A stretch of 64,000 nt of DNA. Origin: Fidelibacterota bacterium 408169. Its GTDB lineage: Bacteria > Fidelibacterota > Marinisomatia > Marinisomatales > TCS55. A program made the position numbers and the translations under genes. The notes under the pieces were generated by a model. It did no database searches. It was given only the letters and a program-made list of their open reading frames with translations, and was not told the origin of the DNA. Every line of letters starts with the position of its first letter. Positions within the stretch are counted from its first letter, which is position 1. The DNA is taken from assembly GCA_002256485.1 (NCBI GenBank), contig NNSG01000009.1, forward strand, positions 1-64,000. The letters are read 5' to 3'. Shown in pieces: positions 1 to 64,000 of the stretch.

Positions 1-135
<135 letters not shown>

Positions 136-167
136 TCATTATTTTGTTCAATCACTGCTTTACATTG

Positions 168-240
<73 letters not shown>

Positions 241-287
241 AATTCTTTAGCCCACGCTTGCTAATTACACCAGCATCTGCCTACTTG

Positions 288-360
288 AGCGGGCGACGAG
301 ATTCGAACTCGCGACCCTCAGCTTGGAAGGCTGATGCTCTACCAGCTGAGCTACACCCGC
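288..360 (-). tRNA. tRNA-Gly (TCC)
   Basis: A 73-nt minus-strand cloverleaf. The acceptor stem is GCGGGTG/CGCCCGC with one T-G wobble. The anticodon arm is TCAGC-CTTCCAA-GCTGA, giving anticodon TCC, and the T-loop is GTTCGAATC. No CCA is encoded. It corresponds to glyT of the E. coli thrU-tyrU-glyT-thrT-tufB operon. Confidence 0.95.
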
Positions 361-367
361 ATTTTTG

Positions 368-450
368 TGGGGAGAGAAGGATTCGAACCTCCGTAGGCAT
401 ACGCCGGCAGATTTACAGTCTGCTGCCATTGACCGCTCGGCCATCTCCCC
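368..450 (-). tRNA. tRNA-Tyr (GTA)
   Basis: An 83-nt minus-strand tRNA with a long class II variable arm. The acceptor stem is GGGGAGA/TCTCCCC with discriminator A. The anticodon arm is GCAGA-CTGTAAA-TCTGC with anticodon GTA, and the T-arm contains GGTTCGAATCC. It corresponds to tyrU in the E. coli operon. Confidence 0.95.
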
Positions 451-479
451 AACAGACTTTTTCATTTTTAAAGAGCGTG

Positions 480-552
480 AGCCACCGAAGGGACTCGAAC
501 CCCCGACCGACTGATTACAAATCAGTTGCTCTACCAGCTGAGCTACGGTGGC
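480..552 (-). tRNA. tRNA-Thr (TGT)
   Basis: A 73-nt minus-strand cloverleaf, the first gene of the tRNA-tuf cluster. The acceptor stem is GCCACCG/CGGTGGC. The anticodon arm is ACTGA-TTTGTAA-TCAGT with anticodon TGT, and the T-arm carries GGTTCGAGTCC. It takes the position of E. coli thrU. Confidence 0.95.
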
Positions 553-660
553 ATGCCGGGTATTCCTATTTTTTTGAATCATCCGATTCAGGCAAACCTG
601 ACCGTCGAGAAATCAATAAATATTAATTGGTCGAATATCAGGAAATGCAAAGCCTTCAAA

Positions 661-688
661 ATTAGATATAAAATTAAATACCCTGCAA
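661..688 (-). promoter_or_regulatory. Candidate promoter of the tRNA-tuf operon
   Basis: On the minus strand TTGCAG (683-688) and TCTAAT (661-666) are 16 bp apart, resembling sigma-70 -35 and -10 boxes. They lie about 110 bp upstream of the first tRNA, in the only sizeable gap between cysS and the cluster. This is sequence resemblance only. The stretch 553-733 holds no gene. Confidence 0.3.
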
Positions 689-707
689 GAGTGTTTTATA
701 AGAATAA

Positions 708-735
708 ATAAAATAATTTATAATAGAAAATTATT
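708..735 (-). terminator. Weak AT-only terminator candidate after cysS
   Basis: On the minus strand AATAATTT (728-735) and AAATTATT (712-719) can pair, followed by TTATTTATT. The 5' arm overlaps the cysS stop codon. The stem has no G-C pair, so it may not fold stably; it is listed because no other terminator is visible between cysS and the tRNA operon. Confidence 0.25.
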
Positions 736-2110
736 ACAATGGATAACACTTCGTACCTTCAGGTAAGTCCTCTACTTTCCACCCCTTTTGCTTGATTTCT
801 TCTCTCAAATGATCAGATAATTTCCAATTTTTTTCTTTTCTAGCTGATTCTCTTTTGGCGACTAACTGTGCAATTTTATCTGGGATATCGGTTTGTTTTA
901 TCAATAAGGATAAAATTTCATCTGCTTTTATAAGGAAGCTTAAACCCATAGTTGCTTCATTTTTTGATAATATATCATTATCAATTTTATGATTTAGTTT
1001 TCTTACATAATTAAACAAAACACCTAATGCCTTTGGTGTATTTAAATCGTCACACAAAATTTCAATGAATTCTTCGTATTCATCAGGTAAGGAATTTCCA
1101 ACATCAACTTTTTTGTTTAATTTTTGAAACAATTCATTAATTCTATGAACAGACTTCTTTGCTTCTTCTAGTTTAATATGTGAAAAAGCTAGCTTGGATC
1201 TATAATGACTGCTGATTAATGCAAATCGTAAACTTTCAGCAGTATACCCATCAGCTAATAATTCTGGTATTGTTTTAATATTCCCTAATGATTTACTCAT
1301 CTTTTCATCTGCCATAATTAAGTGCTCACTATGCATCCATAAATTAACAAATTCCGAATTCAATGCAGCACAAGATTGAGCAATTTCATTTTCATGGTGG
1401 GGAAATATATTGTCAACTCCCCCACAGTGAATATCAAAATGGTTTCCTAAATACTTTGTAGACATGGCTGAACATTCCATGTGCCACCCAGGCCTACCCT
1501 TACCCCAAGGCGAATCCCATGATACGTCACCATCTTCTTCTTTCCATGCTTTCCATAAAGCAAAATCCTGTGGATGATCTTTTGTATATTCATCAGCAGC
1601 AACTCTATCTGTCTGTTTTAATCCTTTTAAATCTAAATGTGCAAGTTTTCCATAATCTTTATATGATTCTATTGAGAAAAACACGGATCCATTTTCTGTT
1701 AAATACGCATTTCCATTTTTGATAAGAGCAGTGATCATAGAAATCATTTCTTGAATATTGTCCGTTGCCAGAGGTAACTCATCTGCGGGTAAAATCTTTA
1801 ATATTGCGGCATCCTCAATGAATTCAGCTGTATATTTTAACGAAATTTCAGTCAATGTTTTATTTTCATCATTCGCCTTTTTTATCATCTTATCATCAAC
1901 ATCAGTGATGTTCATTATATGCCTTACTTTATAACCCACTATTAGAAAAACCCTCTTTAAGATATCCTCGAAAAGAAATGTACGAAAATTTCCGATGTGG
2001 GATCTACTGTACACAGTGGGTCCGCAGGTATACATGGATACTTCACCTGGCTTAATAGGATTAAATATTTCCTTCTTTCTTGAAAGAGTATTATAGAATT
2101 TAATGTTCAT
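734..2110 (-). CDS. cysS: Cysteinyl-tRNA synthetase
   Basis: Class I synthetase that charges tRNA-Cys in the cytosol. The 458-residue length is usual. The HIGH-type signature CGPTVYSRSHIGN spans residues 29-41 and KMSKS is at 270-274. The catalytic zinc ligands known from the E. coli enzyme line up as C29, C213, H238 and E242 (the latter two in FPHHENEI). The C-terminal anticodon-binding region ends in GTKCYPL. The ATG overlaps the ddl stop by 4 bp (ATGA), so the two genes are probably co-translated. Nothing looks altered. Confidence 0.97.
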   Translation of the reverse strand: MNIKFYNTLSRKKEIFNPIKPGEVSMYTCGPTVYSRSHIGNFRTFLFEDILKRVFLIVGYKVRHIMNITDVDDKMIKKANDENKTLTEISLKYTAEFIEDAAILKILPADELPLATDNIQEMISMITALIKNGNAYLTENGSVFFSIESYKDYGKLAHLDLKGLKQTDRVAADEYTKDHPQDFALWKAWKEEDGDVSWDSPWGKGRPGWHMECSAMSTKYLGNHFDIHCGGVDNIFPHHENEIAQSCAALNSEFVNLWMHSEHLIMADEKMSKSLGNIKTIPELLADGYTAESLRFALISSHYRSKLAFSHIKLEEAKKSVHRINELFQKLNKKVDVGNSLPDEYEEFIEILCDDLNTPKALGVLFNYVRKLNHKIDNDILSKNEATMGLSFLIKADEILSLLIKQTDIPDKIAQLVAKRESARKEKNWKLSDHLREEIKQKGWKVEDLPEGTKCYPL

Positions 2111-3012
2111 TCAGTTCCTAATGCCTGTTGGATGATAGAATCTACTAATTGCTCAAAAGTATTACCTCTAACAGCAGCTGCCTTCGGGACAAGACTGGTG
2201 TCCGTCATACCCGGAAGTGTGTTCAGTTCCAAGAACCAGTGCTGATCGTTTTTATCCAATCGAAAATCCACTCTGACATAGTGACGACATTTAAATAATT
2301 TATATATTTCCAAAGCAGTTTGTTGAATCTTATTTGTCAATATTTCATCAAGTTCAGCCGGGCAAATATATTCTGTCATCCCTTTCGTATACTTACATTC
2401 ATAATCATACAAGTCGTGTGATGGTTTAATTTCAATAATGGGCAAAACTTCATTTCCAACAATAGATACTGTTATTTCTTTACCGTCAATAAATTGTTCA
2501 ATAAGTATTTCATCGTCATATTCAAATGCTTTTTTAATAGCGAAATCGAAATTACTTTCTTCATTTACAATTGTAAGACCAATTGTGCTACCTTGACTAT
2601 TTGGTTTTATAACACATGGCAATGCATACTCAAACTTGTTTATAGTTTTTCCTTTTCTAATTCTTTTCCATTTCGGAGTAGAAATTCCAACATCTTCTGC
2701 TAATAATTTACTGATATGTTTATCCATGCAAATTGCTGATGATAATGCATCCGATCCGGTATATCGAATTCCCAGGCTTTCAAACATGCCCTGAATACGG
2801 CCGTTTTCACCAATACCACCATGTAGTGCGATAAGTACTAAATCTACACGATTGAGTGTGTCCAAATGGCTTAATATATCATCTTCAAATTCTATTAAAA
2901 TAGTATCATAGCCAAGCGATTCACACGCAGTGAACATTGCTTTTCCAGAATTTATTGAAACGTCTCTTTCAGATGATGGTCCACCCATTAATACAGCAAT
3001 TGTAGTATTCAT
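2107..3012 (-). CDS. ddl: D-alanine--D-alanine ligase
   Basis: ATP-grasp ligase that makes the D-Ala-D-Ala dipeptide for peptidoglycan. At 301 residues it is of DdlB-like length. It opens with the N-terminal motif MGGPSSERDVS (residues 9-19), followed by the substrate loop LHGGIGENG (about 63-71). The C-terminal metal-binding motif LELNTLPGMT is followed by SLVPKAA. The gene overlaps cysS downstream and gmhB upstream by 4 bp each. No mur genes are nearby, so here it sits in a mixed housekeeping operon. Confidence 0.96.
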   Translation of the reverse strand: MNTTIAVLMGGPSSERDVSINSGKAMFTACESLGYDTILIEFEDDILSHLDTLNRVDLVLIALHGGIGENGRIQGMFESLGIRYTGSDALSSAICMDKHISKLLAEDVGISTPKWKRIRKGKTINKFEYALPCVIKPNSQGSTIGLTIVNEESNFDFAIKKAFEYDDEILIEQFIDGKEITVSIVGNEVLPIIEIKPSHDLYDYECKYTKGMTEYICPAELDEILTNKIQQTALEIYKLFKCRHYVRVDFRLDKNDQHWFLELNTLPGMTDTSLVPKAAAVRGNTFEQLVDSIIQQALGTE

Positions 3013-3551
3013 GATGTAATTAACTCTGCCCCCACCAATAGATTTTCCACAACAAATTTTGGTGTAAGTTTTTCATTTAATTTTTGCAGTGTTTCCGGCC
3101 CTTTTCCCGTTAGAACAAGCATTGTATCCATATTTAATTTAACGCCGGCTTCTATATCAGAACCAGCATCACCCACCATCATTGATTTTTCCATTTCTAT
3201 ACCATGATCAGATTCAGCTTTATCAAATAATCCTGTACCAGGTTTACGATTTTCCGATGCATCATCAGGGTGATCCGGACAATAATAAATGTCTACTAAT
3301 TTCAAATTATTTTCAGAAAAAGTATTACGGATAAAATCATGAATCACTTTCAAATTTTTTTCATCTATCAAGCCTCGTCCAATCCCCGATTGATTACTAA
3401 CAATACAAAAACGATCACAGCATTTAGACATTATTTTCAATGCTTTAAACGTAAAAGGGAAAAACGTAAAATCCTTCAAATCACTTATATATCCAGGGTC
3501 TGGATTTAATGTACCATCACGGTCAAGAAATATGGTATCATATTTTTTCAT
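3009..3551 (-). CDS. gmhB: HAD-family heptose bisphosphate phosphatase-like protein
   Basis: A 180-residue HAD phosphatase of the GmhB / histidinol-phosphatase (HisB-N) family. Motif I is DRDGT (10-14), motif II is VSNQSGIGRG (51-60), the RKP substrate loop is at 102-104, and motif IV is GDAGSD (127-132). GmhB removes the 7-phosphate from heptose bisphosphate on the way to ADP-heptose for LPS core. Family members normally hold zinc with C-x-H and a later C-x-C before RKP. Here C91 and H94 are kept (CPDHP) but the second Cys pair is missing and the loop is short. A heptose role is inferred; the substrate could differ. Confidence 0.8.
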   Translation of the reverse strand: MKKYDTIFLDRDGTLNPDPGYISDLKDFTFFPFTFKALKIMSKCCDRFCIVSNQSGIGRGLIDEKNLKVIHDFIRNTFSENNLKLVDIYYCPDHPDDASENRKPGTGLFDKAESDHGIEMEKSMMVGDAGSDIEAGVKLNMDTMLVLTGKGPETLQKLNEKLTPKFVVENLLVGAELITS

Positions 3552-4540
3552 GGTGTTATATTTTTTGTTTTTACATCTTTAAAATGAATTGAACTGCGCA
3601 GGAAACACACAAAGCCTATCAAAACAAGAGGAATAAATCCTACTGCATGAATCAGGACAGCGAAAGCTTGAGATTCCGATAACCCGGCATGGAAAATATT
3701 CACCAAAACATACACTGTAGCAGCATGATACGTTCCCACATATCCCGGTGCAGAGGGGACTGAAATGGCCAATGTTGTTGCAATGAGGACAATGCCAGCT
3801 GCGACCCACGATATATCAATTCCTGCAGCAATTACAACCAGCACTGTGCAAATGTAATATAAAATCCACAATACCAATGTTAAAACGACCAGTTGAAAAG
3901 AGTGTTTTGTTTTTCTAATTGATACTAAACCATTGATAACATTCTGAATGATACTTAACAATTTTTTACCGGACGATTTTTCAAATATTTTCCAATGAAC
4001 AACTTTTTCATGCAAATTTGAATGACTTTTACCTAGCCAAATGATAAATACTAATCCTATAAATGTCATAACAGAAAGGCCAATTAATACACTACCGCTC
4101 CATTCCATTAACGGAGAAAAGAAAGCGAAAAAAATCATTATAACTACCAAACCCATTAAATCAAGTAAGCGTTCCAATATGATAGTTCCAAATGCTGAAG
4201 ATGCTGTAATGGTATTTCTTTTCGAAATTGCATAGGCACGTAATATCTCACCCAACCGAAATGGCAGGACACCATTTCCGAAATAACCAATCATTGTAGA
4301 TCCAAATAATGGTTTAAATGAAATCAATTGAATTGGAATAAGCATTAATTGCCAACGATATGCGCGAAGAGCAACACTAGCGACCATTATTATCATTGAT
4401 AAAAATACATATGGCATATGGGTCTGGGATAAATTTTCGATCAGTTCATTGAAATTCAATTCCCGAAATGCATACAAAAGACCAATAGCACTTATAGCAA
4501 TTCCTATAATTAATTTTATACTATTATTCACGTAAATCAA
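3548..4540 (-). CDS. YbhN/UPF0104-type membrane protein (flippase-like)
   Basis: A 330-residue multi-pass membrane protein with about eight hydrophobic segments. It resembles the lysylphosphatidylglycerol synthetase membrane domain family (UPF0104). Family-like stretches include RAYRWQLML, FGNGVLPFRLGEILRAY and PSAPGYVGTYHAATVYVL. Members move or modify lipids, but most, like this one, lack the cytosolic aminoacyl-transferase domain. It overlaps gmhB by 4 bp and the LolA-like gene by 17 bp, so it belongs to an envelope-related operon. The substrate is unknown. Confidence 0.8.
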   Translation of the reverse strand: MIYVNNSIKLIIGIAISAIGLLYAFRELNFNELIENLSQTHMPYVFLSMIIMVASVALRAYRWQLMLIPIQLISFKPLFGSTMIGYFGNGVLPFRLGEILRAYAISKRNTITASSAFGTIILERLLDLMGLVVIMIFFAFFSPLMEWSGSVLIGLSVMTFIGLVFIIWLGKSHSNLHEKVVHWKIFEKSSGKKLLSIIQNVINGLVSIRKTKHSFQLVVLTLVLWILYYICTVLVVIAAGIDISWVAAGIVLIATTLAISVPSAPGYVGTYHAATVYVLVNIFHAGLSESQAFAVLIHAVGFIPLVLIGFVCFLRSSIHFKDVKTKNITP

Positions 4541-5111
4541 TCACTTCAACAGCATCTTTTCCAAATTCAGAAAAAGAGTAATTTCCTCTTAATATTTGCC
4601 AACTTTGTATCTGTACTTTGATCCAATTATCTTTATCATAATCAACCACTACATTTTCAAAATGCCAATTCCCACTATTGACAGATATATTACCTTTCAT
4701 TTTATAATCTTTCATTTCGAATGAAAACGTAATTAAACCATTTTCGTTCCGTTTATTCGAAATTAATATTCCTGATAAATCTCCTGAAATGATTGAAAAA
4801 ATATCTCGATCTTTAGGCAAACGTTCGTCAATAATAAGTTGTTTCGAATTCTTATTAAACGTTTTAATTCTATTTACTGAAATAAAAATATTTTGTTGAT
4901 TGGATTCGATTAAATATTCAGTTGAATCGATAAAGGAAACGGATATGGTTGAATTATATGTTTGACCATACTGAAACTGGTTTAATTCAACATCAATCTT
5001 TTTCCATCTTAAAAATTTCAATCCTGATTTTAATGAATCAAGATTTGATGGTGTATTTCCGAATATGATTGAAAATAATACTAGCCCGAAAAAGGGCAAA
5101 CGGAACCGCAT
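4524..5111 (-). CDS. LolA-like outer-membrane lipoprotein carrier
   Basis: A 195-residue exported protein with an N-terminal signal peptide (MRFRLPFFGLVLFSIIFGNT). It is rich in predicted beta strands, as expected of the half-barrel LolA fold. The stretch INRIKTFNKNSKQLIIDE-like (VNRIKTFNKNSKQLII) resembles the G-x-x-W-x-Y/F-x-x-x-x-K-Q region of LolA. Its position right behind ftsK (4 bp gap) matches the common ftsK-lolA arrangement. LolA shuttles lipoproteins across the periplasm. Identity is weak, so context carries much of the call. Confidence 0.6.
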   Translation of the reverse strand: MRFRLPFFGLVLFSIIFGNTPSNLDSLKSGLKFLRWKKIDVELNQFQYGQTYNSTISVSFIDSTEYLIESNQQNIFISVNRIKTFNKNSKQLIIDERLPKDRDIFSIISGDLSGILISNKRNENGLITFSFEMKDYKMKGNISVNSGNWHFENVVVDYDKDNWIKVQIQSWQILRGNYSFSEFGKDAVEVIDLRE

Positions 5112-5115
5112 GACT

Positions 5116-7578
5116 TTAATCTTCTAAATGGAGTAAATAGGATTCATCCACGAGTACTTCACGAGCTTTACTCCCGGTAAATGGCCCAACAACTGCAATC
5201 TGTTCCATTTGATCGATAAGGCGTGCTGCTCGTGAATAACCAACCTTTAAGCGGCGTTGAATAAGAGAAATTGATCCTTGTTGATGTGTGACGACTAGCC
5301 GAATAGCTTCATGCAATAATTCATCCTGATCCTCTTCCCCACCACCGTCTACAGCAACTCCATCAACTAATTGTCCTTCACGAATACTCGGCAAAATCAA
5401 TTCAGTTGCTTTAGGTTGTTCTTGAATATGTGTCATTAAAGATTCAATTTCTTCCAAAGATAAAAACGCATTGTGCAATCGGACAGGATCTGATGATCCT
5501 GAACCCAGATAAAGCATATCACCTCTGCCGATTAATTTTTCTGCACCGGGCATATCGATAATTGTGCGGGAGTCAATTTTGCTCGCTACTTGGAATGCGA
5601 TCCTAGATGGGAAATTGGCTTTAATCAAACCGGTGATTACATCTACTGATGGACGTTGAGTTGCAATCACTAAGTGGATTCCCACAGCTCGCGCCAATTG
5701 AGCCAAACGGGCGATTGGAGCTTCTACTTCACGAGCATTTAACATCATCAAATCAGCTAATTCATCCACCACAACTACGATATATGGCATGAAAGGTTCG
5801 CCGCTATCCTGCATCTTTTTATTGTATTCATCAATGTTTCGTACCACTTTATCAGCAAGGACATCATAACGACGGCCCATTTCTCTTTCCACAGACCTTA
5901 AAGCATATGCAGCATTTTCAACATTTGTAATAATGGGTTCATCTATGTCTTCCATGGATAATAAATGATAATCAGCTAATGAACGATATAGAGACATTTC
6001 TACTTTTTTGGGGTCAATAATAACGAATTTCAATTCGTCAGGAGTAGAACTGTATAACAAACTACAAATAATTGAATTCAGACAAACTGACTTACCTGAA
6101 CCTGTTGTACCTGCAATCAATAAATGGGGCATTTTCGCTAAATCAAGTGTAGCAATTTCTCCAGTTGTATTTTTACCGATTGCCAAAATCAATTTCGAAT
6201 CGGAAACAGCAAATTTTTCTGAATTGATTACCGATTTGAAATAAACTGTAGCCGGATTGCGGTTCGGTATTTCAATACCAACGGACGATTTTCCAGGGAT
6301 AGGTGCAATGACACGCACTCGGCTCGCCTCCATGACCCTTGCCAAGTCATCAGATAGAGCAACAAATTTATTGACGCGAACACCTTCTGCGGGCTCAACT
6401 TCAAATAATGTAATCACAGGACCGGGACTTACATTGACTACCTTTCCTTCTACACCAAATGTTAATAGTGATTGAGTGAGAAAATTTGCCCGATCAACAA
6501 GTTCATCGCGGCTCATACTGTCTGAAATATTTACAGGTGTTGCTAACAAATCAGATAAAGGAAGTTGATATTCACGTTTCGGCTGCTGTCTTTCAGATAC
6601 GTCATCCAGATTCACTTCATCTTCTTCAACCACTTCACCCACTTCAATATTTTCATCAACAGGCTCTAGAATATCTTCCGTTTGTTCATCAAGCTTTTCA
6701 GTATGGATATCATCATGTGACTTTGTTGCTTTTAATTCTTTTGTTTCTTTGTCTTCTATTTCATCTTGTGTTTGTTCTTCATATTCATCGGTTGGCACAT
6801 GTGTTGAAGGGACGGATTTTGCGATAGGAGTTGGTTTTTCATCTTCTTGAGCCACTAAACCTTCTTCCATTTCATTATTATCAATTTCAGCTAATACATC
6901 TTCTTCCTCTCTTTGAGCATCAATTTTATTCAGTAGATCCTGTGTATGCATTCGTTTGGCTTTTTCTGTAGCTTCAATTTCTTTTTTAAGTTTTTGTTCA
7001 TCCCGTTTTTTCTTAAATGTTATACCCAATTTTTCAAACGGTTCATACAAACTGAATTCAAAATATCCTCTGACCAACACCAACCATAAAGCAATTAACA
7101 AAATCGCAGTACCGAACATTCCCAAAAAGCTAAAGAGGAAATTAGCGAGATTCCCACCCACGAGTCCGCTTGCAGTAAAATCAAGACCGGAACGATCATG
7201 CATTCCTATTTCAATGAGACCGATTGTAACAGATAAAAGCACAATTACACCCACAACATAACCGGCAATACGGTTGAATGGTTTTAATTCTTTCTTACTA
7301 AAACAAAGCCAGCCCCAAATCAATCCCAAGATTGGAAATAAAAATGTGGAGTAACCAAACAGAAATTTGACAAAGAAATATGACAAGTATACACCCAGAA
7401 TCCCTAATGGATTTTCAACGTGAACATTTGGGGAAATACCCGGGTCTTCATTTGGACTGTATCCTATGAGACTGATTAATACCAATAACGAAATCGCCAG
7501 GGTAAGTATACCGAGTATTTCTAGGCGGCGATCTTTCAAAACAGTTGGGGATGTTCCGTTTTCACGGTTCTGAACCAA
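5116..7578 (-). CDS. ftsK: DNA translocase FtsK/SpoIIIE
   Basis: Septum-associated motor that pumps chromosome ends into daughter cells and activates dimer resolution at dif. About 820 residues: four or five membrane segments (about 20-170), a charged acidic linker (about 190-335), then the RecA-like motor. Walker A is GTTGSGKS at 490-497 and Walker B is VVVVDELADL. The C-terminal winged-helix gamma domain, which reads KOPS, includes SLIQRRLKVGYSRAARLID. The open frame begins at a TTG (7576-7578) that overlaps the epimerase by 43 bp and has no clear Shine-Dalgarno. Another TTG at 7537-7539 would remove 13 residues. The exact start is uncertain. Confidence 0.95.
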   Translation of the reverse strand: MVQNRENGTSPTVLKDRRLEILGILTLAISLLVLISLIGYSPNEDPGISPNVHVENPLGILGVYLSYFFVKFLFGYSTFLFPILGLIWGWLCFSKKELKPFNRIAGYVVGVIVLLSVTIGLIEIGMHDRSGLDFTASGLVGGNLANFLFSFLGMFGTAILLIALWLVLVRGYFEFSLYEPFEKLGITFKKKRDEQKLKKEIEATEKAKRMHTQDLLNKIDAQREEEDVLAEIDNNEMEEGLVAQEDEKPTPIAKSVPSTHVPTDEYEEQTQDEIEDKETKELKATKSHDDIHTEKLDEQTEDILEPVDENIEVGEVVEEDEVNLDDVSERQQPKREYQLPLSDLLATPVNISDSMSRDELVDRANFLTQSLLTFGVEGKVVNVSPGPVITLFEVEPAEGVRVNKFVALSDDLARVMEASRVRVIAPIPGKSSVGIEIPNRNPATVYFKSVINSEKFAVSDSKLILAIGKNTTGEIATLDLAKMPHLLIAGTTGSGKSVCLNSIICSLLYSSTPDELKFVIIDPKKVEMSLYRSLADYHLLSMEDIDEPIITNVENAAYALRSVEREMGRRYDVLADKVVRNIDEYNKKMQDSGEPFMPYIVVVVDELADLMMLNAREVEAPIARLAQLARAVGIHLVIATQRPSVDVITGLIKANFPSRIAFQVASKIDSRTIIDMPGAEKLIGRGDMLYLGSGSSDPVRLHNAFLSLEEIESLMTHIQEQPKATELILPSIREGQLVDGVAVDGGGEEDQDELLHEAIRLVVTHQQGSISLIQRRLKVGYSRAARLIDQMEQIAVVGPFTGSKAREVLVDESYLLHLED

Positions 7579-8507
7579 TTAATAAATTTAACAATGCCAT
7601 CATTTAAATGGGTTGTTGGACTGTAATCAAGGCGTGATTCTGCACGAGAAATATCGGCGTATGTGCACAGAACATCGCCGGAGGGGAGATCGCGCTCATC
7701 AAGCACGGGTTCCTTTCCAGTGACGTCACTGATTGTGGAGACCAGATCAGCCAATTTTACAGGTTCAGAGTTTCCGAGGTTGTATATCATGAAATCATCG
7801 TTTGACTTCAACGCTGCAAGTATACCACTAATGATGTCATCAATGTAAGTATAATCTCGCGCTGTGGAACCATCTCCGAAATACGGTAATGGAGTATCAT
7901 TTAGCAAGTGACGAACAAATTTATGGATCGCCATTTCCGGGCGTTGTCGAGGTCCGTAAACTGTAAAGAATCTCAAACAAATCGTTGGAATTTCATAGAG
8001 ATGGGAATATGTGAAACAAAGTTCCTCACCCATTTTTTTGGTTGTACCATAGGGAGATATCTGTTGATCCACCATATCCGTTTCAGAAAAAGGAATCTTA
8101 TCATTATTTCCATAGACGGATGATGAAGAAGCAAAAATGAAATGTTTAATTTCTTTAGATTTCATTTCTTCCAAAAGAACTTGTGTACCATTGATATTTA
8201 CATCTGTATAATGAACCGGATCGTCCAAAGAAGGTCTGACTCCTGCCATGGCTGCTAAATGAATTACAGTATCAAATGAATAAGTCATAAACATTTCTCT
8301 CATGAATACATTATCTCTTATATCTCCCTTATGAAATGAATATCGCTTATAGTTTAAATGAGATTTTTGATTCAATAATTTAATTTCTGGATAATAAAAA
8401 TCATTTAGATTATCTACACAAACGACTTGTTTGCGCTGACTCAACAATTTATCAATAAGGTGTGAGCCGATAAAACCACAGCCGCCTGTCACTAAAATCG
8501 TACTCAT
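7536..8507 (-). CDS. NAD-dependent nucleotide-sugar epimerase (UDP-glucuronate 4-epimerase-like)
   Basis: A 323-residue extended short-chain dehydrogenase. The Rossmann NAD motif is VTGGCGFIGSHL near the N-terminus, and the catalytic Tyr-Lys pair is in YGTTKKMGEE, preceded by ASSSSVYG. The segment VDNLNDFYYPEIK and the later FTVYGPRQRPEMA resemble UDP-glucuronate 4-epimerases, which make UDP-galacturonate for surface polysaccharides. A UDP-glucose 4-epimerase or dehydratase activity cannot be excluded. It lies between gcvT (4 bp overlap) and ftsK, with no other sugar genes next to it. Confidence 0.85.
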   Translation of the reverse strand: MSTILVTGGCGFIGSHLIDKLLSQRKQVVCVDNLNDFYYPEIKLLNQKSHLNYKRYSFHKGDIRDNVFMREMFMTYSFDTVIHLAAMAGVRPSLDDPVHYTDVNINGTQVLLEEMKSKEIKHFIFASSSSVYGNNDKIPFSETDMVDQQISPYGTTKKMGEELCFTYSHLYEIPTICLRFFTVYGPRQRPEMAIHKFVRHLLNDTPLPYFGDGSTARDYTYIDDIISGILAALKSNDDFMIYNLGNSEPVKLADLVSTISDVTGKEPVLDERDLPSGDVLCTYADISRAESRLDYSPTTHLNDGIVKFINWFRTVKTEHPQLF

Positions 8508-9589
8508 AATTGAGCTGATCCATTTTTATAAAAAGGTGGTTTTATGATAAGTGCTTTTTTCATTTTTCCCCTGATATCAATATCAAGTTCCATGCCAGTT
8601 GTATGTTTACCGAACTGAACATAACCTATTCCAATTCCCTTTTGTAATGAGGGTGATTGCGTTCCACTGGTGACAACACCAATTTCATTTCCATCTGAAA
8701 AAATTTTATATCCTTTCCTTGGCACAGCTCTGTCAACCATTTCGAATGCAGTTAAAAGTTTAGTTCTATTTTCTTTAGCTGAAATTAAAGATTCTTTTCC
8801 TTTAAAATTTTCTTTATTCAATTTCGTTATCCAACCAAGTCCCGCTTCAATAGGATTTGTTTTTTCATCAATGTCGTTCCCATATAAACAAAATTTCATT
8901 TCAATGCGCAATGTATCACGACAAGCCAAACCACAGGGAGTAATATTGCCGATATTCATTATGGAATTCCAAATCTGTCCTATAACATCATTGTCAGCGT
9001 AAATTTCAAAACCCAATTCACCGGTGTAACCTGTGCGGGCAATGGTGGCGTTTACGCCCCCAACAGTGCCTTCTTCAAACGTATAAAATGGAATATAAGA
9101 TAAATCTTTTTCTACCACTTTCTGTAATATGTTTCTGGAGTACGGACCCTGTAAAGCAATGAGTCCAGTTTCTGCACTAATATCAACAATGTTTACATCA
9201 ACCGGTTTGTGCTCATTCAACCAGCTAAAGTCCTTTTCCAAATTTGACGCATTTACTACAAGCATGTACTTATCATCAGCATATTTGTAAATTAAAATGT
9301 CATCGATGATTCCGCCATTTTCATAGCACATAGCCGAATACTGGGCATCGCCCGCTGACATAGTTTTTACATCATTGACTGTCATATAATTCAAGAATTT
9401 TTCTGCATCTGTTCCACTCACTATGAGTTCACCCATATGGCTTACATCAAAAATTCCGCAGGATTTACGCACAGCCAAATGCTCTACTAAAATTCCAGAA
9501 TATTGAATCGGCATCCTGTAACCAGCGAAATCTACTATTCGGGCGTTAAGGTCAATGTGCTTTTGGTATAGTGGTGTTTCCAAATTCAA
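8504..9589 (-). CDS. gcvT: Aminomethyltransferase (glycine cleavage T protein)
   Basis: The T protein takes the aminomethyl group from the H-protein lipoyl arm and gives 5,10-methylenetetrahydrofolate and ammonia. The 361-residue length is typical. The N-terminus has TPLYQKHIDLNARIVDFAGY and FDVSHMGE. The folate-binding part has ARTGYTGELGFEIY, and the late motif VTSGTQSPSLQKGIGIGYV is complete. It overlaps the aminotransferase gene by 4 bp. The other subunits (gcvH, gcvP) are not in the window, so the set is split in this genome. Confidence 0.95.
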   Translation of the reverse strand: MNLETPLYQKHIDLNARIVDFAGYRMPIQYSGILVEHLAVRKSCGIFDVSHMGELIVSGTDAEKFLNYMTVNDVKTMSAGDAQYSAMCYENGGIIDDILIYKYADDKYMLVVNASNLEKDFSWLNEHKPVDVNIVDISAETGLIALQGPYSRNILQKVVEKDLSYIPFYTFEEGTVGGVNATIARTGYTGELGFEIYADNDVIGQIWNSIMNIGNITPCGLACRDTLRIEMKFCLYGNDIDEKTNPIEAGLGWITKLNKENFKGKESLISAKENRTKLLTAFEMVDRAVPRKGYKIFSDGNEIGVVTSGTQSPSLQKGIGIGYVQFGKHTTGMELDIDIRGKMKKALIIKPPFYKNGSAQL

Positions 9590-10785
9590 TCACTGGATTC
9601 GAAATATAATTTTAGCTTACTCATCCCTTCCGTGATTTCTTCCACTGAAATCCCAGAATATGCAAAACGAATATAAAATTCAGTCTCTCCTTCTTGAGGG
9701 CGACCAAAATGATCACGTGTACAGAAGGAAACACCCGAATTGTACAATGCACCTTCTTGGATTTCACTGATTTTATTAAAGCCTTTACGAGCCATAATTT
9801 TGGTTACATTAGGAAATAAATAAAATGTACACTCTGGAGTTGCAATATTTACACCATCAATTTCATTTAATCCAGATACGGCTGTATTTCTTCTTTTGCG
9901 CAATTCATTCAATATTGCCTCTGATCCTGATTGATCTCCATTTAAAGCTTCAACCATGGCGTATTGATGAAAATGATTTGTGCATGATTCAGCATTCACA
10001 TTCAATTTATTTATTACTTTTATTACATTTTCCGGACCAATAGCAGCACCAATACGCCAGCCGGTCATGGCAAATTTTTTGGAAAATGTATATAAAATGA
10101 CCGTCCGTTCCTGCATCTCGGGAATATTCACAATCGATAGAGGTCTCGTATCATACAGCATTTCATAATAAGCATCATCGCTCAACACCCACAAATCATG
10201 TTCAATGGCAAATTGAGCTATTGCTTCCATTTCTGTTCTTGATGATTCTGCGGAAATAGGATTGTTATAATTATTGTAAATCAGGGCTGTAGTTTTATCT
10301 GTAATGGATGATTTCATTTTCTCAATATCGATGGCAAAACCCGAATCTGTTTGATCATAACTGTACGGCATTGCAATTCCACCGTAATATTCGATCTGGC
10401 TTTCGTAAATGGGATAACCTGGATTTGGATACAAGACCTCATCCCCGGGATTCATTACCGCTTGGATAAATTTACCAATGGTTGGTTTTCCCCCCGGTTG
10501 AACGGAAACATTATCCGGACTGTAACTCACACCCCGTTTACTTCCCACATCATCTGCTAATGCTTCTCTTAATGGCAAAATTCCTTCAGATGGGCAGTAT
10601 CCATTTTTGCCATCCACAATATATTTATTAGCTGCTTCTATAATGTTTTGGGGAGTGGACATATTCATATCACCCAAATGAAATGGGTATATTTTATTTC
10701 CTTTGGCAGCCCATTCCCGTGCTTGTGCAGAAACAGCGAATGCCGTTTCTGTGCCAAGATTATCAATGCGTGTTGCTATTTTCAT
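9586..10785 (-). CDS. Class I/II pyridoxal-phosphate aminotransferase
   Basis: A 399-residue fold-type I aminotransferase of the aspartate aminotransferase family. The PLP lysine is in TFSKKFAMTGWRIG, and the conserved GY-P and PNPGYPIYES segments are present. The usual substrate-binding NPNNPTG is replaced by NYNNPIS, a departure that may signal a different substrate. The gene overlaps gcvT by 4 bp, so a link with glycine or one-carbon metabolism is possible, but the amino donor cannot be read from sequence. Confidence 0.88.
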   Translation of the reverse strand: MKIATRIDNLGTETAFAVSAQAREWAAKGNKIYPFHLGDMNMSTPQNIIEAANKYIVDGKNGYCPSEGILPLREALADDVGSKRGVSYSPDNVSVQPGGKPTIGKFIQAVMNPGDEVLYPNPGYPIYESQIEYYGGIAMPYSYDQTDSGFAIDIEKMKSSITDKTTALIYNNYNNPISAESSRTEMEAIAQFAIEHDLWVLSDDAYYEMLYDTRPLSIVNIPEMQERTVILYTFSKKFAMTGWRIGAAIGPENVIKVINKLNVNAESCTNHFHQYAMVEALNGDQSGSEAILNELRKRRNTAVSGLNEIDGVNIATPECTFYLFPNVTKIMARKGFNKISEIQEGALYNSGVSFCTRDHFGRPQEGETEFYIRFAYSGISVEEITEGMSKLKLYFESSD

Positions 10786-10821
10786 GATTTAAATTCAATC
10801 TTCCTTTCGAACTATAATATT

Positions 10822-11412
10822 TTACAATTTTGATAAGGCTTTTTTAATAATAGCTTCTATACTGCCGTTTAATTCCCCGGTTGCTTCTAATTCACGAATG
10901 GCTTGATTTGCATGCCCTCTTTTATATCCCAATGCCATTAGTCCAATAACGGCATCTTTAGCTAATCCATTTTCTTCAGCATCCATAAAATCCATATTAT
11001 TATCATCTTCATCTACATACTTTTCTTTTAATTCTACAATCATTCGTTTGGCTGTTTTGGGTCCTATACCGGGAATTACAGTCAATGATTTTACGTCACC
11101 GGCAATGATGTTCTTTTTGAATTCATGTGGATTCGAACCGGATAAAATATTCATGGCCGATCGCGGACCGATACCACTGATAGTATTCAGCATGGTAAAC
11201 ATATTTCGCTCATCCGCACTGCCAAAACCATATAATTCCATTAAGTCTTCCCGGACATTCAAAAACGTCAATAGTTCTGCATCGTTCCCTTTTTCCGGTA
11301 ATGAATTATATGTGGCAGCTGTTATGGATATTTTCAATCGAATGCCGTTCATATCTAATACAACATGCGATGGGTCTTTATGAAATAGCTGGCCTTTTAT
11401 TGAATCAATCAT
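10822..11412 (-). CDS. ruvA: Holliday junction DNA helicase subunit RuvA
   Basis: RuvA binds four-way junctions as a tetramer and loads the RuvB motor. The 196-residue length fits. Domain I starts MIDSIKGQLFHKDPSHVVLD. Two helix-hairpin-helix motifs follow, TISGIGPRSAMNIL and IPGIGPKTAKRMIVELKEK. Domain III at the C-terminus (GLMALGYKRGHANQAIRE) is the RuvB-contact domain. It overlaps ruvC by 4 bp. ruvB is not in the window. Confidence 0.96.
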   Translation of the reverse strand: MIDSIKGQLFHKDPSHVVLDMNGIRLKISITAATYNSLPEKGNDAELLTFLNVREDLMELYGFGSADERNMFTMLNTISGIGPRSAMNILSGSNPHEFKKNIIAGDVKSLTVIPGIGPKTAKRMIVELKEKYVDEDDNNMDFMDAEENGLAKDAVIGLMALGYKRGHANQAIRELEATGELNGSIEAIIKKALSKL

Positions 11413-11888
11413 TGGATAAATTGCTGTTGGTTAATGTAACACAATCCTACTGCCAGAGCATCTGAAGAATCTAATGGTGTTGGCACATCTTTTAACTTCA
11501 ATATATTTTGCACCATAAACTGGACCTGTTCTTTTGTAGCATTACCGTTACCCACCACTGATTGTTTTACTTTTTTGGGTGCAAATTCATTACACGAAAT
11601 TTCGTTTCGTGCAGCGGCTAATATGATAACACCACGAGCTTGACCAAGCATGAGAGCTGATTTAAAATTTTTATGATAAAACGTATCTTCTATAGCCACA
11701 ACATTCGGTTTGAATTTTTTCAACAATTTCATGCTTTCATCATGGAGATAAAGTAAGCGTTCAGCCAATGACTTATTTTTTGGTGGCTTGATTACACCAT
11801 ATCCATGGGCGTTGGTATTGCGCTTTGTGTAGTCAAGGATACCAAATCCAGTAACATTTATTCCGGGATCAAAACCAATAACACGCAT
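11409..11888 (-). CDS. ruvC: Holliday junction resolvase RuvC
   Basis: RNase H-fold endonuclease that cuts Holliday junctions symmetrically. The four acidic residues that bind Mg2+ are in place: D7 (GFDPGINVTGFG), E67 (AIEDTFYHKN), D140 and D143 (DSSDALA). The 159-residue length is normal. The ATG overlaps the yebC stop by one base (TAATG), and the stop overlaps ruvA by 4 bp, giving the common yebC-ruvC-ruvA gene order. Confidence 0.96.
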   Translation of the reverse strand: MRVIGFDPGINVTGFGILDYTKRNTNAHGYGVIKPPKNKSLAERLLYLHDESMKLLKKFKPNVVAIEDTFYHKNFKSALMLGQARGVIILAAARNEISCNEFAPKKVKQSVVGNGNATKEQVQFMVQNILKLKDVPTPLDSSDALAVGLCYINQQQFIQ

Positions 11889-12613
11889 TAGTCTTCAGAA
11901 TCGAAATTTGTATATACAGCTTTAATGTCATCATGGTCTTCCAGCACTTCTAAAAGAGCTATAACCGACTGCTCTTTATCACTCTCTACATTTTGCATAT
12001 TTTTAGGTAACATGTCTATATTAGCTGACTCCACTTCATAGCCCTGTTCTTCCAGCACATCACGAACAGACATGATATTGGCTGGGTCAGTAGAAATAAT
12101 ATAAACATCACCATCCGCTTCAAAATCTTCTGCTCCTGCTTCCAATGCAGCTTCAAAAACAGAGTTTTCATCATGATTGTCGGCTTTTAAAGTAATTTGC
12201 CCTTTTTTGTCAAACATCCAAGATACAGAACCATTTTCTCCCAGGTTTCCACCGTATTTTGTAATTAAATGACGAATTTCAGCTACGGTCCTTTTTTTAT
12301 TATCTGTTAAGCATTCTAACATTATAGCTACGCCCGCTGGGCCGTAACCTTCATAAGTTGTTTCTTCATAACTAACACCGGGTAATTCTCCTGTCCCTTT
12401 CTTGATGGCCCTTTGGATATTATCCGAAGGCATATTTGCAGATTTTGCATTTGCAACAGCTTGGCGCAATCGTGGATTACTATCTATTTCTCCACCACCA
12501 TCTCTTGCAGCAATGGTGATTTCTTTAATAATAGTGGTAAATATTTTACCGCGCTTGGCATCAGTGGCGGCTTTTTTACGTTTAATGGTGGCCCATTTAC
12601 TATGACCGGACAT
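11888..12613 (-). CDS. yebC: YebC/PmpR-family protein
   Basis: The 241-residue protein starts MSGHSKWATIKRKKAATDAK, the unmistakable YebC signature, and continues with GGGEIDSNPRLRQAVANAKS and EGYGPAGVAIMLE. Members have been described as transcriptional regulators; more recent work also points to a role at stalled ribosomes. It is the first gene of the yebC-ruvC-ruvA set and follows a 127-bp gap that may carry the promoter. Confidence 0.95.
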   Translation of the reverse strand: MSGHSKWATIKRKKAATDAKRGKIFTTIIKEITIAARDGGGEIDSNPRLRQAVANAKSANMPSDNIQRAIKKGTGELPGVSYEETTYEGYGPAGVAIMLECLTDNKKRTVAEIRHLITKYGGNLGENGSVSWMFDKKGQITLKADNHDENSVFEAALEAGAEDFEADGDVYIISTDPANIMSVRDVLEEQGYEVESANIDMLPKNMQNVESDKEQSVIALLEVLEDHDDIKAVYTNFDSED

Positions 12614-12635
12614 ATTTCCCCTGAATATTAGTTAA

Positions 12636-12664
12636 AATAGAATTGAAAAATTACGTTGTTTCAA
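12636..12664 (-). promoter_or_regulatory. Candidate promoter upstream of yebC
   Basis: On the minus strand TTGAAA (12659-12664) is followed after 17 bp by TCTATT (12636-12641), a plausible sigma-70 pair 23 bp before the yebC ATG. The match at -10 is weak. Confidence 0.3.
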
Positions 12665-12740
12665 GTTATAAATGGAATGAGGATTTAGATTAAGATAGGG
12701 GATTCAGATTCGGAAAACTTTTTCTTCTTCCTTTTACTTT

Positions 12741-13226
12741 TTACTTAATTCTCATAATCATTCCCGTCCGCTGGGGAGTTATCCGTGTACGAATCACCCA
12801 GGCTGTACGATAACCCATATTCTGTAGTTTCTGGCGCATTTTTTCAGCGTCTTCCCGAACAATGTAATCACCAATTCGAACTTTATAATTGGGTGTTTCA
12901 TAAACAACATACGCTGAATCGTCCAAAACACTGTTCAATTTCAGACTCAACGAATCCGCTTTGGTCATGGATTTTGATGCAAGCACCTGCACTCTGAATC
13001 CGTCCGAAACCCAATGGACTGTATCAGCCGAGAGTATGGAGTCAAGCTTTGTGTCACCAGGCAAAACATTATTAATAATCACCGGCCATTTTGGCTGAAC
13101 ATCACGGTGTTCATTGGGGTCAAAAATTGTCTTCAGGTCAGTTTCCTGACAAAAGCTGATAGTAAAATATCCAATGAAAAGAAGATACTTTTTAATTCCC
13201 CTTGGAACTCTGTTGTAGATCATCAT
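12741..13226 (-). CDS. Exported SPOR-domain protein
   Basis: About 161 residues. The ATG at 13224-13226 overlaps the batE stop (ATGA), so I prefer it to a longer reading frame starting at 13259. After a hydrophobic export segment (GIKKYLLFIGYFTISFCQ) and a variable spacer comes a C-terminal SPOR domain. This holds the typical repeats GFRVQVLAS, the central YKVRIGDY, and ending AEKMRQKLQNMGYRTAWVI. SPOR domains bind denuded peptidoglycan glycans. It is the last gene of the bat operon; a link of Bat proteins to the cell wall is inference. Confidence 0.8.
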   Translation of the reverse strand: MMIYNRVPRGIKKYLLFIGYFTISFCQETDLKTIFDPNEHRDVQPKWPVIINNVLPGDTKLDSILSADTVHWVSDGFRVQVLASKSMTKADSLSLKLNSVLDDSAYVVYETPNYKVRIGDYIVREDAEKMRQKLQNMGYRTAWVIRTRITPQRTGMIMRIK

Positions 13227-13963
13227 GATAGAGGCCGAATAGTGTTTACAGGAATCCAACCCTTTTTACCATCGAGTAAAATAATTTCCACCCAATTATC
13301 CTGACTTTGGGTAATTTCTGCTTTCAATCCTTCATGGATCTTAAATACAATCATTTCATCCCGCACCGCTGGAACTGAATACACATTTACAAATGATGAA
13401 ACTATTATTCCCTCTTGTTTTCCTGTTAGATCCCAATATTTATCCAGACAAATGGTATGAGTTAAAATGGTTAGAATAACAAAAACAGTTTGCAGCCTGG
13501 CTGTTGTTCGCCGAGCCAAAAATCTAAATTGCCCCAAAGCGAAGACCAATCCAACTATTAAAAGAAATACACTTCCCCACAAAAGCAGATCATTCACTGT
13601 TTGAGAATTTTTGAAAGCGTTATACCAATCAAGCAAAACAAAGCCCTCTGGAATTTCGATACGATCTTTTACGCGTGTATTGGTGAGCTCTAAATTATGT
13701 TTAATATCCTGATTCCGAGGTTCAAACTGAAGACCTTTTTCATAGGCCCAAACAGCATACCCCACTTCTCCCATTCGATAATAAGCATTTCCCAGATTGT
13801 AATACAAATCTGCATGCTCAACCGAATTCAGCAATCGCTCGTAACTCCGAGCTGCATGAACATATTTTTCATCATCAAAATAATAATTACCCCGAATAAA
13901 CAAACTATCCGCATTTGCTGCAATTAGGTTAGAAAACAACAGTGCTAAATACAAAATTTTCAT
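13223..13963 (-). CDS. batE: BatE-like protein: TPR plus SH3-like domain
   Basis: 246 residues with a signal peptide (MKILYLALLFSNLIAANA). Two TPR-like units follow (YVHAARSYERLL, ADLYYNLGNAYYRMGEVGYAVWAYEKGL). Next are two membrane segments at about 125-145 and 155-170, then a C-terminal bacterial SH3-like domain ending NWVEIILLDGKKGWIPVNTI. This matches BatE of Bacteroides aerotolerance operons. It overlaps batD and the SPOR gene by 4 bp each. The molecular role of Bat proteins is not settled; oxidative or envelope stress tolerance has been proposed. Confidence 0.82.
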   Translation of the reverse strand: MKILYLALLFSNLIAANADSLFIRGNYYFDDEKYVHAARSYERLLNSVEHADLYYNLGNAYYRMGEVGYAVWAYEKGLQFEPRNQDIKHNLELTNTRVKDRIEIPEGFVLLDWYNAFKNSQTVNDLLLWGSVFLLIVGLVFALGQFRFLARRTTARLQTVFVILTILTHTICLDKYWDLTGKQEGIIVSSFVNVYSVPAVRDEMIVFKIHEGLKAEITQSQDNWVEIILLDGKKGWIPVNTIRPLS

Positions 13964-15663
13964 GCGCGGCTGTCCACTTTTTTAAGCAATATTCCCGCCG
14001 TTCCGGCCATATCTTGATTTGTCATTGTTCCGGGAGCATAACGTCCCGCATCGCAATCCTTTAAAAGTTGTATCAATTCCTCTAATTCTTCAGGTGGAAT
14101 AATTCCACTTAATTCCTGTTCAACATTTAAAGGATCCATCTTATCTGTCTGCAGCTGCCACCGTTCTTTTAAATATGAATAAATTGTGGATGCAACATTC
14201 TCTACATCAGATTGTATTTTAAGCGATTTTAATGCGCGTTTTAATGCCCGATGGGACATACGTTGTCCGGCGTTGGCGATGCGTTGTTGCTGATATCGCG
14301 TCAACGTTACAGGTGCCAAAAATAGCACGGCCGCTAAAACATAACCCGTCCATACCCAAATTGGCATTTCTCTTCTTCCCCGTTCAATCCATTTTGGAGA
14401 TGAAGAAATATTATAATGGATATCTTGACCCAACAGTGCAATTTCTTCTTTTGTAAATCCAGATGAACCGGATGTCAGTTGATCTTTAGCCGGTGAAATA
14501 TTTAATTCAACAGAACGGGAACTGATGGAATGAAATTGTTCGTCTTTGGGATTAAAATATGCCAATTCTATACGCGGTAAAAATACTCTTCCTGCTTGGC
14601 GAGGAATAAGAATGTATTCCCATTTCATATTACCGGTAAATTGATCCCAGAGTTGTTTCTGTTCAAATGATGCCGTGGGCGGAAATACTTCCATTGTCTC
14701 AGGGAAATTCAACTTTGGCAGGCTGAACATATTCAAATTTCCCGTTCCTTGTAATTCGACATAATACGTCACTGCTTCGTTAGCCTTCACTTTATCCGTA
14801 TCGACATAAGAACTAAGTTCAAACGCTCCTACAGCGCCGGTGAAATTTGCCGGTTGGCCAGCAGGATAAGGTTTAACACGAATTTTCCGTGCTTCAGTTC
14901 GGAGAATCTTTTGCACTGTTTCATTAAAAAAGCTATTAAAAAATGGATCGTCAAAAACACTACGCTGTTTTTTTCGCTTTTTCTTAATTTGAACATTGCA
15001 ATGCACTGTCATAGGCGATAATTCTAATTCACCTGTTTTTGTTGGAAAAAGAGCCACTTTATACAATGTTGCAACATTATACACAACACCACTGATTGTC
15101 GTTTGGTTAAACCGCGGAGGTCGCGGCACTGATAATTCTTCTGACCAAAAACCTACACTTTCGGGATATTTAATATCCTCCAAACTCATTTGTACTCGGG
15201 TATACAATTTGTATGTTACTGTGACTTGTTCGCCTACAAACACTTCATCCTGGTCAATTTCTGCCAGTAAAAATAATTCATCTTTTTTTGCGACTTGACC
15301 GCTACCTTTTATATTCATATGAATAGGTTTTGTTTTCAGTCGTTTTCCGTCCACAGTTACAGCTAAACTGGGAATAGTTAATTGTCCTTTTTTATTGGGC
15401 ACCAGTGTCCACGTAAGCGTTTTGCTTGAAGTGGCTTTTCCATTAATCCATTGGTAGCTGGTTTGCTGGGCAGGACCACTGACAATAGTGAAATTTTTCT
15501 CCAAAGGTGCCAGATTTATGCGGGGCATATTATCCGAACCTTTGGCTTCGATCTTGAATGTGAATGTTTCGTTCACCGCTAATTGGTTTACATCCACAGT
15601 TGCCGTTACAGACTGTCCGGTCACTATTTGGAATAATAAAATAATTGATACTAAAAGTCGCAT
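13960..15663 (-). CDS. batD: BatD, oxygen-tolerance (Bat operon) protein
   Basis: 567 residues. A signal peptide (MRLLVSIILLFQIVTGQS) leads into beta-rich domains typical of BatD (SVTATVDVNQLAVNETFTF, GEQVTVTYKLYTRVQ, TKTGELELSPMTVHCNVQI, GAVGAFELSSYVDTDKV). One membrane helix (WVWTGYVLAAVLFLAPVTLT) near 440-460 is followed by a cytosolic tail of about 105 residues. Most of the protein would be periplasmic. It abuts batC (TAATG-type junction) and overlaps batE. Confidence 0.88.
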   Translation of the reverse strand: MRLLVSIILLFQIVTGQSVTATVDVNQLAVNETFTFKIEAKGSDNMPRINLAPLEKNFTIVSGPAQQTSYQWINGKATSSKTLTWTLVPNKKGQLTIPSLAVTVDGKRLKTKPIHMNIKGSGQVAKKDELFLLAEIDQDEVFVGEQVTVTYKLYTRVQMSLEDIKYPESVGFWSEELSVPRPPRFNQTTISGVVYNVATLYKVALFPTKTGELELSPMTVHCNVQIKKKRKKQRSVFDDPFFNSFFNETVQKILRTEARKIRVKPYPAGQPANFTGAVGAFELSSYVDTDKVKANEAVTYYVELQGTGNLNMFSLPKLNFPETMEVFPPTASFEQKQLWDQFTGNMKWEYILIPRQAGRVFLPRIELAYFNPKDEQFHSISSRSVELNISPAKDQLTSGSSGFTKEEIALLGQDIHYNISSSPKWIERGRREMPIWVWTGYVLAAVLFLAPVTLTRYQQQRIANAGQRMSHRALKRALKSLKIQSDVENVASTIYSYLKERWQLQTDKMDPLNVEQELSGIIPPEELEELIQLLKDCDAGRYAPGTMTNQDMAGTAGILLKKVDSRA

Positions 15664-16406
15664 TACCAGTCTTTCTCAAGTTTTTTGGACCGAGCTTTGA
15701 CCATTTGACGCTTTTGATTCACTTTTTCATCCTTTTTCAAGGCATCTAAAATAGCTTGAGCATTTTGTAAATCCTGCTGTTTTTCCTGTTCTTCTTTAGC
15801 TTGTTGTTGCTGTTGTTCTTTTTCTTCCTGGGATTGTTCTTGTTGCTCTTGATTATTTTGTTGTTCTTGATCTTGCTGTTCAGGGTTATCTTGTTTTTCT
15901 TGTTCCTGATCATTCTTCTTTTCGCCATCTTGATCTTGTTGTTGCTGTTCTTGATCCTGCTGTTGTTGATCTTGGTTTTCGTCGTTTTCGCCCTGTTGTT
16001 CTTGTTGCTGCTCTTGCTGTTGCTGATAACGAATCATTTCATAATTGTGTTTTGCATCTTTATCCGTGGGATTCAACTCTAAAGATTTCCTATAAAATGC
16101 CAGTGCTTCTTCATTCTTTTTCTGGGATGCCATGAGATTGGCCATATTATAATATGCCTTGGACTGCAGTTCCTTATTGTCCGTTTCCAGTGATTTTTGA
16201 AACGCATCCAATGCACCCTGAATATCCTGTTGTTGAAAAGCTGTAGTTCCCAAACCAAATTGGGCAGCCGCATCTTCATCCTTTTCATTCAAAATGGATT
16301 CATAATACTTTCGTGCGTTTTCGAAGTCTCCACTCTGATAGGCCTTCAAGCCATCATCTTGGGCAATTAAAATTCCTGTCATAAAAATGAAAATGAGCTT
16401 AAACAA
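15663..16406 (-). CDS. batC: BatC: TPR protein with glutamine-rich tail
   Basis: 247 residues with a signal peptide (MFKLIFIFMTGILIAQ), then three TPR units (about residues 17-135), e.g. SKAYYNMANLMASQKKNEEALAFYRKSLELNPTD. After that comes a very low-complexity Gln/Glu/Asp/Asn tract (about 136-215) and a short basic C-terminus. TPR plus Q-rich tail is usual for BatC. The DNA under the tail is a run of degenerate CAA/CAG codons and could vary in length between strains. It overlaps batB by 8 bp. Confidence 0.85.
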   Translation of the reverse strand: MFKLIFIFMTGILIAQDDGLKAYQSGDFENARKYYESILNEKDEDAAAQFGLGTTAFQQQDIQGALDAFQKSLETDNKELQSKAYYNMANLMASQKKNEEALAFYRKSLELNPTDKDAKHNYEMIRYQQQQEQQQEQQGENDENQDQQQQDQEQQQQDQDGEKKNDQEQEKQDNPEQQDQEQQNNQEQQEQSQEEKEQQQQQAKEEQEKQQDLQNAQAILDALKKDEKVNQKRQMVKARSKKLEKDW

Positions 16407-17424
16407 TTCGTCCCCTCCAAGTACTTTCTTCCTTTTTCCGTGTAGGTAGAATCATGCTGACACCCAGAAATAGAAACGATAAAAATGCGAATGTTTGATA
16501 GCGATCCTCAAATTCTGCATATACGTGGGATTGGATGGTGCGCTTTTCCATAGTATCAATGGCGGTCATGATTTCCCGATGGCTGGCGGCACGGTTATCA
16601 AAACGGACAAATACGCCATCACCGGCGCGGGCAATATCCCGAAGCAAGCCTTCGTTTAAAACTGATGTAACAAGAATTCCTTGGCGATCCCGCTTATATT
16701 CCCGTGAATCATCTTTTTCGATAATTGGGATCAGTGAACCTGTCTCTGTGCCCACACCGACCGTATGGATAATCATGCCCTGGCTACTGGCTGTTTCCGC
16801 CAAATCGATAGCGGCGCCTTCATGATCTTCGCCGTCTGTCACTAATACAAATACTTTATAATGCTCACTTTCTTCTGTGAAAGCCGATAATCCGGTCTGG
16901 ATGGCTGTGCTCAAGTCAGTTCCTTGAGTGGGAATCAATTTTGTATCGATACCGTCTAAAAATAATTGAGCCGCTTCATAATCGGTTGTGAGTGGCAAAT
17001 ATAAATGACTTGAACCAGCAAAAACCACCAACGCCACCCGGTCCCCTTTCAGTTTACGAATCATCTGGCTAATCTCAAACTTGGCTTTTTCCAAGCGGTT
17101 GGGTTTTACATCTTCCGCATCCATGCTCTGAGATACATCAATGGCAAAGACCAAGTCCACACCTTTCCGTTCCACAGGAGCTAAACGGGTGCCGATCTGG
17201 GGGCCGGAAGCGGCAAACACCAATAATATTAGCCCAACTACACCTAAACGCTTTTGCCAGCGGATCCGGCCAAAATCCACCCGCTGAAACAAATTCTCCT
17301 CGAGAGCGTAATCGCTTTGACTGAACACTGCCTTATTTTTTCTGGCTCGAACTGTCCACGTGAGCCACATGATCATGAGCGGTACATAAAGTAATAGAAT
17401 GAATGGAAAGCGAAAATGGATCAT
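16399..17424 (-). CDS. batB: BatB: membrane-anchored von Willebrand A protein
   Basis: 341 residues. Two N-terminal membrane segments (about 6-25 and 58-75) precede a vWA domain whose metal-binding MIDAS motif is AIDVSQSMDAEDVKPNRLE. Further MIDAS elements are the Thr in GTDLSTA and the Asp in VTDGEDHEG. A C-terminal helix (FAFLSFLFLGVSMIL) closes it, so the vWA domain lies on one face of the membrane. It pairs with batA (4 bp overlap), its paralogue. Confidence 0.9.
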   Translation of the reverse strand: MIHFRFPFILLLYVPLMIMWLTWTVRARKNKAVFSQSDYALEENLFQRVDFGRIRWQKRLGVVGLILLVFAASGPQIGTRLAPVERKGVDLVFAIDVSQSMDAEDVKPNRLEKAKFEISQMIRKLKGDRVALVVFAGSSHLYLPLTTDYEAAQLFLDGIDTKLIPTQGTDLSTAIQTGLSAFTEESEHYKVFVLVTDGEDHEGAAIDLAETASSQGMIIHTVGVGTETGSLIPIIEKDDSREYKRDRQGILVTSVLNEGLLRDIARAGDGVFVRFDNRAASHREIMTAIDTMEKRTIQSHVYAEFEDRYQTFAFLSFLFLGVSMILPTRKKEESTWRGRIV

Positions 17425-18392
17425 GTCCGTCTCCGAAAAACAGACCGGTCCAGTGTTTCATAACAGAGTCCAAGCATCATAGCAGGAATGAGGAGCCAAC
17501 CGAAGAGTTCCTTATATTGAGTGTATACCTTCACTTGGATTTCTGTTTTTTCCAATTCGTCAATTTCATCATAAATATTCACCAGCATATTCTCGTCGGT
17601 GGCACGAAAATATTTTCCCCCTGTGCGATCGGCAATGGCTCTCAATGTCTTCTCGTCAATTTCATTCCGGATATACCCCCGATTGGGAATAAAGGACACA
17701 GACTGGTTCGTCCCGGCGCCGATGGTATAAATGCGTATATTAAATTGGCTGGCCAAATCAGCGGCTGTGAGAGGATCTAATTCTCCGGCATTATTACTGC
17801 CATCAGATAAAAGTATCATAACCTTGCTTTCCGCTTCGCTGAAACGGAGTCTATTGGTAGCGTTAGCAATGGCCATACCGATGGCGGTGCCGTCCACTTC
17901 TCTGTCTGCAATGCGAACTTCTTTAAGCAAATTCTGCAATACATCCTTATCCACCGTCAAGGGGCATTGAATAAAGGATTCCCCGGCAAAGACCAAAAGC
18001 CCGATTCGGTCCTCTTCCCTGTTTTGAATGAACGTCTTTGCAGTCCGCTTCACGGCTTCCAGGCGGTTGGGATTAAAATCCTCTGCCAGCATGGAACTGG
18101 AAATGTCTAACACCATAACCATATCCACAACTTGAACATTTTTTTCTTGAATACTTTCAACTATTCTAGGCCGTGCAAGTGCAATTATAATTAGGGATAC
18201 AGTGATGATCTTAAGAATATTAATAAGCAGTATTTTGGCATTTCCTCGTTTGCGAAATGCATCTGGAATCAGCTTTAATGACGAAACACGCATGGTACCT
18301 TCAAATATTCGTCCTTTTCGTTTTTGCCAAAGGAAATAAGCAGGGATAATAAGCAAGCCCAGCAAAACCCACGGGTGTTCAAAAAATATCAT
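17421..18392 (-). CDS. batA: BatA: membrane-anchored von Willebrand A protein
   Basis: 323 residues, paralogous to BatB. The N-terminus MIFFEHPWVLLGLLIIPAYF is the first membrane segment and about 53-72 the second. The MIDAS motif is VLDISSSMLAEDFNPNRLE with VDGTAIGMAIA and LSDGSNNAGE. The C-terminus has a final hydrophobic stretch (LFGWLLIPAMMLGLCYE). It heads the bat operon. In most genomes a MoxR ATPase and a DUF58 protein come first; here the upstream neighbour is tatA instead. A Shine-Dalgarno-like AGGAAT lies just before the ATG. Confidence 0.9.
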   Translation of the reverse strand: MIFFEHPWVLLGLLIIPAYFLWQKRKGRIFEGTMRVSSLKLIPDAFRKRGNAKILLINILKIITVSLIIIALARPRIVESIQEKNVQVVDMVMVLDISSSMLAEDFNPNRLEAVKRTAKTFIQNREEDRIGLLVFAGESFIQCPLTVDKDVLQNLLKEVRIADREVDGTAIGMAIANATNRLRFSEAESKVMILLSDGSNNAGELDPLTAADLASQFNIRIYTIGAGTNQSVSFIPNRGYIRNEIDEKTLRAIADRTGGKYFRATDENMLVNIYDEIDELEKTEIQVKVYTQYKELFGWLLIPAMMLGLCYETLDRSVFRRRT

Positions 18393-18412
18393 TTATTCCT
18401 GTTACGCGTACC

Positions 18413-18421
18413 ATTATAGCA
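18413..18421 (-). promoter_or_regulatory. Extended -10 promoter for the bat operon
   Basis: On the minus strand TGCTATAAT forms a perfect extended -10 element (TG-N-TATAAT), 20 bp before the batA ATG; no good -35 is seen, as is common for extended -10 promoters. The resulting leader would be very short but would keep the AGGAAT ribosome-binding site. It lies downstream of the tatA terminator, so bat is probably an independent unit. Confidence 0.5.
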
Positions 18422-18457
18422 TTCTATACTCAAATAGTTTAGACTTGTTTCTGATAT

Positions 18458-18479
18458 TAAAAACGGACGGATGTCCGTT
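18458..18479 (-). terminator. Rho-independent terminator after tatA
   Basis: On the minus strand AACGGAC-ATCC-GTCCGTT is a perfect 7-bp stem with a 4-nt loop that runs into a T tract (TTTTTAAT). It lies 22 bp past the tatA stop and separates the lipid/tat operon from bat. Confidence 0.75.
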
Positions 18480-18500
18480 GTATAATTTTAAGCTACTGCT

Positions 18501-18704
18501 CTAGCTTTCGTCTTCAACAGAAGAAGCAGCATCTTCAATTTCCCGCTTCACTTCATCGGCACCTGCTTTGAATTCCTTCGACGCTTTGCCCAAAGACCGT
18601 GCCAGTTCCGGCAGTTTCTTGGCACCAAAAAGCAACAAAACGACCAAAAGAATGAGCAGTAATTCCCAATAACCAAAGGCTGCGTGTATTAATGTGTATT
18701 CCAT
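18501..18704 (-). CDS. tatA: Twin-arginine translocase subunit TatA
   Basis: 67 residues from the ATG at 18702-18704, chosen because GCGGAG lies 7 nt upstream and the product then starts MEYTLIHAAFGYWELLLILL, the normal TatA N-terminus. The single helix is followed by the FGAKKLPELARSLGKASKEF hinge and amphipathic helix, and then an acidic tail. TatA forms the pore-forming part of the Tat system for folded proteins. No tatC or tatB is in the window. A longer frame exists upstream but overlaps no sensible signal. Confidence 0.92.
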   Translation of the reverse strand: MEYTLIHAAFGYWELLLILLVVLLLFGAKKLPELARSLGKASKEFKAGADEVKREIEDAASSVEDES

Positions 18705-18750
18705 AAAATTCTCCGCTTTTAATAAATAGTTTACATGAAAGTTACAACGT

Positions 18751-19038
18751 TCATCGGAAATATCGCAGAAAGTAGTATGCGGCGGCAATTCCGATAATAC
18801 TGGTGAAATTTATCTTGAGTAAAAGACCGATTTTCAGGGTAAACATAATCAGGTCTAATACAATGACGCCACTTTCATTACCAGCTAATCCTGCAAAATC
18901 AAAAGTAACACTCGTTAGAAAGAAGTCTTTAACAACACCTTCCGGCAGTATCCAACCCAACAGTTCTCCTGTGAGTGTACCGGCCATGGCGCCGACAAAC
19001 AGCGTGAGAGCAATGAGTGCGAGTGAACGTTTAGTCAT
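18751..19038 (-). CDS. Small membrane protein, DUF4321-like
   Basis: About 95 residues from the ATG at 19036-19038, which overlaps the pssA stop by 8 bp; a TTG 24 bp further upstream is less likely. Two or three hydrophobic segments flank the stretch TLTGELLGWILPEGVVKDFF, which resembles DUF4321 proteins. The C-terminus is another helix (SIIGIAAAYYFLRYF). The function is unknown. It lies between lipid synthesis and tatA genes. Confidence 0.65.
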   Translation of the reverse strand: MTKRSLALIALTLFVGAMAGTLTGELLGWILPEGVVKDFFLTSVTFDFAGLAGNESGVIVLDLIMFTLKIGLLLKINFTSIIGIAAAYYFLRYFR

Positions 19039-19774
19039 TATTTGGTAGAACTTCTTCTTCAAATCGATCGTGGTCGATCATCCATTTCACTGTACTCCAG
19101 AGAACATAAAATGCCATGAGTGGAAACAGGATAATTCCTCTCCATAAAATAGCACTTGTAATTAACAGCACCACGCCAATCAACTGCAATGTGTTGGACT
19201 TTCCTTTCTTGAATGATAAGAGCGGAAATTTTGAAAAACGCACAGGACTAACCATCATAAAGCCCAAAGTTACAATCATGGGTAAAGCAATCCGTGGATC
19301 GCCCATATCACCAAACATTTGGTGATTAAACAACATATAACTGACAATCAAAATTGCATTAACAGGTGTTGGTAGCCCTGTGAAAAATGATTTAGGATCC
19401 TCATCTTGAATAATATTGAACCGTGCCAAACGGATTGTACCGAACAATAAGGGTGTAAATGCGATTATACCGCCGAATAATGGAGGAAGACCCTCGATAT
19501 AAACTGTATAAATTAATAACGACGGCGCAGCACAAAATGATACAGTGTCTGCAAAGGAATCAAATTCTACGCCAAATTTGGAAGGAATTCCAAGCATACG
19601 TGCCAGTTTACCATCGGCCACATCGCATAATCCTGCAAACAGGATCAACCAGCCTCCGCGAATTGGATCGCCTTTGATCATCATTACAATACCCATAAAT
19701 CCCAAAAACATGTTCATCACCGTAATGAGATTGGGAATAAATCGACGCTTTTTACTTTTTTGATTCATATTCAT
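19031..19774 (-). CDS. pssA: CDP-diacylglycerol--serine O-phosphatidyltransferase
   Basis: Integral membrane enzyme that joins CDP-diacylglycerol and serine to phosphatidylserine. The CDP-alcohol phosphotransferase motif is complete: D51, D54, G55, A58, R59, G68, D72 and D76 (within DVADGKLARMLGIPSKFG and EFDSFAD). About seven hydrophobic segments span the 247 residues. It overlaps psd by 4 bp; together they make phosphatidylethanolamine. Confidence 0.94.
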   Translation of the reverse strand: MNMNQKSKKRRFIPNLITVMNMFLGFMGIVMMIKGDPIRGGWLILFAGLCDVADGKLARMLGIPSKFGVEFDSFADTVSFCAAPSLLIYTVYIEGLPPLFGGIIAFTPLLFGTIRLARFNIIQDEDPKSFFTGLPTPVNAILIVSYMLFNHQMFGDMGDPRIALPMIVTLGFMMVSPVRFSKFPLLSFKKGKSNTLQLIGVVLLITSAILWRGIILFPLMAFYVLWSTVKWMIDHDRFEEEVLPNND

Positions 19775-20412
19775 ACAGGAAGCTTACCAACAATGGTTCT
19801 GCCACCAGTTACTTTGTCGCCAACCTTCACATTGACTACAGAACTGAAAGGTACAATAAGATCGGTACGTGAGCCAAACATAATAAAACCAAACCGTTGG
19901 CCGGGCTTTACCTCTGAACCCACTTTCACATAACAATGAATTCTCCTGGCGATGAGTCCGGCGATTTGCTTGATTTTGATCTTAATGTTGCCGCGAGATA
20001 ATACAACAATTGCCTGTTCATTCACATCACTGGCGCTATGATCAAACGCAGCTTTGAATTTACCTTTTTTATATTCCATACTATCTACAACTCCGTCCAC
20101 AGGCATTTTATTTGAATGAACATTGAATACGTTTAGAAAAATTGAAATCTGTTTTGCGCTCCCAACAGCATCATCTTCGATTTCATCGATTAAAACAACT
20201 TTGCCGTCAGCGGGAGAAATGAGGAGATTTTCACCTTCAGGTGTTGAACGTTGGGGATCACGAAAAAAATTGAGACTGAATATGAATAAAATACCGAAAA
20301 CATAATAACTCACCTTAAGTGCTTCAATTTCATAACCATATCCCGCAATACCGCAAATGAACGTTAGGATCATAAGCGGAATCAGAATTTTTCTACCCTC
20401 CGGAGCCAGCAT
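19771..20412 (-). CDS. psd: Phosphatidylserine decarboxylase (short type)
   Basis: 213 residues, the short Psd form that pairs with a Bacillus-type PssA. Two N-terminal hydrophobic segments are followed by NFFRDPQRSTPEGENLLISPADGKVV and FLNVFNVHSNKMPVDG. The C-terminal MFGSRTDLIVP contains the Gly-Ser pair where the proenzyme cuts itself to form the pyruvoyl group. The product is phosphatidylethanolamine. The ATG shares one base with the upstream protease stop (TAATG). Confidence 0.94.
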   Translation of the reverse strand: MLAPEGRKILIPLMILTFICGIAGYGYEIEALKVSYYVFGILFIFSLNFFRDPQRSTPEGENLLISPADGKVVLIDEIEDDAVGSAKQISIFLNVFNVHSNKMPVDGVVDSMEYKKGKFKAAFDHSASDVNEQAIVVLSRGNIKIKIKQIAGLIARRIHCYVKVGSEVKPGQRFGFIMFGSRTDLIVPFSSVVNVKVGDKVTGGRTIVGKLPV

Positions 20413-21500
20413 TATTTCACACTTGCTAATATTAAATATTTTGTTAACGTTTTACCATCTCGATAAATTTTCAATTTAATCTTATTCCCCGACCGTAAAT
20501 CGCTTTCTTTTATGATCTTCAAAATTTCACGAGAACTTCGAATTTTCTGACCATTAACATCCGTAATGATATCTCCAACTTCAACTCCAGCCTTTTGAGC
20601 ATTGCTGCTTTTTTCTACTTCTACAACAATGACTCCTTGCCTGAGTGGGACATCAAGATATTCTGCGACCTCTTCAGTTAATCGTTCCACTGATAACCCC
20701 GTAGAAAAACTCCGATCCACTTTCCCGGATACTTTTAATTCTTCGGCAATATCTTTCGCTAAATTGATGGGAATGGCAAATCCAATTCCGATGGATCCCT
20801 CTGCAAATTGAGAGGCCGTATAAATAAACGTATTTATACCAATCACTTCACCAAGGCTGTTCACCAGCGGGCCACCGCTGTTTCCGCGGTTGATTGCAGC
20901 ATCCGTCTGAATCATGTCCTTATATATTTTTCCTGATTGAAATCCGAAATCCATATCCATTGCGCTTATAATTCCCGCTGTGGCTGTGGGTTGCTTGCTG
21001 ATATCAAATAGTCCAAATGGATTCCCCAAAGCAACAGCCCATTCACCTATGATTAAATCATCGGAGTCACCCAACGTTGCGTAGGGGAAATTGCGTCCCC
21101 TCAATTTTAATAAAGCCAAGTCTGTAATAAAATCTGTACCTATAATTTCCGCTTCATATTCTTCTCCGCCCGGGAGCGTGACCATCACTTCCGTAGCATT
21201 TTCAATTACATGGAAATTAGTCAAAACATAACCATCGGGGCTGATGACAACACCGGATCCTGAACTACGGACTTCCTTTTTCCGACTGCGTTCCGGGAAG
21301 AAAAAATCAAAGAACGGATCTCTACCCCTGCTGAAAGGACTATATATATCCTGTAACTGTACAACGCTGATGGATGCAACAGCCGGTTCTACAGATTCAA
21401 TGGCTCGTGTAATGGCCGTGTGCCGGGATTCATCGACGCCCCACTGGCCATTTAGTAACGTTATTGCGAAAAGCAGACTAGAAATTATCCGCGCCATCAT
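20412..21500 (-). CDS. HtrA/DegP-family periplasmic serine protease
   Basis: 362 residues: signal peptide (about 1-19), trypsin-like domain and one C-terminal PDZ domain (about 270-355), so DegS-like in layout but exported rather than obviously anchored. The catalytic triad is H97 (NFHVI), D127 (TDLALL) and S208 (GNSGGPL). A loop insertion rich in Phe/Arg (SRGRDPFFDFFFPERSRKK) follows the N-terminus, as in DegP LA loops. It degrades or holds misfolded envelope proteins. It overlaps truA by 23 bp; the start could be the first or second of two adjacent ATGs. Confidence 0.9.
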   Translation of the reverse strand: MMARIISSLLFAITLLNGQWGVDESRHTAITRAIESVEPAVASISVVQLQDIYSPFSRGRDPFFDFFFPERSRKKEVRSSGSGVVISPDGYVLTNFHVIENATEVMVTLPGGEEYEAEIIGTDFITDLALLKLRGRNFPYATLGDSDDLIIGEWAVALGNPFGLFDISKQPTATAGIISAMDMDFGFQSGKIYKDMIQTDAAINRGNSGGPLVNSLGEVIGINTFIYTASQFAEGSIGIGFAIPINLAKDIAEELKVSGKVDRSFSTGLSVERLTEEVAEYLDVPLRQGVIVVEVEKSSNAQKAGVEVGDIITDVNGQKIRSSREILKIIKESDLRSGNKIKLKIYRDGKTLTKYLILASVK

Positions 21501-22224
21501 ATTCCACTTTTTCTAAAAATAGTCCTTGGGCAGGAGCTCTGAAAACCTGTACATCCTCTCGAGGATTTTTTAACAATGTTTCAAATTCTGAATTAGACAT
21601 TTTATTTTGTATTACATTTACCATTGTTCCTACGAGGTAGCGCACCATATGATGCAAAAAACGGTTTGCTGCCACCCTGTAATTTACAATTCCGTCTTTA
21701 TTTGACCATTCAGATATATAAATTGTACATATTCTGTTTTCCACTTCAGGATTAAATTTAGAAAATGAGGTAAAATTGTGCTCTCCAACGAGTTTTTGTG
21801 CCAACTGATTTAGATGGTTTAAATCCAATGGCCCTGTTCGCCAAACGTTATTCCGATCCATTATATATTCATCCGTTCGGCAACGATACACATAATGACG
21901 TTTGACGGCTGAAAATCTGGCATGAAAATCATCCGGAACAACTGTACAATATTGAATGCGGATATCTTCGGGAAGATTTCCGTTCAAAGCGGGTATAATA
22001 TCACATGAATCCATGTCTGTTTCCCAATCAAAATGAGCAATCTGCTCCAATGCGTGGACACCACTATCCGTACGTCCTGAACCAATAACATTGATCTTTT
22101 CGCCTTTACTTAATGTTGACAAAGCACCTTCCAATTCTCCCTGAACAGATCTGTCTGACTTTTGCACTTGCCAGCCATGATATGCAGAACCGTCGTATTG
22201 AATTTGAATTTTAAATCTTGGCAA
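21478..22224 (-). CDS. truA: tRNA pseudouridine(38-40) synthase TruA
   Basis: 248 residues. N-terminal IQYDGSAYHGWQVQ and the catalytic aspartate in GSGRTDSGVHALEQ are standard. The later FLHHMVRYLVGTMVNV is the conserved RNA-binding segment. It converts uridines 38-40 of the anticodon arm to pseudouridine. It overlaps the EcfT-like gene by 14 bp and the protease by 23 bp. Confidence 0.95.
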   Translation of the reverse strand: MPRFKIQIQYDGSAYHGWQVQKSDRSVQGELEGALSTLSKGEKINVIGSGRTDSGVHALEQIAHFDWETDMDSCDIIPALNGNLPEDIRIQYCTVVPDDFHARFSAVKRHYVYRCRTDEYIMDRNNVWRTGPLDLNHLNQLAQKLVGEHNFTSFSKFNPEVENRICTIYISEWSNKDGIVNYRVAANRFLHHMVRYLVGTMVNVIQNKMSNSEFETLLKNPREDVQVFRAPAQGLFLEKVEYDGADNF

Positions 22225-22945
22225 TGTTATGAAGTGTAAAAAATATAAATGATATCATCAGCAACATGCTAAAATGTATAAGTGTAAATGGAATTGGTCG
22301 AGCTACACCTCGAGGAATTTGTTTTCCATACCCGCGCAAAGTCATAGCGTTGGCGATATCATCTGCTTTATGCAAATGAATTATAATCATTCCCGGTAAT
22401 TGGCTGGCAGTATCCTTCCATCGCTGAATTCTACCAAGAGCTACATTCAATCCCAATGCTTTATGAATGCCCTGCCAACGACTCCAATCACGTTGTAGAG
22501 AGGGATAAAAGCGAAGAGTCATTTCCATAAACAAAAACCAATCTTCAACTTTTCTCCAGGGTTTGTTAGACTGCACCCAAATGCTCCGTAGAGCTTGAAA
22601 AACAGAACCGGAACCAGTTCCAAATGTATAGGCATTCATTATGGCCATGACCAATATAAATTTTATCATAGCTGTACTAATTTCCATAATAATTTGAATG
22701 AGTGTTGACTCGCTCATTATGATGGAAATAAGAAAATAAAATCCAATCATAATAGGTGTAAAAATGATGAATAATTTTAAAGATCGTATGATACGCAAAA
22801 TTGCTATTTTTTCCAACCATAAGAGACTTATGAATAAACTAAAATACCCCAGCCAATGATATAAAGTTGGGCTAAATAGAACTGCAGTTGAAAAAGATAA
22901 ATACAGCCAAATCCTAATGATCGGCTGCTTAAATAGAAAGTTCAT
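22211..22945 (-). CDS. EcfT/CbiQ-like energy-coupling factor transmembrane protein
   Basis: 244 residues with about five membrane segments. The C-terminal motif KADDIANAMTLRGYGK matches the Ala-Arg-Gly coupling motif of EcfT, which contacts the ECF ATPases; LRFYPSLQRDW is also family-like. ECF transporters import vitamins or metals and need two ATPases and an S-component. None is adjacent here, so this is a solitary T-component whose partners must be elsewhere. The family call is good, the substrate unknown. Confidence 0.78.
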   Translation of the reverse strand: MNFLFKQPIIRIWLYLSFSTAVLFSPTLYHWLGYFSLFISLLWLEKIAILRIIRSLKLFIIFTPIMIGFYFLISIIMSESTLIQIIMEISTAMIKFILVMAIMNAYTFGTGSGSVFQALRSIWVQSNKPWRKVEDWFLFMEMTLRFYPSLQRDWSRWQGIHKALGLNVALGRIQRWKDTASQLPGMIIIHLHKADDIANAMTLRGYGKQIPRGVARPIPFTLIHFSMLLMISFIFFTLHNIAKI

Positions 22946-22948
22946 TTT

Positions 22949-23569
22949 TTAAAACTGAATCATAAGAGATAATCCGGAATGACCACTGTTTGGGTGAATC
23001 ATGGGCGAAACAGACACAGCTTTAATCTTGGAAATTCGCTGTAAGTAAAGGGCATCAATTGCAGAAACAATATGATTAATCACAATACTTCCCGCAACGA
23101 ATTTTGCTCCTAATGCCCATGTATCGCTGTACACCCTGTAATCGCGAAATTGTTTGCGTTTTGAATCCGAAGACCACTCCCAGTTCCATTCGCCGTCACT
23201 TGGATAAAGAGCATCAAACTCTCGAAAGCGCAAATGTTCTTCATTATGCGCGACCATCGATTCATAATTACCTACATCCACCCAAAATTGCCTGTCTTTC
23301 CCATCGGTTTTTATACCAGCATAATCTGCAGCATATGCTTGAAATAGATTAGTATAATTATTACTAATAATTAACGCTCCCGCAAAGGATGTCCACAAGG
23401 CTGTTTCTGAAAGCGTGAAAAATCGACCTCTTTCCGGTTTGTCTAAAGTATATTCACCCCAGCCGGGAAGTAAAAATGATTTTACAACCGGACTCAAACC
23501 GTTACTACGTTGACCAAAAGAAATACAACTAATAATAAGAATAACAATCGTAAATTTTTTAAATTTCAT
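22949..23569 (-). CDS. DUF5683-like exported/membrane protein
   Basis: 206 residues with a signal peptide (MKFKKFTIVILIISCISFGQ) followed by SPVVKSFLLPGWGEYTLDKPERGRFF. The 'SF-x-PG-x-GQ/EY' pattern with one or two membrane segments resembles DUF5683-type proteins of the FCB group. A second hydrophobic helix is at about 152-170 (FVAGSIVINHIVSAIDALY). The C-terminus SGLSLMIQF ends in an aromatic, as outer-membrane proteins often do. No function can be given. Confidence 0.6.
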   Translation of the reverse strand: MKFKKFTIVILIISCISFGQRSNGLSPVVKSFLLPGWGEYTLDKPERGRFFTLSETALWTSFAGALIISNNYTNLFQAYAADYAGIKTDGKDRQFWVDVGNYESMVAHNEEHLRFREFDALYPSDGEWNWEWSSDSKRKQFRDYRVYSDTWALGAKFVAGSIVINHIVSAIDALYLQRISKIKAVSVSPMIHPNSGHSGLSLMIQF

Positions 23570-23586
23570 TCAGAATTTTTATGTTT

Positions 23587-25101
23587 TTAATCCTTAGTTC
23601 CAATTATCATTTCTCTATTTTTAAACCATTCCCAACAAACCAAGCCTATACCTATAAGAATACAGATGAGACTAAATATATCACCACTTACAGTCTGCCA
23701 ATTACCTGATAGAAATGATAATGATCCAAAAATAACACCGCGTTCATAAAAAGCCATCTGTTCTAATACTTTTCCAGTTGGAGAAATAATTCCAGATATA
23801 CCCGTGTTTGCACTGCGTACAACAGGAACTCTGTTTTCTACAGCCCTTAATTGTGCAATGGCGAAATGTTGATATGCTCCCGGCGAATTCCCTGACCAAC
23901 CATCATTAGTTTCTATCGTTAAAAATTCTGCACCACGCTCTACAAATTTTCGGGCTAACCTAGGAAAACTAGATTCATAACAGATCATGTTACTGAAACG
24001 ATGTGAACCCACAGTAAATACAGTGTACTCTCTTCCATGTTCAAAGTTTCCCTGTCCAAAATTTAATTTCTTTAATTTAGGAAATTTTTTCGACAATGGA
24101 ATATATTCTGCAAAAGGAACCAGAATAATTTTATGGTAAATTTGTTGACTTCCATCCGGTTTAAGTAATAAAGCCCCATTGAAATAATGTGATCCATTTA
24201 TATCTGAAATTAAATCTACAGTTCCGGTTAATAATGGGATTCCCGATTCTTTTACACGTTGATGAATTGGTCGTCTGAATCTAACTGACAATCTTAAATA
24301 TGCTGGAATAGCTGATTCAGGCCATAGAATAAAATCAGGCTCCATCTTAATCGCTTCTACTGTCAGTGAATCCATAAGATCCACCAATTCATTTCTAAAA
24401 CTCTTTTCCCACTTTTTTACTGGATCCACATTAGGTTGGATAACTGCAACTGAAAAATCATTTTCTACCAACTGTTTTTCAATTGAATTCATTCTCCATG
24501 ATCCAAAGCCAAAAACAAGAGTAATGATCAAGATTGCACCTATTAAGAAAGGATTAGATTTTTTTTCAGTTAATGAAAGATATATTAAAACGTTGACTAT
24601 ACAGATGATAAAGGCTATTCCTGCTGTTCCGGTTATATCAACTGTTTGAATTAATGGAAGATAATAAACTTGGGTTAATGCAAGGTCAGCCCATGGAAAA
24701 CCCATTGGACCAAAACTTCGAAAATACTCCATCGTAACCCAGGAAAAAGGAATTATGATCAAACCAATGCGAAGACGTTGATGAAGAAATGTAATCACAG
24801 CACCATTGATGATCCAAAATATAGCCAAATAAAGTACAGAACCAATTAATGATGCAAATGCAATGATTGGTGAAGTACCCATGTTTAAGCCCATCCAAAA
24901 GAATGCAATGAAATTTGCAGTTATAGCAGACATAAATGACATTTTAACACTTGTTTTAATATCACTATTCAACCATATATGAATCAATGGAACCAAGCCT
25001 ATATATATCAAAAATCCAGCATGAACTGGTAAATATACAACACCTACTATTATGCCTGATACAATTGCTGAAATCCAATCAGGGTATTTATTTAACATCA
25101 T
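23587..25101 (-). CDS. lnt: Apolipoprotein N-acyltransferase
   Basis: 504 residues: about six to seven N-terminal membrane helices (1-200), a nitrilase-fold periplasmic domain (about 215-470) and a last helix. The catalytic triad lines up as E262 (LWPESAIP), K324 (HKIILVPFAEY) and C374 (MICYESSFP). It adds the third acyl chain to lipoproteins, which marks a diderm cell and fits the LolA-like and lipoprotein genes in this window. Its start overlaps ruvX by 4 bp. Confidence 0.94.
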   Translation of the reverse strand: MMLNKYPDWISAIVSGIIVGVVYLPVHAGFLIYIGLVPLIHIWLNSDIKTSVKMSFMSAITANFIAFFWMGLNMGTSPIIAFASLIGSVLYLAIFWIINGAVITFLHQRLRIGLIIIPFSWVTMEYFRSFGPMGFPWADLALTQVYYLPLIQTVDITGTAGIAFIICIVNVLIYLSLTEKKSNPFLIGAILIITLVFGFGSWRMNSIEKQLVENDFSVAVIQPNVDPVKKWEKSFRNELVDLMDSLTVEAIKMEPDFILWPESAIPAYLRLSVRFRRPIHQRVKESGIPLLTGTVDLISDINGSHYFNGALLLKPDGSQQIYHKIILVPFAEYIPLSKKFPKLKKLNFGQGNFEHGREYTVFTVGSHRFSNMICYESSFPRLARKFVERGAEFLTIETNDGWSGNSPGAYQHFAIAQLRAVENRVPVVRSANTGISGIISPTGKVLEQMAFYERGVIFGSLSFLSGNWQTVSGDIFSLICILIGIGLVCWEWFKNREMIIGTKD

Positions 25102-25505
25102 TTACTTTGGGTATCTAAATATTGTTGAAGAAAAATTGCTGCTGCAGTTTGATCAATAAGACTTTTATTATGACCTGTTTTTATCCCTTGTTCTACCAAT
25201 GCTTTTGCTGCACTTATAGATGATAAACGTTCGTCAATTAATTCTACATTAATATTATTATCTTTGAGTTTTTCTACAAATTCTAAAACATGTTCTGTTT
25301 GTGCAGTCATCTGCCCTTTCATACCCTTTGGTAAACCAACAATAACACAACCAACTTCTTTCTCTTTTATAATTGTTTGAATATTTAGAATTAAACTGGA
25401 ATTATTTGTAATAGTTTTAAAGGGAGATCCAACAATTTGCATTAAATCAGAAAGGGCTAATCCAACACGTTTTGCTCCATAATCGATTGCGAGTACACGC
25501 TGCAT
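25098..25505 (-). CDS. ruvX: Putative Holliday junction resolvase / pre-16S rRNA nuclease YqgF
   Basis: 135 residues of RNase H fold: the N-terminal metal-binding strand LAIDYGAKRVGLALSD, the central VGLPKGMKGQ and the C-terminal LIDERLSS and IDQTAAAIFLQQYL carry the conserved acids. YqgF trims the 5' end of 16S rRNA in E. coli; a recombination role was proposed earlier. It lies directly upstream of lnt. Confidence 0.93.
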   Translation of the reverse strand: MQRVLAIDYGAKRVGLALSDLMQIVGSPFKTITNNSSLILNIQTIIKEKEVGCVIVGLPKGMKGQMTAQTEHVLEFVEKLKDNNINVELIDERLSSISAAKALVEQGIKTGHNKSLIDQTAAAIFLQQYLDTQSK

Positions 25506-25526
25506 AATTAATCAAAAATGAGATAA

Positions 25527-27728
25527 TTAAATAGACTGACCTGTCCGATCAATGAAATCCACTCCACTGATTTTGGTCATTTTTCTGAATAAGCGATCCA
25601 GTTGCCTTACGTTGTTAATTTGAATAATAAAATAAACTCTCGCGTGGGCATCTTTTACTTTTGAATCAACGCTAAGGATATTCAAATCAAATTTATTGAT
25701 GCAATCCGTCAAATCATTTAACAATCCTTTACGGTCTTCCCCGATTATTTTAATACGTACATTGAATAAGTCTTTTTTGTCAACATCCCATTCCACTGGA
25801 ATGAGTCGATCAGATTCCTTATTCAGTAACGGTAAACTTTTACAATCTGATTTATGAACTGTAATACCACGACCCCTGGTTACAAAACCAATCATTTCAT
25901 CCCCGGGAATTGGATTGCAGCATTTTCCAAACGTAACCATCAAATTAGAAATTCCCTGAAGCTTTATTCCTTTTGTCTTTGACCGAGCAAAATCAAAAAA
26001 GCTTTTATCTGCTTCATCTGTATCTTGGTCCAATTCTTCTTCTTTTTCTGGATTAATTTTTTGTAAAATTTCCCGAATGGTTATGTCACCTTTTCCTATG
26101 ACTTCCAATAATTGTTCAGAATTATTTAATCCAAATTTTTGGTGAGAACCCTCAATTTCCTCATACATATTTTTCATTTTCATACGACGTAGTGTTTTCA
26201 TTAAAATTTCTTTACCTAAATGAACACTCTCTTCAAATTGCTGTTTAACCATTACTTTTTTAATGTGTGTCCTTGCTTTTGTAGTCACAACAAAGTTTAG
26301 CCAACCGTAACTGGGTTTTTGTGTCTTACTCGTAATAATTTCAATAACATCTCCATTCTGAAGTTTGGTATTTAATGGTACAATCCTTTGGTTTACTTTT
26401 GCACCAAGGCAATGGAGTCCAATTTCAGTATGCACATGAAAGGCAAAATCTATTGGTGTCGCATCAATGGGGAGTTGTTGCAGATCACCGTTAGGCGTGA
26501 AAACAAAAATTTCATCTCTGAAGAGGTCGATCTTCAGCAGATTCATAAACTCTTTTGGATCGGAGGATTCAGATTGTAAAATGTCCACTAATTCTCGCAA
26601 CCATTTTACATGCGTATCTACATCTTTCAACTTTGTGCTGCTTTCCTTGTATTGCCAGTGAGCTGCAACACCAATTTCTGCTGTCGCTTCCATTTCATGT
26701 GTACGAATTTGTATTTCCATTAATTTCCCATTAGGTCCAACAACAGTTGTATGTATGGATTGATAGGCATTTGATTTTGGAGACGCAATAAAATCTTTAA
26801 ACCGCTCTTGAACGGGTGTAAACTGATTATGAATAATTCCCAAAGCCAAATAACAATCCTCAATTTTTTCAACAACTATCCGAACGGCTAAATGATCATA
26901 GATTTCATCAAACTTTTTATCTCTATTTACCATCTTACCATAAATAGATGCATGGGATTTAACCCGACCATAAATTTGTGCTGTAATGTCTAATTTATTT
27001 AATTCTTTTTGGAGTGGATCAGACAAAAGCTTAATATATTTCTGACGTTCTTTTCGGCTGGACTTAATTTTTGAATCCAAATCCTTATATTCTTTAGGTT
27101 TTAGTGTTTTAAATACAAGATCTTCCAAATGAGATTTCACATTAGCCATTCCCAGCCGATGGGCCAACGGAACAAAAACATCACGTGTTTCCACTGCAAT
27201 TCTATGCTGCTTCATTCTCGGTAAATGTTCAATGGTTTGCATATTGTGAAGTCGATCAGCAAATTTGATAATAATCACCCTTAAATCTTTAGCAACAGAT
27301 AAGAGCATTTTCATGAAATTACCCGCTTGTTTTTCTGCTCGCGAAGTAAACTTGATGCCGCCTAACTTTGTAACACCATCGACTAAATTGGTAATATCTT
27401 CGCCGAACTTTTCCCTGATGTCTGCCAGAGATGCGCCCGTATCTTCAACTGAATCGTGGAGTAATCCGCCAATGACAGTAATATGATCCATTTTCCAATC
27501 AGCAAGCAATTTTGCAACTTCCACACAATGGTTAAAATATGGTTCGCCTGATTTGCGTTTTTGACCTTCGTGGTGGGATATTCCAAAATCATATGCTTCC
27601 CAAAGAAGTTGTTTTATTTCTTCGTTTTCCTTATCGGCAGGTACATTTACCTGATTAAACAATTCCATAAATTGTTTTGGGAATTCACCCACAAGTTGTG
27701 GTACAAACCGTGATAATGGATTTTGCAT
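25527..27728 (-). CDS. rel: Bifunctional (p)ppGpp synthetase/hydrolase
   Basis: 733 residues with all Rel/SpoT domains. The HD hydrolase is present and looks active (H67, and H91-D92 in GLLHDSVEDT). The synthetase has KKFDEIYDHLAVRIVV and SPKSNAYQSIHTTVVGP. A TGS domain (FVFTPNGDLQQLPIDATPID), a zinc-finger-like CCNPIPGDEMIGFVTRGRGI and a C-terminal ACT domain follow. It sets the stringent response. As the only Rel protein in view it probably does both reactions. TAATG overlap with dnaB. Confidence 0.94.
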   Translation of the reverse strand: MQNPLSRFVPQLVGEFPKQFMELFNQVNVPADKENEEIKQLLWEAYDFGISHHEGQKRKSGEPYFNHCVEVAKLLADWKMDHITVIGGLLHDSVEDTGASLADIREKFGEDITNLVDGVTKLGGIKFTSRAEKQAGNFMKMLLSVAKDLRVIIIKFADRLHNMQTIEHLPRMKQHRIAVETRDVFVPLAHRLGMANVKSHLEDLVFKTLKPKEYKDLDSKIKSSRKERQKYIKLLSDPLQKELNKLDITAQIYGRVKSHASIYGKMVNRDKKFDEIYDHLAVRIVVEKIEDCYLALGIIHNQFTPVQERFKDFIASPKSNAYQSIHTTVVGPNGKLMEIQIRTHEMEATAEIGVAAHWQYKESSTKLKDVDTHVKWLRELVDILQSESSDPKEFMNLLKIDLFRDEIFVFTPNGDLQQLPIDATPIDFAFHVHTEIGLHCLGAKVNQRIVPLNTKLQNGDVIEIITSKTQKPSYGWLNFVVTTKARTHIKKVMVKQQFEESVHLGKEILMKTLRRMKMKNMYEEIEGSHQKFGLNNSEQLLEVIGKGDITIREILQKINPEKEEELDQDTDEADKSFFDFARSKTKGIKLQGISNLMVTFGKCCNPIPGDEMIGFVTRGRGITVHKSDCKSLPLLNKESDRLIPVEWDVDKKDLFNVRIKIIGEDRKGLLNDLTDCINKFDLNILSVDSKVKDAHARVYFIIQINNVRQLDRLFRKMTKISGVDFIDRTGQSI

Positions 27729-29095
27729 TAGAAAGGTACGTCCGCTCCCATTTCATCACCAATTGGAGCATAATTTTCAAAACGAGCAAAACGATCAATG
27801 AATGCCGCGTCCAATGTTCCTGTGGGTCCATTTCGATGTTTTGCCACAATTATCTGTGCCTTGCCCCTATCCTCATCTTCCTGTGAATAAATCCATTGGC
27901 GATAAAGGAAAATCACCAAATCCGCATCTTGTTCTATGGCTCCACTTTCCCGTAGATCTGACAATTGGGGGCGATGTTCAGATCGTTGCTCCACAGCACG
28001 TGATAGCTGTGAGAGAGCAATTACAGGAATATCTAATTCTTTGGCTAATGCTTTCAACGAACGGGAAATAGTGGATATTTCCTGCTGCCTGCTTTCTACG
28101 CCCTTCGGACCCTGCATGAGTTGCAAATAATCCACAATAAGTAATTCAATATTATGTTCTGCTTTCAATCGGCGGGCTTTGGCACGTAATTCCAAAACAC
28201 TAATGGCTGGTGTATCATCCAAATGAATAGCTGCTTCAGCCAATGTTCCAACAGATACACTCAAATTTTGCCATTGAGTTTTTGGTAATTTCCCTGTCCG
28301 CACTAAGTGGCTATCTACCCTGGCCTCGGCACATAATAAACGCAGAGCTAATTGGTGATTGGCCATTTCCAAACTAAAAATTCCTACTGAATGATCATGA
28401 TCCACGGCAGCGTTGCGGGCCATGGATAAAGCCAAAGCTGTTTTTCCCATTGCGGGACGACCGGCTATAATAATCAATTCACCAGGTTGAAATCCGGATG
28501 TCAGCTCATCTAAATCCACTAAACCGGAAGCGATTCCAGTTACATCACCGGAACGAGAATGAATCTGATCGAGCTTTTCAAATGCTTCGTGAAGGATGGG
28601 ATCAATATGCTGGAATCCACCACGTAATCGACGCTGGGAAATTGAAAAAATGGATTGCTCGGCCTGATCTAATAATTCGTCTACACCTTGTGAATCATCA
28701 TAGGCGTCTTTGGAAAGTCCATGGGAGATCATGATCAATTGTCTGAGCATTGCTTTTTCTAAAACAATTTTAGCGTAATTCTCAACATTGGCGACTGAGG
28801 GGACAGATTCCACAAGACCTGTAATGTAATACGCACCACCGACGCTTTCGAGTTGCTTATTTTTGTTGAGTTGATTTACAATCGAAACTGTATCTATTTC
28901 CTGACCTTCATTAAACAACTGGGCCATACAACTGAAAATTTTACTGTGAGATTCTTTATAAAATTGATCGGCCGTAAGCCATTGCAGTGATTTACTTACT
29001 GCTTCCTTGCTGGCCAACATCGCTCCCAGAACGGCTTGTTCTGCTTCAGGAGATTGGGGTTGCACATTTAACGGTTGTTTTAATTCATCAGTCAT
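27728..29095 (-). CDS. dnaB: Replicative DNA helicase DnaB
   Basis: 455 residues: N-terminal primase-interaction domain (QSPEAEQAVLGAMLASKEAV), then a RecA-type motor with Walker A in AGRPAMGKTALALS. Walker B is LLIVDYLQLM, and the DnaB-specific QLSRAVEQRSEHRPQLSDLR and late KHRNGPTGT are present. It unwinds DNA at the fork as a hexamer. No intein is present. The stop overlaps the rel start by one base. Confidence 0.96.
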   Translation of the reverse strand: MTDELKQPLNVQPQSPEAEQAVLGAMLASKEAVSKSLQWLTADQFYKESHSKIFSCMAQLFNEGQEIDTVSIVNQLNKNKQLESVGGAYYITGLVESVPSVANVENYAKIVLEKAMLRQLIMISHGLSKDAYDDSQGVDELLDQAEQSIFSISQRRLRGGFQHIDPILHEAFEKLDQIHSRSGDVTGIASGLVDLDELTSGFQPGELIIIAGRPAMGKTALALSMARNAAVDHDHSVGIFSLEMANHQLALRLLCAEARVDSHLVRTGKLPKTQWQNLSVSVGTLAEAAIHLDDTPAISVLELRAKARRLKAEHNIELLIVDYLQLMQGPKGVESRQQEISTISRSLKALAKELDIPVIALSQLSRAVEQRSEHRPQLSDLRESGAIEQDADLVIFLYRQWIYSQEDEDRGKAQIIVAKHRNGPTGTLDAAFIDRFARFENYAPIGDEMGADVPF

Positions 29096-29104
29096 TTATT
29101 AACT

Positions 29105-29773
29105 CTATTCTAAAAAATCTTTTATGGTTTTGAAATCTTCCCACGTAGGTCGTTTCAAATCCTGGTTACGCAACAATGCCGCAGGATGATACGTCACCAT
29201 CAAAGGCGTCCCGTGATAGTCATGAAATGTATTTCGTAGACTTTTCAACGATTTGTCCACATTTAAAAGTGTCTGTCCGGCAACTCGCCCTAAAGCTACA
29301 ATGAGCTTTGGTTTTATCAAATAAATTTGATGAAGTAAATAGGGTTCACATTTATCCACTTCAGTTCGCAAAGGGTCGCGATTATTTGGCGGACGGCATT
29401 TCATTACATTGCAGATAAAAACATCTTTTTGGCGGTTTCGATCAATAGCAAAAAGGATTTTATCCAAAAGTTTTCCTGCACGGCCCACAAACGGTTCCCC
29501 TAATTCATCTTCTGTCGCACCGGGAGCTTCTCCTACAAGAAGTAAACTGGCTTTTGGATCTCCAACTCCAAAAACAAATTTGTTTCTGGAATCTCCCAAT
29601 GGACATTTTCTGCATGTAGAAGTTTCTTCTTCAAATGCCGAGAGATCAGGACTAAAACCTCCATCTAATAATGGTAATGAAGATTGAGATTGGATATTGA
29701 GGTAGAGTTCATCCCCGAACAATTCTTTTGTTTGCCGCAGGTAGCGATTGACATCATCTGTTCGAGGAGGCAT
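29105..29773 (-). CDS. Family-4 (Fe-S) uracil-DNA glycosylase
   Basis: 222 residues. Four cysteines in the family-4 spacing, C54, C57, C126 and C142, would hold a 4Fe-4S cluster. Motif 1 is [20 protein letters not shown] and motif 2 is [10 protein letters not shown] near the C-terminus. It removes uracil from DNA. The gene is 9 bp upstream of dnaB. It is a thermophile-type enzyme by first discovery but is widespread in mesophiles. Confidence 0.92.
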
Positions 29774-29794
29774 TCTTAATTAGTGCTTATAGGA

Positions 29795-29830
29795 AAAATC
29801 TGTATTTGGGCGAAAAGTTGTCCAAATACA
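29795..29830 (-). terminator. Rho-independent terminator after rpoZ
   Basis: On the minus strand TGTATTTGG (29822-29830) and CCAAATACA (29801-29809) form a perfect 9-bp stem with a 12-nt loop, followed by GATTTTTCC. It lies in the 153-bp gap between rpoZ and the glycosylase gene, the largest gap in this part, so a transcript end here is plausible. Confidence 0.55.
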
Positions 29831-29926
29831 AGGTAAAAAAAGTTCTGAAACCTGAGTGGTCTAAAGTACATGAGGATTGCAGAACTTTGTGGCAACGCAA
29901 CAGAAGGGTGATTTATCGTCCAAACA

Positions 29927-30211
29927 CTAATTATCGTCGTCTATTGAAACCATCTGCCATTTTAAATCACCATCTACAAATTCATCCATAGCTTGTGTAG
30001 TAGACTTGGTTTCTTCTTTATAATTTTCCTTTGGTTCAGGTGGTAGATCATCCAATACTCCCATATCAAATTCTTCAGCATCCTTCATGGCCTGTTCCAT
30101 AAAACGATTCTGATTAATCTGCCTTGCTCGTTTAGACATAACGACAACTGATTCGTAAATATCTTCTGATTGTTTTTCCATCTCTCTAATGGATAGTGGT
30201 TTAACTGCCAT
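29927..30211 (-). CDS. rpoZ: RNA polymerase omega subunit
   Basis: 94 residues. The N-terminal EDIYESVVVMSKRARQINQ matches the conserved omega segment that clamps the beta' subunit, and the acidic C-terminus is variable. Its place right after gmk, with an 11-bp overlap, is the classic gmk-rpoZ pair. Sequence identity is limited to the short motif, so context supports the call. Confidence 0.82.
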   Translation of the reverse strand: MAVKPLSIREMEKQSEDIYESVVVMSKRARQINQNRFMEQAMKDAEEFDMGVLDDLPPEPKENYKEETKSTTQAMDEFVDGDLKWQMVSIDDDN

Positions 30212-30773
30212 GTATTACTCCTTCATTTTGTTTGTTAATGATTGAAATGATTTCTTTCGTTGCCCGCTGAATATCATCATTGATTACAGTAAAATCAAAT
30301 TTTTCCTTATACTCTATTTCTATCTCCAACCGTTCCAAGCGCTTGGCTATTCGTTCTTCAGAATCAGTTCCCCTTTTAATCAATCTGGTTCGGAGATGTT
30401 CCAAACTGGGCGGTAAAACAAAAATAGTCATCGTTTGATTGGGATACAGTTCTTTAATAGACATGGAACCTTTTACATCCACTTCAAATAATAGTATTTC
30501 ACTCGTAGAAATTGCAAAATCGATTGATTCTTTAAGCGTTCCATATAAACAGCCATGAACGTTTTCAGTTTCGGCAAATTCACCATTATCCATACGGTCT
30601 TTAAATTCTTTATCTGTAATGAAATAATAATCTACACCATCTATTTCATAATCTCTTTGATCACGAGTCGTACAGGATACAGAAAATTTTATATCTGTCT
30701 GTTTTTGCAATGCACGGCAAAGCGTTGTTTTGCCTGCGCCTGATGGAGCTGATATGGTGATCAAATTTCTCAT
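30201..30773 (-). CDS. gmk: Guanylate kinase
   Basis: 190 residues. The P-loop is SAPSGAGKTTLC at residues 8-19, followed by the GMP-binding VSCTTRDQRDYEIDGVDYYF and LLFEVDVKGSMSIK. It phosphorylates GMP to GDP. It overlaps yicC upstream by 4 bp, and rpoZ lies downstream. The usual RDxRxGE loop reads RDQRDYE, a mild variation. Confidence 0.94.
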   Translation of the reverse strand: MRNLITISAPSGAGKTTLCRALQKQTDIKFSVSCTTRDQRDYEIDGVDYYFITDKEFKDRMDNGEFAETENVHGCLYGTLKESIDFAISTSEILLFEVDVKGSMSIKELYPNQTMTIFVLPPSLEHLRTRLIKRGTDSEERIAKRLERLEIEIEYKEKFDFTVINDDIQRATKEIISIINKQNEGVIHGS

Positions 30774-31630
30774 AGTACGTTTTGAATTTGTTCGCGAATC
30801 TTTTCCAACTGATTTTTGAAATCCACAACTATATTGATCATGTCCCCTGTCCCGCTTTTTGAGCCGATTGTATTAATTTCCCTGCTTAATTCCTGCAATA
30901 AAAATGAAAGCCTTTTACCTGTTGGTTCTTCCAATTCAAGAAATGTATAAAACTGGTTAATATGACTTCGAATTCGAACCAATTCTTCTGAAACATCTGT
31001 ACGATCGACTAAAATAGCAACTTCCTGTGCCATTCGTTGTTCATCTATATTTACTTTATCCATGAGCTCAGAAATTCGTTTATAAAGTTTTTCTTTTTGA
31101 CTAGCAACTATCCCTTCTATAAGATCCTCAATTTTGCCTAAATGATTTGAGAGAATACCAATACGCTGAAAGGCATCGTCATGGATTACCTTTCCTTCTT
31201 TGGTACGCATAGATTGTACTTGCTCCAAAGCACTGCTCAATGCACTCATAATCGTTTTTTCATGGTGTGTGTTTTCATCACCATTTAAAAATAAATCTTC
31301 AAATGAAAGCAAACTGCTCATATCCAATGAACGTCCATATTCCCGTTGAATATCATGTAAAACATTTTCAACCGCTTCGAATCGCTGACGATTGAATGAC
31401 AGCGATCCTTTATTTACATCGCGGTTTTTTTCGATGGTAATATGTACAGTTCCGCGAACCAATGTTTTATTGATCTTATTGCGAACAGCAGCCTCAATTT
31501 CTGGGGTGAGGGTTAATCCCCTAATTTTTGTTTCCAGGAAGCGTGCATTATAGGTACGGACCATTACATGCAGTGCATGATCTCCTGTACCAGCTGCACC
31601 TCTCCCAAATCCTGTCATACTTGTTAACAT
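30770..31630 (-). CDS. yicC: YicC-family endoribonuclease
   Basis: 286 residues beginning MLTSMTGFGRG, the invariant YicC start, and ending with QELSREINTIGSKSGTGDMI and VVDFKNQLEKIREQIQNVL, also diagnostic. E. coli YicC is reported to be an RNase. The yicC-gmk-rpoZ order is widely conserved. Nothing unusual is seen. Confidence 0.93.
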   Translation of the reverse strand: MLTSMTGFGRGAAGTGDHALHVMVRTYNARFLETKIRGLTLTPEIEAAVRNKINKTLVRGTVHITIEKNRDVNKGSLSFNRQRFEAVENVLHDIQREYGRSLDMSSLLSFEDLFLNGDENTHHEKTIMSALSSALEQVQSMRTKEGKVIHDDAFQRIGILSNHLGKIEDLIEGIVASQKEKLYKRISELMDKVNIDEQRMAQEVAILVDRTDVSEELVRIRSHINQFYTFLELEEPTGKRLSFLLQELSREINTIGSKSGTGDMINIVVDFKNQLEKIREQIQNVL

Positions 31631-31675
31631 ATTTAATATTATTATTCTAAAAAAGCTTGGAAATTTACGGGAACT

Positions 31676-31705
31676 ATACTATCTCTCACAATCAGAGAAT
31701 AGTAT
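31676..31705. repeat. Hairpin between the release-factor-like gene and yicC
   Basis: ATACTAT-CTCT and AGAG-A-ATAGTAT pair over 11 bp with one bulged A and a 7-nt loop. No T tract follows on either strand, so it is not a normal terminator. It could be an operator or an RNA structure in the yicC leader. Confidence 0.4.
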
Positions 31706-31716
31706 TTAATTGATGA

Positions 31717-32055
31717 TCAATCATTCGATTCAGGTCTTTTACGTAGTAACTTTTTTTCTGATCTAATTTTCTTTTCTTTGATACGCTTTTCATGGGCACG
31801 TTTTGGTGTGTGAGTTTTGATCCGTTCTTTCTGTCTTTTATTCCTTTCTTCCAGTTTTACTTGCAATCTATTTAACGCGATTTCTTTGTTCCGATGCTGA
31901 CTCCGTTCATCTTGACAAACCACCACGATTCCTGTTGGTATATGGGTGAGGCGAACTGCACTTTCAGTCTTATTTACATGTTGACCTCCTTTACCACTTG
32001 AACGGAATGTATCCACACGGCATTCTTTCAACAAATTTTCTTTTGAAATAGTCAA
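31717..32055 (-). CDS. Stand-alone GGQ-domain release-factor-like protein
   Basis: 112 residues, essentially only domain 3 of a class I release factor. [20 protein letters not shown] carries the GGQ that hydrolyses peptidyl-tRNA, followed by [19 protein letters not shown] and a strongly basic C-terminal tail. Codon-recognition domains are absent. Such proteins (ArfB/YaeJ or the mitochondrial C12orf65 type) free stalled ribosomes, and the basic tail could enter the empty mRNA channel. The exact subfamily is not certain; this one is closer in sequence to RF1/RF2 than to ArfB. Confidence 0.85.
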
Positions 32056-33158
32056 AGCAATTTCCCCAATTGTTTAGCTAACCATTGTGATTCAAAGCTA
32101 AATGAAATCAAATGGGAATCACCCAACATGACAGATTGAGTTGATGAAGTAAACGCATAATGAATAGATGCCTGCCCCCAATCCAAACCCAGACCGGCAC
32201 TGGTAAGAGCATTTAATCCTCGACCAAACCGCAAGGCAATTTTCTTATACTGGATCTCCATTCCGGCTCTGTATCGTCCGCCCATCTTTCCCAACAGAAG
32301 ATCATCATCTAAACTTCGTCCAAACGGATCCAGTGCAATATCGGTCATAAATTTGAATCGCAGAGGAATTTTATTAAATCCCACTTCTTGAGAAATCCCA
32401 GCAAATATTTCGGGTGAAAATCGCTCAACTGTACCATTATCCCAAACGAGCAAAGATGTTGTTGCATCTGTTAAAACAAGTCCAATGGTATTTCCTTTCC
32501 AAAAGGACGATGTTGCTCCCACATCCATTCCAATTCCCGACGCAAAATGTTCTGCTAAAGCGTGAAAGAATCCCTTCATGCCAACACCAATCGTCCAGCG
32601 GTTTAATTGCCACGTTGAACTTAAATGAACTCCCCACTGTGATTGACGAAAATAACGTACCTTTTCTGCATCCAAACGTTCACCTTCATCCAATTGACCG
32701 TTATTCTCACCTGCGTCACTCGTCCCGGGGATGCCGTCTAAACCCCAATCCAATAGAATATCACGCGTATCAGGAATTTGACTAACACCTTCATGGAAAA
32801 GAACAATTTTCACAGGATTGCGAAATCGTTTCATTGTGGGAAAAGCAATAAGATCACTATTTACCAATCCGGCAAAGCGATTTTGATGAGCATATAAATA
32901 TTGATCAAATGGATTTTTGGCATGAGCTGGATTTTGCAATACAGACGCTGCGCCACCAAATGCTGCCGTTTGTGTTTGTCCCAGAGCTAGAGATTGAGCA
33001 TCTCCTGTATTCTTAAACGCCTGCCAACCATAACGTACCCAATACGATTCAGCTGAAAGACAGCTTATGGAAAATATTATTATACAAAACCAACTTTTCC
33101 CCCTGTAATAGAGGGAACACAAAGGGGTTTTAAATCTTATTTTATTTTCATTTACCAA
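32052..33158 (-). CDS. PorV/UPF0164-like outer-membrane beta-barrel protein
   Basis: Up to 368 residues. A hydrophobic export segment ([15 protein letters not shown]) leads into a beta-rich protein with [31 protein letters not shown], the usual opening of PorV/PorQ-type barrels. The C-terminus [20 protein letters not shown] is amphipathic. The frame opens at a TTG (33156-33158); no ATG precedes the signal peptide. The first 20 or so codons lie in a long imperfect inverted repeat, so the true start is uncertain. PorV-like proteins are often linked to type IX secretion; no such genes are nearby. Confidence 0.7.
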
Positions 33159-33213
33159 AATGTCAGTTTTTTTATCAATTTATAAACCCCTCTTTAATTC
33201 TCCCCTTTAACAG
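33103..33213. repeat. Imperfect inverted repeat (MITE-like) at the 5' end of the PorV-like gene
   Basis: The plus-strand arm 33103-33135 (CTGTAATAGAGGG...GGGGTTTTAAAT) and the minus-strand reading of 33178-33213 (CTGTTAAAGGGG...GGGGTTTATAAAT) are similar over about 34 nt. They face each other across a 42-nt centre. The arms are G/C-clustered in an AT-rich gap, as in small non-coding mobile repeats or palindromic intergenic elements. No target duplication was found by eye. Confidence 0.5.
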
Positions 33214-33263
33214 AAGAGAAAAAAACAGGTTTAATGAAGTTACCATTCCTCTTTTCACCAAAC

Positions 33264-35825
33264 TCATAATCCATGTTTCTTTTTTAGTTCATCCAGTTTT
33301 TGTAATGCTTGAATGGGTGTCATGGAATTGACGTCCACATCGTCCAGATCATTTTTGAATTTTGCTTCTTGTCTCTCAAACATGGATATTTGCTTTGACG
33401 CTGGCGGAGGTGTAGATGTTCCCGATTGATCTGATGATTCAAGATGATGATTTAAAATATCCTTTGCTCTAGAAATTACACTTGTGGGCAATCCGGCCAT
33501 TTGCGCCACGTGTATCCCATAACTCTTATCACCTGGACCTTTAAGGATCTTCTTCAAAAAGACGATTTCATCTCCAAATTCTTTCACTGCGGCGTGGTGA
33601 TTTTCCAAACGTTTAAGAGAATGCTCAAGTTCCGTTAATTCATGGTAATGTGTGGCAAATAAGGTTCGAGCCGCAACTTCTTTGCGATTGTGTAAATATT
33701 CGGTAATGGACCATGCCAATGACAATCCATCAAATGTGGCAGTCCCTCGACCTATTTCGTCTAGTAGAATTAAACTTTGAGAGGTGGCATTATTTAAAAT
33801 ATTTGCCGCCTCTATCATTTCCACCAAAAATGTACTTTCACCACCAGCCAAGTTGTCACTGGCACCCACGCGCGTGAATAAACGATCTACCATTCCGATG
33901 GTGGCTTTTTTTGCTGGTACGTAGCACCCAATCTGGGCCATAAGGGTTATCAAGCCGATTTGACGTAAATACGTAGACTTCCCTGCCATATTAGGCCCGG
34001 TGATGAGATGGATTTGACTTATTGCAACATCCATTTTCAAATTATTGCCAACAAATCGATCAGACGCCGGGAGAAGATTTTCCACCACAGGATGACGACC
34101 GTCTTTAATATCAAAAACAGCGTCTGAAACGAGTGCCGGTTTACAATATTTCTTCTGAATCGCTAATTGGGAAAAAGTGGTTAACACATCGATCCTATTC
34201 AACAGTTTCGCATTTAATTGGATCAAGTCTGCTTTATTGAGGATATTTTGGCAGCATTCGGCAAATAATTCTGATTCAATGGCCATAATATCTTCCTCGG
34301 CCGTAAGTATCTTTTCCTCGTATTCCTTCAGCTCTTCGGTAATATAGCGTTCAGCGTTAACCAGCGTCTGTTTGCGGATATACGATTCGGGTACTTTGTC
34401 CTGATGGATTTTGGAAATTTCCAGGTAATAACCAAACACCTTGTTAAAACCCACTTTCAGTTTATTAATTCCCGTTTTTTCCCGTTCCGACTCCTGCATG
34501 TCTGCAATCCATTGCTTGCCGCCACTGGCCAATTTCCGCAATTCATCTAATTCTTTATTTATTCCGTCCCGAATAACATTCCCCTGTTGTAGCTGGGCAG
34601 GAACATCTTCATTCAATTTTTCTGAAATCAATTCTATAACGGGAGAAGTATCTGCAAATGAATCGGCGGCTGAATTCAATTGTTCAATATCTGTTGACTG
34701 TAATAATTCCTGCAGTTTCGGTATACACTTCAAGCTTTCCTTTAAACCTATTATATCCCGTGGATTCGCTTTATTCTGGCTGATTTTGCCAAGGATTCGT
34801 TCTATATCCAATACGTCATCTAGGGTAGTTCTCACCTTATTCATCAGACGTTTATTTATTACAAAACCACCTACAATATCCAGCCGTTCATTCAGTTTTT
34901 CAATATTCGTCAGTGGTTGGGATAACCATTGTTTCAGCAAACGTCCGCCACCGTTGGTTATCGTCTCGTCCAATAAGTCTACAAGAGTTCCGTGGGTACC
35001 TTGTGTCGCCAGTGACTTGAATACTTCCAAATTGCGAATAGTAAAACCATCCAGCCCCATTATGCCGTCATCGGCAATGGGAGTCAATGTAGTAATGTGA
35101 GATAAGGAACCATTCAATGCATTTTTCACATGATAAAAGATCGCTCCTGCTGCCGTAATACCTAATTCCATATAGCCGCAACCAAATCCTTTCAATGTCC
35201 GTACGCTGAAATGTTCGGTAAGTGTGCGCTCACCCTGATCGAAAGATAAAACCCAATCTTCCACCGTGGATACAAATGGTTTTAGATCTCTGTACCATTC
35301 TGCTGTGGAATAAACCATATTTTCCGCCAACAGTACTTCCCGAGGAGCAAATTTCCGCAATGCTTCTGTCAGTTCAGCCTCTGAACATTTTCCTATAAAT
35401 AATTCGCCTGTGGACTGGTCCAGCACCGCGTAACCAGCTTGGTTGCGATGAATATGGACGCAGGCCAAAAATTGATTCGATTTTTCGTTCAATGCCGCTT
35501 CACTGGTGATGGTCCCGGGCGTTACCACTTCCACCACTTCTCGTTTGACAATTCCCTTCGCCAGCTTTGGGTCTTCCACCTGTTCGCAGATGGCCACACG
35601 ATGACCGGCGTTCACCAATTTGTGTAAATAATTATCAATGGCATGATAAGGAAATCCTGCTAATGCAACATTTCCTGCAGTGCCGTTGGAACGCTTGGTG
35701 AGTACTATACCCAGCACTTTAGCTGTAGTTACGGCATCATCGCTGAATGTTTCGTAGAAATCGCCCATGCGGAAGAGGACGATGGCATCGCTGTATTGAC
35801 GCTTCACTTCCTCGTACTGACGCAT
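33264..35825 (-). CDS. mutS: DNA mismatch repair protein MutS
   Basis: At least 853 residues. The mismatch-reading Phe-x-Glu is at F23-E25 (RMGDFYETF). The ATPase has Walker A ITGPNMAGKSTYLRQ and the downstream SLILLDEIGRGTATFDG and FATHYHEL. The C-terminal dimerisation helix ends MTPIQALQKLDELKKKH. The annotated ATG (35823-35825) has no Shine-Dalgarno. The codons before it read S-T-Q-S-T-P-L-M in frame, which matches the usual MutS start (TPMMRQY), so translation may begin upstream, perhaps at a CTG overlapping the selB stop (35859-35861). Confidence 0.95.
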   Translation of the reverse strand: MRQYEEVKRQYSDAIVLFRMGDFYETFSDDAVTTAKVLGIVLTKRSNGTAGNVALAGFPYHAIDNYLHKLVNAGHRVAICEQVEDPKLAKGIVKREVVEVVTPGTITSEAALNEKSNQFLACVHIHRNQAGYAVLDQSTGELFIGKCSEAELTEALRKFAPREVLLAENMVYSTAEWYRDLKPFVSTVEDWVLSFDQGERTLTEHFSVRTLKGFGCGYMELGITAAGAIFYHVKNALNGSLSHITTLTPIADDGIMGLDGFTIRNLEVFKSLATQGTHGTLVDLLDETITNGGGRLLKQWLSQPLTNIEKLNERLDIVGGFVINKRLMNKVRTTLDDVLDIERILGKISQNKANPRDIIGLKESLKCIPKLQELLQSTDIEQLNSAADSFADTSPVIELISEKLNEDVPAQLQQGNVIRDGINKELDELRKLASGGKQWIADMQESEREKTGINKLKVGFNKVFGYYLEISKIHQDKVPESYIRKQTLVNAERYITEELKEYEEKILTAEEDIMAIESELFAECCQNILNKADLIQLNAKLLNRIDVLTTFSQLAIQKKYCKPALVSDAVFDIKDGRHPVVENLLPASDRFVGNNLKMDVAISQIHLITGPNMAGKSTYLRQIGLITLMAQIGCYVPAKKATIGMVDRLFTRVGASDNLAGGESTFLVEMIEAANILNNATSQSLILLDEIGRGTATFDGLSLAWSITEYLHNRKEVAARTLFATHYHELTELEHSLKRLENHHAAVKEFGDEIVFLKKILKGPGDKSYGIHVAQMAGLPTSVISRAKDILNHHLESSDQSGTSTPPPASKQISMFERQEAKFKNDLDDVDVNSMTPIQALQKLDELKKKHGL

Positions 35826-35857
35826 TAAAGGAGTGCTTTGGGTTGATGATTTTTTCT

Positions 35858-37720
35858 TCAGAGTTCCGTCCCTTTCAAGCGCACATTTCCGTTCCGTTCA
35901 GTCCAACCCTGCTTATCGCAGTATTCCAGGACAGGAATGGCGAATTTCCGCGTTAAACCGCTCATGCGTTTGAAGTCTGCCACATTCATTTCACTTTGGG
36001 TGTTAAAATGATCTTTCATTGCTTGGCGGAGTTTAGTCAAGTTTTGGCTGTGCATCCAGACACCGTTTTCGATTTCCACCACTTTATTTTTACTCTTTAA
36101 AACGTGTAGTATTTCCAATATGTCCTTATGGCTTGTTTTCAGTTTTTTGGACAATTCGTCAGTCGTCATGGGAGTAAATCCATTGCCTATCAATCCACTT
36201 TCTATTTTTCCGGATAACTCTGCCGTTCCACCTGCTAATTCCACTCTATGACTCTCCAATGCTATGCCCGTTCCGGCGGAACGAATGGATGCATCTTTTT
36301 CCATAATGTCCAGCATTTCAGCTAACCATTTTTCACTCAATCCAGTCTCCTGCTGAAGGACATCCACGGACATGGATTTCCGCAGTGGATTATTCGCATG
36401 AAACTGTTTTAAACGTTTACCGATCAATTCGGAACAGTCTTTTATATTTCCGTCAGAATAAATAAAACTGCGTCTGGATGATTTCAATCCTGTTTTTTTC
36501 ACTAATTCCCGTACAGCTTTATCGGTCAATTGGAGAGATTTCCCCCACTCAAATACTGTTTTTGGTTCCAGTTTAAATGTATTAACCAATTGCTCAAATC
36601 GCTTCTCCAAATCTAAATCTAGTTCAGACACCCATTCTTTAATCTTTACTCCTTTGGGAATGAATGTAGCCAACACCGTCCCGCCGCCAATGGTGTGCAT
36701 AGGAGAATAGGAACGCATGACAAAACGGTCTTCCGTTGCGGCTACGGCCGGTTCTTCTAATTCAATAATTACATTTCCCGATCGTCCCGGATTCATTTTT
36801 TTGTTTGAAGGCAAATAGACTCGAGCCATTATCTCGTTCGTCCCTAAATGAACCCGCACTCGCTGGTGGTGTTTTAGACCTTTTTTCATGTCTTCGGTCA
36901 AATGAATTTGAGCCGTGAATTTCGATATGGACGTCAACATCCCCGGCATAGCCAGTTCTGATCCGCGAAATACTTTTTCCGCTTCCACTCCGGAAAGATT
37001 CACTGCTGCCCGATCTCCGCGCTGAACAAAATCCACTTCTGCACCATGGGACTGAATTCCACGAACTTTGGCAGAAATATCCCCCGGAAGTATATCTACG
37101 GAATCTCCTTTTTTCAATTTCCCGGAAACAACCGTTCCCGTTACCACCGTGCCAAAGCCTGTCATGGAAAAAACACGGTCTGCCTGAAGTCGAAAAAAGC
37201 TCTCATCTTGTGACATCTGAATAGCAGCTGCTTTTGCATCCAATAAATGCTTTAATTCTTCAATTCCCTCATTGGTTTGGACGGACGTTCTAACCACATC
37301 TACACTGACAAAAATGTCTTCTGATAATTCCCGAATCTCCAGTTCAATCAAGTCCAGCCATTCACCATCTTCTGCCAAGTCTGTTTTGGAGAGAGCTACC
37401 ACACATTGGGGAATATTCAGCAGTTTCAGGATGTGCAAATGTTCTCTCGTCTGGGGCATAATGCCGTCGTCCGCTGCTACAACCAAAAGAGCAATATTGA
37501 TGGTAGACACACCCGCCACCATATTACGAATGAATTTCTCGTGGCCGGGAACGTCAATGATTGTAACGGAATCATTTAAAAAAGCAAATCCCAGATCGAT
37601 GGTCATTCCCCGGGCTTTTTCCTCTGCCAAGCTGTCGGTGTCGGTCCCGGTGAGTGCTTTCACCAATGCGGTTTTTCCGTGGTCTATATGCCCGGCTGTA
37701 CCGATGACAACTTGGTTCAT
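35858..37720 (-). CDS. selB: Selenocysteine-specific elongation factor SelB
   Basis: 620 residues. An EF-Tu-like GTPase begins VIGTAGHIDHGKTALVKALT, with DVPGHEKFIRNMVAG and VALSKTDLAEDG. Domains II-III follow, then winged-helix domains (about 400-620) that bind the SECIS hairpin. It brings Sec-tRNA to recoded UGA codons. ATG and the selA stop share one base (TAATG), so the two are coupled. selC (tRNA-Sec), selD and a selenoprotein gene are not visible in the window. Confidence 0.95.
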   Translation of the reverse strand: MNQVVIGTAGHIDHGKTALVKALTGTDTDSLAEEKARGMTIDLGFAFLNDSVTIIDVPGHEKFIRNMVAGVSTINIALLVVAADDGIMPQTREHLHILKLLNIPQCVVALSKTDLAEDGEWLDLIELEIRELSEDIFVSVDVVRTSVQTNEGIEELKHLLDAKAAAIQMSQDESFFRLQADRVFSMTGFGTVVTGTVVSGKLKKGDSVDILPGDISAKVRGIQSHGAEVDFVQRGDRAAVNLSGVEAEKVFRGSELAMPGMLTSISKFTAQIHLTEDMKKGLKHHQRVRVHLGTNEIMARVYLPSNKKMNPGRSGNVIIELEEPAVAATEDRFVMRSYSPMHTIGGGTVLATFIPKGVKIKEWVSELDLDLEKRFEQLVNTFKLEPKTVFEWGKSLQLTDKAVRELVKKTGLKSSRRSFIYSDGNIKDCSELIGKRLKQFHANNPLRKSMSVDVLQQETGLSEKWLAEMLDIMEKDASIRSAGTGIALESHRVELAGGTAELSGKIESGLIGNGFTPMTTDELSKKLKTSHKDILEILHVLKSKNKVVEIENGVWMHSQNLTKLRQAMKDHFNTQSEMNVADFKRMSGLTRKFAIPVLEYCDKQGWTERNGNVRLKGTEL

Positions 37721-39090
37721 TAAACGTCCTGAATTGCTTGAATAAGTCTGGAAACCTGGTTAGACAGAACCGCTTTAAGATCAATAAAAAATGTATTTCC
37801 TTTGGTATATCCGACCACCGGTTGTGATCCGGTGCGAAATGTTTTTGCCAATGCTGAAACAGACATTTTTTTGGGCTTGAATTGCAGTGCAGCACTGGGG
37901 ATAGATTCCACGGGCAGTGAACCGCTCCCTGCTTCCACCTTGGATTCCACCAATGAAACACCCAAGTCTTTGATTTTCTTTTTAGGAATATCCGCTAAAA
38001 TTTTCTCTCCCCGCTTCAAAAGAGTATTTTGAGATGTGCTTAAGAGCTTCAGAGACAAATTATCTCCACTGACCTTTTGTTCTGAAAAATACGTACTCAA
38101 TGTTTCTTCCATGAGGGCGATGGTCCATTTGTCACAACGGTAGGTTCTGTAGAGTGGATTTTTATGGATGGCATTGACGAATTTTCTCTTTCCCACAATG
38201 AGCCCAGATTGAGGTCCGCCCAAGAGTTTATCGCCGGAGAATGTAATTATATCGGCGCCGGTCTTTACTACATCTGATACCAATTCTTCCGGAGGAATTT
38301 CCATTTTTTCCATATCCACCAAGGCGCCGGAACCGAGATCGGCCACCAATGGAATACGTTTCTTTTTGGCCAATACAGCCAATTCTGTCAGCGATACTTC
38401 CTTTGTGAATCCTTTTACGACATAATTACTGGTGTGAGCCCAGAGAATTGCGCCGGTGTTTTTGGTAATGGCTTTTTCGTAATCCTTCAGATGGGTACGA
38501 TTGGTGGTGCCCACTTCCACGAGATTACAGTGGCTTTTCCGCACAACGTCAGGGATTCGAAATGAACCGCCGATTTCCACTTCCTGTCCCCGGGAAACGA
38601 TGACGTCCTTCCCTTCTGCAAAAGTGTTCAGGGCAATAAGAACAGCTGCAGCATTATTGTTCACCATTAAACTGCTGTCTGAACCGCAGATGGCCGACAG
38701 TAAATGATTGACATGATTCTGACGCTCACCTCTTTTTCCGGAATTCAGGTCAAATTCCAGATTTACATACCCTTCCAAACGCTTTGCAGCATTGGCAATG
38801 ACTTTTTTTGAAAACGGCGCTCGGCCAAAACCTGTGTGTAAGACAACACCGGTGCCATTAACGATATTTTTCATGGATGGTTCACTCAATCGGTTGATTT
38901 CTGACAGCATTTCATGAACAATTGCGTTGCGATCAAGCTTTAATTTTCCTGCTCTAGCGTCTGCTCGATATCGACTTATTTCTGACTTAATAATTTTTGT
39001 TATATAATTAATATGGAGCTTTGTATCATTTCTTACTTCAAGTAATACTTCAGATACAGACGGTAGTTCTTTGAGTTGGTTTTTGCTCAT
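37720..39090 (-). CDS. selA: L-seryl-tRNA(Sec) selenium transferase SelA
   Basis: 456 residues of a PLP-dependent decamer. N-terminal LPSVSEVLLEV is the tRNA-Sec-binding part. The conserved core has NGTGVVLHTGFGRAPFS, VNNNAAAVLIALN, SRGQEVEIGGSFRIPDV and the PLP lysine in TFSGDKLLGGPQSG. It converts Ser-tRNA(Sec) to Sec-tRNA(Sec) with selenophosphate. It leads the selA-selB-mutS set. Confidence 0.95.
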   Translation of the reverse strand: MSKNQLKELPSVSEVLLEVRNDTKLHINYITKIIKSEISRYRADARAGKLKLDRNAIVHEMLSEINRLSEPSMKNIVNGTGVVLHTGFGRAPFSKKVIANAAKRLEGYVNLEFDLNSGKRGERQNHVNHLLSAICGSDSSLMVNNNAAAVLIALNTFAEGKDVIVSRGQEVEIGGSFRIPDVVRKSHCNLVEVGTTNRTHLKDYEKAITKNTGAILWAHTSNYVVKGFTKEVSLTELAVLAKKKRIPLVADLGSGALVDMEKMEIPPEELVSDVVKTGADIITFSGDKLLGGPQSGLIVGKRKFVNAIHKNPLYRTYRCDKWTIALMEETLSTYFSEQKVSGDNLSLKLLSTSQNTLLKRGEKILADIPKKKIKDLGVSLVESKVEAGSGSLPVESIPSAALQFKPKKMSVSALAKTFRTGSQPVVGYTKGNTFFIDLKAVLSNQVSRLIQAIQDV

Positions 39091-39137
39091 AATTATATCA
39101 GAAATTGATGAACAATTTTAACAGATAAAACAATTAA

Positions 39138-40298
39138 TCATGTTTTTTTAATAATCATATAACTGGTAAACAGTGCAGGAATTAGCAAAACACCCATAAC
39201 AGGAAATACGGCAGCCACACCCATATTCTCGGCAATATAACCACCCAACCCTGCAGCAAATGAACCAATTCCGAAGCTCAGGAAAAAACTGATACCGTAG
39301 CCCAGTCCCCTGTTGGCGCTGTGGGTAAATTCGGCAATAAGTGTATTGCTGATAGGTTGGTTAGCGAAATAAGCCATTCCCATGAACAGGCTAAAAACAA
39401 CTAGCATAATATCAGAACTGTAACCCATGAGTAATAAAAAGGGAATATTCACAGCCACAATGAGTAAAAGCATTTTGGGGCGATTATAGAGACTGCCCAG
39501 TCGTCCACCGATGAGCTGGCCGATAATTCCTGCTAAAAATACTAAAGAAGGAAAAACACCTGCTTTCATAGTGGTGGAAATAAATGGCATAAAGTTATTT
39601 GTATTCTCGGCAAAATGTGTGGGCATAAATGTGGTAAATCCATAATACGCCATTCCCATGAGCATGTTGGTGATATAAAAAAAGATCAGCGCCGGGCGGT
39701 TCGTTGTTTGAACATGATTTTCGACTGCATATTCATCGTCAGAATGCTTCCGTTTTGGTACGGCGAAGAATGTCAAAATAGCCAAGATAATATTGAATAC
39801 ACCTAGAAAAGCATAGGAAGCCCGCCAGGAAATAAGCGCTGCCAATGCTGTAGCCATAATGGGTCCGGAAGCAGAACCGACTGTACCAAAAATACCATGG
39901 ACGGCCATACCTTTGGTGAGCGCATTGACACGATGAGAAATGAGTGTAAGTCCCGCTGGATGATAAATGCTGCAGAAAAACCCCATAAATCCCAAACCAA
40001 TCACCATCGTAAAAAATGAACTTGAAGCTGAAACTAAAAGTGCTGCGAGTCCTGAACCAAAGAGGTATAATAATAATAGTGTCCGACCGCCCAGTTTTCG
40101 TTCGGCCCAGCCGGCAGGAATGGCACCTACACCAAACATAAAAGCGCTGACAGTTACAACGAGACCTAATGTATCCAATCCTGCATTGAATTCATTCCGC
40201 AGAATAGGGATCAAGCTAGGCAAGGCCAGCATTAACGCATGTACGGATAAATGACTTCCGCCAGTAATACTTAATACAATTTTTTCAAATTTACTCAT
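39138..40298 (-). CDS. Major facilitator superfamily transporter
   Basis: 386 residues with about twelve membrane helices in two halves. The loop between helices 2 and 3 reads PAGWAERKLGGRTLL, a loose form of the MFS signature. The middle loop (KRKHSDDEYAVENHVQTTNR) separates the halves. The fosmidomycin-resistance type is a possible relative, but the substrate cannot be told. It stands 47 bp after selA and 43 bp before the hipA stop. Confidence 0.85.
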   Translation of the reverse strand: MSKFEKIVLSITGGSHLSVHALMLALPSLIPILRNEFNAGLDTLGLVVTVSAFMFGVGAIPAGWAERKLGGRTLLLLYLFGSGLAALLVSASSSFFTMVIGLGFMGFFCSIYHPAGLTLISHRVNALTKGMAVHGIFGTVGSASGPIMATALAALISWRASYAFLGVFNIILAILTFFAVPKRKHSDDEYAVENHVQTTNRPALIFFYITNMLMGMAYYGFTTFMPTHFAENTNNFMPFISTTMKAGVFPSLVFLAGIIGQLIGGRLGSLYNRPKMLLLIVAVNIPFLLLMGYSSDIMLVVFSLFMGMAYFANQPISNTLIAEFTHSANRGLGYGISFFLSFGIGSFAAGLGGYIAENMGVAAVFPVMGVLLIPALFTSYMIIKKT

Positions 40299-40341
40299 TG
40301 TTTAGTTAATGCGTTAACTGCAGGAATTTTAAATTTATGTA

Positions 40342-41442
40342 TCATATTGATATACGAATTTCTTCACAATTAGTATAAACATCATCAAAAATGAGTTCTG
40401 CTTTCTTTTTATCCAGACTGCACAATTTTGCCACTTCTAAAATTTCCTTTTTATTTGCATGTCCTTTATTCAAAATTGTTGTTGAATGATTTCCATCATA
40501 TCCACTGCTTGGAACTAAATCATAAGCTGGAGAGACAAACCACTGTTTTTTCTTCATAATAAATGAAATGTTTTTTGCATGGTCATCTTTATTTCCTGTT
40601 AGAATATTAAACACCATACGTCGAAATAATATATACGCTTCTTCGATATTTTTAGTTAGGACAAACGCTGTTTTAATTAAATCAACATAATCCAGCGACG
40701 GAAAACGATAGTCTGCATAAAGCAATCCTGATGCAGAGTGTATATGGATTCTTTTTCCATTAGTCCTGTCAAAACGTTTAGCACCAAAATATTTTCCTTC
40801 AAATAATTTAGTTTCCGGCATTTCAATTCCGCAATTTTTTGCAATAAGTGAATATTGATATTCAATTTCACCCATATTTTCAGGATCATGAGCAGATCTG
40901 AATTTGACAATCCAGGGATCGCCTTTAATGTTAATTAGTACTTTTGGTCTTGCGCCGCCGGATGAACCGCCCATCTTAATCAACTCGTCTAACATCCCAC
41001 TTTTATATTTGTTTTCGATCAATATTTTATGAACTTCCAATGCAAGAAGATTAAGATCGTCAATCTGATCTTTTGACTTAAAAGCATAATCAGGTTCATA
41101 CGATAAAATTCCCATACCAGACTTGCCTACTAAACTCAATCTATCCAGCAAAGACAAGGAACCAGATTGTATATTATTGCTCAATAAATATCTATCTATA
41201 AGCAAATTACCCCAACCATCGGGCAGGCTATCGTTAAATAAACCGAATAATCCATTAAATGGTTCACGATGTGCCGTAAATGCACCAGCTTGCAATGGTA
41301 AATAAAACGGAGAAAGAGAAACGCCATTGATTAAATAATCATGATTATATTCAAAGACACATAATCTTTCCGGTGAAATCACCATTCGACCCATGAATTT
41401 ATCATTGGCGAATATATTTAACAGATTGACTGGTTCAAACAT
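40342..41442 (-). CDS. hipA: HipA-family kinase toxin
   Basis: 366 residues. An N-terminal HipA domain (ANDKFMGRMVI through LPDGWGNLLIDRYL) precedes the kinase part. This has the GGSSGGARPKVLI loop, which in E. coli holds the autophosphorylated serine. The catalytic segment is NILTGNKDDHAKNISF and the metal-binding one is AYDLVPSSGYDG. E. coli HipA phosphorylates glutamyl-tRNA synthetase and causes dormancy; the target here is not known. It overlaps hipB by 8 bp. All key motifs look intact, so the toxin should be active. Confidence 0.92.
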   Translation of the reverse strand: MFEPVNLLNIFANDKFMGRMVISPERLCVFEYNHDYLINGVSLSPFYLPLQAGAFTAHREPFNGLFGLFNDSLPDGWGNLLIDRYLLSNNIQSGSLSLLDRLSLVGKSGMGILSYEPDYAFKSKDQIDDLNLLALEVHKILIENKYKSGMLDELIKMGGSSGGARPKVLINIKGDPWIVKFRSAHDPENMGEIEYQYSLIAKNCGIEMPETKLFEGKYFGAKRFDRTNGKRIHIHSASGLLYADYRFPSLDYVDLIKTAFVLTKNIEEAYILFRRMVFNILTGNKDDHAKNISFIMKKKQWFVSPAYDLVPSSGYDGNHSTTILNKGHANKKEILEVAKLCSLDKKKAELIFDDVYTNCEEIRISI

Positions 41443-41755
41443 TTCTGCCGCGCTGCCTTTCCTTTACCTTACTATTTTGAATAATGTCATCAACACTTTG
41501 ATATTGGTTTTCGGGAAACAAAAGGCGAAACTCATCTAGACTGCCTAAAACCAACGCAATTTGTAAAAGATGTTTTAATGAAATTTCATGTTTGTGCTCA
41601 AATCGCTTTATGGATCCTAAACTAACACCGGATTTTTCCGATAACGATTGCTGGGCCATGTTTAGCGAAAGTCGCTTTTTCCTCATTCTTTTTGATACAT
41701 TTTCAGCAATTACATGTGGGTTTAAATCATCAATTTTGAAATTTACTACAGACAT
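41435..41755 (-). CDS. hipB: HipB-like antitoxin, XRE-family regulator
   Basis: 106 residues with a Cro/CI-type helix-turn-helix at about residues 27-82 (MRKKRLSLNMAQQSLSEKSGVSLGSIKRFE). The C-terminal tail is charged. As in hipBA of E. coli the antitoxin comes first, and an AAGGATAAT ribosome-binding site precedes its ATG. Palindromic DNA just upstream is a likely binding site for autorepression. Confidence 0.9.
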   Translation of the reverse strand: MSVVNFKIDDLNPHVIAENVSKRMRKKRLSLNMAQQSLSEKSGVSLGSIKRFEHKHEISLKHLLQIALVLGSLDEFRLLFPENQYQSVDDIIQNSKVKERQRGRNV

Positions 41756-41771
41756 TATATTATCCTTTAAT

Positions 41772-41805
41772 ACTGTATAACATATAATACAGTTAATATA
41801 TTAAC
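41772..41805 (-). promoter_or_regulatory. Palindromic operator region of hipBA
   Basis: Two adjacent dyads lie 17-50 bp before the hipB ATG. ACTGTAT-(8 bp)-ATACAGT at 41772-41793 has perfect 7-bp arms. GTTAATATATTAAC at 41792-41805 is a perfect 14-bp palindrome. On the minus strand TTAACT (41791-41796) could act as -35, with a poor -10 about 17-18 bp on. HipB proteins bind such dyads as dimers to repress their own operon; binding here is inferred. Confidence 0.6.
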
Positions 41806-41883
41806 TACTATAATTTACTTATCATTTTAATGGAATTCAATATAAATGTAAGAAGTTGATTCGTAGTAAACCCATTATAAAAC

Positions 41884-41915
41884 AAAAAACCCCCACCGTA
41901 TTTTACCAATGAGGG
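41884..41915 (-). terminator. Rho-independent terminator of the rpsP-rplS operon
   Basis: On the minus strand CCCTCATTG and CGGTGGGGG pair over 9 bp (three G-T wobbles) around an 8-nt loop and run into TTTTTTG. It lies 25 bp beyond the rplS stop and before the hip promoter region. Confidence 0.75.
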
Positions 41916-41940
41916 TATATAAATTGGATAATTGAATGAA

Positions 41941-42282
41941 TTATCGTTTTTCTGCAATACGTGTTGCTTTACCGGATAGTTTTCTCAAATAATGCAGTTT
42001 TGCTCTACGCACTTTCCCGCGACGAACTAAATTGAAATTGGATATCATGGGCGAATGGAGTGGAAAAATTCGTTCCACACCCACACCGTTTGAAATCTTA
42101 CGAACAGTAATGGTTTCTTCAATTCCGCCGCCTTTTCGGGCAATAACCACACCACGATATTTCTGGATACGTTCCTTGCCGCCTTCCACAACCTTGACGT
42201 CTAATTCCACCGTATCGCCTGAATTAAATACCGGTAAATCTGTTTTTAATTGATCTTGAGCTACTTCTTGTAATTTGTTCAT
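41941..42282 (-). CDS. rplS: Ribosomal protein L19
   Basis: 113 residues with the standard L19 blocks [33 protein letters not shown] and [21 protein letters not shown]. It contributes to the 30S-50S interface. It is the last gene of the ffh-rpsP-khpA-rimM-trmD-rplS cluster, 3 bp after trmD, with a terminator behind it. Confidence 0.97.
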
Positions 42283-42285
42283 TAT

Positions 42286-42999
42286 TTACTCCGTAAGTGT
42301 ACTATTATCTAAATATTTTTGCCATAAATCCGGCCGTTTGGTTTGGGTCATTTGTTCACGTTGAGACTGTCGCCAGTCTTCGATTTCTTTATGATGGCCA
42401 TTCAATAAAACATCCGGAACGGAACATCCGGCTACTTCGCGAGGTTTTGTAAAATGAGGATTATCCAGCAGATCTCCGTAAAATGTATCTGTTTCTGCTG
42501 ATTCTCTGGAATTCAACACTCCTGGAATTAACCTGACCATGGAATCGATCATAATCATAGCAGGAATTTCTCCGCTAGTGACGACATAATCGCCAATGGA
42601 AAATTCATCGGTCACGTATTTTTCGATCACTCGCTGATCGATTCCTTTGTAGTGACCGCAAATAAAAATTATATTTTCATTTTCATTGAATGCTAAAGCA
42701 GTTTCATGATTCCAAGGTTTCCCCTGTGGAGAAGGAAATACGATTCGAACATTCTTCTCATCCATCCATTTCAAAGCAGATTCGATTGCCTGAACCAATG
42801 GTTCGGCCATCATGACCATACCGCTGCCTCCACCAAAAGGTGTATCGTCAATTTGACGATAATTTCCCTTGCCAAATTCCCGGAGATCAACCACATTGTA
42901 TTCAGCCACTTTTTCTTCCATAGCCTTGCGCAGCATGCTCTGTGATATAACAACATTTATCATATCTGGTACAGGCGTAATTATGGCGATCTTTTTCAC
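42286..42999 (-). CDS. trmD: tRNA (guanine-N1)-methyltransferase TrmD
   Basis: 237 residues of a knotted SPOUT enzyme that makes m1G37, which prevents +1 frameshifting. Conserved parts include VDLREFGKGNYRQIDDTPFGGGSGMV, SPQGKPW and ICGHYKGIDQRV. The knot follows as SIGDYVVTSGEIPAMIMIDS, then the C-terminal HFTKPREVAG. One departure: the usual GGE of the knot reads SGE. It overlaps rimM by 4 bp. Confidence 0.96.
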   Translation of the reverse strand: MKKIAIITPVPDMINVVISQSMLRKAMEEKVAEYNVVDLREFGKGNYRQIDDTPFGGGSGMVMMAEPLVQAIESALKWMDEKNVRIVFPSPQGKPWNHETALAFNENENIIFICGHYKGIDQRVIEKYVTDEFSIGDYVVTSGEIPAMIMIDSMVRLIPGVLNSRESAETDTFYGDLLDNPHFTKPREVAGCSVPDVLLNGHHKEIEDWRQSQREQMTQTKRPDLWQKYLDNSTLTE

Positions 43000-43496
43000 A
43001 GTAAGCCTTCCATCGGTCGAATCATAATCACACTTACAACATTATCCACGCCGATGACAATTTCTTTCACGATCGGAATCAGTTTTTCATCATTTCCATT
43101 ATGGATAACGTAGACATCGTTGGATGGCAGCCAAAGAATATCTGTTAAAGTACCAACGCGTTCTCCGGATTCAGTTATGACAGTATAACCCAATAGTTCT
43201 TTGGAAATGAGTTCAGCATTATCTCCATTCCGACCCTCAGCAAATAACGTCTGCCCAATAAGTGTTTCTGCATCATCTCGGGATTGAACTCCTTCAAACT
43301 TGAATCGTCTTCTTTTACCATGGCCGATTGTTTTTTTCAATGTGATTTCGCGCGCCAAATCCGTTTCGAATCCAATCTGTAATTCACGAGATTCGATAAA
43401 CTCATCGAAGTAACGAGATAAGGGCTGCAGACGCACTTCGCCTTTGAGACCGCTCACGCGTGTAATTTTGGCTATGGGATGAACTTTTTTACTCAT
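42996..43496 (-). CDS. rimM: 16S rRNA processing protein RimM
   Basis: 166 residues: N-terminal RimM beta-barrel (AKITRVSGLKGEVRLQPLS) and C-terminal PRC-barrel (LLGYTVITESGERVGTLTDI, NDVYVIHN). It helps mature the 30S head and binds S19. It lies between khpA (1 bp gap) and trmD (4 bp overlap), the textbook order. Confidence 0.94.
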   Translation of the reverse strand: MSKKVHPIAKITRVSGLKGEVRLQPLSRYFDEFIESRELQIGFETDLAREITLKKTIGHGKRRRFKFEGVQSRDDAETLIGQTLFAEGRNGDNAELISKELLGYTVITESGERVGTLTDILWLPSNDVYVIHNGNDEKLIPIVKEIVIGVDNVVSVIMIRPMEGLL

Positions 43497-43497
43497 T

Positions 43498-43731
43498 TCA
43501 GTCGATCACATCCAAACGTGCACGTTTACCGCCTTCTTTGGCATTAACAGCAAACACAAGTGTGCGAATAGCAGAAATATTGCGACCACGCTTGCCGATA
43601 ACTTTTCCGTAATCACCCTCTCCTACAGTTAATTCAAAAATAATTCGCTGTTCTGTTTCCACTGGTGTCACTTGTACTTCTTCTGGTTTATCCACTAACT
43701 TTTTAACTATCAATTCGATCATTTCCTGCAT
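43498..43731 (-). CDS. khpA: KH-domain RNA-binding protein KhpA
   Basis: 77 residues consisting of one KH domain. The nucleic-acid loop is VGEGDYGKVIGKRGRNISAI, and the ending RTLVFAVNAKEGGKRARLDV is typical. It is found between rpsP and rimM in many bacteria and may act as a global RNA chaperone with KhpB. Confidence 0.93.
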   Translation of the reverse strand: MQEMIELIVKKLVDKPEEVQVTPVETEQRIIFELTVGEGDYGKVIGKRGRNISAIRTLVFAVNAKEGGKRARLDVID

Positions 43732-43749
43732 GGTACTCTCCTTGCAACT

Positions 43750-44829
43750 TTATTCGTTGCTTTTATTTTCCTTTTCTTCTTTCAAAGATTCTTCATTTCC
43801 TTCGTCCGGTTCGGCTTCTTCTTCTGAGGATTCTTCTGTTACTTCATCTACTTTTGTATCAGCTGATTCTTTTTCATCCGCAGCCTTTTCTTCCTCGGAT
43901 GTTTCTTCTTCTACGTCCGGTTTAGCTTCAGGTTCATCTTTTTCGTCTTCCTTTGCTTCCTCTTCAACACCATCGCTAATTAGAGATTCTATTTCGTTTG
44001 AATCTTCAACTTTGGTGTCATCAGTTTCTTCAGTCTTTTCTTCTTGATTAGCCTCTTCAGCTTGGTTTTCATCTACTTTATCTTCTGTTGATTCTTCTTC
44101 TGGAGCGTCGTCGGCGTTTTCTTCTTTTGGTTCTTCAGTTTCGTCTTCTACTTCAGATTCATCAACAGACGCTTCTGACGCAGCTTCTTCAACTTCTTTT
44201 TCACCTGCAGTTGATTTTTCATCCGCAGTATTATCTTCTTCAGGTGTTTCAACTTCTACGTTCGGTTTAGCTTCAGGTTCATCTTTTTCTCCATCCTTAT
44301 CATCTACACTGCCAGCTTTTTCTTCTCTTGCAGATTCATCAACAGATGCTTCTGCTTCTACTGGAGCCTCTTCGGCTTTTTCTTCAACTACAGGAGAATC
44401 TTCTTTCGTTTCTGTCGCTGCTTCTTCTGCTTCTTTCTCATCTTCTTTTTGTTTTTCTTCAGCTTTTTTCACTGCTTTATCACTTCTGCTCTTATCAACT
44501 TCTGTTCTTTCAAGAGCCCATTTTTTCATCTCTTTTTCCACAGCCGCTTCATCCAGTCCCTGACGAACCAAATGCCAGCGATAGGCCAGTCCAGTTCTTT
44601 TTAATAGATTGTGAGCTGTTTCTGTAGTTTGCGCTCCTTCCTGAAGCCAATGCATAATTCGCTCATCATTAAGGGCATAATTCTTTTCATCATCAAGTTC
44701 GAGTGGATTAAACCAACCTAATTGTTCGATGGCAGCGCCATCCCGGCGAGCACGTTCATCCATCACCACCAAGCGGTAAAAAGGTCTGTTTCTTCGTCCG
44801 ATTCGTTTCAGTCTTATTTTAGTAGCCAA
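43750..44829 (-). CDS. rpsP: Ribosomal protein S16 with very long acidic C-terminal tail
   Basis: 359 residues, whereas S16 is usually 80-120. Residues 1-85 are a normal S16 (KIRLKRIGRRNRPFYRLVV, AIEQLGWFNPLE). Residues 86-125 are mixed and partly basic. Residues 126-359 are almost all Glu, Asp, Ala, Lys, Ser and Thr, with net strong negative charge. The tail has internal copies: EKDEPEAKPNVEVETPEE (181-198) and EKDEPEAKPDVEEETSEE (296-313), and EASVDESA/EASVDESE (160, 219). There is no stop or frame shift between the parts, and the gene sits in its normal place after ffh. The role of the tail is unknown. Confidence 0.95.
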   Translation of the reverse strand: MATKIRLKRIGRRNRPFYRLVVMDERARRDGAAIEQLGWFNPLELDDEKNYALNDERIMHWLQEGAQTTETAHNLLKRTGLAYRWHLVRQGLDEAAVEKEMKKWALERTEVDKSRSDKAVKKAEEKQKEDEKEAEEAATETKEDSPVVEEKAEEAPVEAEASVDESAREEKAGSVDDKDGEKDEPEAKPNVEVETPEEDNTADEKSTAGEKEVEEAASEASVDESEVEDETEEPKEENADDAPEEESTEDKVDENQAEEANQEEKTEETDDTKVEDSNEIESLISDGVEEEAKEDEKDEPEAKPDVEEETSEEEKAADEKESADTKVDEVTEESSEEEAEPDEGNEESLKEEKENKSNE

Positions 44830-44841
44830 TTCATTCTCCTT

Positions 44842-46170
44842 TTAGCTTATTCCCATAAAATTCCCCAGGGGCATTTTGCCGGGTTTCATTTTTCCAAATT
44901 GTTTCATCATTTTTTTCATTTGTACAAACTGTTTCAGTAATTGATTCACTTCCTGTAAAGAACGCCCGGAACCAAGGGCAATCCGCTTTCGACGACTGCC
45001 ATCAATGATAGAGGGGTTTCTTCGTTCTGCTGGAGTCATGGAATTAATGATGGCTTCCGTCCATGAAAGTTGGCGGTCATCCATATTAATTCCTTTCATC
45101 AGTTTCCGATTCATACCGGGCATCATTCCCATGAGTTGCTGAAGTGATCCCATTTTTTTGAGCTGCATTAATTGCTGCTGAAAATCTTCAAGATTAAATT
45201 GGTTTCCAAGCATTTTCTTTTCCAACATGTTCACTGTTTTTTCATCCGCAACATGTTCTGCTTTTTCCACCAATGATATTACATCTCCAAATCCCAATAT
45301 CCGATCAGCCATTTGTTTGGGGTTAAATGGTTCCAATCCATCCATCTTTTCAGAAACACCGGTAAATTTGATTGGTGTTCCTGTCACTTGCCTGATGGAC
45401 ACAGCTGCACCGCCTCGGGCATCACCATCCAACTTTGTTAATATCGTCCCTGTTAAAGGTAAAGCTTCTGAAAATGCTTTAGCAGATGTTACAGCATCCT
45501 GCCCGGTCATACTATCTGCTACAAATAAAATTTCATTTGGTTTTACAATATCTGCAATCTGTTGTATCTCATTCATCATTTCGCCATCAACATGCAAACG
45601 GCCGGCAGTATCCAGAATGACAACATCTGCTTTTTCACTTTTTCCCTGGGAAACGGCATTCGCGCAAATCGCCACAGGATCTCCAACGGCTTCGTCATAA
45701 ACTGGAACATCGATTTGGCGGCCTAGAGATTGCAATTGCTCAATAGCAGCCGGGCGATATACATCTGCCGCAGCCAATAAGACGTGTTTCTTTTGATCTG
45801 TGAATATCTTAGCCAATTTTGCACACGTTGTTGTTTTTCCCGATCCTTGAAGACCCGCCATTAAAATCACGGATGGTTTTCCGCTTAAATCTAATTCGGC
45901 TTTTTCATCACCAAGTATATGAACCAATTCCTCATGTATAATTTTTATAAATTGTTCACCGGGTCTGATGGATTTTAATACTTTTGTTCCCTTCGCTTTC
46001 TTCTGCACATGAGCTATAAAATCACGAGCAACTTGTAAATTCACATCTGCTTCCAATAGAACGCGACGAATCTCTCGTGACGTTTCCTGGATATTACTAT
46101 CTGTAATTTTTCCAAGTCCACGTAAGCGGCGGAAAATAGTATCAAATCTATCTGTTATTTGTTCAAACAT
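44842..46170 (-). CDS. ffh: Signal recognition particle GTPase Ffh
   Basis: 442 residues: N domain, G domain with GLQGSGKTTTCAKLA, DTAGRLHVDGEMM, TKLDGDARGGAA and the Met-rich M domain (GMMPGMNRKLMKGI, GSGRSLQEVNQLLKQFVQMKKMMKQF). It binds signal peptides and 4.5S RNA and targets membrane proteins. It leads the rpsP cluster, 12 bp before rpsP. Confidence 0.96.
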   Translation of the reverse strand: MFEQITDRFDTIFRRLRGLGKITDSNIQETSREIRRVLLEADVNLQVARDFIAHVQKKAKGTKVLKSIRPGEQFIKIIHEELVHILGDEKAELDLSGKPSVILMAGLQGSGKTTTCAKLAKIFTDQKKHVLLAAADVYRPAAIEQLQSLGRQIDVPVYDEAVGDPVAICANAVSQGKSEKADVVILDTAGRLHVDGEMMNEIQQIADIVKPNEILFVADSMTGQDAVTSAKAFSEALPLTGTILTKLDGDARGGAAVSIRQVTGTPIKFTGVSEKMDGLEPFNPKQMADRILGFGDVISLVEKAEHVADEKTVNMLEKKMLGNQFNLEDFQQQLMQLKKMGSLQQLMGMMPGMNRKLMKGINMDDRQLSWTEAIINSMTPAERRNPSIIDGSRRKRIALGSGRSLQEVNQLLKQFVQMKKMMKQFGKMKPGKMPLGNFMGIS

Positions 46171-46355
46171 GGATTATCGGTTCGAATAAAGCCAATAAAA
46201 TTAACTGTTTCTCTTTAGGGAATCAATAAAATAGAATAAATTTATAAATGTGTGCAAACCTGTCCAAAACCTCTGTTTCTCCTTGAGACTCTAGGACAAT
46301 TACTTCAATATTTAACGTAATCTAATTTATTATTGACAGCACTGAAATGTGTGAT

Positions 46356-49300
46356 TCAAGCATCGAACTTGACGGAAACTAACTTAGATATGCCCTTCTG
46401 TTCCATCGTCACACCGAAAAGATAATTTGCCGCTTCCATTGTCAATTTATTGTGCGTTACAACAATGAATTGAGTCTCTTCAGAAAAAGCTTCCAAAACT
46501 TTAGTGAATTTACGGATATTGATATCATCAAGGGGTGCGTCCACTTCATCTAAAATACAATATGGACTGGGCTTATACTGATAAATAGAAAACAACAGTG
46601 CGATAGCTGTTAATGACTTTTCTCCTGCTGATAACATACGCAATGAATTGTTTTTCTTTCCCGGAGGTTGAGCATTTATAGCGATATCAGCTTCCAAAGG
46701 ATCTGGATCACCTACTAAGGACAATGACCCTTTACCCCCCTCAAAAAACATGGAAAATAATTTTTCAAAATTGATCTTGATTTGATCGAATGTTTCTACA
46801 AATAACTTGCGAGCTTCCTTATCAATTTTTTGAATTGTATCCCTTAAATTTACTTCCGATTCAATCAGGTCCTCTTTTTGTTCTGAAAGAAGATTTAAAC
46901 GCTCTGTTTCAGCTTCGTGCTCATCTTTTACAGCCATATTGATAGGACCGATATTTTCAATACTTCGATTTATTTTCTCAATTCGTTCCTCGAGTGAAAA
47001 TAAAGATTCCTCCACATTCATACTTTTAGGTATTGAGGTATTATAACGATCTTTTATTCGTTCAATAACCAATTTAATTTTTTGATCAAAATCAGTGATG
47101 TCCAACTCAGCAGATTTTAATTCATCCAATAAATTTTCACGACTGTGTTGCTCTTCGCGAATCTTTGCTTGAATGATTTCAATCTCTCCGTACGTTTCCT
47201 GATATGTTTCTTTTTTCAGATCAAGAATAGATCGTTTTTTACTTACAACTGCATTCGCTTTCAGCAAATCTTGTTCACATGAATTAATTTTATTTTCTAA
47301 TTCTTTCTGCTTGAATTGTAAACTTTTTATTTCCCCATCAATATCATTTTGTCTGTGGGATAATTCTTTTACAGAATCATCGGCAGTTCTTTTTTGAAAA
47401 ACGATATTATCCCGTTGGTTTTCAAGGTTAAGTACTTCAATGCGTAAATCTTGTACGTGCTGATGAAATTCATCACGCTGCTTACGAACAGCCATTAGTT
47501 CATTATTTGCTTGAGTGAGTTCATCGGCAAGTTTTTTTAGAATTTTTTCACCTTTTTCAGCAGTTGGTGACAATTTTTTTAATGATGCTTTCAAAGATAT
47601 TATTGCAGCAGATGTTTCATCTATTTCATTAGAAAGTGAATTCAACAATTCAAGATGCTGTTCGTTTCGAACTTTATATTGCAATCCATCATTTTCAAGA
47701 ATTGAAATTTCAGCTTTGAGTTTATCAACAGTTTCTTCAATATCGCTTTGTTCTGAAATGAAATTTGTTAAACTTTCAGCAATTTCCTCTAAATCGTTTT
47801 TGACAGATGTTTGTGTTTTACCATTTTCCTGCAATTGATGTTTTAAAGAGTCCAATTTCTCTTGTCGCCCTACAAGTCCTTTACCCTTCTTCCCATGTTT
47901 TAAGATCATGTTTGATCCGGAAAAAGTTCCTTCCAGATCTACAAGAGCCCAACCGGTTAGTTTTGAATCTTTTAATGCTTTGGACAGATCATTTACGATT
48001 AACACATTGCCCAGTAAAACATTTACAAGTATATCATACTTTTTATCCACTTTTATACAATCAATAGCTCGGGCTACTATATGATCACTTTTAGGCGTAC
48101 TCTTCAGTTTTAATTTTAATGTTGATAATTCTTTTAAAGGCAAAAGGGAAGCACTTCCCTGTTTTAAATCTTTCAAAATTTGCAGTGTTTTTAGAGCAAT
48201 GTTTCTATCTTTTGTAACCAAACAACCTGCCGCTGAACCAAGCACATTTTCAATGATTGCCTGGTATTCTTTATCCGCATCAATCAATTCTGCTAATACA
48301 CCATGGACATCGGGAAAATCTTTAGAATTATTTAATACATATTTAACACCGCCGGTAAATCCTTCTTTAGATTCCAACAAATTTTCATAAAACTGGATTT
48401 GATTTTGAAGTCCCTCCTCCTTTGCATCCAAGCTGTGTTTTGTACGAACGGATTCATGTTCATCCAATTTTAATGTCTGAACCTGTGATTTTACTTTTTC
48501 CAATTTTTCAAATGCCTGTTCAACGTGTTGTTGGAAAGAGGTCAACTTTTTTTCGTTTTCAATATATTCCTTTTCCCCAGTGGAAACATTTTGATTTAAA
48601 CTTTTTTCCCGTGTTTTCAAATCATCGAGTTGTGTTTCTTTATCCTCGAGCATATCTTTAGTACGTTTGAAAAGTGATTCTTGATCAGCTAGTTTTCGTT
48701 GCTCGTCCCAGCGTTTATTCTGCAGCACATCTACAGTTAATTGGGCTTCTTTATATTTTTTATCAATAGATTCATAATTAGCTTTTTCCTTTTTATAAAC
48801 AGCTAATTGATCATCTATCTGTGGTAAAAGTTTTTTAGTTTCTTTATTGTAATCATCGATATGTTGTTGCAATTGGACAATACGATTTTCGTTAGCAGTT
48901 TTTTCCCGGTCCAATCGCTCTATAGTTGATTCGGCGCTCCGCTGTTGTTCACTCGCCACCAAAACATCACGCTGTAACGAATCTCTCGTTTCTTCAGCAG
49001 TGGAAATATCAGTATGCATTTCTTCTAATTCATTTTGCTGTTGCTTATAAACTGACTTCAGTTGATCCAGTTCTTTTTCATGGATGGATGTTTCAGTTGC
49101 AGTGGATTCACGGAGATGTTTGAAGTCCTGAATCTTTTTTCTTAAGGGTGTGGCGGCTTCTTCAAATTCTTTTATTTTTATAAATGCCAACGCAATTTCA
49201 CGTTGTTGAAGTTCCTCAGATAATTTTTCATGTCGCTCGAATCGCTTGAGTTGTAACGCCAATGCTTTGACTTTCGCTTCCACTTCAGCAATAATATCTT

Positions 49301-49874
49301 GCACCCTTTCCAAATCTGTGCGAACCGCTTCAAATTTACGTAGAGCTGATTTGCGTTGGTGTTTGTATTTATTAATTCCTGCTGCTTCTTCAAACATCCG
49401 TTTGCGGTCATCGGTTGTTTCGGAAAGAATCTGTTCGATCATCTTCAGCTCAATGACCGAATAGGCATCAGCGCCCATTCCCGTATCAATGAAAAGATCT
49501 TGGATGTCCTTTAATCGACATGGTGATCTATTAATAAAATATTCACTATCGCCATTGCGGAACACGCGGCGCCCGATTTCAACATCGTTATACTCAAGGG
49601 GAAGTTTACCTTTATTATTGTGGACGGTGAGGGATACTTCGCAAACGCTTAAGGGTTTCACCGTATCAGCACCGCTAAAAATAACATCCTCCATTTTTCC
49701 GCTTCGCAGGACGCTGTATTTCTGCTCACCCAAAACCCAGCGAATGGCATCAACAATGTTTGTTTTTCCGCAACCGTTTGGACCAACGATTGCTGTAATT
49801 CCTTCGCCAAATTTTAGGTTGTCCTTTTTGGCAAAGGATTTAAATCCATGGATGTTTAAATCTGATATATACAC
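46356..49874 (-). CDS. smc: Chromosome segregation protein SMC
   Basis: 1172 residues. Walker A is GPNGCGKTNIVDAIRW (about 32-47). Two long coiled coils (about 165-490 and 670-1000) flank a hinge (about 515-640, with GVKYVLNNSKDFPDVHGVLAELI). The C-terminal head has the signature LSAGEKSLTAIALLFSIY and Walker B YCILDEVDAPLDD. It forms condensin with ScpA/ScpB. No scp genes are in view. It is 185 bp upstream of ffh; that gap holds no clear gene or terminator. Confidence 0.96.
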   Translation of the reverse strand: MYISDLNIHGFKSFAKKDNLKFGEGITAIVGPNGCGKTNIVDAIRWVLGEQKYSVLRSGKMEDVIFSGADTVKPLSVCEVSLTVHNNKGKLPLEYNDVEIGRRVFRNGDSEYFINRSPCRLKDIQDLFIDTGMGADAYSVIELKMIEQILSETTDDRKRMFEEAAGINKYKHQRKSALRKFEAVRTDLERVQDIIAEVEAKVKALALQLKRFERHEKLSEELQQREIALAFIKIKEFEEAATPLRKKIQDFKHLRESTATETSIHEKELDQLKSVYKQQQNELEEMHTDISTAEETRDSLQRDVLVASEQQRSAESTIERLDREKTANENRIVQLQQHIDDYNKETKKLLPQIDDQLAVYKKEKANYESIDKKYKEAQLTVDVLQNKRWDEQRKLADQESLFKRTKDMLEDKETQLDDLKTREKSLNQNVSTGEKEYIENEKKLTSFQQHVEQAFEKLEKVKSQVQTLKLDEHESVRTKHSLDAKEEGLQNQIQFYENLLESKEGFTGGVKYVLNNSKDFPDVHGVLAELIDADKEYQAIIENVLGSAAGCLVTKDRNIALKTLQILKDLKQGSASLLPLKELSTLKLKLKSTPKSDHIVARAIDCIKVDKKYDILVNVLLGNVLIVNDLSKALKDSKLTGWALVDLEGTFSGSNMILKHGKKGKGLVGRQEKLDSLKHQLQENGKTQTSVKNDLEEIAESLTNFISEQSDIEETVDKLKAEISILENDGLQYKVRNEQHLELLNSLSNEIDETSAAIISLKASLKKLSPTAEKGEKILKKLADELTQANNELMAVRKQRDEFHQHVQDLRIEVLNLENQRDNIVFQKRTADDSVKELSHRQNDIDGEIKSLQFKQKELENKINSCEQDLLKANAVVSKKRSILDLKKETYQETYGEIEIIQAKIREEQHSRENLLDELKSAELDITDFDQKIKLVIERIKDRYNTSIPKSMNVEESLFSLEERIEKINRSIENIGPINMAVKDEHEAETERLNLLSEQKEDLIESEVNLRDTIQKIDKEARKLFVETFDQIKINFEKLFSMFFEGGKGSLSLVGDPDPLEADIAINAQPPGKKNNSLRMLSAGEKSLTAIALLFSIYQYKPSPYCILDEVDAPLDDINIRKFTKVLEAFSEETQFIVVTHNKLTMEAANYLFGVTMEQKGISKLVSVKFDA

Positions 49875-49939
49875 TTAATGCTGGTTTGGATGATTTGTGG
49901 TTGAGGAATTTATGTATTTTTAGAGGAGAATGCTACTTT

Positions 49940-50284
49940 TTATCCCGGTGGCCAACTCATCTGCCGACCGCCTAATAAATGAAGGTGAATATGATACACA
50001 GCCTGTCCCCCGTCTTTGTTGCAATTAAATACCGTGCGGTAACCTGAATCTGCGATTCCCTCCTGCTCTGCAATTTCTTTTGCAGTTATTAAAATTTCAC
50101 CCAGGAGCGATTTATGGGAATCATTCAAATCATTCGTTGTTGTGATATGTTCCTTGGGTATAATGAGAATATGGGTCGGTGCTTTCGGATCAATATCCCG
50201 GAAAGCAAAAATTGTATCATTCTCAAAGACCTTATTTGAAGGAATTTCTCTAGCTATAATTTTGCAAAAAAGACAATTATTCAT
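49940..50284 (-). CDS. hinT: HIT-family (histidine triad) nucleotide-binding protein
   Basis: 114 residues from the ATG at 50282-50284, preceded by GAGAGGATAT; a TTG 12 bp further upstream is less likely. It begins MNNCLFCKIIAREIPSNKVF. The active site YHIHLHLLGGRQM is the His triad. HinT hydrolyses nucleoside phosphoramidates such as adenylated lysine. Confidence 0.93.
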   Translation of the reverse strand: MNNCLFCKIIAREIPSNKVFENDTIFAFRDIDPKAPTHILIIPKEHITTTNDLNDSHKSLLGEILITAKEIAEQEGIADSGYRTVFNCNKDGGQAVYHIHLHLLGGRQMSWPPG

Positions 50285-50318
50285 ATATCCTCTCAAATTT
50301 TCATTTAATTAATTAGCT

Positions 50319-50391
50319 TTGCGGAAGTTTATGTTTTATTGACACACTAATTTAAAAGAGGAACTTCTTGATAAATCCATAGCTTCCGCAA
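50319..50391. repeat. Spaced inverted repeat upstream of hinT
   Basis: TTGCGGAAG (50319-50327) and CTTCCGCAA (50383-50391) are perfect 9-bp inverted copies 55 bp apart in the 143-bp gap between rsmE and hinT. It could be a looped regulatory site or a decayed mobile repeat. Nothing else is visible in this gap. Confidence 0.35.
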
Positions 50392-50427
50392 CGTTTGTTT
50401 TTGGTTTTTTCCATCTTCCATCTCCCA

Positions 50428-51129
50428 TCAAACATGTTCTATAATATTCAACGCTGTCAAAACCGCAGTTTCAGTTCGCAAGCGTCTTCCACCCAACGAA
50501 ACAATGGGAATATTATTTTCTTTAATCACATTCAATTCATTTTCAGAAAAATCCCCTTCAGGGCCAATCAATAAGTCTACTTCATTTGGCTGAACATTTT
50601 TTTGCCAAGTTGATAAGGATTGTTCTCCATGAATGTTTAAGCAAACTATGTTTTCTGCAGTTTTATTCAAATATTGATTTAAAGTTATTGGTTCATGCAA
50701 AATTGGAAAGCAACTCCGACCGCATTGTTTTGCAGCTGTCAAAACTATTTTTTGTGATCGATTCATATTCAATGATTTTTTTACACATCTATCCAATAGT
50801 AAGGGAGTGATTGACACAGCACCGCATTCAACTGCTTTTTCCAACAGCCATTCAAATCTGTTTCGCTTGATGAGTCCAACTGCAATATGCATTTTTATTC
50901 TTGCTTCGGAAAATTCGGGAGTTATTGCAATAATTTCGCCTGATACTTTCTGTCCATTTTGTTTTATGATACCTTTATACGCAGTTCCCAAACCATCCAA
51001 AAGCCAGATTTCATCCTCGATTTTCATGCGTAAAACATTTGAAGCATGATGTGCTTCTTCAGCATCTAGAGTGAAGCTGTTTTTTGTAATATTATGGGGT
51101 GATATATAAAAAAAGTGTTCGTCGGCCAT
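50428..51129 (-). CDS. rsmE: 16S rRNA m3U1498 methyltransferase RsmE
   Basis: About 233 residues from the ATG at 51127-51129, which overlaps the upstream stop (TGATG); a TTG start 12 bp earlier is less likely. SPOUT-family motifs are LLIGPEGDFSENELNV and VSLGGRRLRTETAVLTAL. The N-terminal PUA-like domain (AEEAHHASNVLRMKIEDEIWLLDG) is normal. It methylates U1498 of 16S rRNA. Confidence 0.93.
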   Translation of the reverse strand: MADEHFFYISPHNITKNSFTLDAEEAHHASNVLRMKIEDEIWLLDGLGTAYKGIIKQNGQKVSGEIIAITPEFSEARIKMHIAVGLIKRNRFEWLLEKAVECGAVSITPLLLDRCVKKSLNMNRSQKIVLTAAKQCGRSCFPILHEPITLNQYLNKTAENIVCLNIHGEQSLSTWQKNVQPNEVDLLIGPEGDFSENELNVIKENNIPIVSLGGRRLRTETAVLTALNIIEHV

Positions 51130-51707
51130 CACCGCAGCCAATTGAATCCAACTTGGATAATGGCACCATTATAATGTTTTTCACCGTCCACAATACCATT
51201 CATAGGCAGTATATCCATACCTGCACCTGCGGAGACCATCATACCATTCATCATTAAAAAGTCTATTCCAACTCCTGCATAACCACCGATAGACCAAAGC
51301 CCTTTTGATTTGCTCCAACGAGTTGAGAATTTATCACTTTCAGCACCATCAATAGTTAATAAAGGACCGAGTTGGGCTGTAATGAATGGAGCAAAATTGT
51401 TGGCTATTTTATCTGCAAAGGGAAAATATTTTCCTCCACCAAACAAGGGAACAATTAGAACATATTTATCTCCAACGGAACGATATTGACCGGTATAATA
51501 ATCATATACCATCAGTTGTTCATCGCCTTTTACATCAAAAATACTACCATGAAATAACCACTGGAATTCAGATGTAACCCGCCAAGTTTGATGAAATAAT
51601 ATACCGGTTCCCTGTTCACCTACCTGTAAACCGAAACCTTTTGTCCCTTCACTTGCTGATGATAAAGTTTGAAGTAAAATAAGTGTTACTATTACTTTTG
51701 TTTTCAT
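51129..51707 (-). CDS. Exported protein, probable small outer-membrane barrel
   Basis: 192 residues with a signal peptide (MKTKVIVTLILLQTLSSASE). Alternating Gly/aromatic strands follow (VGEQGTGILFHQTWRVTSEF, IGGYAGVGIDFLMM), and the last strand AIIQVGFNWLR is amphipathic. No family was recognised. The ADH gene upstream overlaps by 4 bp. Confidence 0.65.
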   Translation of the reverse strand: MKTKVIVTLILLQTLSSASEGTKGFGLQVGEQGTGILFHQTWRVTSEFQWLFHGSIFDVKGDEQLMVYDYYTGQYRSVGDKYVLIVPLFGGGKYFPFADKIANNFAPFITAQLGPLLTIDGAESDKFSTRWSKSKGLWSIGGYAGVGIDFLMMNGMMVSAGAGMDILPMNGIVDGEKHYNGAIIQVGFNWLR

Positions 51708-52720
51708 ATGTCTATTACCACTTTTCCAAACTGTTCGCTGTGTTCCAGATATTCATGCCCAATTGCTATATCATCCAAGGAAAATATTTTATCGACTTGA
51801 GGAATTAATTTTCCATCTTTAACAAACTTAATGACATGTGTAAATGCATCCGCATTTCCCATGGTAGAGCCCATAATAGTTTGCTGCTTAAAAAATAAAT
51901 GTCGCAGATCGATTGCTACTTTTGGACCTGTTGTGGCTCCGCAGGTTACAACTCGCCCGCCTTTGCTTAATACGTTCATGGATATATCCCATGAGGCCGA
52001 CCCCACATGTTCAAAAACTACATCCACTTTACCACAAAACTTTTTAACCTCTTGTATAACATTATCATTGTAATGATTCACAACCAAATCTGCACCAAGT
52101 TCATATGCAAATGAGCATTTCTCATCGGTGCCGGCTGTAGTAATCACATTACACCCAACGATTTTTGCTATCTGAATCGCCATGTGGCCAACACCGGAAC
52201 CGGCACCCCAAACGAGTACATTTTCGCCTGGTTGTATCTTTGCCCGATTAATTAGCATTTGGTATGCTGTTTGTCCAACCAATGGAAAAGCCGCCGCTTC
52301 TGGAAAGGAAATATTATCAGGTTTAGGTTCTACAAATTTTTCATCCAGAACAATAAACTCGCAGTTCGTTCCATCAGTGGATTCACCACGGATACCCATT
52401 TCTTCACATATATTTTCATTTCCAGACTGACAGTTACGACACTCTCCGCAATACACAAGAGGCTGAATAATTACAGGATCACCTATGCTAAATTTTTCTG
52501 CATTTTCACCCAACTTACATATTACACCGGCACCATCACTACCCAAAATCATGGGTAATGGCACACCGGGAATACCTTTTCGAACCCAAATATCTAGATG
52601 ATTAAGCGCAGATGCTTTTAATTGAATACATACTTGGCCGGCATGGAGTTCGGGTGCAGGAATCTCTTCAACTTGTAAAACATCAGGTTCACCGTGTTCA
52701 TGGATACGGGCTGCTTTCAT
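51704..52720 (-). CDS. Zinc-type alcohol dehydrogenase / quinone oxidoreductase (MDR family)
   Basis: 338 residues of the medium-chain dehydrogenase family. A GroES-like domain carries the structural zinc cysteines (CGECRNCQSGNENICEEMG). The nucleotide fold has GAGSGVGHMAIQIAKIVGC. The catalytic-zinc Cys seen in classical ADHs is replaced by the ALNHLDIWVRKGIPG segment, which is more typical of quinone oxidoreductase-like members, so the substrate is open. It overlaps doxX by 4 bp. Confidence 0.85.
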   Translation of the reverse strand: MKAARIHEHGEPDVLQVEEIPAPELHAGQVCIQLKASALNHLDIWVRKGIPGVPLPMILGSDGAGVICKLGENAEKFSIGDPVIIQPLVYCGECRNCQSGNENICEEMGIRGESTDGTNCEFIVLDEKFVEPKPDNISFPEAAAFPLVGQTAYQMLINRAKIQPGENVLVWGAGSGVGHMAIQIAKIVGCNVITTAGTDEKCSFAYELGADLVVNHYNDNVIQEVKKFCGKVDVVFEHVGSASWDISMNVLSKGGRVVTCGATTGPKVAIDLRHLFFKQQTIMGSTMGNADAFTHVIKFVKDGKLIPQVDKIFSLDDIAIGHEYLEHSEQFGKVVIDI

Positions 52721-53157
52721 TTATCTTTTGAACAAAGTAATTTATCAAGACTATAATCACCAGCTCCTGCTATCATTATAGCAGCGCTTGCAAATGCGTA
52801 TACCAGGGCCATTTCAGGACTACCTTTTCCTGTAGTGATATGCATATTTGCCCCAACCAACATGGTAATCATTAATAATCCTGCACCTATGCGAGTGCCT
52901 AAACCTAATGCAATCATAATGGCTCCAATCGACTCAGAAAATGCAGCCATAAATCCCCAAAATACCGGTAAAAATGTTATTCCTAATTGCTGCATTCCTA
53001 ATGTTCCTAATCCTTCCCACCGTTCCGGACCGGCCGTAAGTTTATCCCAACCGTGATTTGATAAAATTAAATATCCAATCCCGATTCTTAATATGAGTAA
53101 ACTGTAGTTACGGCACGTGCTGCAATCCTTGAAAAAAGTTGATACATATTTATTCAT
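52717..53157 (-). CDS. DoxX-family membrane protein
   Basis: About 146 residues from the ATG at 53155-53157 (AAGGAAAT upstream); an in-frame ATG 24 bp earlier is possible. Four hydrophobic segments: LILRIGIGYLILSNHGWDKL, then PVFWGFMAAFSESIGAIMIA, GAGLLMITMLVGANMHI, MALVYAFASAAIMIAGAGDY, a DoxX pattern. DoxX proteins are linked to quinone or thiosulfate redox and detoxification; the function here is unassigned. Confidence 0.85.
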   Translation of the reverse strand: MNKYVSTFFKDCSTCRNYSLLILRIGIGYLILSNHGWDKLTAGPERWEGLGTLGMQQLGITFLPVFWGFMAAFSESIGAIMIALGLGTRIGAGLLMITMLVGANMHITTGKGSPEMALVYAFASAAIMIAGAGDYSLDKLLCSKDK

Positions 53158-53308
53158 CTTCAATTTCCTTATATTCGGCATCTTGAATGTCCAAGTTCTG
53201 ATAATCCGTTTTTTCTTTTTTTGAAGGCGACTTTTGCACTAAACGAACATTTTTTATAAACCTGTAACCGGCATAAACCAATATCAGAATTAAGAATATT
53301 TTAAGCAT
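53150..53308 (-). CDS. 52-residue single-pass membrane peptide (DUF4834-like)
   Basis: The minus strand has a clean frame from ATG (53306-53308) to TAA (53150-53152). It begins MLKIFLILILVYAGYRFIKN and is followed by a charged tail ending EYKEIEDE. One N-terminal helix plus a charged cytosolic tail resembles DUF4834 proteins of Bacteroidota. It starts 3 bp after the kinase stop and ends inside the DoxX start. No strong Shine-Dalgarno is seen, so translational coupling is likely. The function is unknown. Confidence 0.7.
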   Translation of the reverse strand: MLKIFLILILVYAGYRFIKNVRLVQKSPSKKEKTDYQNLDIQDAEYKEIEDE

Positions 53309-53311
53309 GGA

Positions 53312-53950
53312 TTAGGGTGAAACGGGATTAAAAAACTTTGTTCCTGTCACGGGCTGGCGAATGTAATTAATCACTTCATCCAAGTCTTTCTGATTATTAA
53401 CAAAGTCAATATTATTGGTATTTATAATGACCAATGGTGTATCCTGATAACGGAAAAAATATTCGGTATAAAGTTGGTTCAGGGCATCAATGTATTCTTC
53501 CGATATATTTTTTTCCATATCACGACCTCGGCCGGCAATATTGCGCATAAGCGTATCTGTATCCGCTTGCAAATAAATAACAAGGTCAGGATTTATCACA
53601 TTTTTTTCCAATAGATTAGCGACTGTATCATATAATGACATTTCTTTTTCATCCAAATTCAAGGATGCAAATAACCTGTCTTTTACAAACATATAATCAG
53701 CAATAAGCAGGTTATGAAACATATCCACCTGACGTAATTCCTGCTGCTGTTGATAACGCTTCAATAAAAAGTAGAGTTGTGTCTGAAATGCATACCGCTC
53801 CGGTTCATCGTAAAAATCAGACAAAAATGGATTTTCTCCAAATCCTTCAAGGATTAGTCGAGCGCTCAATCGTTCAGAAAGCAAATTTGCTAAACTTGTT
53901 TTACCCACGCCAATTGGCCCTTCAATGGCGACATAATAAAGATTTCTCAT
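53312..53950 (-). CDS. Deoxynucleoside kinase
   Basis: 212 residues of the dGK/dAK/dCK family. P-loop is EGPIGVGKTSLA; the conserved YAFQTQLYFLLKRYQQQQ and the LID-type RGRDMEKNISEEYIDALN follow. It salvages purine or pyrimidine deoxynucleosides. It overlaps folK by 4 bp and is followed by a small membrane peptide. The folK-dNK order is often seen in FCB-group genomes. Confidence 0.9.
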   Translation of the reverse strand: MRNLYYVAIEGPIGVGKTSLANLLSERLSARLILEGFGENPFLSDFYDEPERYAFQTQLYFLLKRYQQQQELRQVDMFHNLLIADYMFVKDRLFASLNLDEKEMSLYDTVANLLEKNVINPDLVIYLQADTDTLMRNIAGRGRDMEKNISEEYIDALNQLYTEYFFRYQDTPLVIINTNNIDFVNNQKDLDEVINYIRQPVTGTKFFNPVSP

Positions 53951-54453
53951 GCGTTTTTTTCCATTACATGTTTAATCACATTGGATTGATCCGGGCACAT
54001 GTTTAATAATTCTGTTACTGTCATATTAAATACTGGTACGTTGAAATCCGGTGCAAGTTCAGCCCATGGTACCAATACGAACTTACGATTTGCCAAGTCA
54101 GAATGGGGAATAGTTAATTGTTCAGTTTCTAAAAATGAATTTCCGTAAGTCAAAATATCAATATCGATTGTTCGCGGTGAATTTTTTTCTCGCTTTTCCG
54201 GACGACCCAGCAATGTTTCAACATTACGGCAGGCATCAAACAAATCGAATGGAGAAAAGTCTGTTTCAAACGATACAACAGCATTCAAAAATTCGGGTTG
54301 ATCTAAATTGAATAAAGGTGGGGAATTATAAAAGGAAGAACTTTCAATTTTATTTATTTCATGATAGGTAGATAATGCCGTTATCGCACCAGCTAGATTC
54401 GATTCTCGATCACCCAGATTCGAGCCCAAAGATAGGAATCCAGCCTCAGGCAT
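53947..54453 (-). CDS. folK: HPPK: 2-amino-4-hydroxy-6-hydroxymethyldihydropteridine pyrophosphokinase
   Basis: 168 residues from the ATG at 54451-54453, chosen because it gives MPEAGFLSLGSNLGDRESNL, the normal HPPK start. It overlaps the folB stop by 8 bp; a longer frame begins at 54537 but would sit inside folB. The metal-binding SPRTIDIDILTYG and IPHSDLANRKFVL are conserved. It pyrophosphorylates the pterin in folate synthesis. Confidence 0.93.
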   Translation of the reverse strand: MPEAGFLSLGSNLGDRESNLAGAITALSTYHEINKIESSSFYNSPPLFNLDQPEFLNAVVSFETDFSPFDLFDACRNVETLLGRPEKREKNSPRTIDIDILTYGNSFLETEQLTIPHSDLANRKFVLVPWAELAPDFNVPVFNMTVTELLNMCPDQSNVIKHVMEKNA

Positions 54454-54814
54454 TGTCTTCTTTTTTATGGGAGACTTCCACTTCGACTGTATCCAGCATC
54501 CCGTTGATTGGCGCATGGGGTTTACGTACGCGCACATTTATTTCTGAAACAGAAAAACGAGAAAGAATTTCTCTTGCAATAGAATCAGCTAAGGACTCAA
54601 TTAAATAATACGTATCATTTTTTACACAATTATCCACTGTTTTATATACAGCTTCATAATCAATGGTTGATTCCAGGCTATCTGTAGCAATGGCTTCGAT
54701 AAGATCCATTTTCAATTCAACGTCCACTTCAAATTTTCCACCCAGATGTTTTTCCGATTCACTTACACCGTGATAGCCGTAAAACTGCATGTTTTTTAAA
54801 CGAATGATGCCCAT
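54446..54814 (-). CDS. folB: Dihydroneopterin aldolase
   Basis: 122 residues. MGIIRLKNMQFYGYHGVSES is the typical DHNA start; DYEAVYKTVDNCVKN and LIESLADSIARE follow. The conserved catalytic lysine lies in RVRKPHAPING. It cleaves dihydroneopterin in the folate pathway, one step before folK, with which it overlaps. Confidence 0.93.
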   Translation of the reverse strand: MGIIRLKNMQFYGYHGVSESEKHLGGKFEVDVELKMDLIEAIATDSLESTIDYEAVYKTVDNCVKNDTYYLIESLADSIAREILSRFSVSEINVRVRKPHAPINGMLDTVEVEVSHKKEDNA

Positions 54815-54866
54815 GAGAAAAATAAAGTTACTTCTCGTAATGTTCTTTAGTCAACCGGATAGAAAT

Positions 54867-54902
54867 AAAAAAGCCCTCCCGAATTTTCAGGAGGGCTTTT
54901 TG
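54867..54902 (-). terminator. Rho-independent terminator of groSL
   Basis: AGCCCTCC (54872-54879) and GGAGGGCT (54890-54897) form a perfect 8-bp stem with a 10-nt loop. T runs flank it on both strands (AAAAA before, TTTTT after), so it could stop transcription both ways. It lies 16 bp after the groL stop. Confidence 0.85.
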
Positions 54903-54917
54903 GTAGTATGATTGGAA

Positions 54918-56860
<1,943 letters not shown>

Positions 56861-56934
56861 TTAACTCCTATTTTTTATTTTATGTTATTATGTATTGTTT
56901 ATCTTCCAGTAGAATGCCCATAGGCAGCGCGGAA

Positions 56935-56962
56935 ATTATATGTTATTTAATACGAAATACAA
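56935..56962 (-). promoter_or_regulatory. Candidate groSL promoter
   Basis: On the minus strand TATAAT (56935-56940) lies 16 bp after TTGTAT (56957-56962). A second candidate, TAAAAT (56966-56971) 18 bp after TTAGCA (56990-56995), is fully covered by the CIRCE and would be the one HrcA could block. Both are sequence matches only. Confidence 0.5.
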
Positions 56963-56968
56963 TACATT

Positions 56969-56995
56969 TTAGCACTCTTATTATTAGAGTGCTAA
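56969..56995. promoter_or_regulatory. CIRCE operator (HrcA binding site)
   Basis: TTAGCACTC-(9 bp)-GAGTGCTAA is a perfect match to the CIRCE consensus with the right spacer. It ends one base from the dut stop and about 110 bp before groS. HrcA represses groE through CIRCE in many bacteria, and heat releases it. hrcA itself is not in the window. Confidence 0.97.
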
Positions 56996-56996
56996 T

Positions 56997-57434
56997 TTAC
57001 TTCCCTGTGCTTCCAAATCCTCCGCTTCCACGGGTTGTATCTGATAAATCATCTACTAATTCAAAATGAATCGGCGAGCCGTCCATGGCAACTAATTGAA
57101 ATAATCGCTGACCGGGCTCAACCGTATAATCGTCTGTTTTAATATTGTCCACGACAGCCATGATTTCCCCCCTGTATCCACCGTCGATTAAACCGATAGA
57201 ATTGCATAACCGCAACGGTGTTTTGGCAATACTGGAGCGGGGCATGAGCAAATAGGGTTTGTTTTCTGTATTTTCACACGCAATCTGCAAGTGAATTAAA
57301 GTTGTTTCTCCTGCTGTAATGGTTTGCTCATTGATCACAAATAAATCAATTCCAGCATCTCCATCATGGAAATGACCGTGATTTTCGTATAATTGGTTTA
57401 CAGTTTTGTTGAATGGTTTAATTTTTAAATGCAT
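56997..57434 (-). CDS. dut: Deoxyuridine triphosphate nucleotidohydrolase (dUTPase)
   Basis: 145 residues with all five dUTPase motifs: DAGIDL, PRSSIAKTPL, GLIDGGYRGEI, GQRLFQLV and RGSGGFGSTGK. It turns dUTP into dUMP, keeping uracil out of DNA and feeding thymidylate synthesis. Its stop codon touches the CIRCE element of groSL. Confidence 0.95.
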   Translation of the reverse strand: MHLKIKPFNKTVNQLYENHGHFHDGDAGIDLFVINEQTITAGETTLIHLQIACENTENKPYLLMPRSSIAKTPLRLCNSIGLIDGGYRGEIMAVVDNIKTDDYTVEPGQRLFQLVAMDGSPIHFELVDDLSDTTRGSGGFGSTGK

Positions 57435-57462
57435 TAATTATCCTGTATAAAAGTTTGTTTGA

Positions 57463-58329
57463 TTAATTTATCAAGTGTTTTATTATTTCAATGTGTTTTG
57501 GTGTTGAACCACAGCAAGCACCGATTATTGAAGGATTTTGCTCTAAATACCATGATATATTCTCTTCAAAGTTAGAATCGTTTATAATATCAAAATAATC
57601 ATTATCATAATCCGTTTTACCCAAGTTCGGATATACACCCCACTCCCCTGTCCAAAGAGATAAAAAAAGATCTATGGCACTATTCGTTGTTTCAATCTTA
57701 TTACAATTAAGTAATAAACATGAAACTGAAGACGCTTTAATCATATTAATAGTTTCTTCCAATGAATGACCATCAAGAATATGCTCACTGTCCATTAATA
57801 TTATGCTAATCCAATATTCTGATTCAATATTTTGACTTGCTTCAAGAGCAATTTTTATTTCTTCAAAATGACCCATGGTTTCAAAGAGGAAAAAATTTAC
57901 ACCGCTTTCAATAAACCACTCCATCATTTCGCCGTATGTATCTTCCACTGCACTTTTACCGGGATATAATTCCGGTGAATAACAGTCATCAACAGCAGAA
58001 ATAGAACCGGCAACTTGTAGATCTTTGCCCACTGCTTTTCTTGCCAAATCTATAGCAGACATTAAACTTTCTTTTGCTCTTTCTTGCGCACGTTTTGGAG
58101 TATAACCTGCTTTTCGATAACTGTAAGTAGTCGTACGAAATGTATTGGTTGTTATTATATCAGCACCTGCGACGATGTAATCTTGGTGTATGCTTAATAC
58201 AGTTTCCGGATCTATTAGATTTGCTTCTGCAGACCAGAGTGGCAATGGTAGATTAACTCCACGATTGATCAATTCGGTGCCCATAGCACCGTCTAAAATA
58301 TATGGTTTAAATGCTTCTATTATTTTCAA
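57463..58329 (-). CDS. Homocysteine S-methyltransferase-family protein
   Basis: About 288 residues from a TTG at 58327-58329 that has GGGAAAG upstream and yields LKIIEAFKPYILDGAMGTEL. The open frame extends to a TTG at 58393-58395, but that would overlap the permease by 89 bp. The zinc-binding cysteines of the family are LLLNCNK and GACCGSTPKH; TNTFRTTT is the loop before them. It resembles the first domain of MetH or a stand-alone enzyme that methylates homocysteine. No corrinoid or folate domain follows. The exact methyl donor is not known. Confidence 0.82.
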   Translation of the reverse strand: MKIIEAFKPYILDGAMGTELINRGVNLPLPLWSAEANLIDPETVLSIHQDYIVAGADIITTNTFRTTTYSYRKAGYTPKRAQERAKESLMSAIDLARKAVGKDLQVAGSISAVDDCYSPELYPGKSAVEDTYGEMMEWFIESGVNFFLFETMGHFEEIKIALEASQNIESEYWISIILMDSEHILDGHSLEETINMIKASSVSCLLLNCNKIETTNSAIDLFLSLWTGEWGVYPNLGKTDYDNDYFDIINDSNFEENISWYLEQNPSIIGACCGSTPKHIEIIKHLIN

Positions 58330-59626
58330 ATTTCTTTCCCAAATAATATAAAGCGATACTAGCGAGAAATAAAGATACACCAACAATTGATTCAAACGTC
58401 TGCTCTATAAATGTATAAAATAATATCCAAAAATTAACCAACAGAAAAAATGTAGGCGTCCAGGGATATCCCCATACTTTGTATGGCCTCGGTAAATCCG
58501 GTTCACGTTTACGTAAAACAAACACAGATGCGACTGTTGCAGAATTTGTAATGATAAGCGCAATACCAGTATACATTAACACTTGTTCGAAAGATGAAGT
58601 AAAAATAAATAACAGGCAAATAACCAATTGCAAAATAAATGCGTATACCGGAATTCCCTGTTTATTCTGTTTCGCTAATAGACTAATATATCTGTGATCT
58701 TCACCCATGGTTTCCATGATTCTAGGACCGATAAAAACATAGCTGCTAACGGTAGAAAGAAGTAAAATTGAAATTCCCAGGCCAATAAGCCCCGCACCAG
58801 TTTCACCGAAAACTTTTAGTCCTGAAATATAACCCACTTCTACCTGGCCAGCCATTTCTGCAATGGGAGTGGTATATAAAAATACATAGTTTATCAGCAC
58901 ATACAATACCATCACAAAAAATGTACCCATTAACAAAGAGCCTGGTAAATCTTTTTGAGGATTTTTCACCTCACCTGCAAAATACACAGTTGAGTTCCAC
59001 CCGGTATAGGCATAATACACCCACACGAGACTTACAGCAAATCCAGAACTCATCATCAATTTCATATCACCCGGTTTTGGGAATACTGTAATATTTTGTC
59101 CTGAAGCAATCATGAAGCCTGCACAAATAAAAATAAAAATCAGTCCTACTTTCACAGCTGTTGACCAACCTTGGAAAAATGTCCCCCATTTTAGACTAAA
59201 TGCATGAAGTAAATGAAAGAAAAGAATCATAATAAATGCAACCCAAATAGGATTAAATACCGGAAATACTGCAGTAAAATATTTACCCAATGCCATAGCT
59301 GCCAAAACGGCTGGTGCAGAAAAACCAACTGTTGCTGAAACGAATCCACCGGCAAACCCAATTGCAGGATGAATAATTCGACTTAACAAATGGTACTCTC
59401 CACCTGACCTGGGTAATGCAGCTCCTAATTCACTGTAAGAAAGCGCTCCGCATAATGCCACTATTCCTCCTATAATCCATAGCATCATTAAGGGAAAAAC
59501 AGATTTAATATCATTAAGCTGAAAACCGAGGCTGGTAAATACACCGGTACCAATCATTGATGCAACTACAAAAGACGATGCCGTCCACAAAGATACGTGG
59601 CGATTATGAGATGGGCTTTCTGACAT
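58307..59626 (-). CDS. APC-superfamily amino acid permease
   Basis: 439 residues with about twelve membrane helices. The N-terminal SFVVASMIGTGVFTSLG is the usual substrate-site loop of APC transporters, and LPRSGGEYHLLSRIIHP follows. VYYAYTGWNSTVYFAGEVKNPQKDLP is the consensus loop between helices 6 and 7. It brings in amino acids, possibly for the homocysteine/methionine gene downstream; this link is guesswork. Confidence 0.88.
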   Translation of the reverse strand: MSESPSHNRHVSLWTASSFVVASMIGTGVFTSLGFQLNDIKSVFPLMMLWIIGGIVALCGALSYSELGAALPRSGGEYHLLSRIIHPAIGFAGGFVSATVGFSAPAVLAAMALGKYFTAVFPVFNPIWVAFIMILFFHLLHAFSLKWGTFFQGWSTAVKVGLIFIFICAGFMIASGQNITVFPKPGDMKLMMSSGFAVSLVWVYYAYTGWNSTVYFAGEVKNPQKDLPGSLLMGTFFVMVLYVLINYVFLYTTPIAEMAGQVEVGYISGLKVFGETGAGLIGLGISILLLSTVSSYVFIGPRIMETMGEDHRYISLLAKQNKQGIPVYAFILQLVICLLFIFTSSFEQVLMYTGIALIITNSATVASVFVLRKREPDLPRPYKVWGYPWTPTFFLLVNFWILFYTFIEQTFESIVGVSLFLASIALYYLGKKFENNRSI

Positions 59627-59638
59627 TATCTGGTTGAA

Positions 59639-60004
59639 TTATGCGCGATATAATTGATAGGCCAACAATATCCATGCAATAATAAATGCTGTGCCTCCAA
59701 ATGGTGTAACTGCGCCAAGCCATCGTGTGTCTGTAATCACCAATAAATACAGGGAACCGGAAAAAAAGATAATTCCAAACATAATCAAGTATACCGGGAA
59801 TCTCAATGCATCCACAGAGATATGAAAACCGATTGCTCCTATGACAAGTAAACCCAAGGCATGCCAGAAATGATAACGAACTGCCTTTTCAAAAGTGAGT
59901 AAATCAGCTGTGGATACCATTTCTTTAAGACTGTGGGCTCCAAATGCTCCAAATAATACAGCCAATGCCATAAATACAGCACCGCCAACCAGGGCCAATT
60001 TCAT
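59639..60004 (-). CDS. DUF423 small membrane protein (YgdD-like)
   Basis: 121 residues with four hydrophobic segments. AVLFGAFGAHSLKEMVS near the N-terminus and VTPFGGTAFIIAWILLA at the end are typical of DUF423. The function is unknown. It is 9 bp after the MscS gene. Confidence 0.88.
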   Translation of the reverse strand: MKLALVGGAVFMALAVLFGAFGAHSLKEMVSTADLLTFEKAVRYHFWHALGLLVIGAIGFHISVDALRFPVYLIMFGIIFFSGSLYLLVITDTRWLGAVTPFGGTAFIIAWILLAYQLYRA

Positions 60005-60013
60005 CTTAACTCC

Positions 60014-61057
60014 TTATTCTTCAGTATTTTTTTGAACAACCGTTCGAATGGGGAATGGGATCTCGATACCTTCTTCATCAAAGCGTTTGTGCAACCGTTT
60101 GATAAATTCATGAACCATAGGATGATGATCGCCATATTTACCGGCACGCATGTAAACAGTAAAATTTATACTGGAATCAGCAAAGACTTGAAATCGAACG
60201 ATAGGTTCATATTCCTTGCTGGCAACATCTAATTCATCAATGACCGTTTGAGCTACTTCAGTTGTTATTCGCTCAACCTGCTCCAAGTCGCTATCATAAG
60301 CAACACCCACAGGAATCTTGACAGAATAACTGGTATCTTTCAGGTCATAATCCTTTGTGATAGCCTGGGATAATTTGTTATTTGGAATGCTGATTACATT
60401 ATTGGCACGTTCCACCATAGTTGTATTTCGCCATGTAATATTGGTTATATATCCTTTCTGACCGCTATCTAATTCTACAAAATCGCCAATCCTGACTTTT
60501 TGGGATAATAAAATATGTAATCCTGCGAAAAAATCAGATAATGTATCTTTTAATGCTAAAGATATGGCAAGACCGCCTACACCTAATGCTGTCAAAATAG
60601 GCGCAATTGAAATACCAAAGGATTGCAGTATAATCATTAAACCAATGGCAAGAATGGTAATGCGGGCCAAGTTGGAAAAAATAGCAGTTGAAGGAAACCG
60701 AGAACCTTTACTTTCTGACCATTGATTGAGCAAATCGATTGCCAAGGTTGATGCTGTCATAGTAACCGACAGCATGAGAAGTGTCATAGCCAGTTTCGCA
60801 GCATAAAGATTATATGGCGTTCCAATTTCGATACTTCCCGCTGCAATATAAAACGCAATTAGGAAAAACCAGTAAATGATATATTTTTCAATTGCGGCAA
60901 AAATAATATCGTCACCTTTCCAAGATGTTTTGGATGTGATTTTTTCTATACGACTATGAACAAATCGTTTAAAAATCCAACCAGCGAAAATTCCAATTGC
61001 AATTGTGATAACGGGCGGAGCCCAAACAGTATAAAGTTCTAGTATTTGATCCATCAT
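60014..61057 (-). CDS. Small-conductance mechanosensitive channel (MscS family)
   Basis: 347 residues: four membrane helices at the N-terminus, with the pore helix LTALGVGGLAISLALKDTLSD (about 157-176), then the beta domain KVRIGDFVELDSGQKGYITN and NNVISIPNNKLSQA. It opens under membrane tension during osmotic downshift. The N-terminal extension of one helix over E. coli MscS is common. Confidence 0.92.
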   Translation of the reverse strand: MMDQILELYTVWAPPVITIAIGIFAGWIFKRFVHSRIEKITSKTSWKGDDIIFAAIEKYIIYWFFLIAFYIAAGSIEIGTPYNLYAAKLAMTLLMLSVTMTASTLAIDLLNQWSESKGSRFPSTAIFSNLARITILAIGLMIILQSFGISIAPILTALGVGGLAISLALKDTLSDFFAGLHILLSQKVRIGDFVELDSGQKGYITNITWRNTTMVERANNVISIPNNKLSQAITKDYDLKDTSYSVKIPVGVAYDSDLEQVERITTEVAQTVIDELDVASKEYEPIVRFQVFADSSINFTVYMRAGKYGDHHPMVHEFIKRLHKRFDEEGIEIPFPIRTVVQKNTEE

Positions 61058-61084
61058 AAGACCGTGAAATTACAACGTAAAGTT

Positions 61085-62782
61085 TTAATTCTCCTCCACT
61101 TCTATTTTTACTACAACCTGTAATTCACTATCCGGAAAAATATAATCATTATAGTCATGTTCATCCAGCAAATAATCCCTGCGAAAAACATGTTTTCCAT
61201 CAATATACAGGGATAAATACTCCAATGAATGTTCTTCATTAAATACCCATGACAATCCATGTAATTCATTTCCTTTCATGGATTTTTCTGATCGCAAATT
61301 TCCTGAATTGTAGCGGTCTGTCTTCGTGGTTATCCCAGTTTTAAATCGTGTAATTGTTTTTTCCATCCCAAGATTATTCCAGTTTTTTTGAAAAACGACT
61401 TTGTTTCGTTTAAAAACCTGAACCTGTTTAAACCTGCCATTATCAAAGTAATCTAATTGGCATAGGAGTTGACCAAAATAAAAATATGCCTCTTTTGTAA
61501 TAACGCCACTGGGACTATATATGCGCATAACACCATGGATATCTCCTTTTGAATATGTCGTTACGCTGAATAGTTGTCCATGATCAAACCAATTATAGAT
61601 AACTCCATTTGGTTTATCATTCAAATATGTACCACTTTCTTTTATCAAGCCTGATGAATTCCATACTGTAAATGGACCGGTTCGAATTCCCTTGTCATAG
61701 GTCCAAGATGATTGTTTCTGTCCGTTTGAATAATAATCAATTTTTACTCCTTCGAGTTTACCATTCGAATACGTCATTTTGCTTTTAATCTTACTTTCAA
61801 TTGGATTAATCTTATTCTTCACTTTAGAAATAATTTCTTCCAACTGTTCGAATGGTATAGTAAATATTTTATTTTTTGGAGTACCATATCCATAATAAAA
61901 TTTTACAGGTCCATTTAACATTCCATTAGAGAAAATTTTAGTTGAGTCCAAATCGCCGTTTATCGTGTACCATTTCCACTCACCTATTTTGATACCATTT
62001 TGATATTCCCCACTCACAGCTTTTTGACCGTTCACATGCCAGATTTTGTATTTACCCATATATTGGTTATTAGAAAATTGAATTAGGGAATCCAATCCTT
62101 TAGTATCACTATGCCATTTCCATTCACCATTCTTTTTATCATTTATATACGTACCTGTCATTGCCTTTTTTCCTCTGTCATTCCAAATGGATACAGGTCC
62201 ATCTTTAATACCATTATTATAGGTCACGATACGTTCTTTTTTTCCAGATGTGTTATACCACGTCCATTTTCCATGGGGAATGCCAAATTTATAATTTCCT
62301 ATTAATGACTTTTTCCCATTGGAATTGTAATGAATAGATTTACCATGATACTTGTGATTCAGATACATTATTTTGCGCAATTTCATTCCCGATGAAGAAT
62401 AATCGATACTTTTACCGGAAAGCATTCCTTTATCGAAAGTCCTTAATGAATCTGGGATTCCATCTCTTCCAAACCATAACCATTTATCACTCTTGAGATT
62501 ATTTTCAAATTTACCTTTTGCCATGACTTCTCCAGACCGTGAATACGCCACGTGTTTTCCATGCTGGATATTCCTCATCATATCCGTTGCTGAGGCCAAT
62601 TGTCCATTTTGGTAATACATCAATAATTCAACTATGGTTGAATCTTTTTCTCTATCTTTTTTTTGTACTTTTATTATGGCCACTGTCTTTTCCCGATTAT
62701 TATCATAGCGGTCGATAACAACAGAAACCGGAGCACAACTAAACATAAAGAGCGTAAATATTAAAGGAATGATTTTATTCAT
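61085..62782 (-). CDS. MORN-repeat (YwqK-type) lipoprotein
   Basis: 565 residues. The signal peptide has a C at residue 16 (LFMFSC) that fits a lipobox loosely. Then come about fifteen MORN_2-type repeats of 20-25 residues with consensus like G-x-Y-x-N-G-x-x-x-G-x-W-x-W-Y (GNYKFGIPHGKWTWYN, GEYQNGIKIGEWKWYT). YwqK proteins are named antitoxins in Bacillus, but here no toxin is adjacent and the size is far larger. A surface or periplasmic scaffold is possible. Confidence 0.82.
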   Translation of the reverse strand: MNKIIPLIFTLFMFSCAPVSVVIDRYDNNREKTVAIIKVQKKDREKDSTIVELLMYYQNGQLASATDMMRNIQHGKHVAYSRSGEVMAKGKFENNLKSDKWLWFGRDGIPDSLRTFDKGMLSGKSIDYSSSGMKLRKIMYLNHKYHGKSIHYNSNGKKSLIGNYKFGIPHGKWTWYNTSGKKERIVTYNNGIKDGPVSIWNDRGKKAMTGTYINDKKNGEWKWHSDTKGLDSLIQFSNNQYMGKYKIWHVNGQKAVSGEYQNGIKIGEWKWYTINGDLDSTKIFSNGMLNGPVKFYYGYGTPKNKIFTIPFEQLEEIISKVKNKINPIESKIKSKMTYSNGKLEGVKIDYYSNGQKQSSWTYDKGIRTGPFTVWNSSGLIKESGTYLNDKPNGVIYNWFDHGQLFSVTTYSKGDIHGVMRIYSPSGVITKEAYFYFGQLLCQLDYFDNGRFKQVQVFKRNKVVFQKNWNNLGMEKTITRFKTGITTKTDRYNSGNLRSEKSMKGNELHGLSWVFNEEHSLEYLSLYIDGKHVFRRDYLLDEHDYNDYIFPDSELQVVVKIEVEEN

Positions 62783-62951
62783 CTGTAGAATCTAAACAAT
62801 AATATTGATTAGGATTTAGATTAGGAAAAGCATAAACCTGTCTTCTACTCGCCTGCCAGGCGGAAAGAGAAACGGGATGAAAGCACTGTTAGAGTGGTCG
62901 ACTTGGGAAATTTTATCAGTAAAATTTTCCACAGCGACTGTTTCTTTTGTA

Positions 62952-62981
62952 GCCGTCCCGACATGCCAATGTCGGGATGGC
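62952..62981. repeat. Strong hairpin (13-bp stem, 4-nt loop)
   Basis: GCCGTCCCGACAT-GCCA-ATGTCGGGATGGC pairs over 13 bp with one G-T wobble. No T tract follows, so it is not a terminator on either strand. It looks like a repetitive extragenic palindrome; the half-sequence TCCCGACAT recurs at 63021-63029. Confidence 0.65.
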
Positions 62982-63148
62982 GAATCGTGGTGGATAAATG
63001 GAGTAATTGCGATTCTTTCCCGACATTTCCACGACCCCAACACTAAGTACATGGAGTAGGGGATATTAGATGTGTACAGGATAAGGATGACTATTTGTTT
63101 TTAGTATTCGTAGATAATCTTGGTAAGGCGGAAAAATTGAATATGGAA

Positions 63149-63177
63149 TTGAATTTGTATTGACTCATCATTATACT
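63149..63177 (+). promoter_or_regulatory. Promoter of the orphan plus-strand gene
   Basis: TTGAAT (63149-63154) and TATACT (63172-63177) are 17 bp apart, and the AAGGAGG ribosome-binding site lies at 63201-63207. This gives a compact, conventional expression signal for the gene at 63213. Confidence 0.6.
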
Positions 63178-63212
63178 TTTCACAAATTCTATTAACCTAT
63201 AAGGAGGCCATT

Positions 63213-63884
63213 ATGAAGTATCTAATTATCTTCTGTGCTTTCATCAGCAATTTGTTTGCACAAGAACTTGAATCAGCCATGGATGCATGGAATAACATTA
63301 TGCAAACGCCGGAAATCGTTGATTATTTTCATGGCGTATTTGACAAGTTGGGTATAACAGTTGATGGTATGGAAGATGATTTCACCGTGCATCATCAAGG
63401 TGATATAATTACTTTTACTAAAGGTATCGATGATGATATAGATTTTCTAGTTCCATTACAAAAACAGAATATTCTCAACATGATCAGCCATTCTAAAGAT
63501 GGTAAAATTAATCCTGAAGAATCCTGGAGAATTCTATCCGTTTTATTTACACCGCTGACGTATGAAACGTTGAAAGTTCCTACACTTGCCACAAACTGGC
63601 GTCGAAAACTGGCAGGAGTTGAGGATTTAATTCATGTTTATTTACTAAACCCATCGGTAGGAGAAGCAAATAAACACACTCTAATCTATGTAAAAGGCCA
63701 ATGGCTGGTTATAGAAGGACTCCACGGAAATCCTCGGCGTACTTACAGAATGACGCCTGAACAATCGTTGGAATATCAACGGCGTACATTTGCAGCAATT
63801 AAAAAAGATTCTTTTTGGGAATGGTGGCGATTTGCCAGTTGGTATAAAGAATGGCGAAAGGCATGTTCAGTTACACATTCATGA
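63213..63884 (+). CDS. Secreted protein of unknown function
   Basis: 223 residues. A clear signal peptide (MKYLIIFCAFISNLFAQ) is followed by a soluble domain. Features seen are GDIITFTKGIDDDIDFLVPL (an SCP2-like look), then a conserved-looking LLNPSVGEANKHTLIYVKGQWLVIEG and a Trp-rich end (SFWEWWRFASWYKEW). I recognise no family. It is the only confident plus-strand gene, has a strong AAGGAGG and its own promoter, so it looks well expressed. Its stop region overlaps the convergent partial gene by 6 bp. Confidence 0.8.
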   Translation: MKYLIIFCAFISNLFAQELESAMDAWNNIMQTPEIVDYFHGVFDKLGITVDGMEDDFTVHHQGDIITFTKGIDDDIDFLVPLQKQNILNMISHSKDGKINPEESWRILSVLFTPLTYETLKVPTLATNWRRKLAGVEDLIHVYLLNPSVGEANKHTLIYVKGQWLVIEGLHGNPRRTYRMTPEQSLEYQRRTFAAIKKDSFWEWWRFASWYKEWRKACSVTHS

Positions 63885-64000
63885 TGACCAATCTATAATC
63901 GTAGACACCAATTCTTCAATTCTTTGCCTAATATCATCATCGGTCAACAGTTGATTTGTAAACGCTGATCCTGTCACATAAACAAATCGTGGAATAATAA
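63879..64000 (-). CDS. 3' end of a convergent gene (product unknown)
   Basis: The minus strand has an open frame from the window edge to a TGA at 63879-63881. The last 40 residues include IIPRFVYVTGSAFTNQLLTD and end with ELVSTIIDWSS. Codon use looks like the neighbours. The stop overlaps the end of the plus-strand gene by 6 bp, so the two run tail to tail. The fragment is too short to name. Confidence 0.6.
   Translation of the reverse strand, partial: IIPRFVYVTGSAFTNQLLTDDDIRQRIEELVSTIIDWSS

Follow-up and report, generated by a model that had tools for sequence, protein, structure and literature searches.

A long, usually acidic C-terminal extension of ribosomal protein bS16 across the Candidatus Neomarinimicrobiota

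Few proteins are known to be under constraints as tight as those on ribosomal proteins. The window analysed here, a stretch of 64,000 nucleotides (64 kb) from a genome of Candidatus Neomarinimicrobiota (Marinimicrobia, SAR406), a phylum whose members are uncultured and for the most part marine, carries an rpsP gene whose product is a bS16 of 359 residues with a long C-terminal extension, raising the question of how this extension is built, how it arose and what it might do on the ribosome. The open frame has 359 codons and a stop codon and occupies positions 43750–44829 on the minus strand. Its product matches PF00886 at residues 9–69 with 83.8 bits against a curated cut-off of 27, no other Pfam domain was matched in it, and the gene is single-copy, with one PF00886 match across the genome. 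The original prediction, whose interval (43750–44487) corresponds to residues 115–359 only, had proposed a normal S16 core running without a stop into a longer tail, and the domain match and the open frame bear this out. The check set beforehand concerned residues 85 to 130: neither a frameshift nor a stop codon interrupts this stretch. The extended frame is open in relatives also, and the bS16 of the nearest named relative (Candidatus Neomarinimicrobiota) is 94% identical across the first 117 residues.

The gene lies in the order ffh-rpsP-khpA-rimM-trmD-rplS (46170–41941), which preserves rpsP-rimM-trmD-rplS and is supported by matches to PF00886, PF13083 and PF01245, with ffh, rimM and trmD named from translations of their open reading frames. 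The KH-domain RNA-binding protein gene khpA (43498–43731, minus strand; PF13083, 75.4 bits) begins 18 nt beyond the stop codon of rpsP and has its own Shine-Dalgarno sequence; it is a neighbouring gene, separate from the bS16 tail. Further along the minus strand we recognised by eye a HipA-like kinase frame and a small HTH frame beside rplS (40342–41755), which look like a HipBA-type toxin-antitoxin pair, and adjacent SelB-like and SelA-like frames (35858–39090), which suggest a selenocysteine system.

Translation of rpsP starts at a TTG (44827–44829) with an AAGGAGA Shine-Dalgarno sequence upstream. Among 86 distinct Neomarinimicrobiota sequences (loci L002–L096), the start is TTG in 57, ATG in 18, GTG in 10 and unclear in one, usually with AAGGAGA upstream; in the out-group it is ATG in 53/53. 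The weak start codon seen across the phylum may have a regulatory role. An out-of-frame ATG (ATGAATTGG...) at 44827–44833 overlaps the TTG and starts a frame of six codons. Most relatives compared lack this ATG, and its position over the start is probably a matter of chance.

AlphaFold2 (AF2) prediction with 50 phylum sequences divides the protein into three parts. The core (residues 1–80; 44590–44829, minus strand), which holds the PF00886 match, adopts the S16 fold with pLDDT mostly above 90, and its dN/dS within the genus is 0.06–0.14. It is followed by a helical arm (residues 81–139; 44413–44589, minus strand), comprising a helix at 81–89 and a long helix at 94–139, with a block pLDDT of at least 91 up to about residue 130. 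A second run on residues 1–140 gave identical helices, the AF2 runs having used alignments of 25 and 50 sequences. H86, L87 and W104 are nearly invariant across the bS16 proteins of the phylum. In residues 84–125, E–K exchanges number 0.013 per site, against 0.133 for synonymous Glu changes, a roughly ten-fold depletion measured over non-independent pairs, and this alignable stretch of the arm is, judged by its substitutions, under strong purifying selection. Our profile A2 aligns through about residue 137 with the bS16 proteins of Porphyromonas gingivalis and Flavobacterium johnsoniae, giving, next to the core, a helical segment that can be aligned and that holds a conserved W near position 104; this W is found in the P. 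gingivalis alignment too. The arm is thus apparently homologous to the bS16 extensions of these two species, and, because of this alignment, is probably an FCB feature.

Beyond the arm, residues 140–359 (43753–44412, minus strand) have no structure in AF2, with block pLDDT of about 41–52, which we take as a proxy for disorder. The original prediction had described an acidic unstructured chain; its call of disorder agrees with the AF2 result beyond residue 140, but the ~55 residues with which the extension opens are predicted as a conserved helix and not as acidic disorder. Residues 126–359 consist of 45% D/E and 11% K/R, a net charge per residue (NCPR) of −0.35, and, with the window as background, the bS16 tail contains the most acidic 100-residue stretch, with an FtsK-like linker ranking behind it. 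A TPR-like protein elsewhere in the window (15663–16406, minus strand; recognised by eye) has a long, Gln/Glu-rich, low-complexity C-terminal half.

The tail contains a repeat, as had been predicted together with partial growth by duplication. Copy A (about residues 178–214; 44187–44298, minus strand) and copy B (about residues 293–329; 43842–43953, minus strand) form a 112-nt pair at 80% identity, within which residues 181–205 match 296–320 in frame at an offset of exactly 345 nt. The tail self-match score is 48, compared with a maximum of 27 in 500 codon shuffles. In three relatives of the same genus, L071, L072 and L073, the aligned counterpart is the distal copy B, so the proximal copy A is probably the derived duplicate. 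One of them, L073, has a bS16 of 461 residues that includes an exact 53-residue unit in three tandem in-frame copies. Every self-match scored among five members of the genus keeps the reading frame, and these alignments indicate that tail length changes partly by in-frame duplication.

How widely such extensions occur was followed across the phylum, for which we found no literature on this tail. We obtained bS16 from 132 of 150 phylum genomes, and in all 132 the open frame spans at least 111 residues, some being cut by contig ends. Every complete sequence sampled is extended, with total lengths of 145–461 residues; this sample comprises 66 distinct sequences and a further 20 picked chiefly to include long frames and to cover the families. 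In the 66, the part beyond residue 83 has 80–378 residues (median 150), and the second sample of 20 lowers the minimum to 62. Totals of at least 300 residues occur in families f1, f7, f8, f9, f16, f19 and f23, and long acidic tails in f1, f7, f8, f16 and f19, more weakly in f23. Control bS16 proteins outside the phylum, drawn from one common search, mostly have 80–92 residues. The original prediction knew of no S16 tail as long as this one, a point overtaken by the phylum-wide extension and the 461-residue protein of a species in the same genus. Its proposal to align bS16 from relatives and compare tail length and composition yielded, besides the range of 62–378 residues, tail NCPR values between −0.44 and +0.03 across the 66 sequences. 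Twelve of the 66 lie above about −0.20 and two of these are slightly positive. Acidity, which had been described for the tail in the window, is on these compositions usual across the phylum but not obligatory, with a minority of tails neutral.

Contig ends bear on whether the extension could be an artefact of sequencing or assembly. A contig end lies within 900 nt on the downstream side of residue 83 in 8 of the 27 named Neomarinimicrobiota loci, and within 900 nt upstream in none (Fisher p = 0.004); in the genome set, at 600 nt, the counts are 8/70 downstream and 1/62 upstream (p = 0.036), a difference that lost significance when several other thresholds were applied, and the two sets overlap. 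The rpsP loci whose contigs end inside the tail are L078, L081, L082, L087, L090, L091, L092 and L094. These frequent contig ends, together with a run of N in one relative's tail (L070/L063), are what an artefact would lead one to expect, but homologous open tails recur across dozens of independent assemblies, one of them a genome in a single 3.4-Mb contig (G121) whose bS16 has 320 residues with a long tail, and the frame and regional composition are conserved. An artefact is thereby excluded in substance, and we give it practically no credence. The position of the contig ends suggests repeats, or length variation at the population or strain level, as their cause; in practice, assembly of metagenomes may break off at rpsP because of the bS16 tail. 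Taken together, we regard the anatomy of the extension, its presence throughout the phylum and its growth by repeats as very nearly certain.

The tail evolves differently from the arm. Within the genus, dN/dS in the alignable distal part is 0.27–0.62, values that depend on the alignment, and in the alignable distal blocks E–K exchange (0.068 per site) is no rarer than synonymous Glu change (0.059), from few sites and non-independent pairs, so that this comparison detects no site-level constraint on charge in the distal tail. Because E–K exchange is depleted in residues 84–125 and equal distally, individual residues are under constraint in the alignable arm but not in the tail. Likewise, 32 non-overlapping phylum-wide pairs gave no sign of strong charge selection beyond residue 115, a region that mixes the end of the arm with the tail; pooled, they contain 25 E–K exchanges over 633 sites, per site only slightly below the 17 A–T exchanges over 340 sites. 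Distal tails share 4 common 6-mers, no excess over shuffled sequences (mean 1.9, maximum 9). In family f1 tails, however, Glu codons are 849 GAA to 144 GAG, yet GAR outnumbers AAR by 993 to 182, which means that Glu is retained in preference to Lys despite an A-rich codon bias. The simplest reading of these patterns would be that bulk composition is under weak selection, or else that the tail has recently grown from repeats rich in Glu. Since tail length and sequence differ from species to species, this is a part of the ribosome surface that evolves unusually fast.

We favour, at a probability of roughly 0.45, a mechanism in which a docked helical arm bears a polyanionic brush selected for its composition. 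By analogy with the bS16 extensions of mycobacteria and Cutibacterium, the arm would dock on the 30S body towards uS4, and the tail would project from the 30S surface as the brush. Such a brush could repel RNA and other acidic surfaces, or separate neighbouring ribosomes and assembly intermediates, through an effect that would depend on bulk charge and length and not on sequence. Rapid sequence turnover with usual acidity fits this mechanism, because a brush needs charge and length only. Also in its favour are the extension carried by every complete sequence sampled, the long acidic tails in several families, the predicted helical arm and disordered tail, the arm's apparent homology to the extensions of P. 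gingivalis and F. johnsoniae, the unmodelled distal extensions in solved structures, the preference for Glu against codon bias in f1 and the lack of shared distal motifs; the missing site-level charge constraint distally and the 12 tails above about −0.20 NCPR count against it. The wider proposal, that a phylum-wide, repeat-grown and usually polyanionic brush is selected for charge and length and tunes ribosome–ribosome or ribosome–RNA interactions in the crowded cell, we hold only tentatively.

The main rival to this selected brush is a near-neutral tail, in which an exposed low-complexity end grew by in-frame duplication and drifted, its acidity stemming from Glu/Ala-rich founder repeats and from removal only of basic or sticky RNA-binding variants. 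The faster, alignment-dependent dN/dS of the tail relative to the core, the undepleted distal E–K exchange, the spread of extension lengths, the exact triplicate in L073 and the existence of neutral tails would all follow from drift. Drift sits less well with an extension kept in every complete sequence sampled and with an acid composition that recurs across families against codon bias, and a long tail that is costly and useless would be expected to be trimmed from a protein as abundant as this; we consider this account, as to both growth and acidity, possible but doubtful. An extension of 62–378 residues that is always present and turns over between close species offers a natural experiment bearing on disordered charge in ribosome assembly and on ribosome crowding.

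Two further proposals give the tail a specific task. As an assembly chaperone in cis, the acidic tail would shield the basic bS16 core before it contacts 16S rRNA, in the way dedicated acidic chaperones serve eukaryotic ribosomal proteins; this would make sense of a strongly acidic tail and an rRNA-binding core in one chain and has a precedent in the escortin Tsr2 and its client eS26 (PMC6131548). Several lineages have neutral tails, however, tail length goes far beyond what charge balance needs, and the other ribosomal proteins of the S10/spc/alpha operon, most of them net basic, carry no long acidic tail; such a chaperone seems unlikely. Alternatively, the tail could be a platform recruiting a basic partner, whether an assembly factor, KhpA, or uS3, uS4 or uS5 near the mRNA entry. 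The original prediction had raised partner binding as well, along with a possible cation reservoir. khpA does adjoin rpsP, but that adjacency is a common gene order; length variation is large, and sequence-specific partner binding is weakened because the distal tail has no conserved motif beyond composition. In favour of such a platform, the extension of C. acnes is directed to uS4 and to the side where mRNA enters (PMC10085706), but we judge recruitment quite improbable.

A comparable acidic tail was absent from the proteins of the S10/spc/alpha operon, S2, L21 and L19. A general habit of acidic tails on ribosomal proteins was rejected, as among those compared only S2 and L5 are extended, neither comparably. 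As separate observations, uS2 (L151, complement strand, 308-residue frame) has an extra low-complexity C-terminal tail of ~80 residues and mixed charge, and uL5 (L153, about 5664–6428) has an apparent Lys-rich N-terminal extension in a 254-residue frame beginning MAKKETSEKPDKKKPVAKKSAAKKT.

The interval of 16S rRNA from 341 to 515, which contains h17, is 175 nt long in the host genome and 169–176 nt in relatives, and 174 nt in E. coli by standard numbering. For C. acnes, the authors link the bS16 extension to a shorter h17 (PMC10085706), and the same replacement could be proposed here, where the same protein is extended at the same end by a predicted helix; with the interval at E. coli length, compensation for a short h17 is disfavoured and very improbable. 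On a contig of another genome of the genus (L160, G003), the 16S rRNA differs strongly from relatives in the 341–515 region, for which reason that contig may be contamination.

The closest known counterparts are other extended bS16 proteins. In mycobacteria and C. acnes the extensions have about 60–75 residues, forming a helix that reaches uS4 with the remainder unresolved (PMC5876184, PMC6133939, PMC10085706); in M. smegmatis the contact with uS4 is described in PMC5876184 and PMC6133939. They resemble the present case in the protein, the end, the helical first part and the flexible distal part, but are far shorter. Moderate S16 tails in FCB relatives, as originally predicted, are indeed found in P. 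gingivalis (192 residues, PDB 9i5v) and F. johnsoniae (188 residues, PDB 7jil), lengths that are those of the PDB chains, 192 being the longest among the bS16 chains listed. A search for literature on the P. gingivalis ribosome returned no paper. Distal extensions are unmodelled in the solved structures, which include 118 of 192 residues in P. gingivalis, 85 of 188 in F. johnsoniae and 128 of 147 in C. acnes. The Bacteroidota proteins share the core and an extension alignable to about residue 137, but their tail has at most about 105 residues, with mixed Ala/Lys/Glu in the P. gingivalis alignment, whereas in Neomarinimicrobiota the extension reaches 378 residues and is usually strongly acidic. 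Acidic chaperones or escortins of eukaryotic ribosomal proteins, such as Tsr2, which acts on eS26 (PMC6131548), are alike in that an acidic segment handles a ribosomal protein; Tsr2 is a separate factor, whereas here the acidic segment is fused to bS16 and any chaperone role is only putative. The tail described here is an extreme variant of a known theme, shorter bS16 extensions being already known in Bacteroidota and Actinobacteria.
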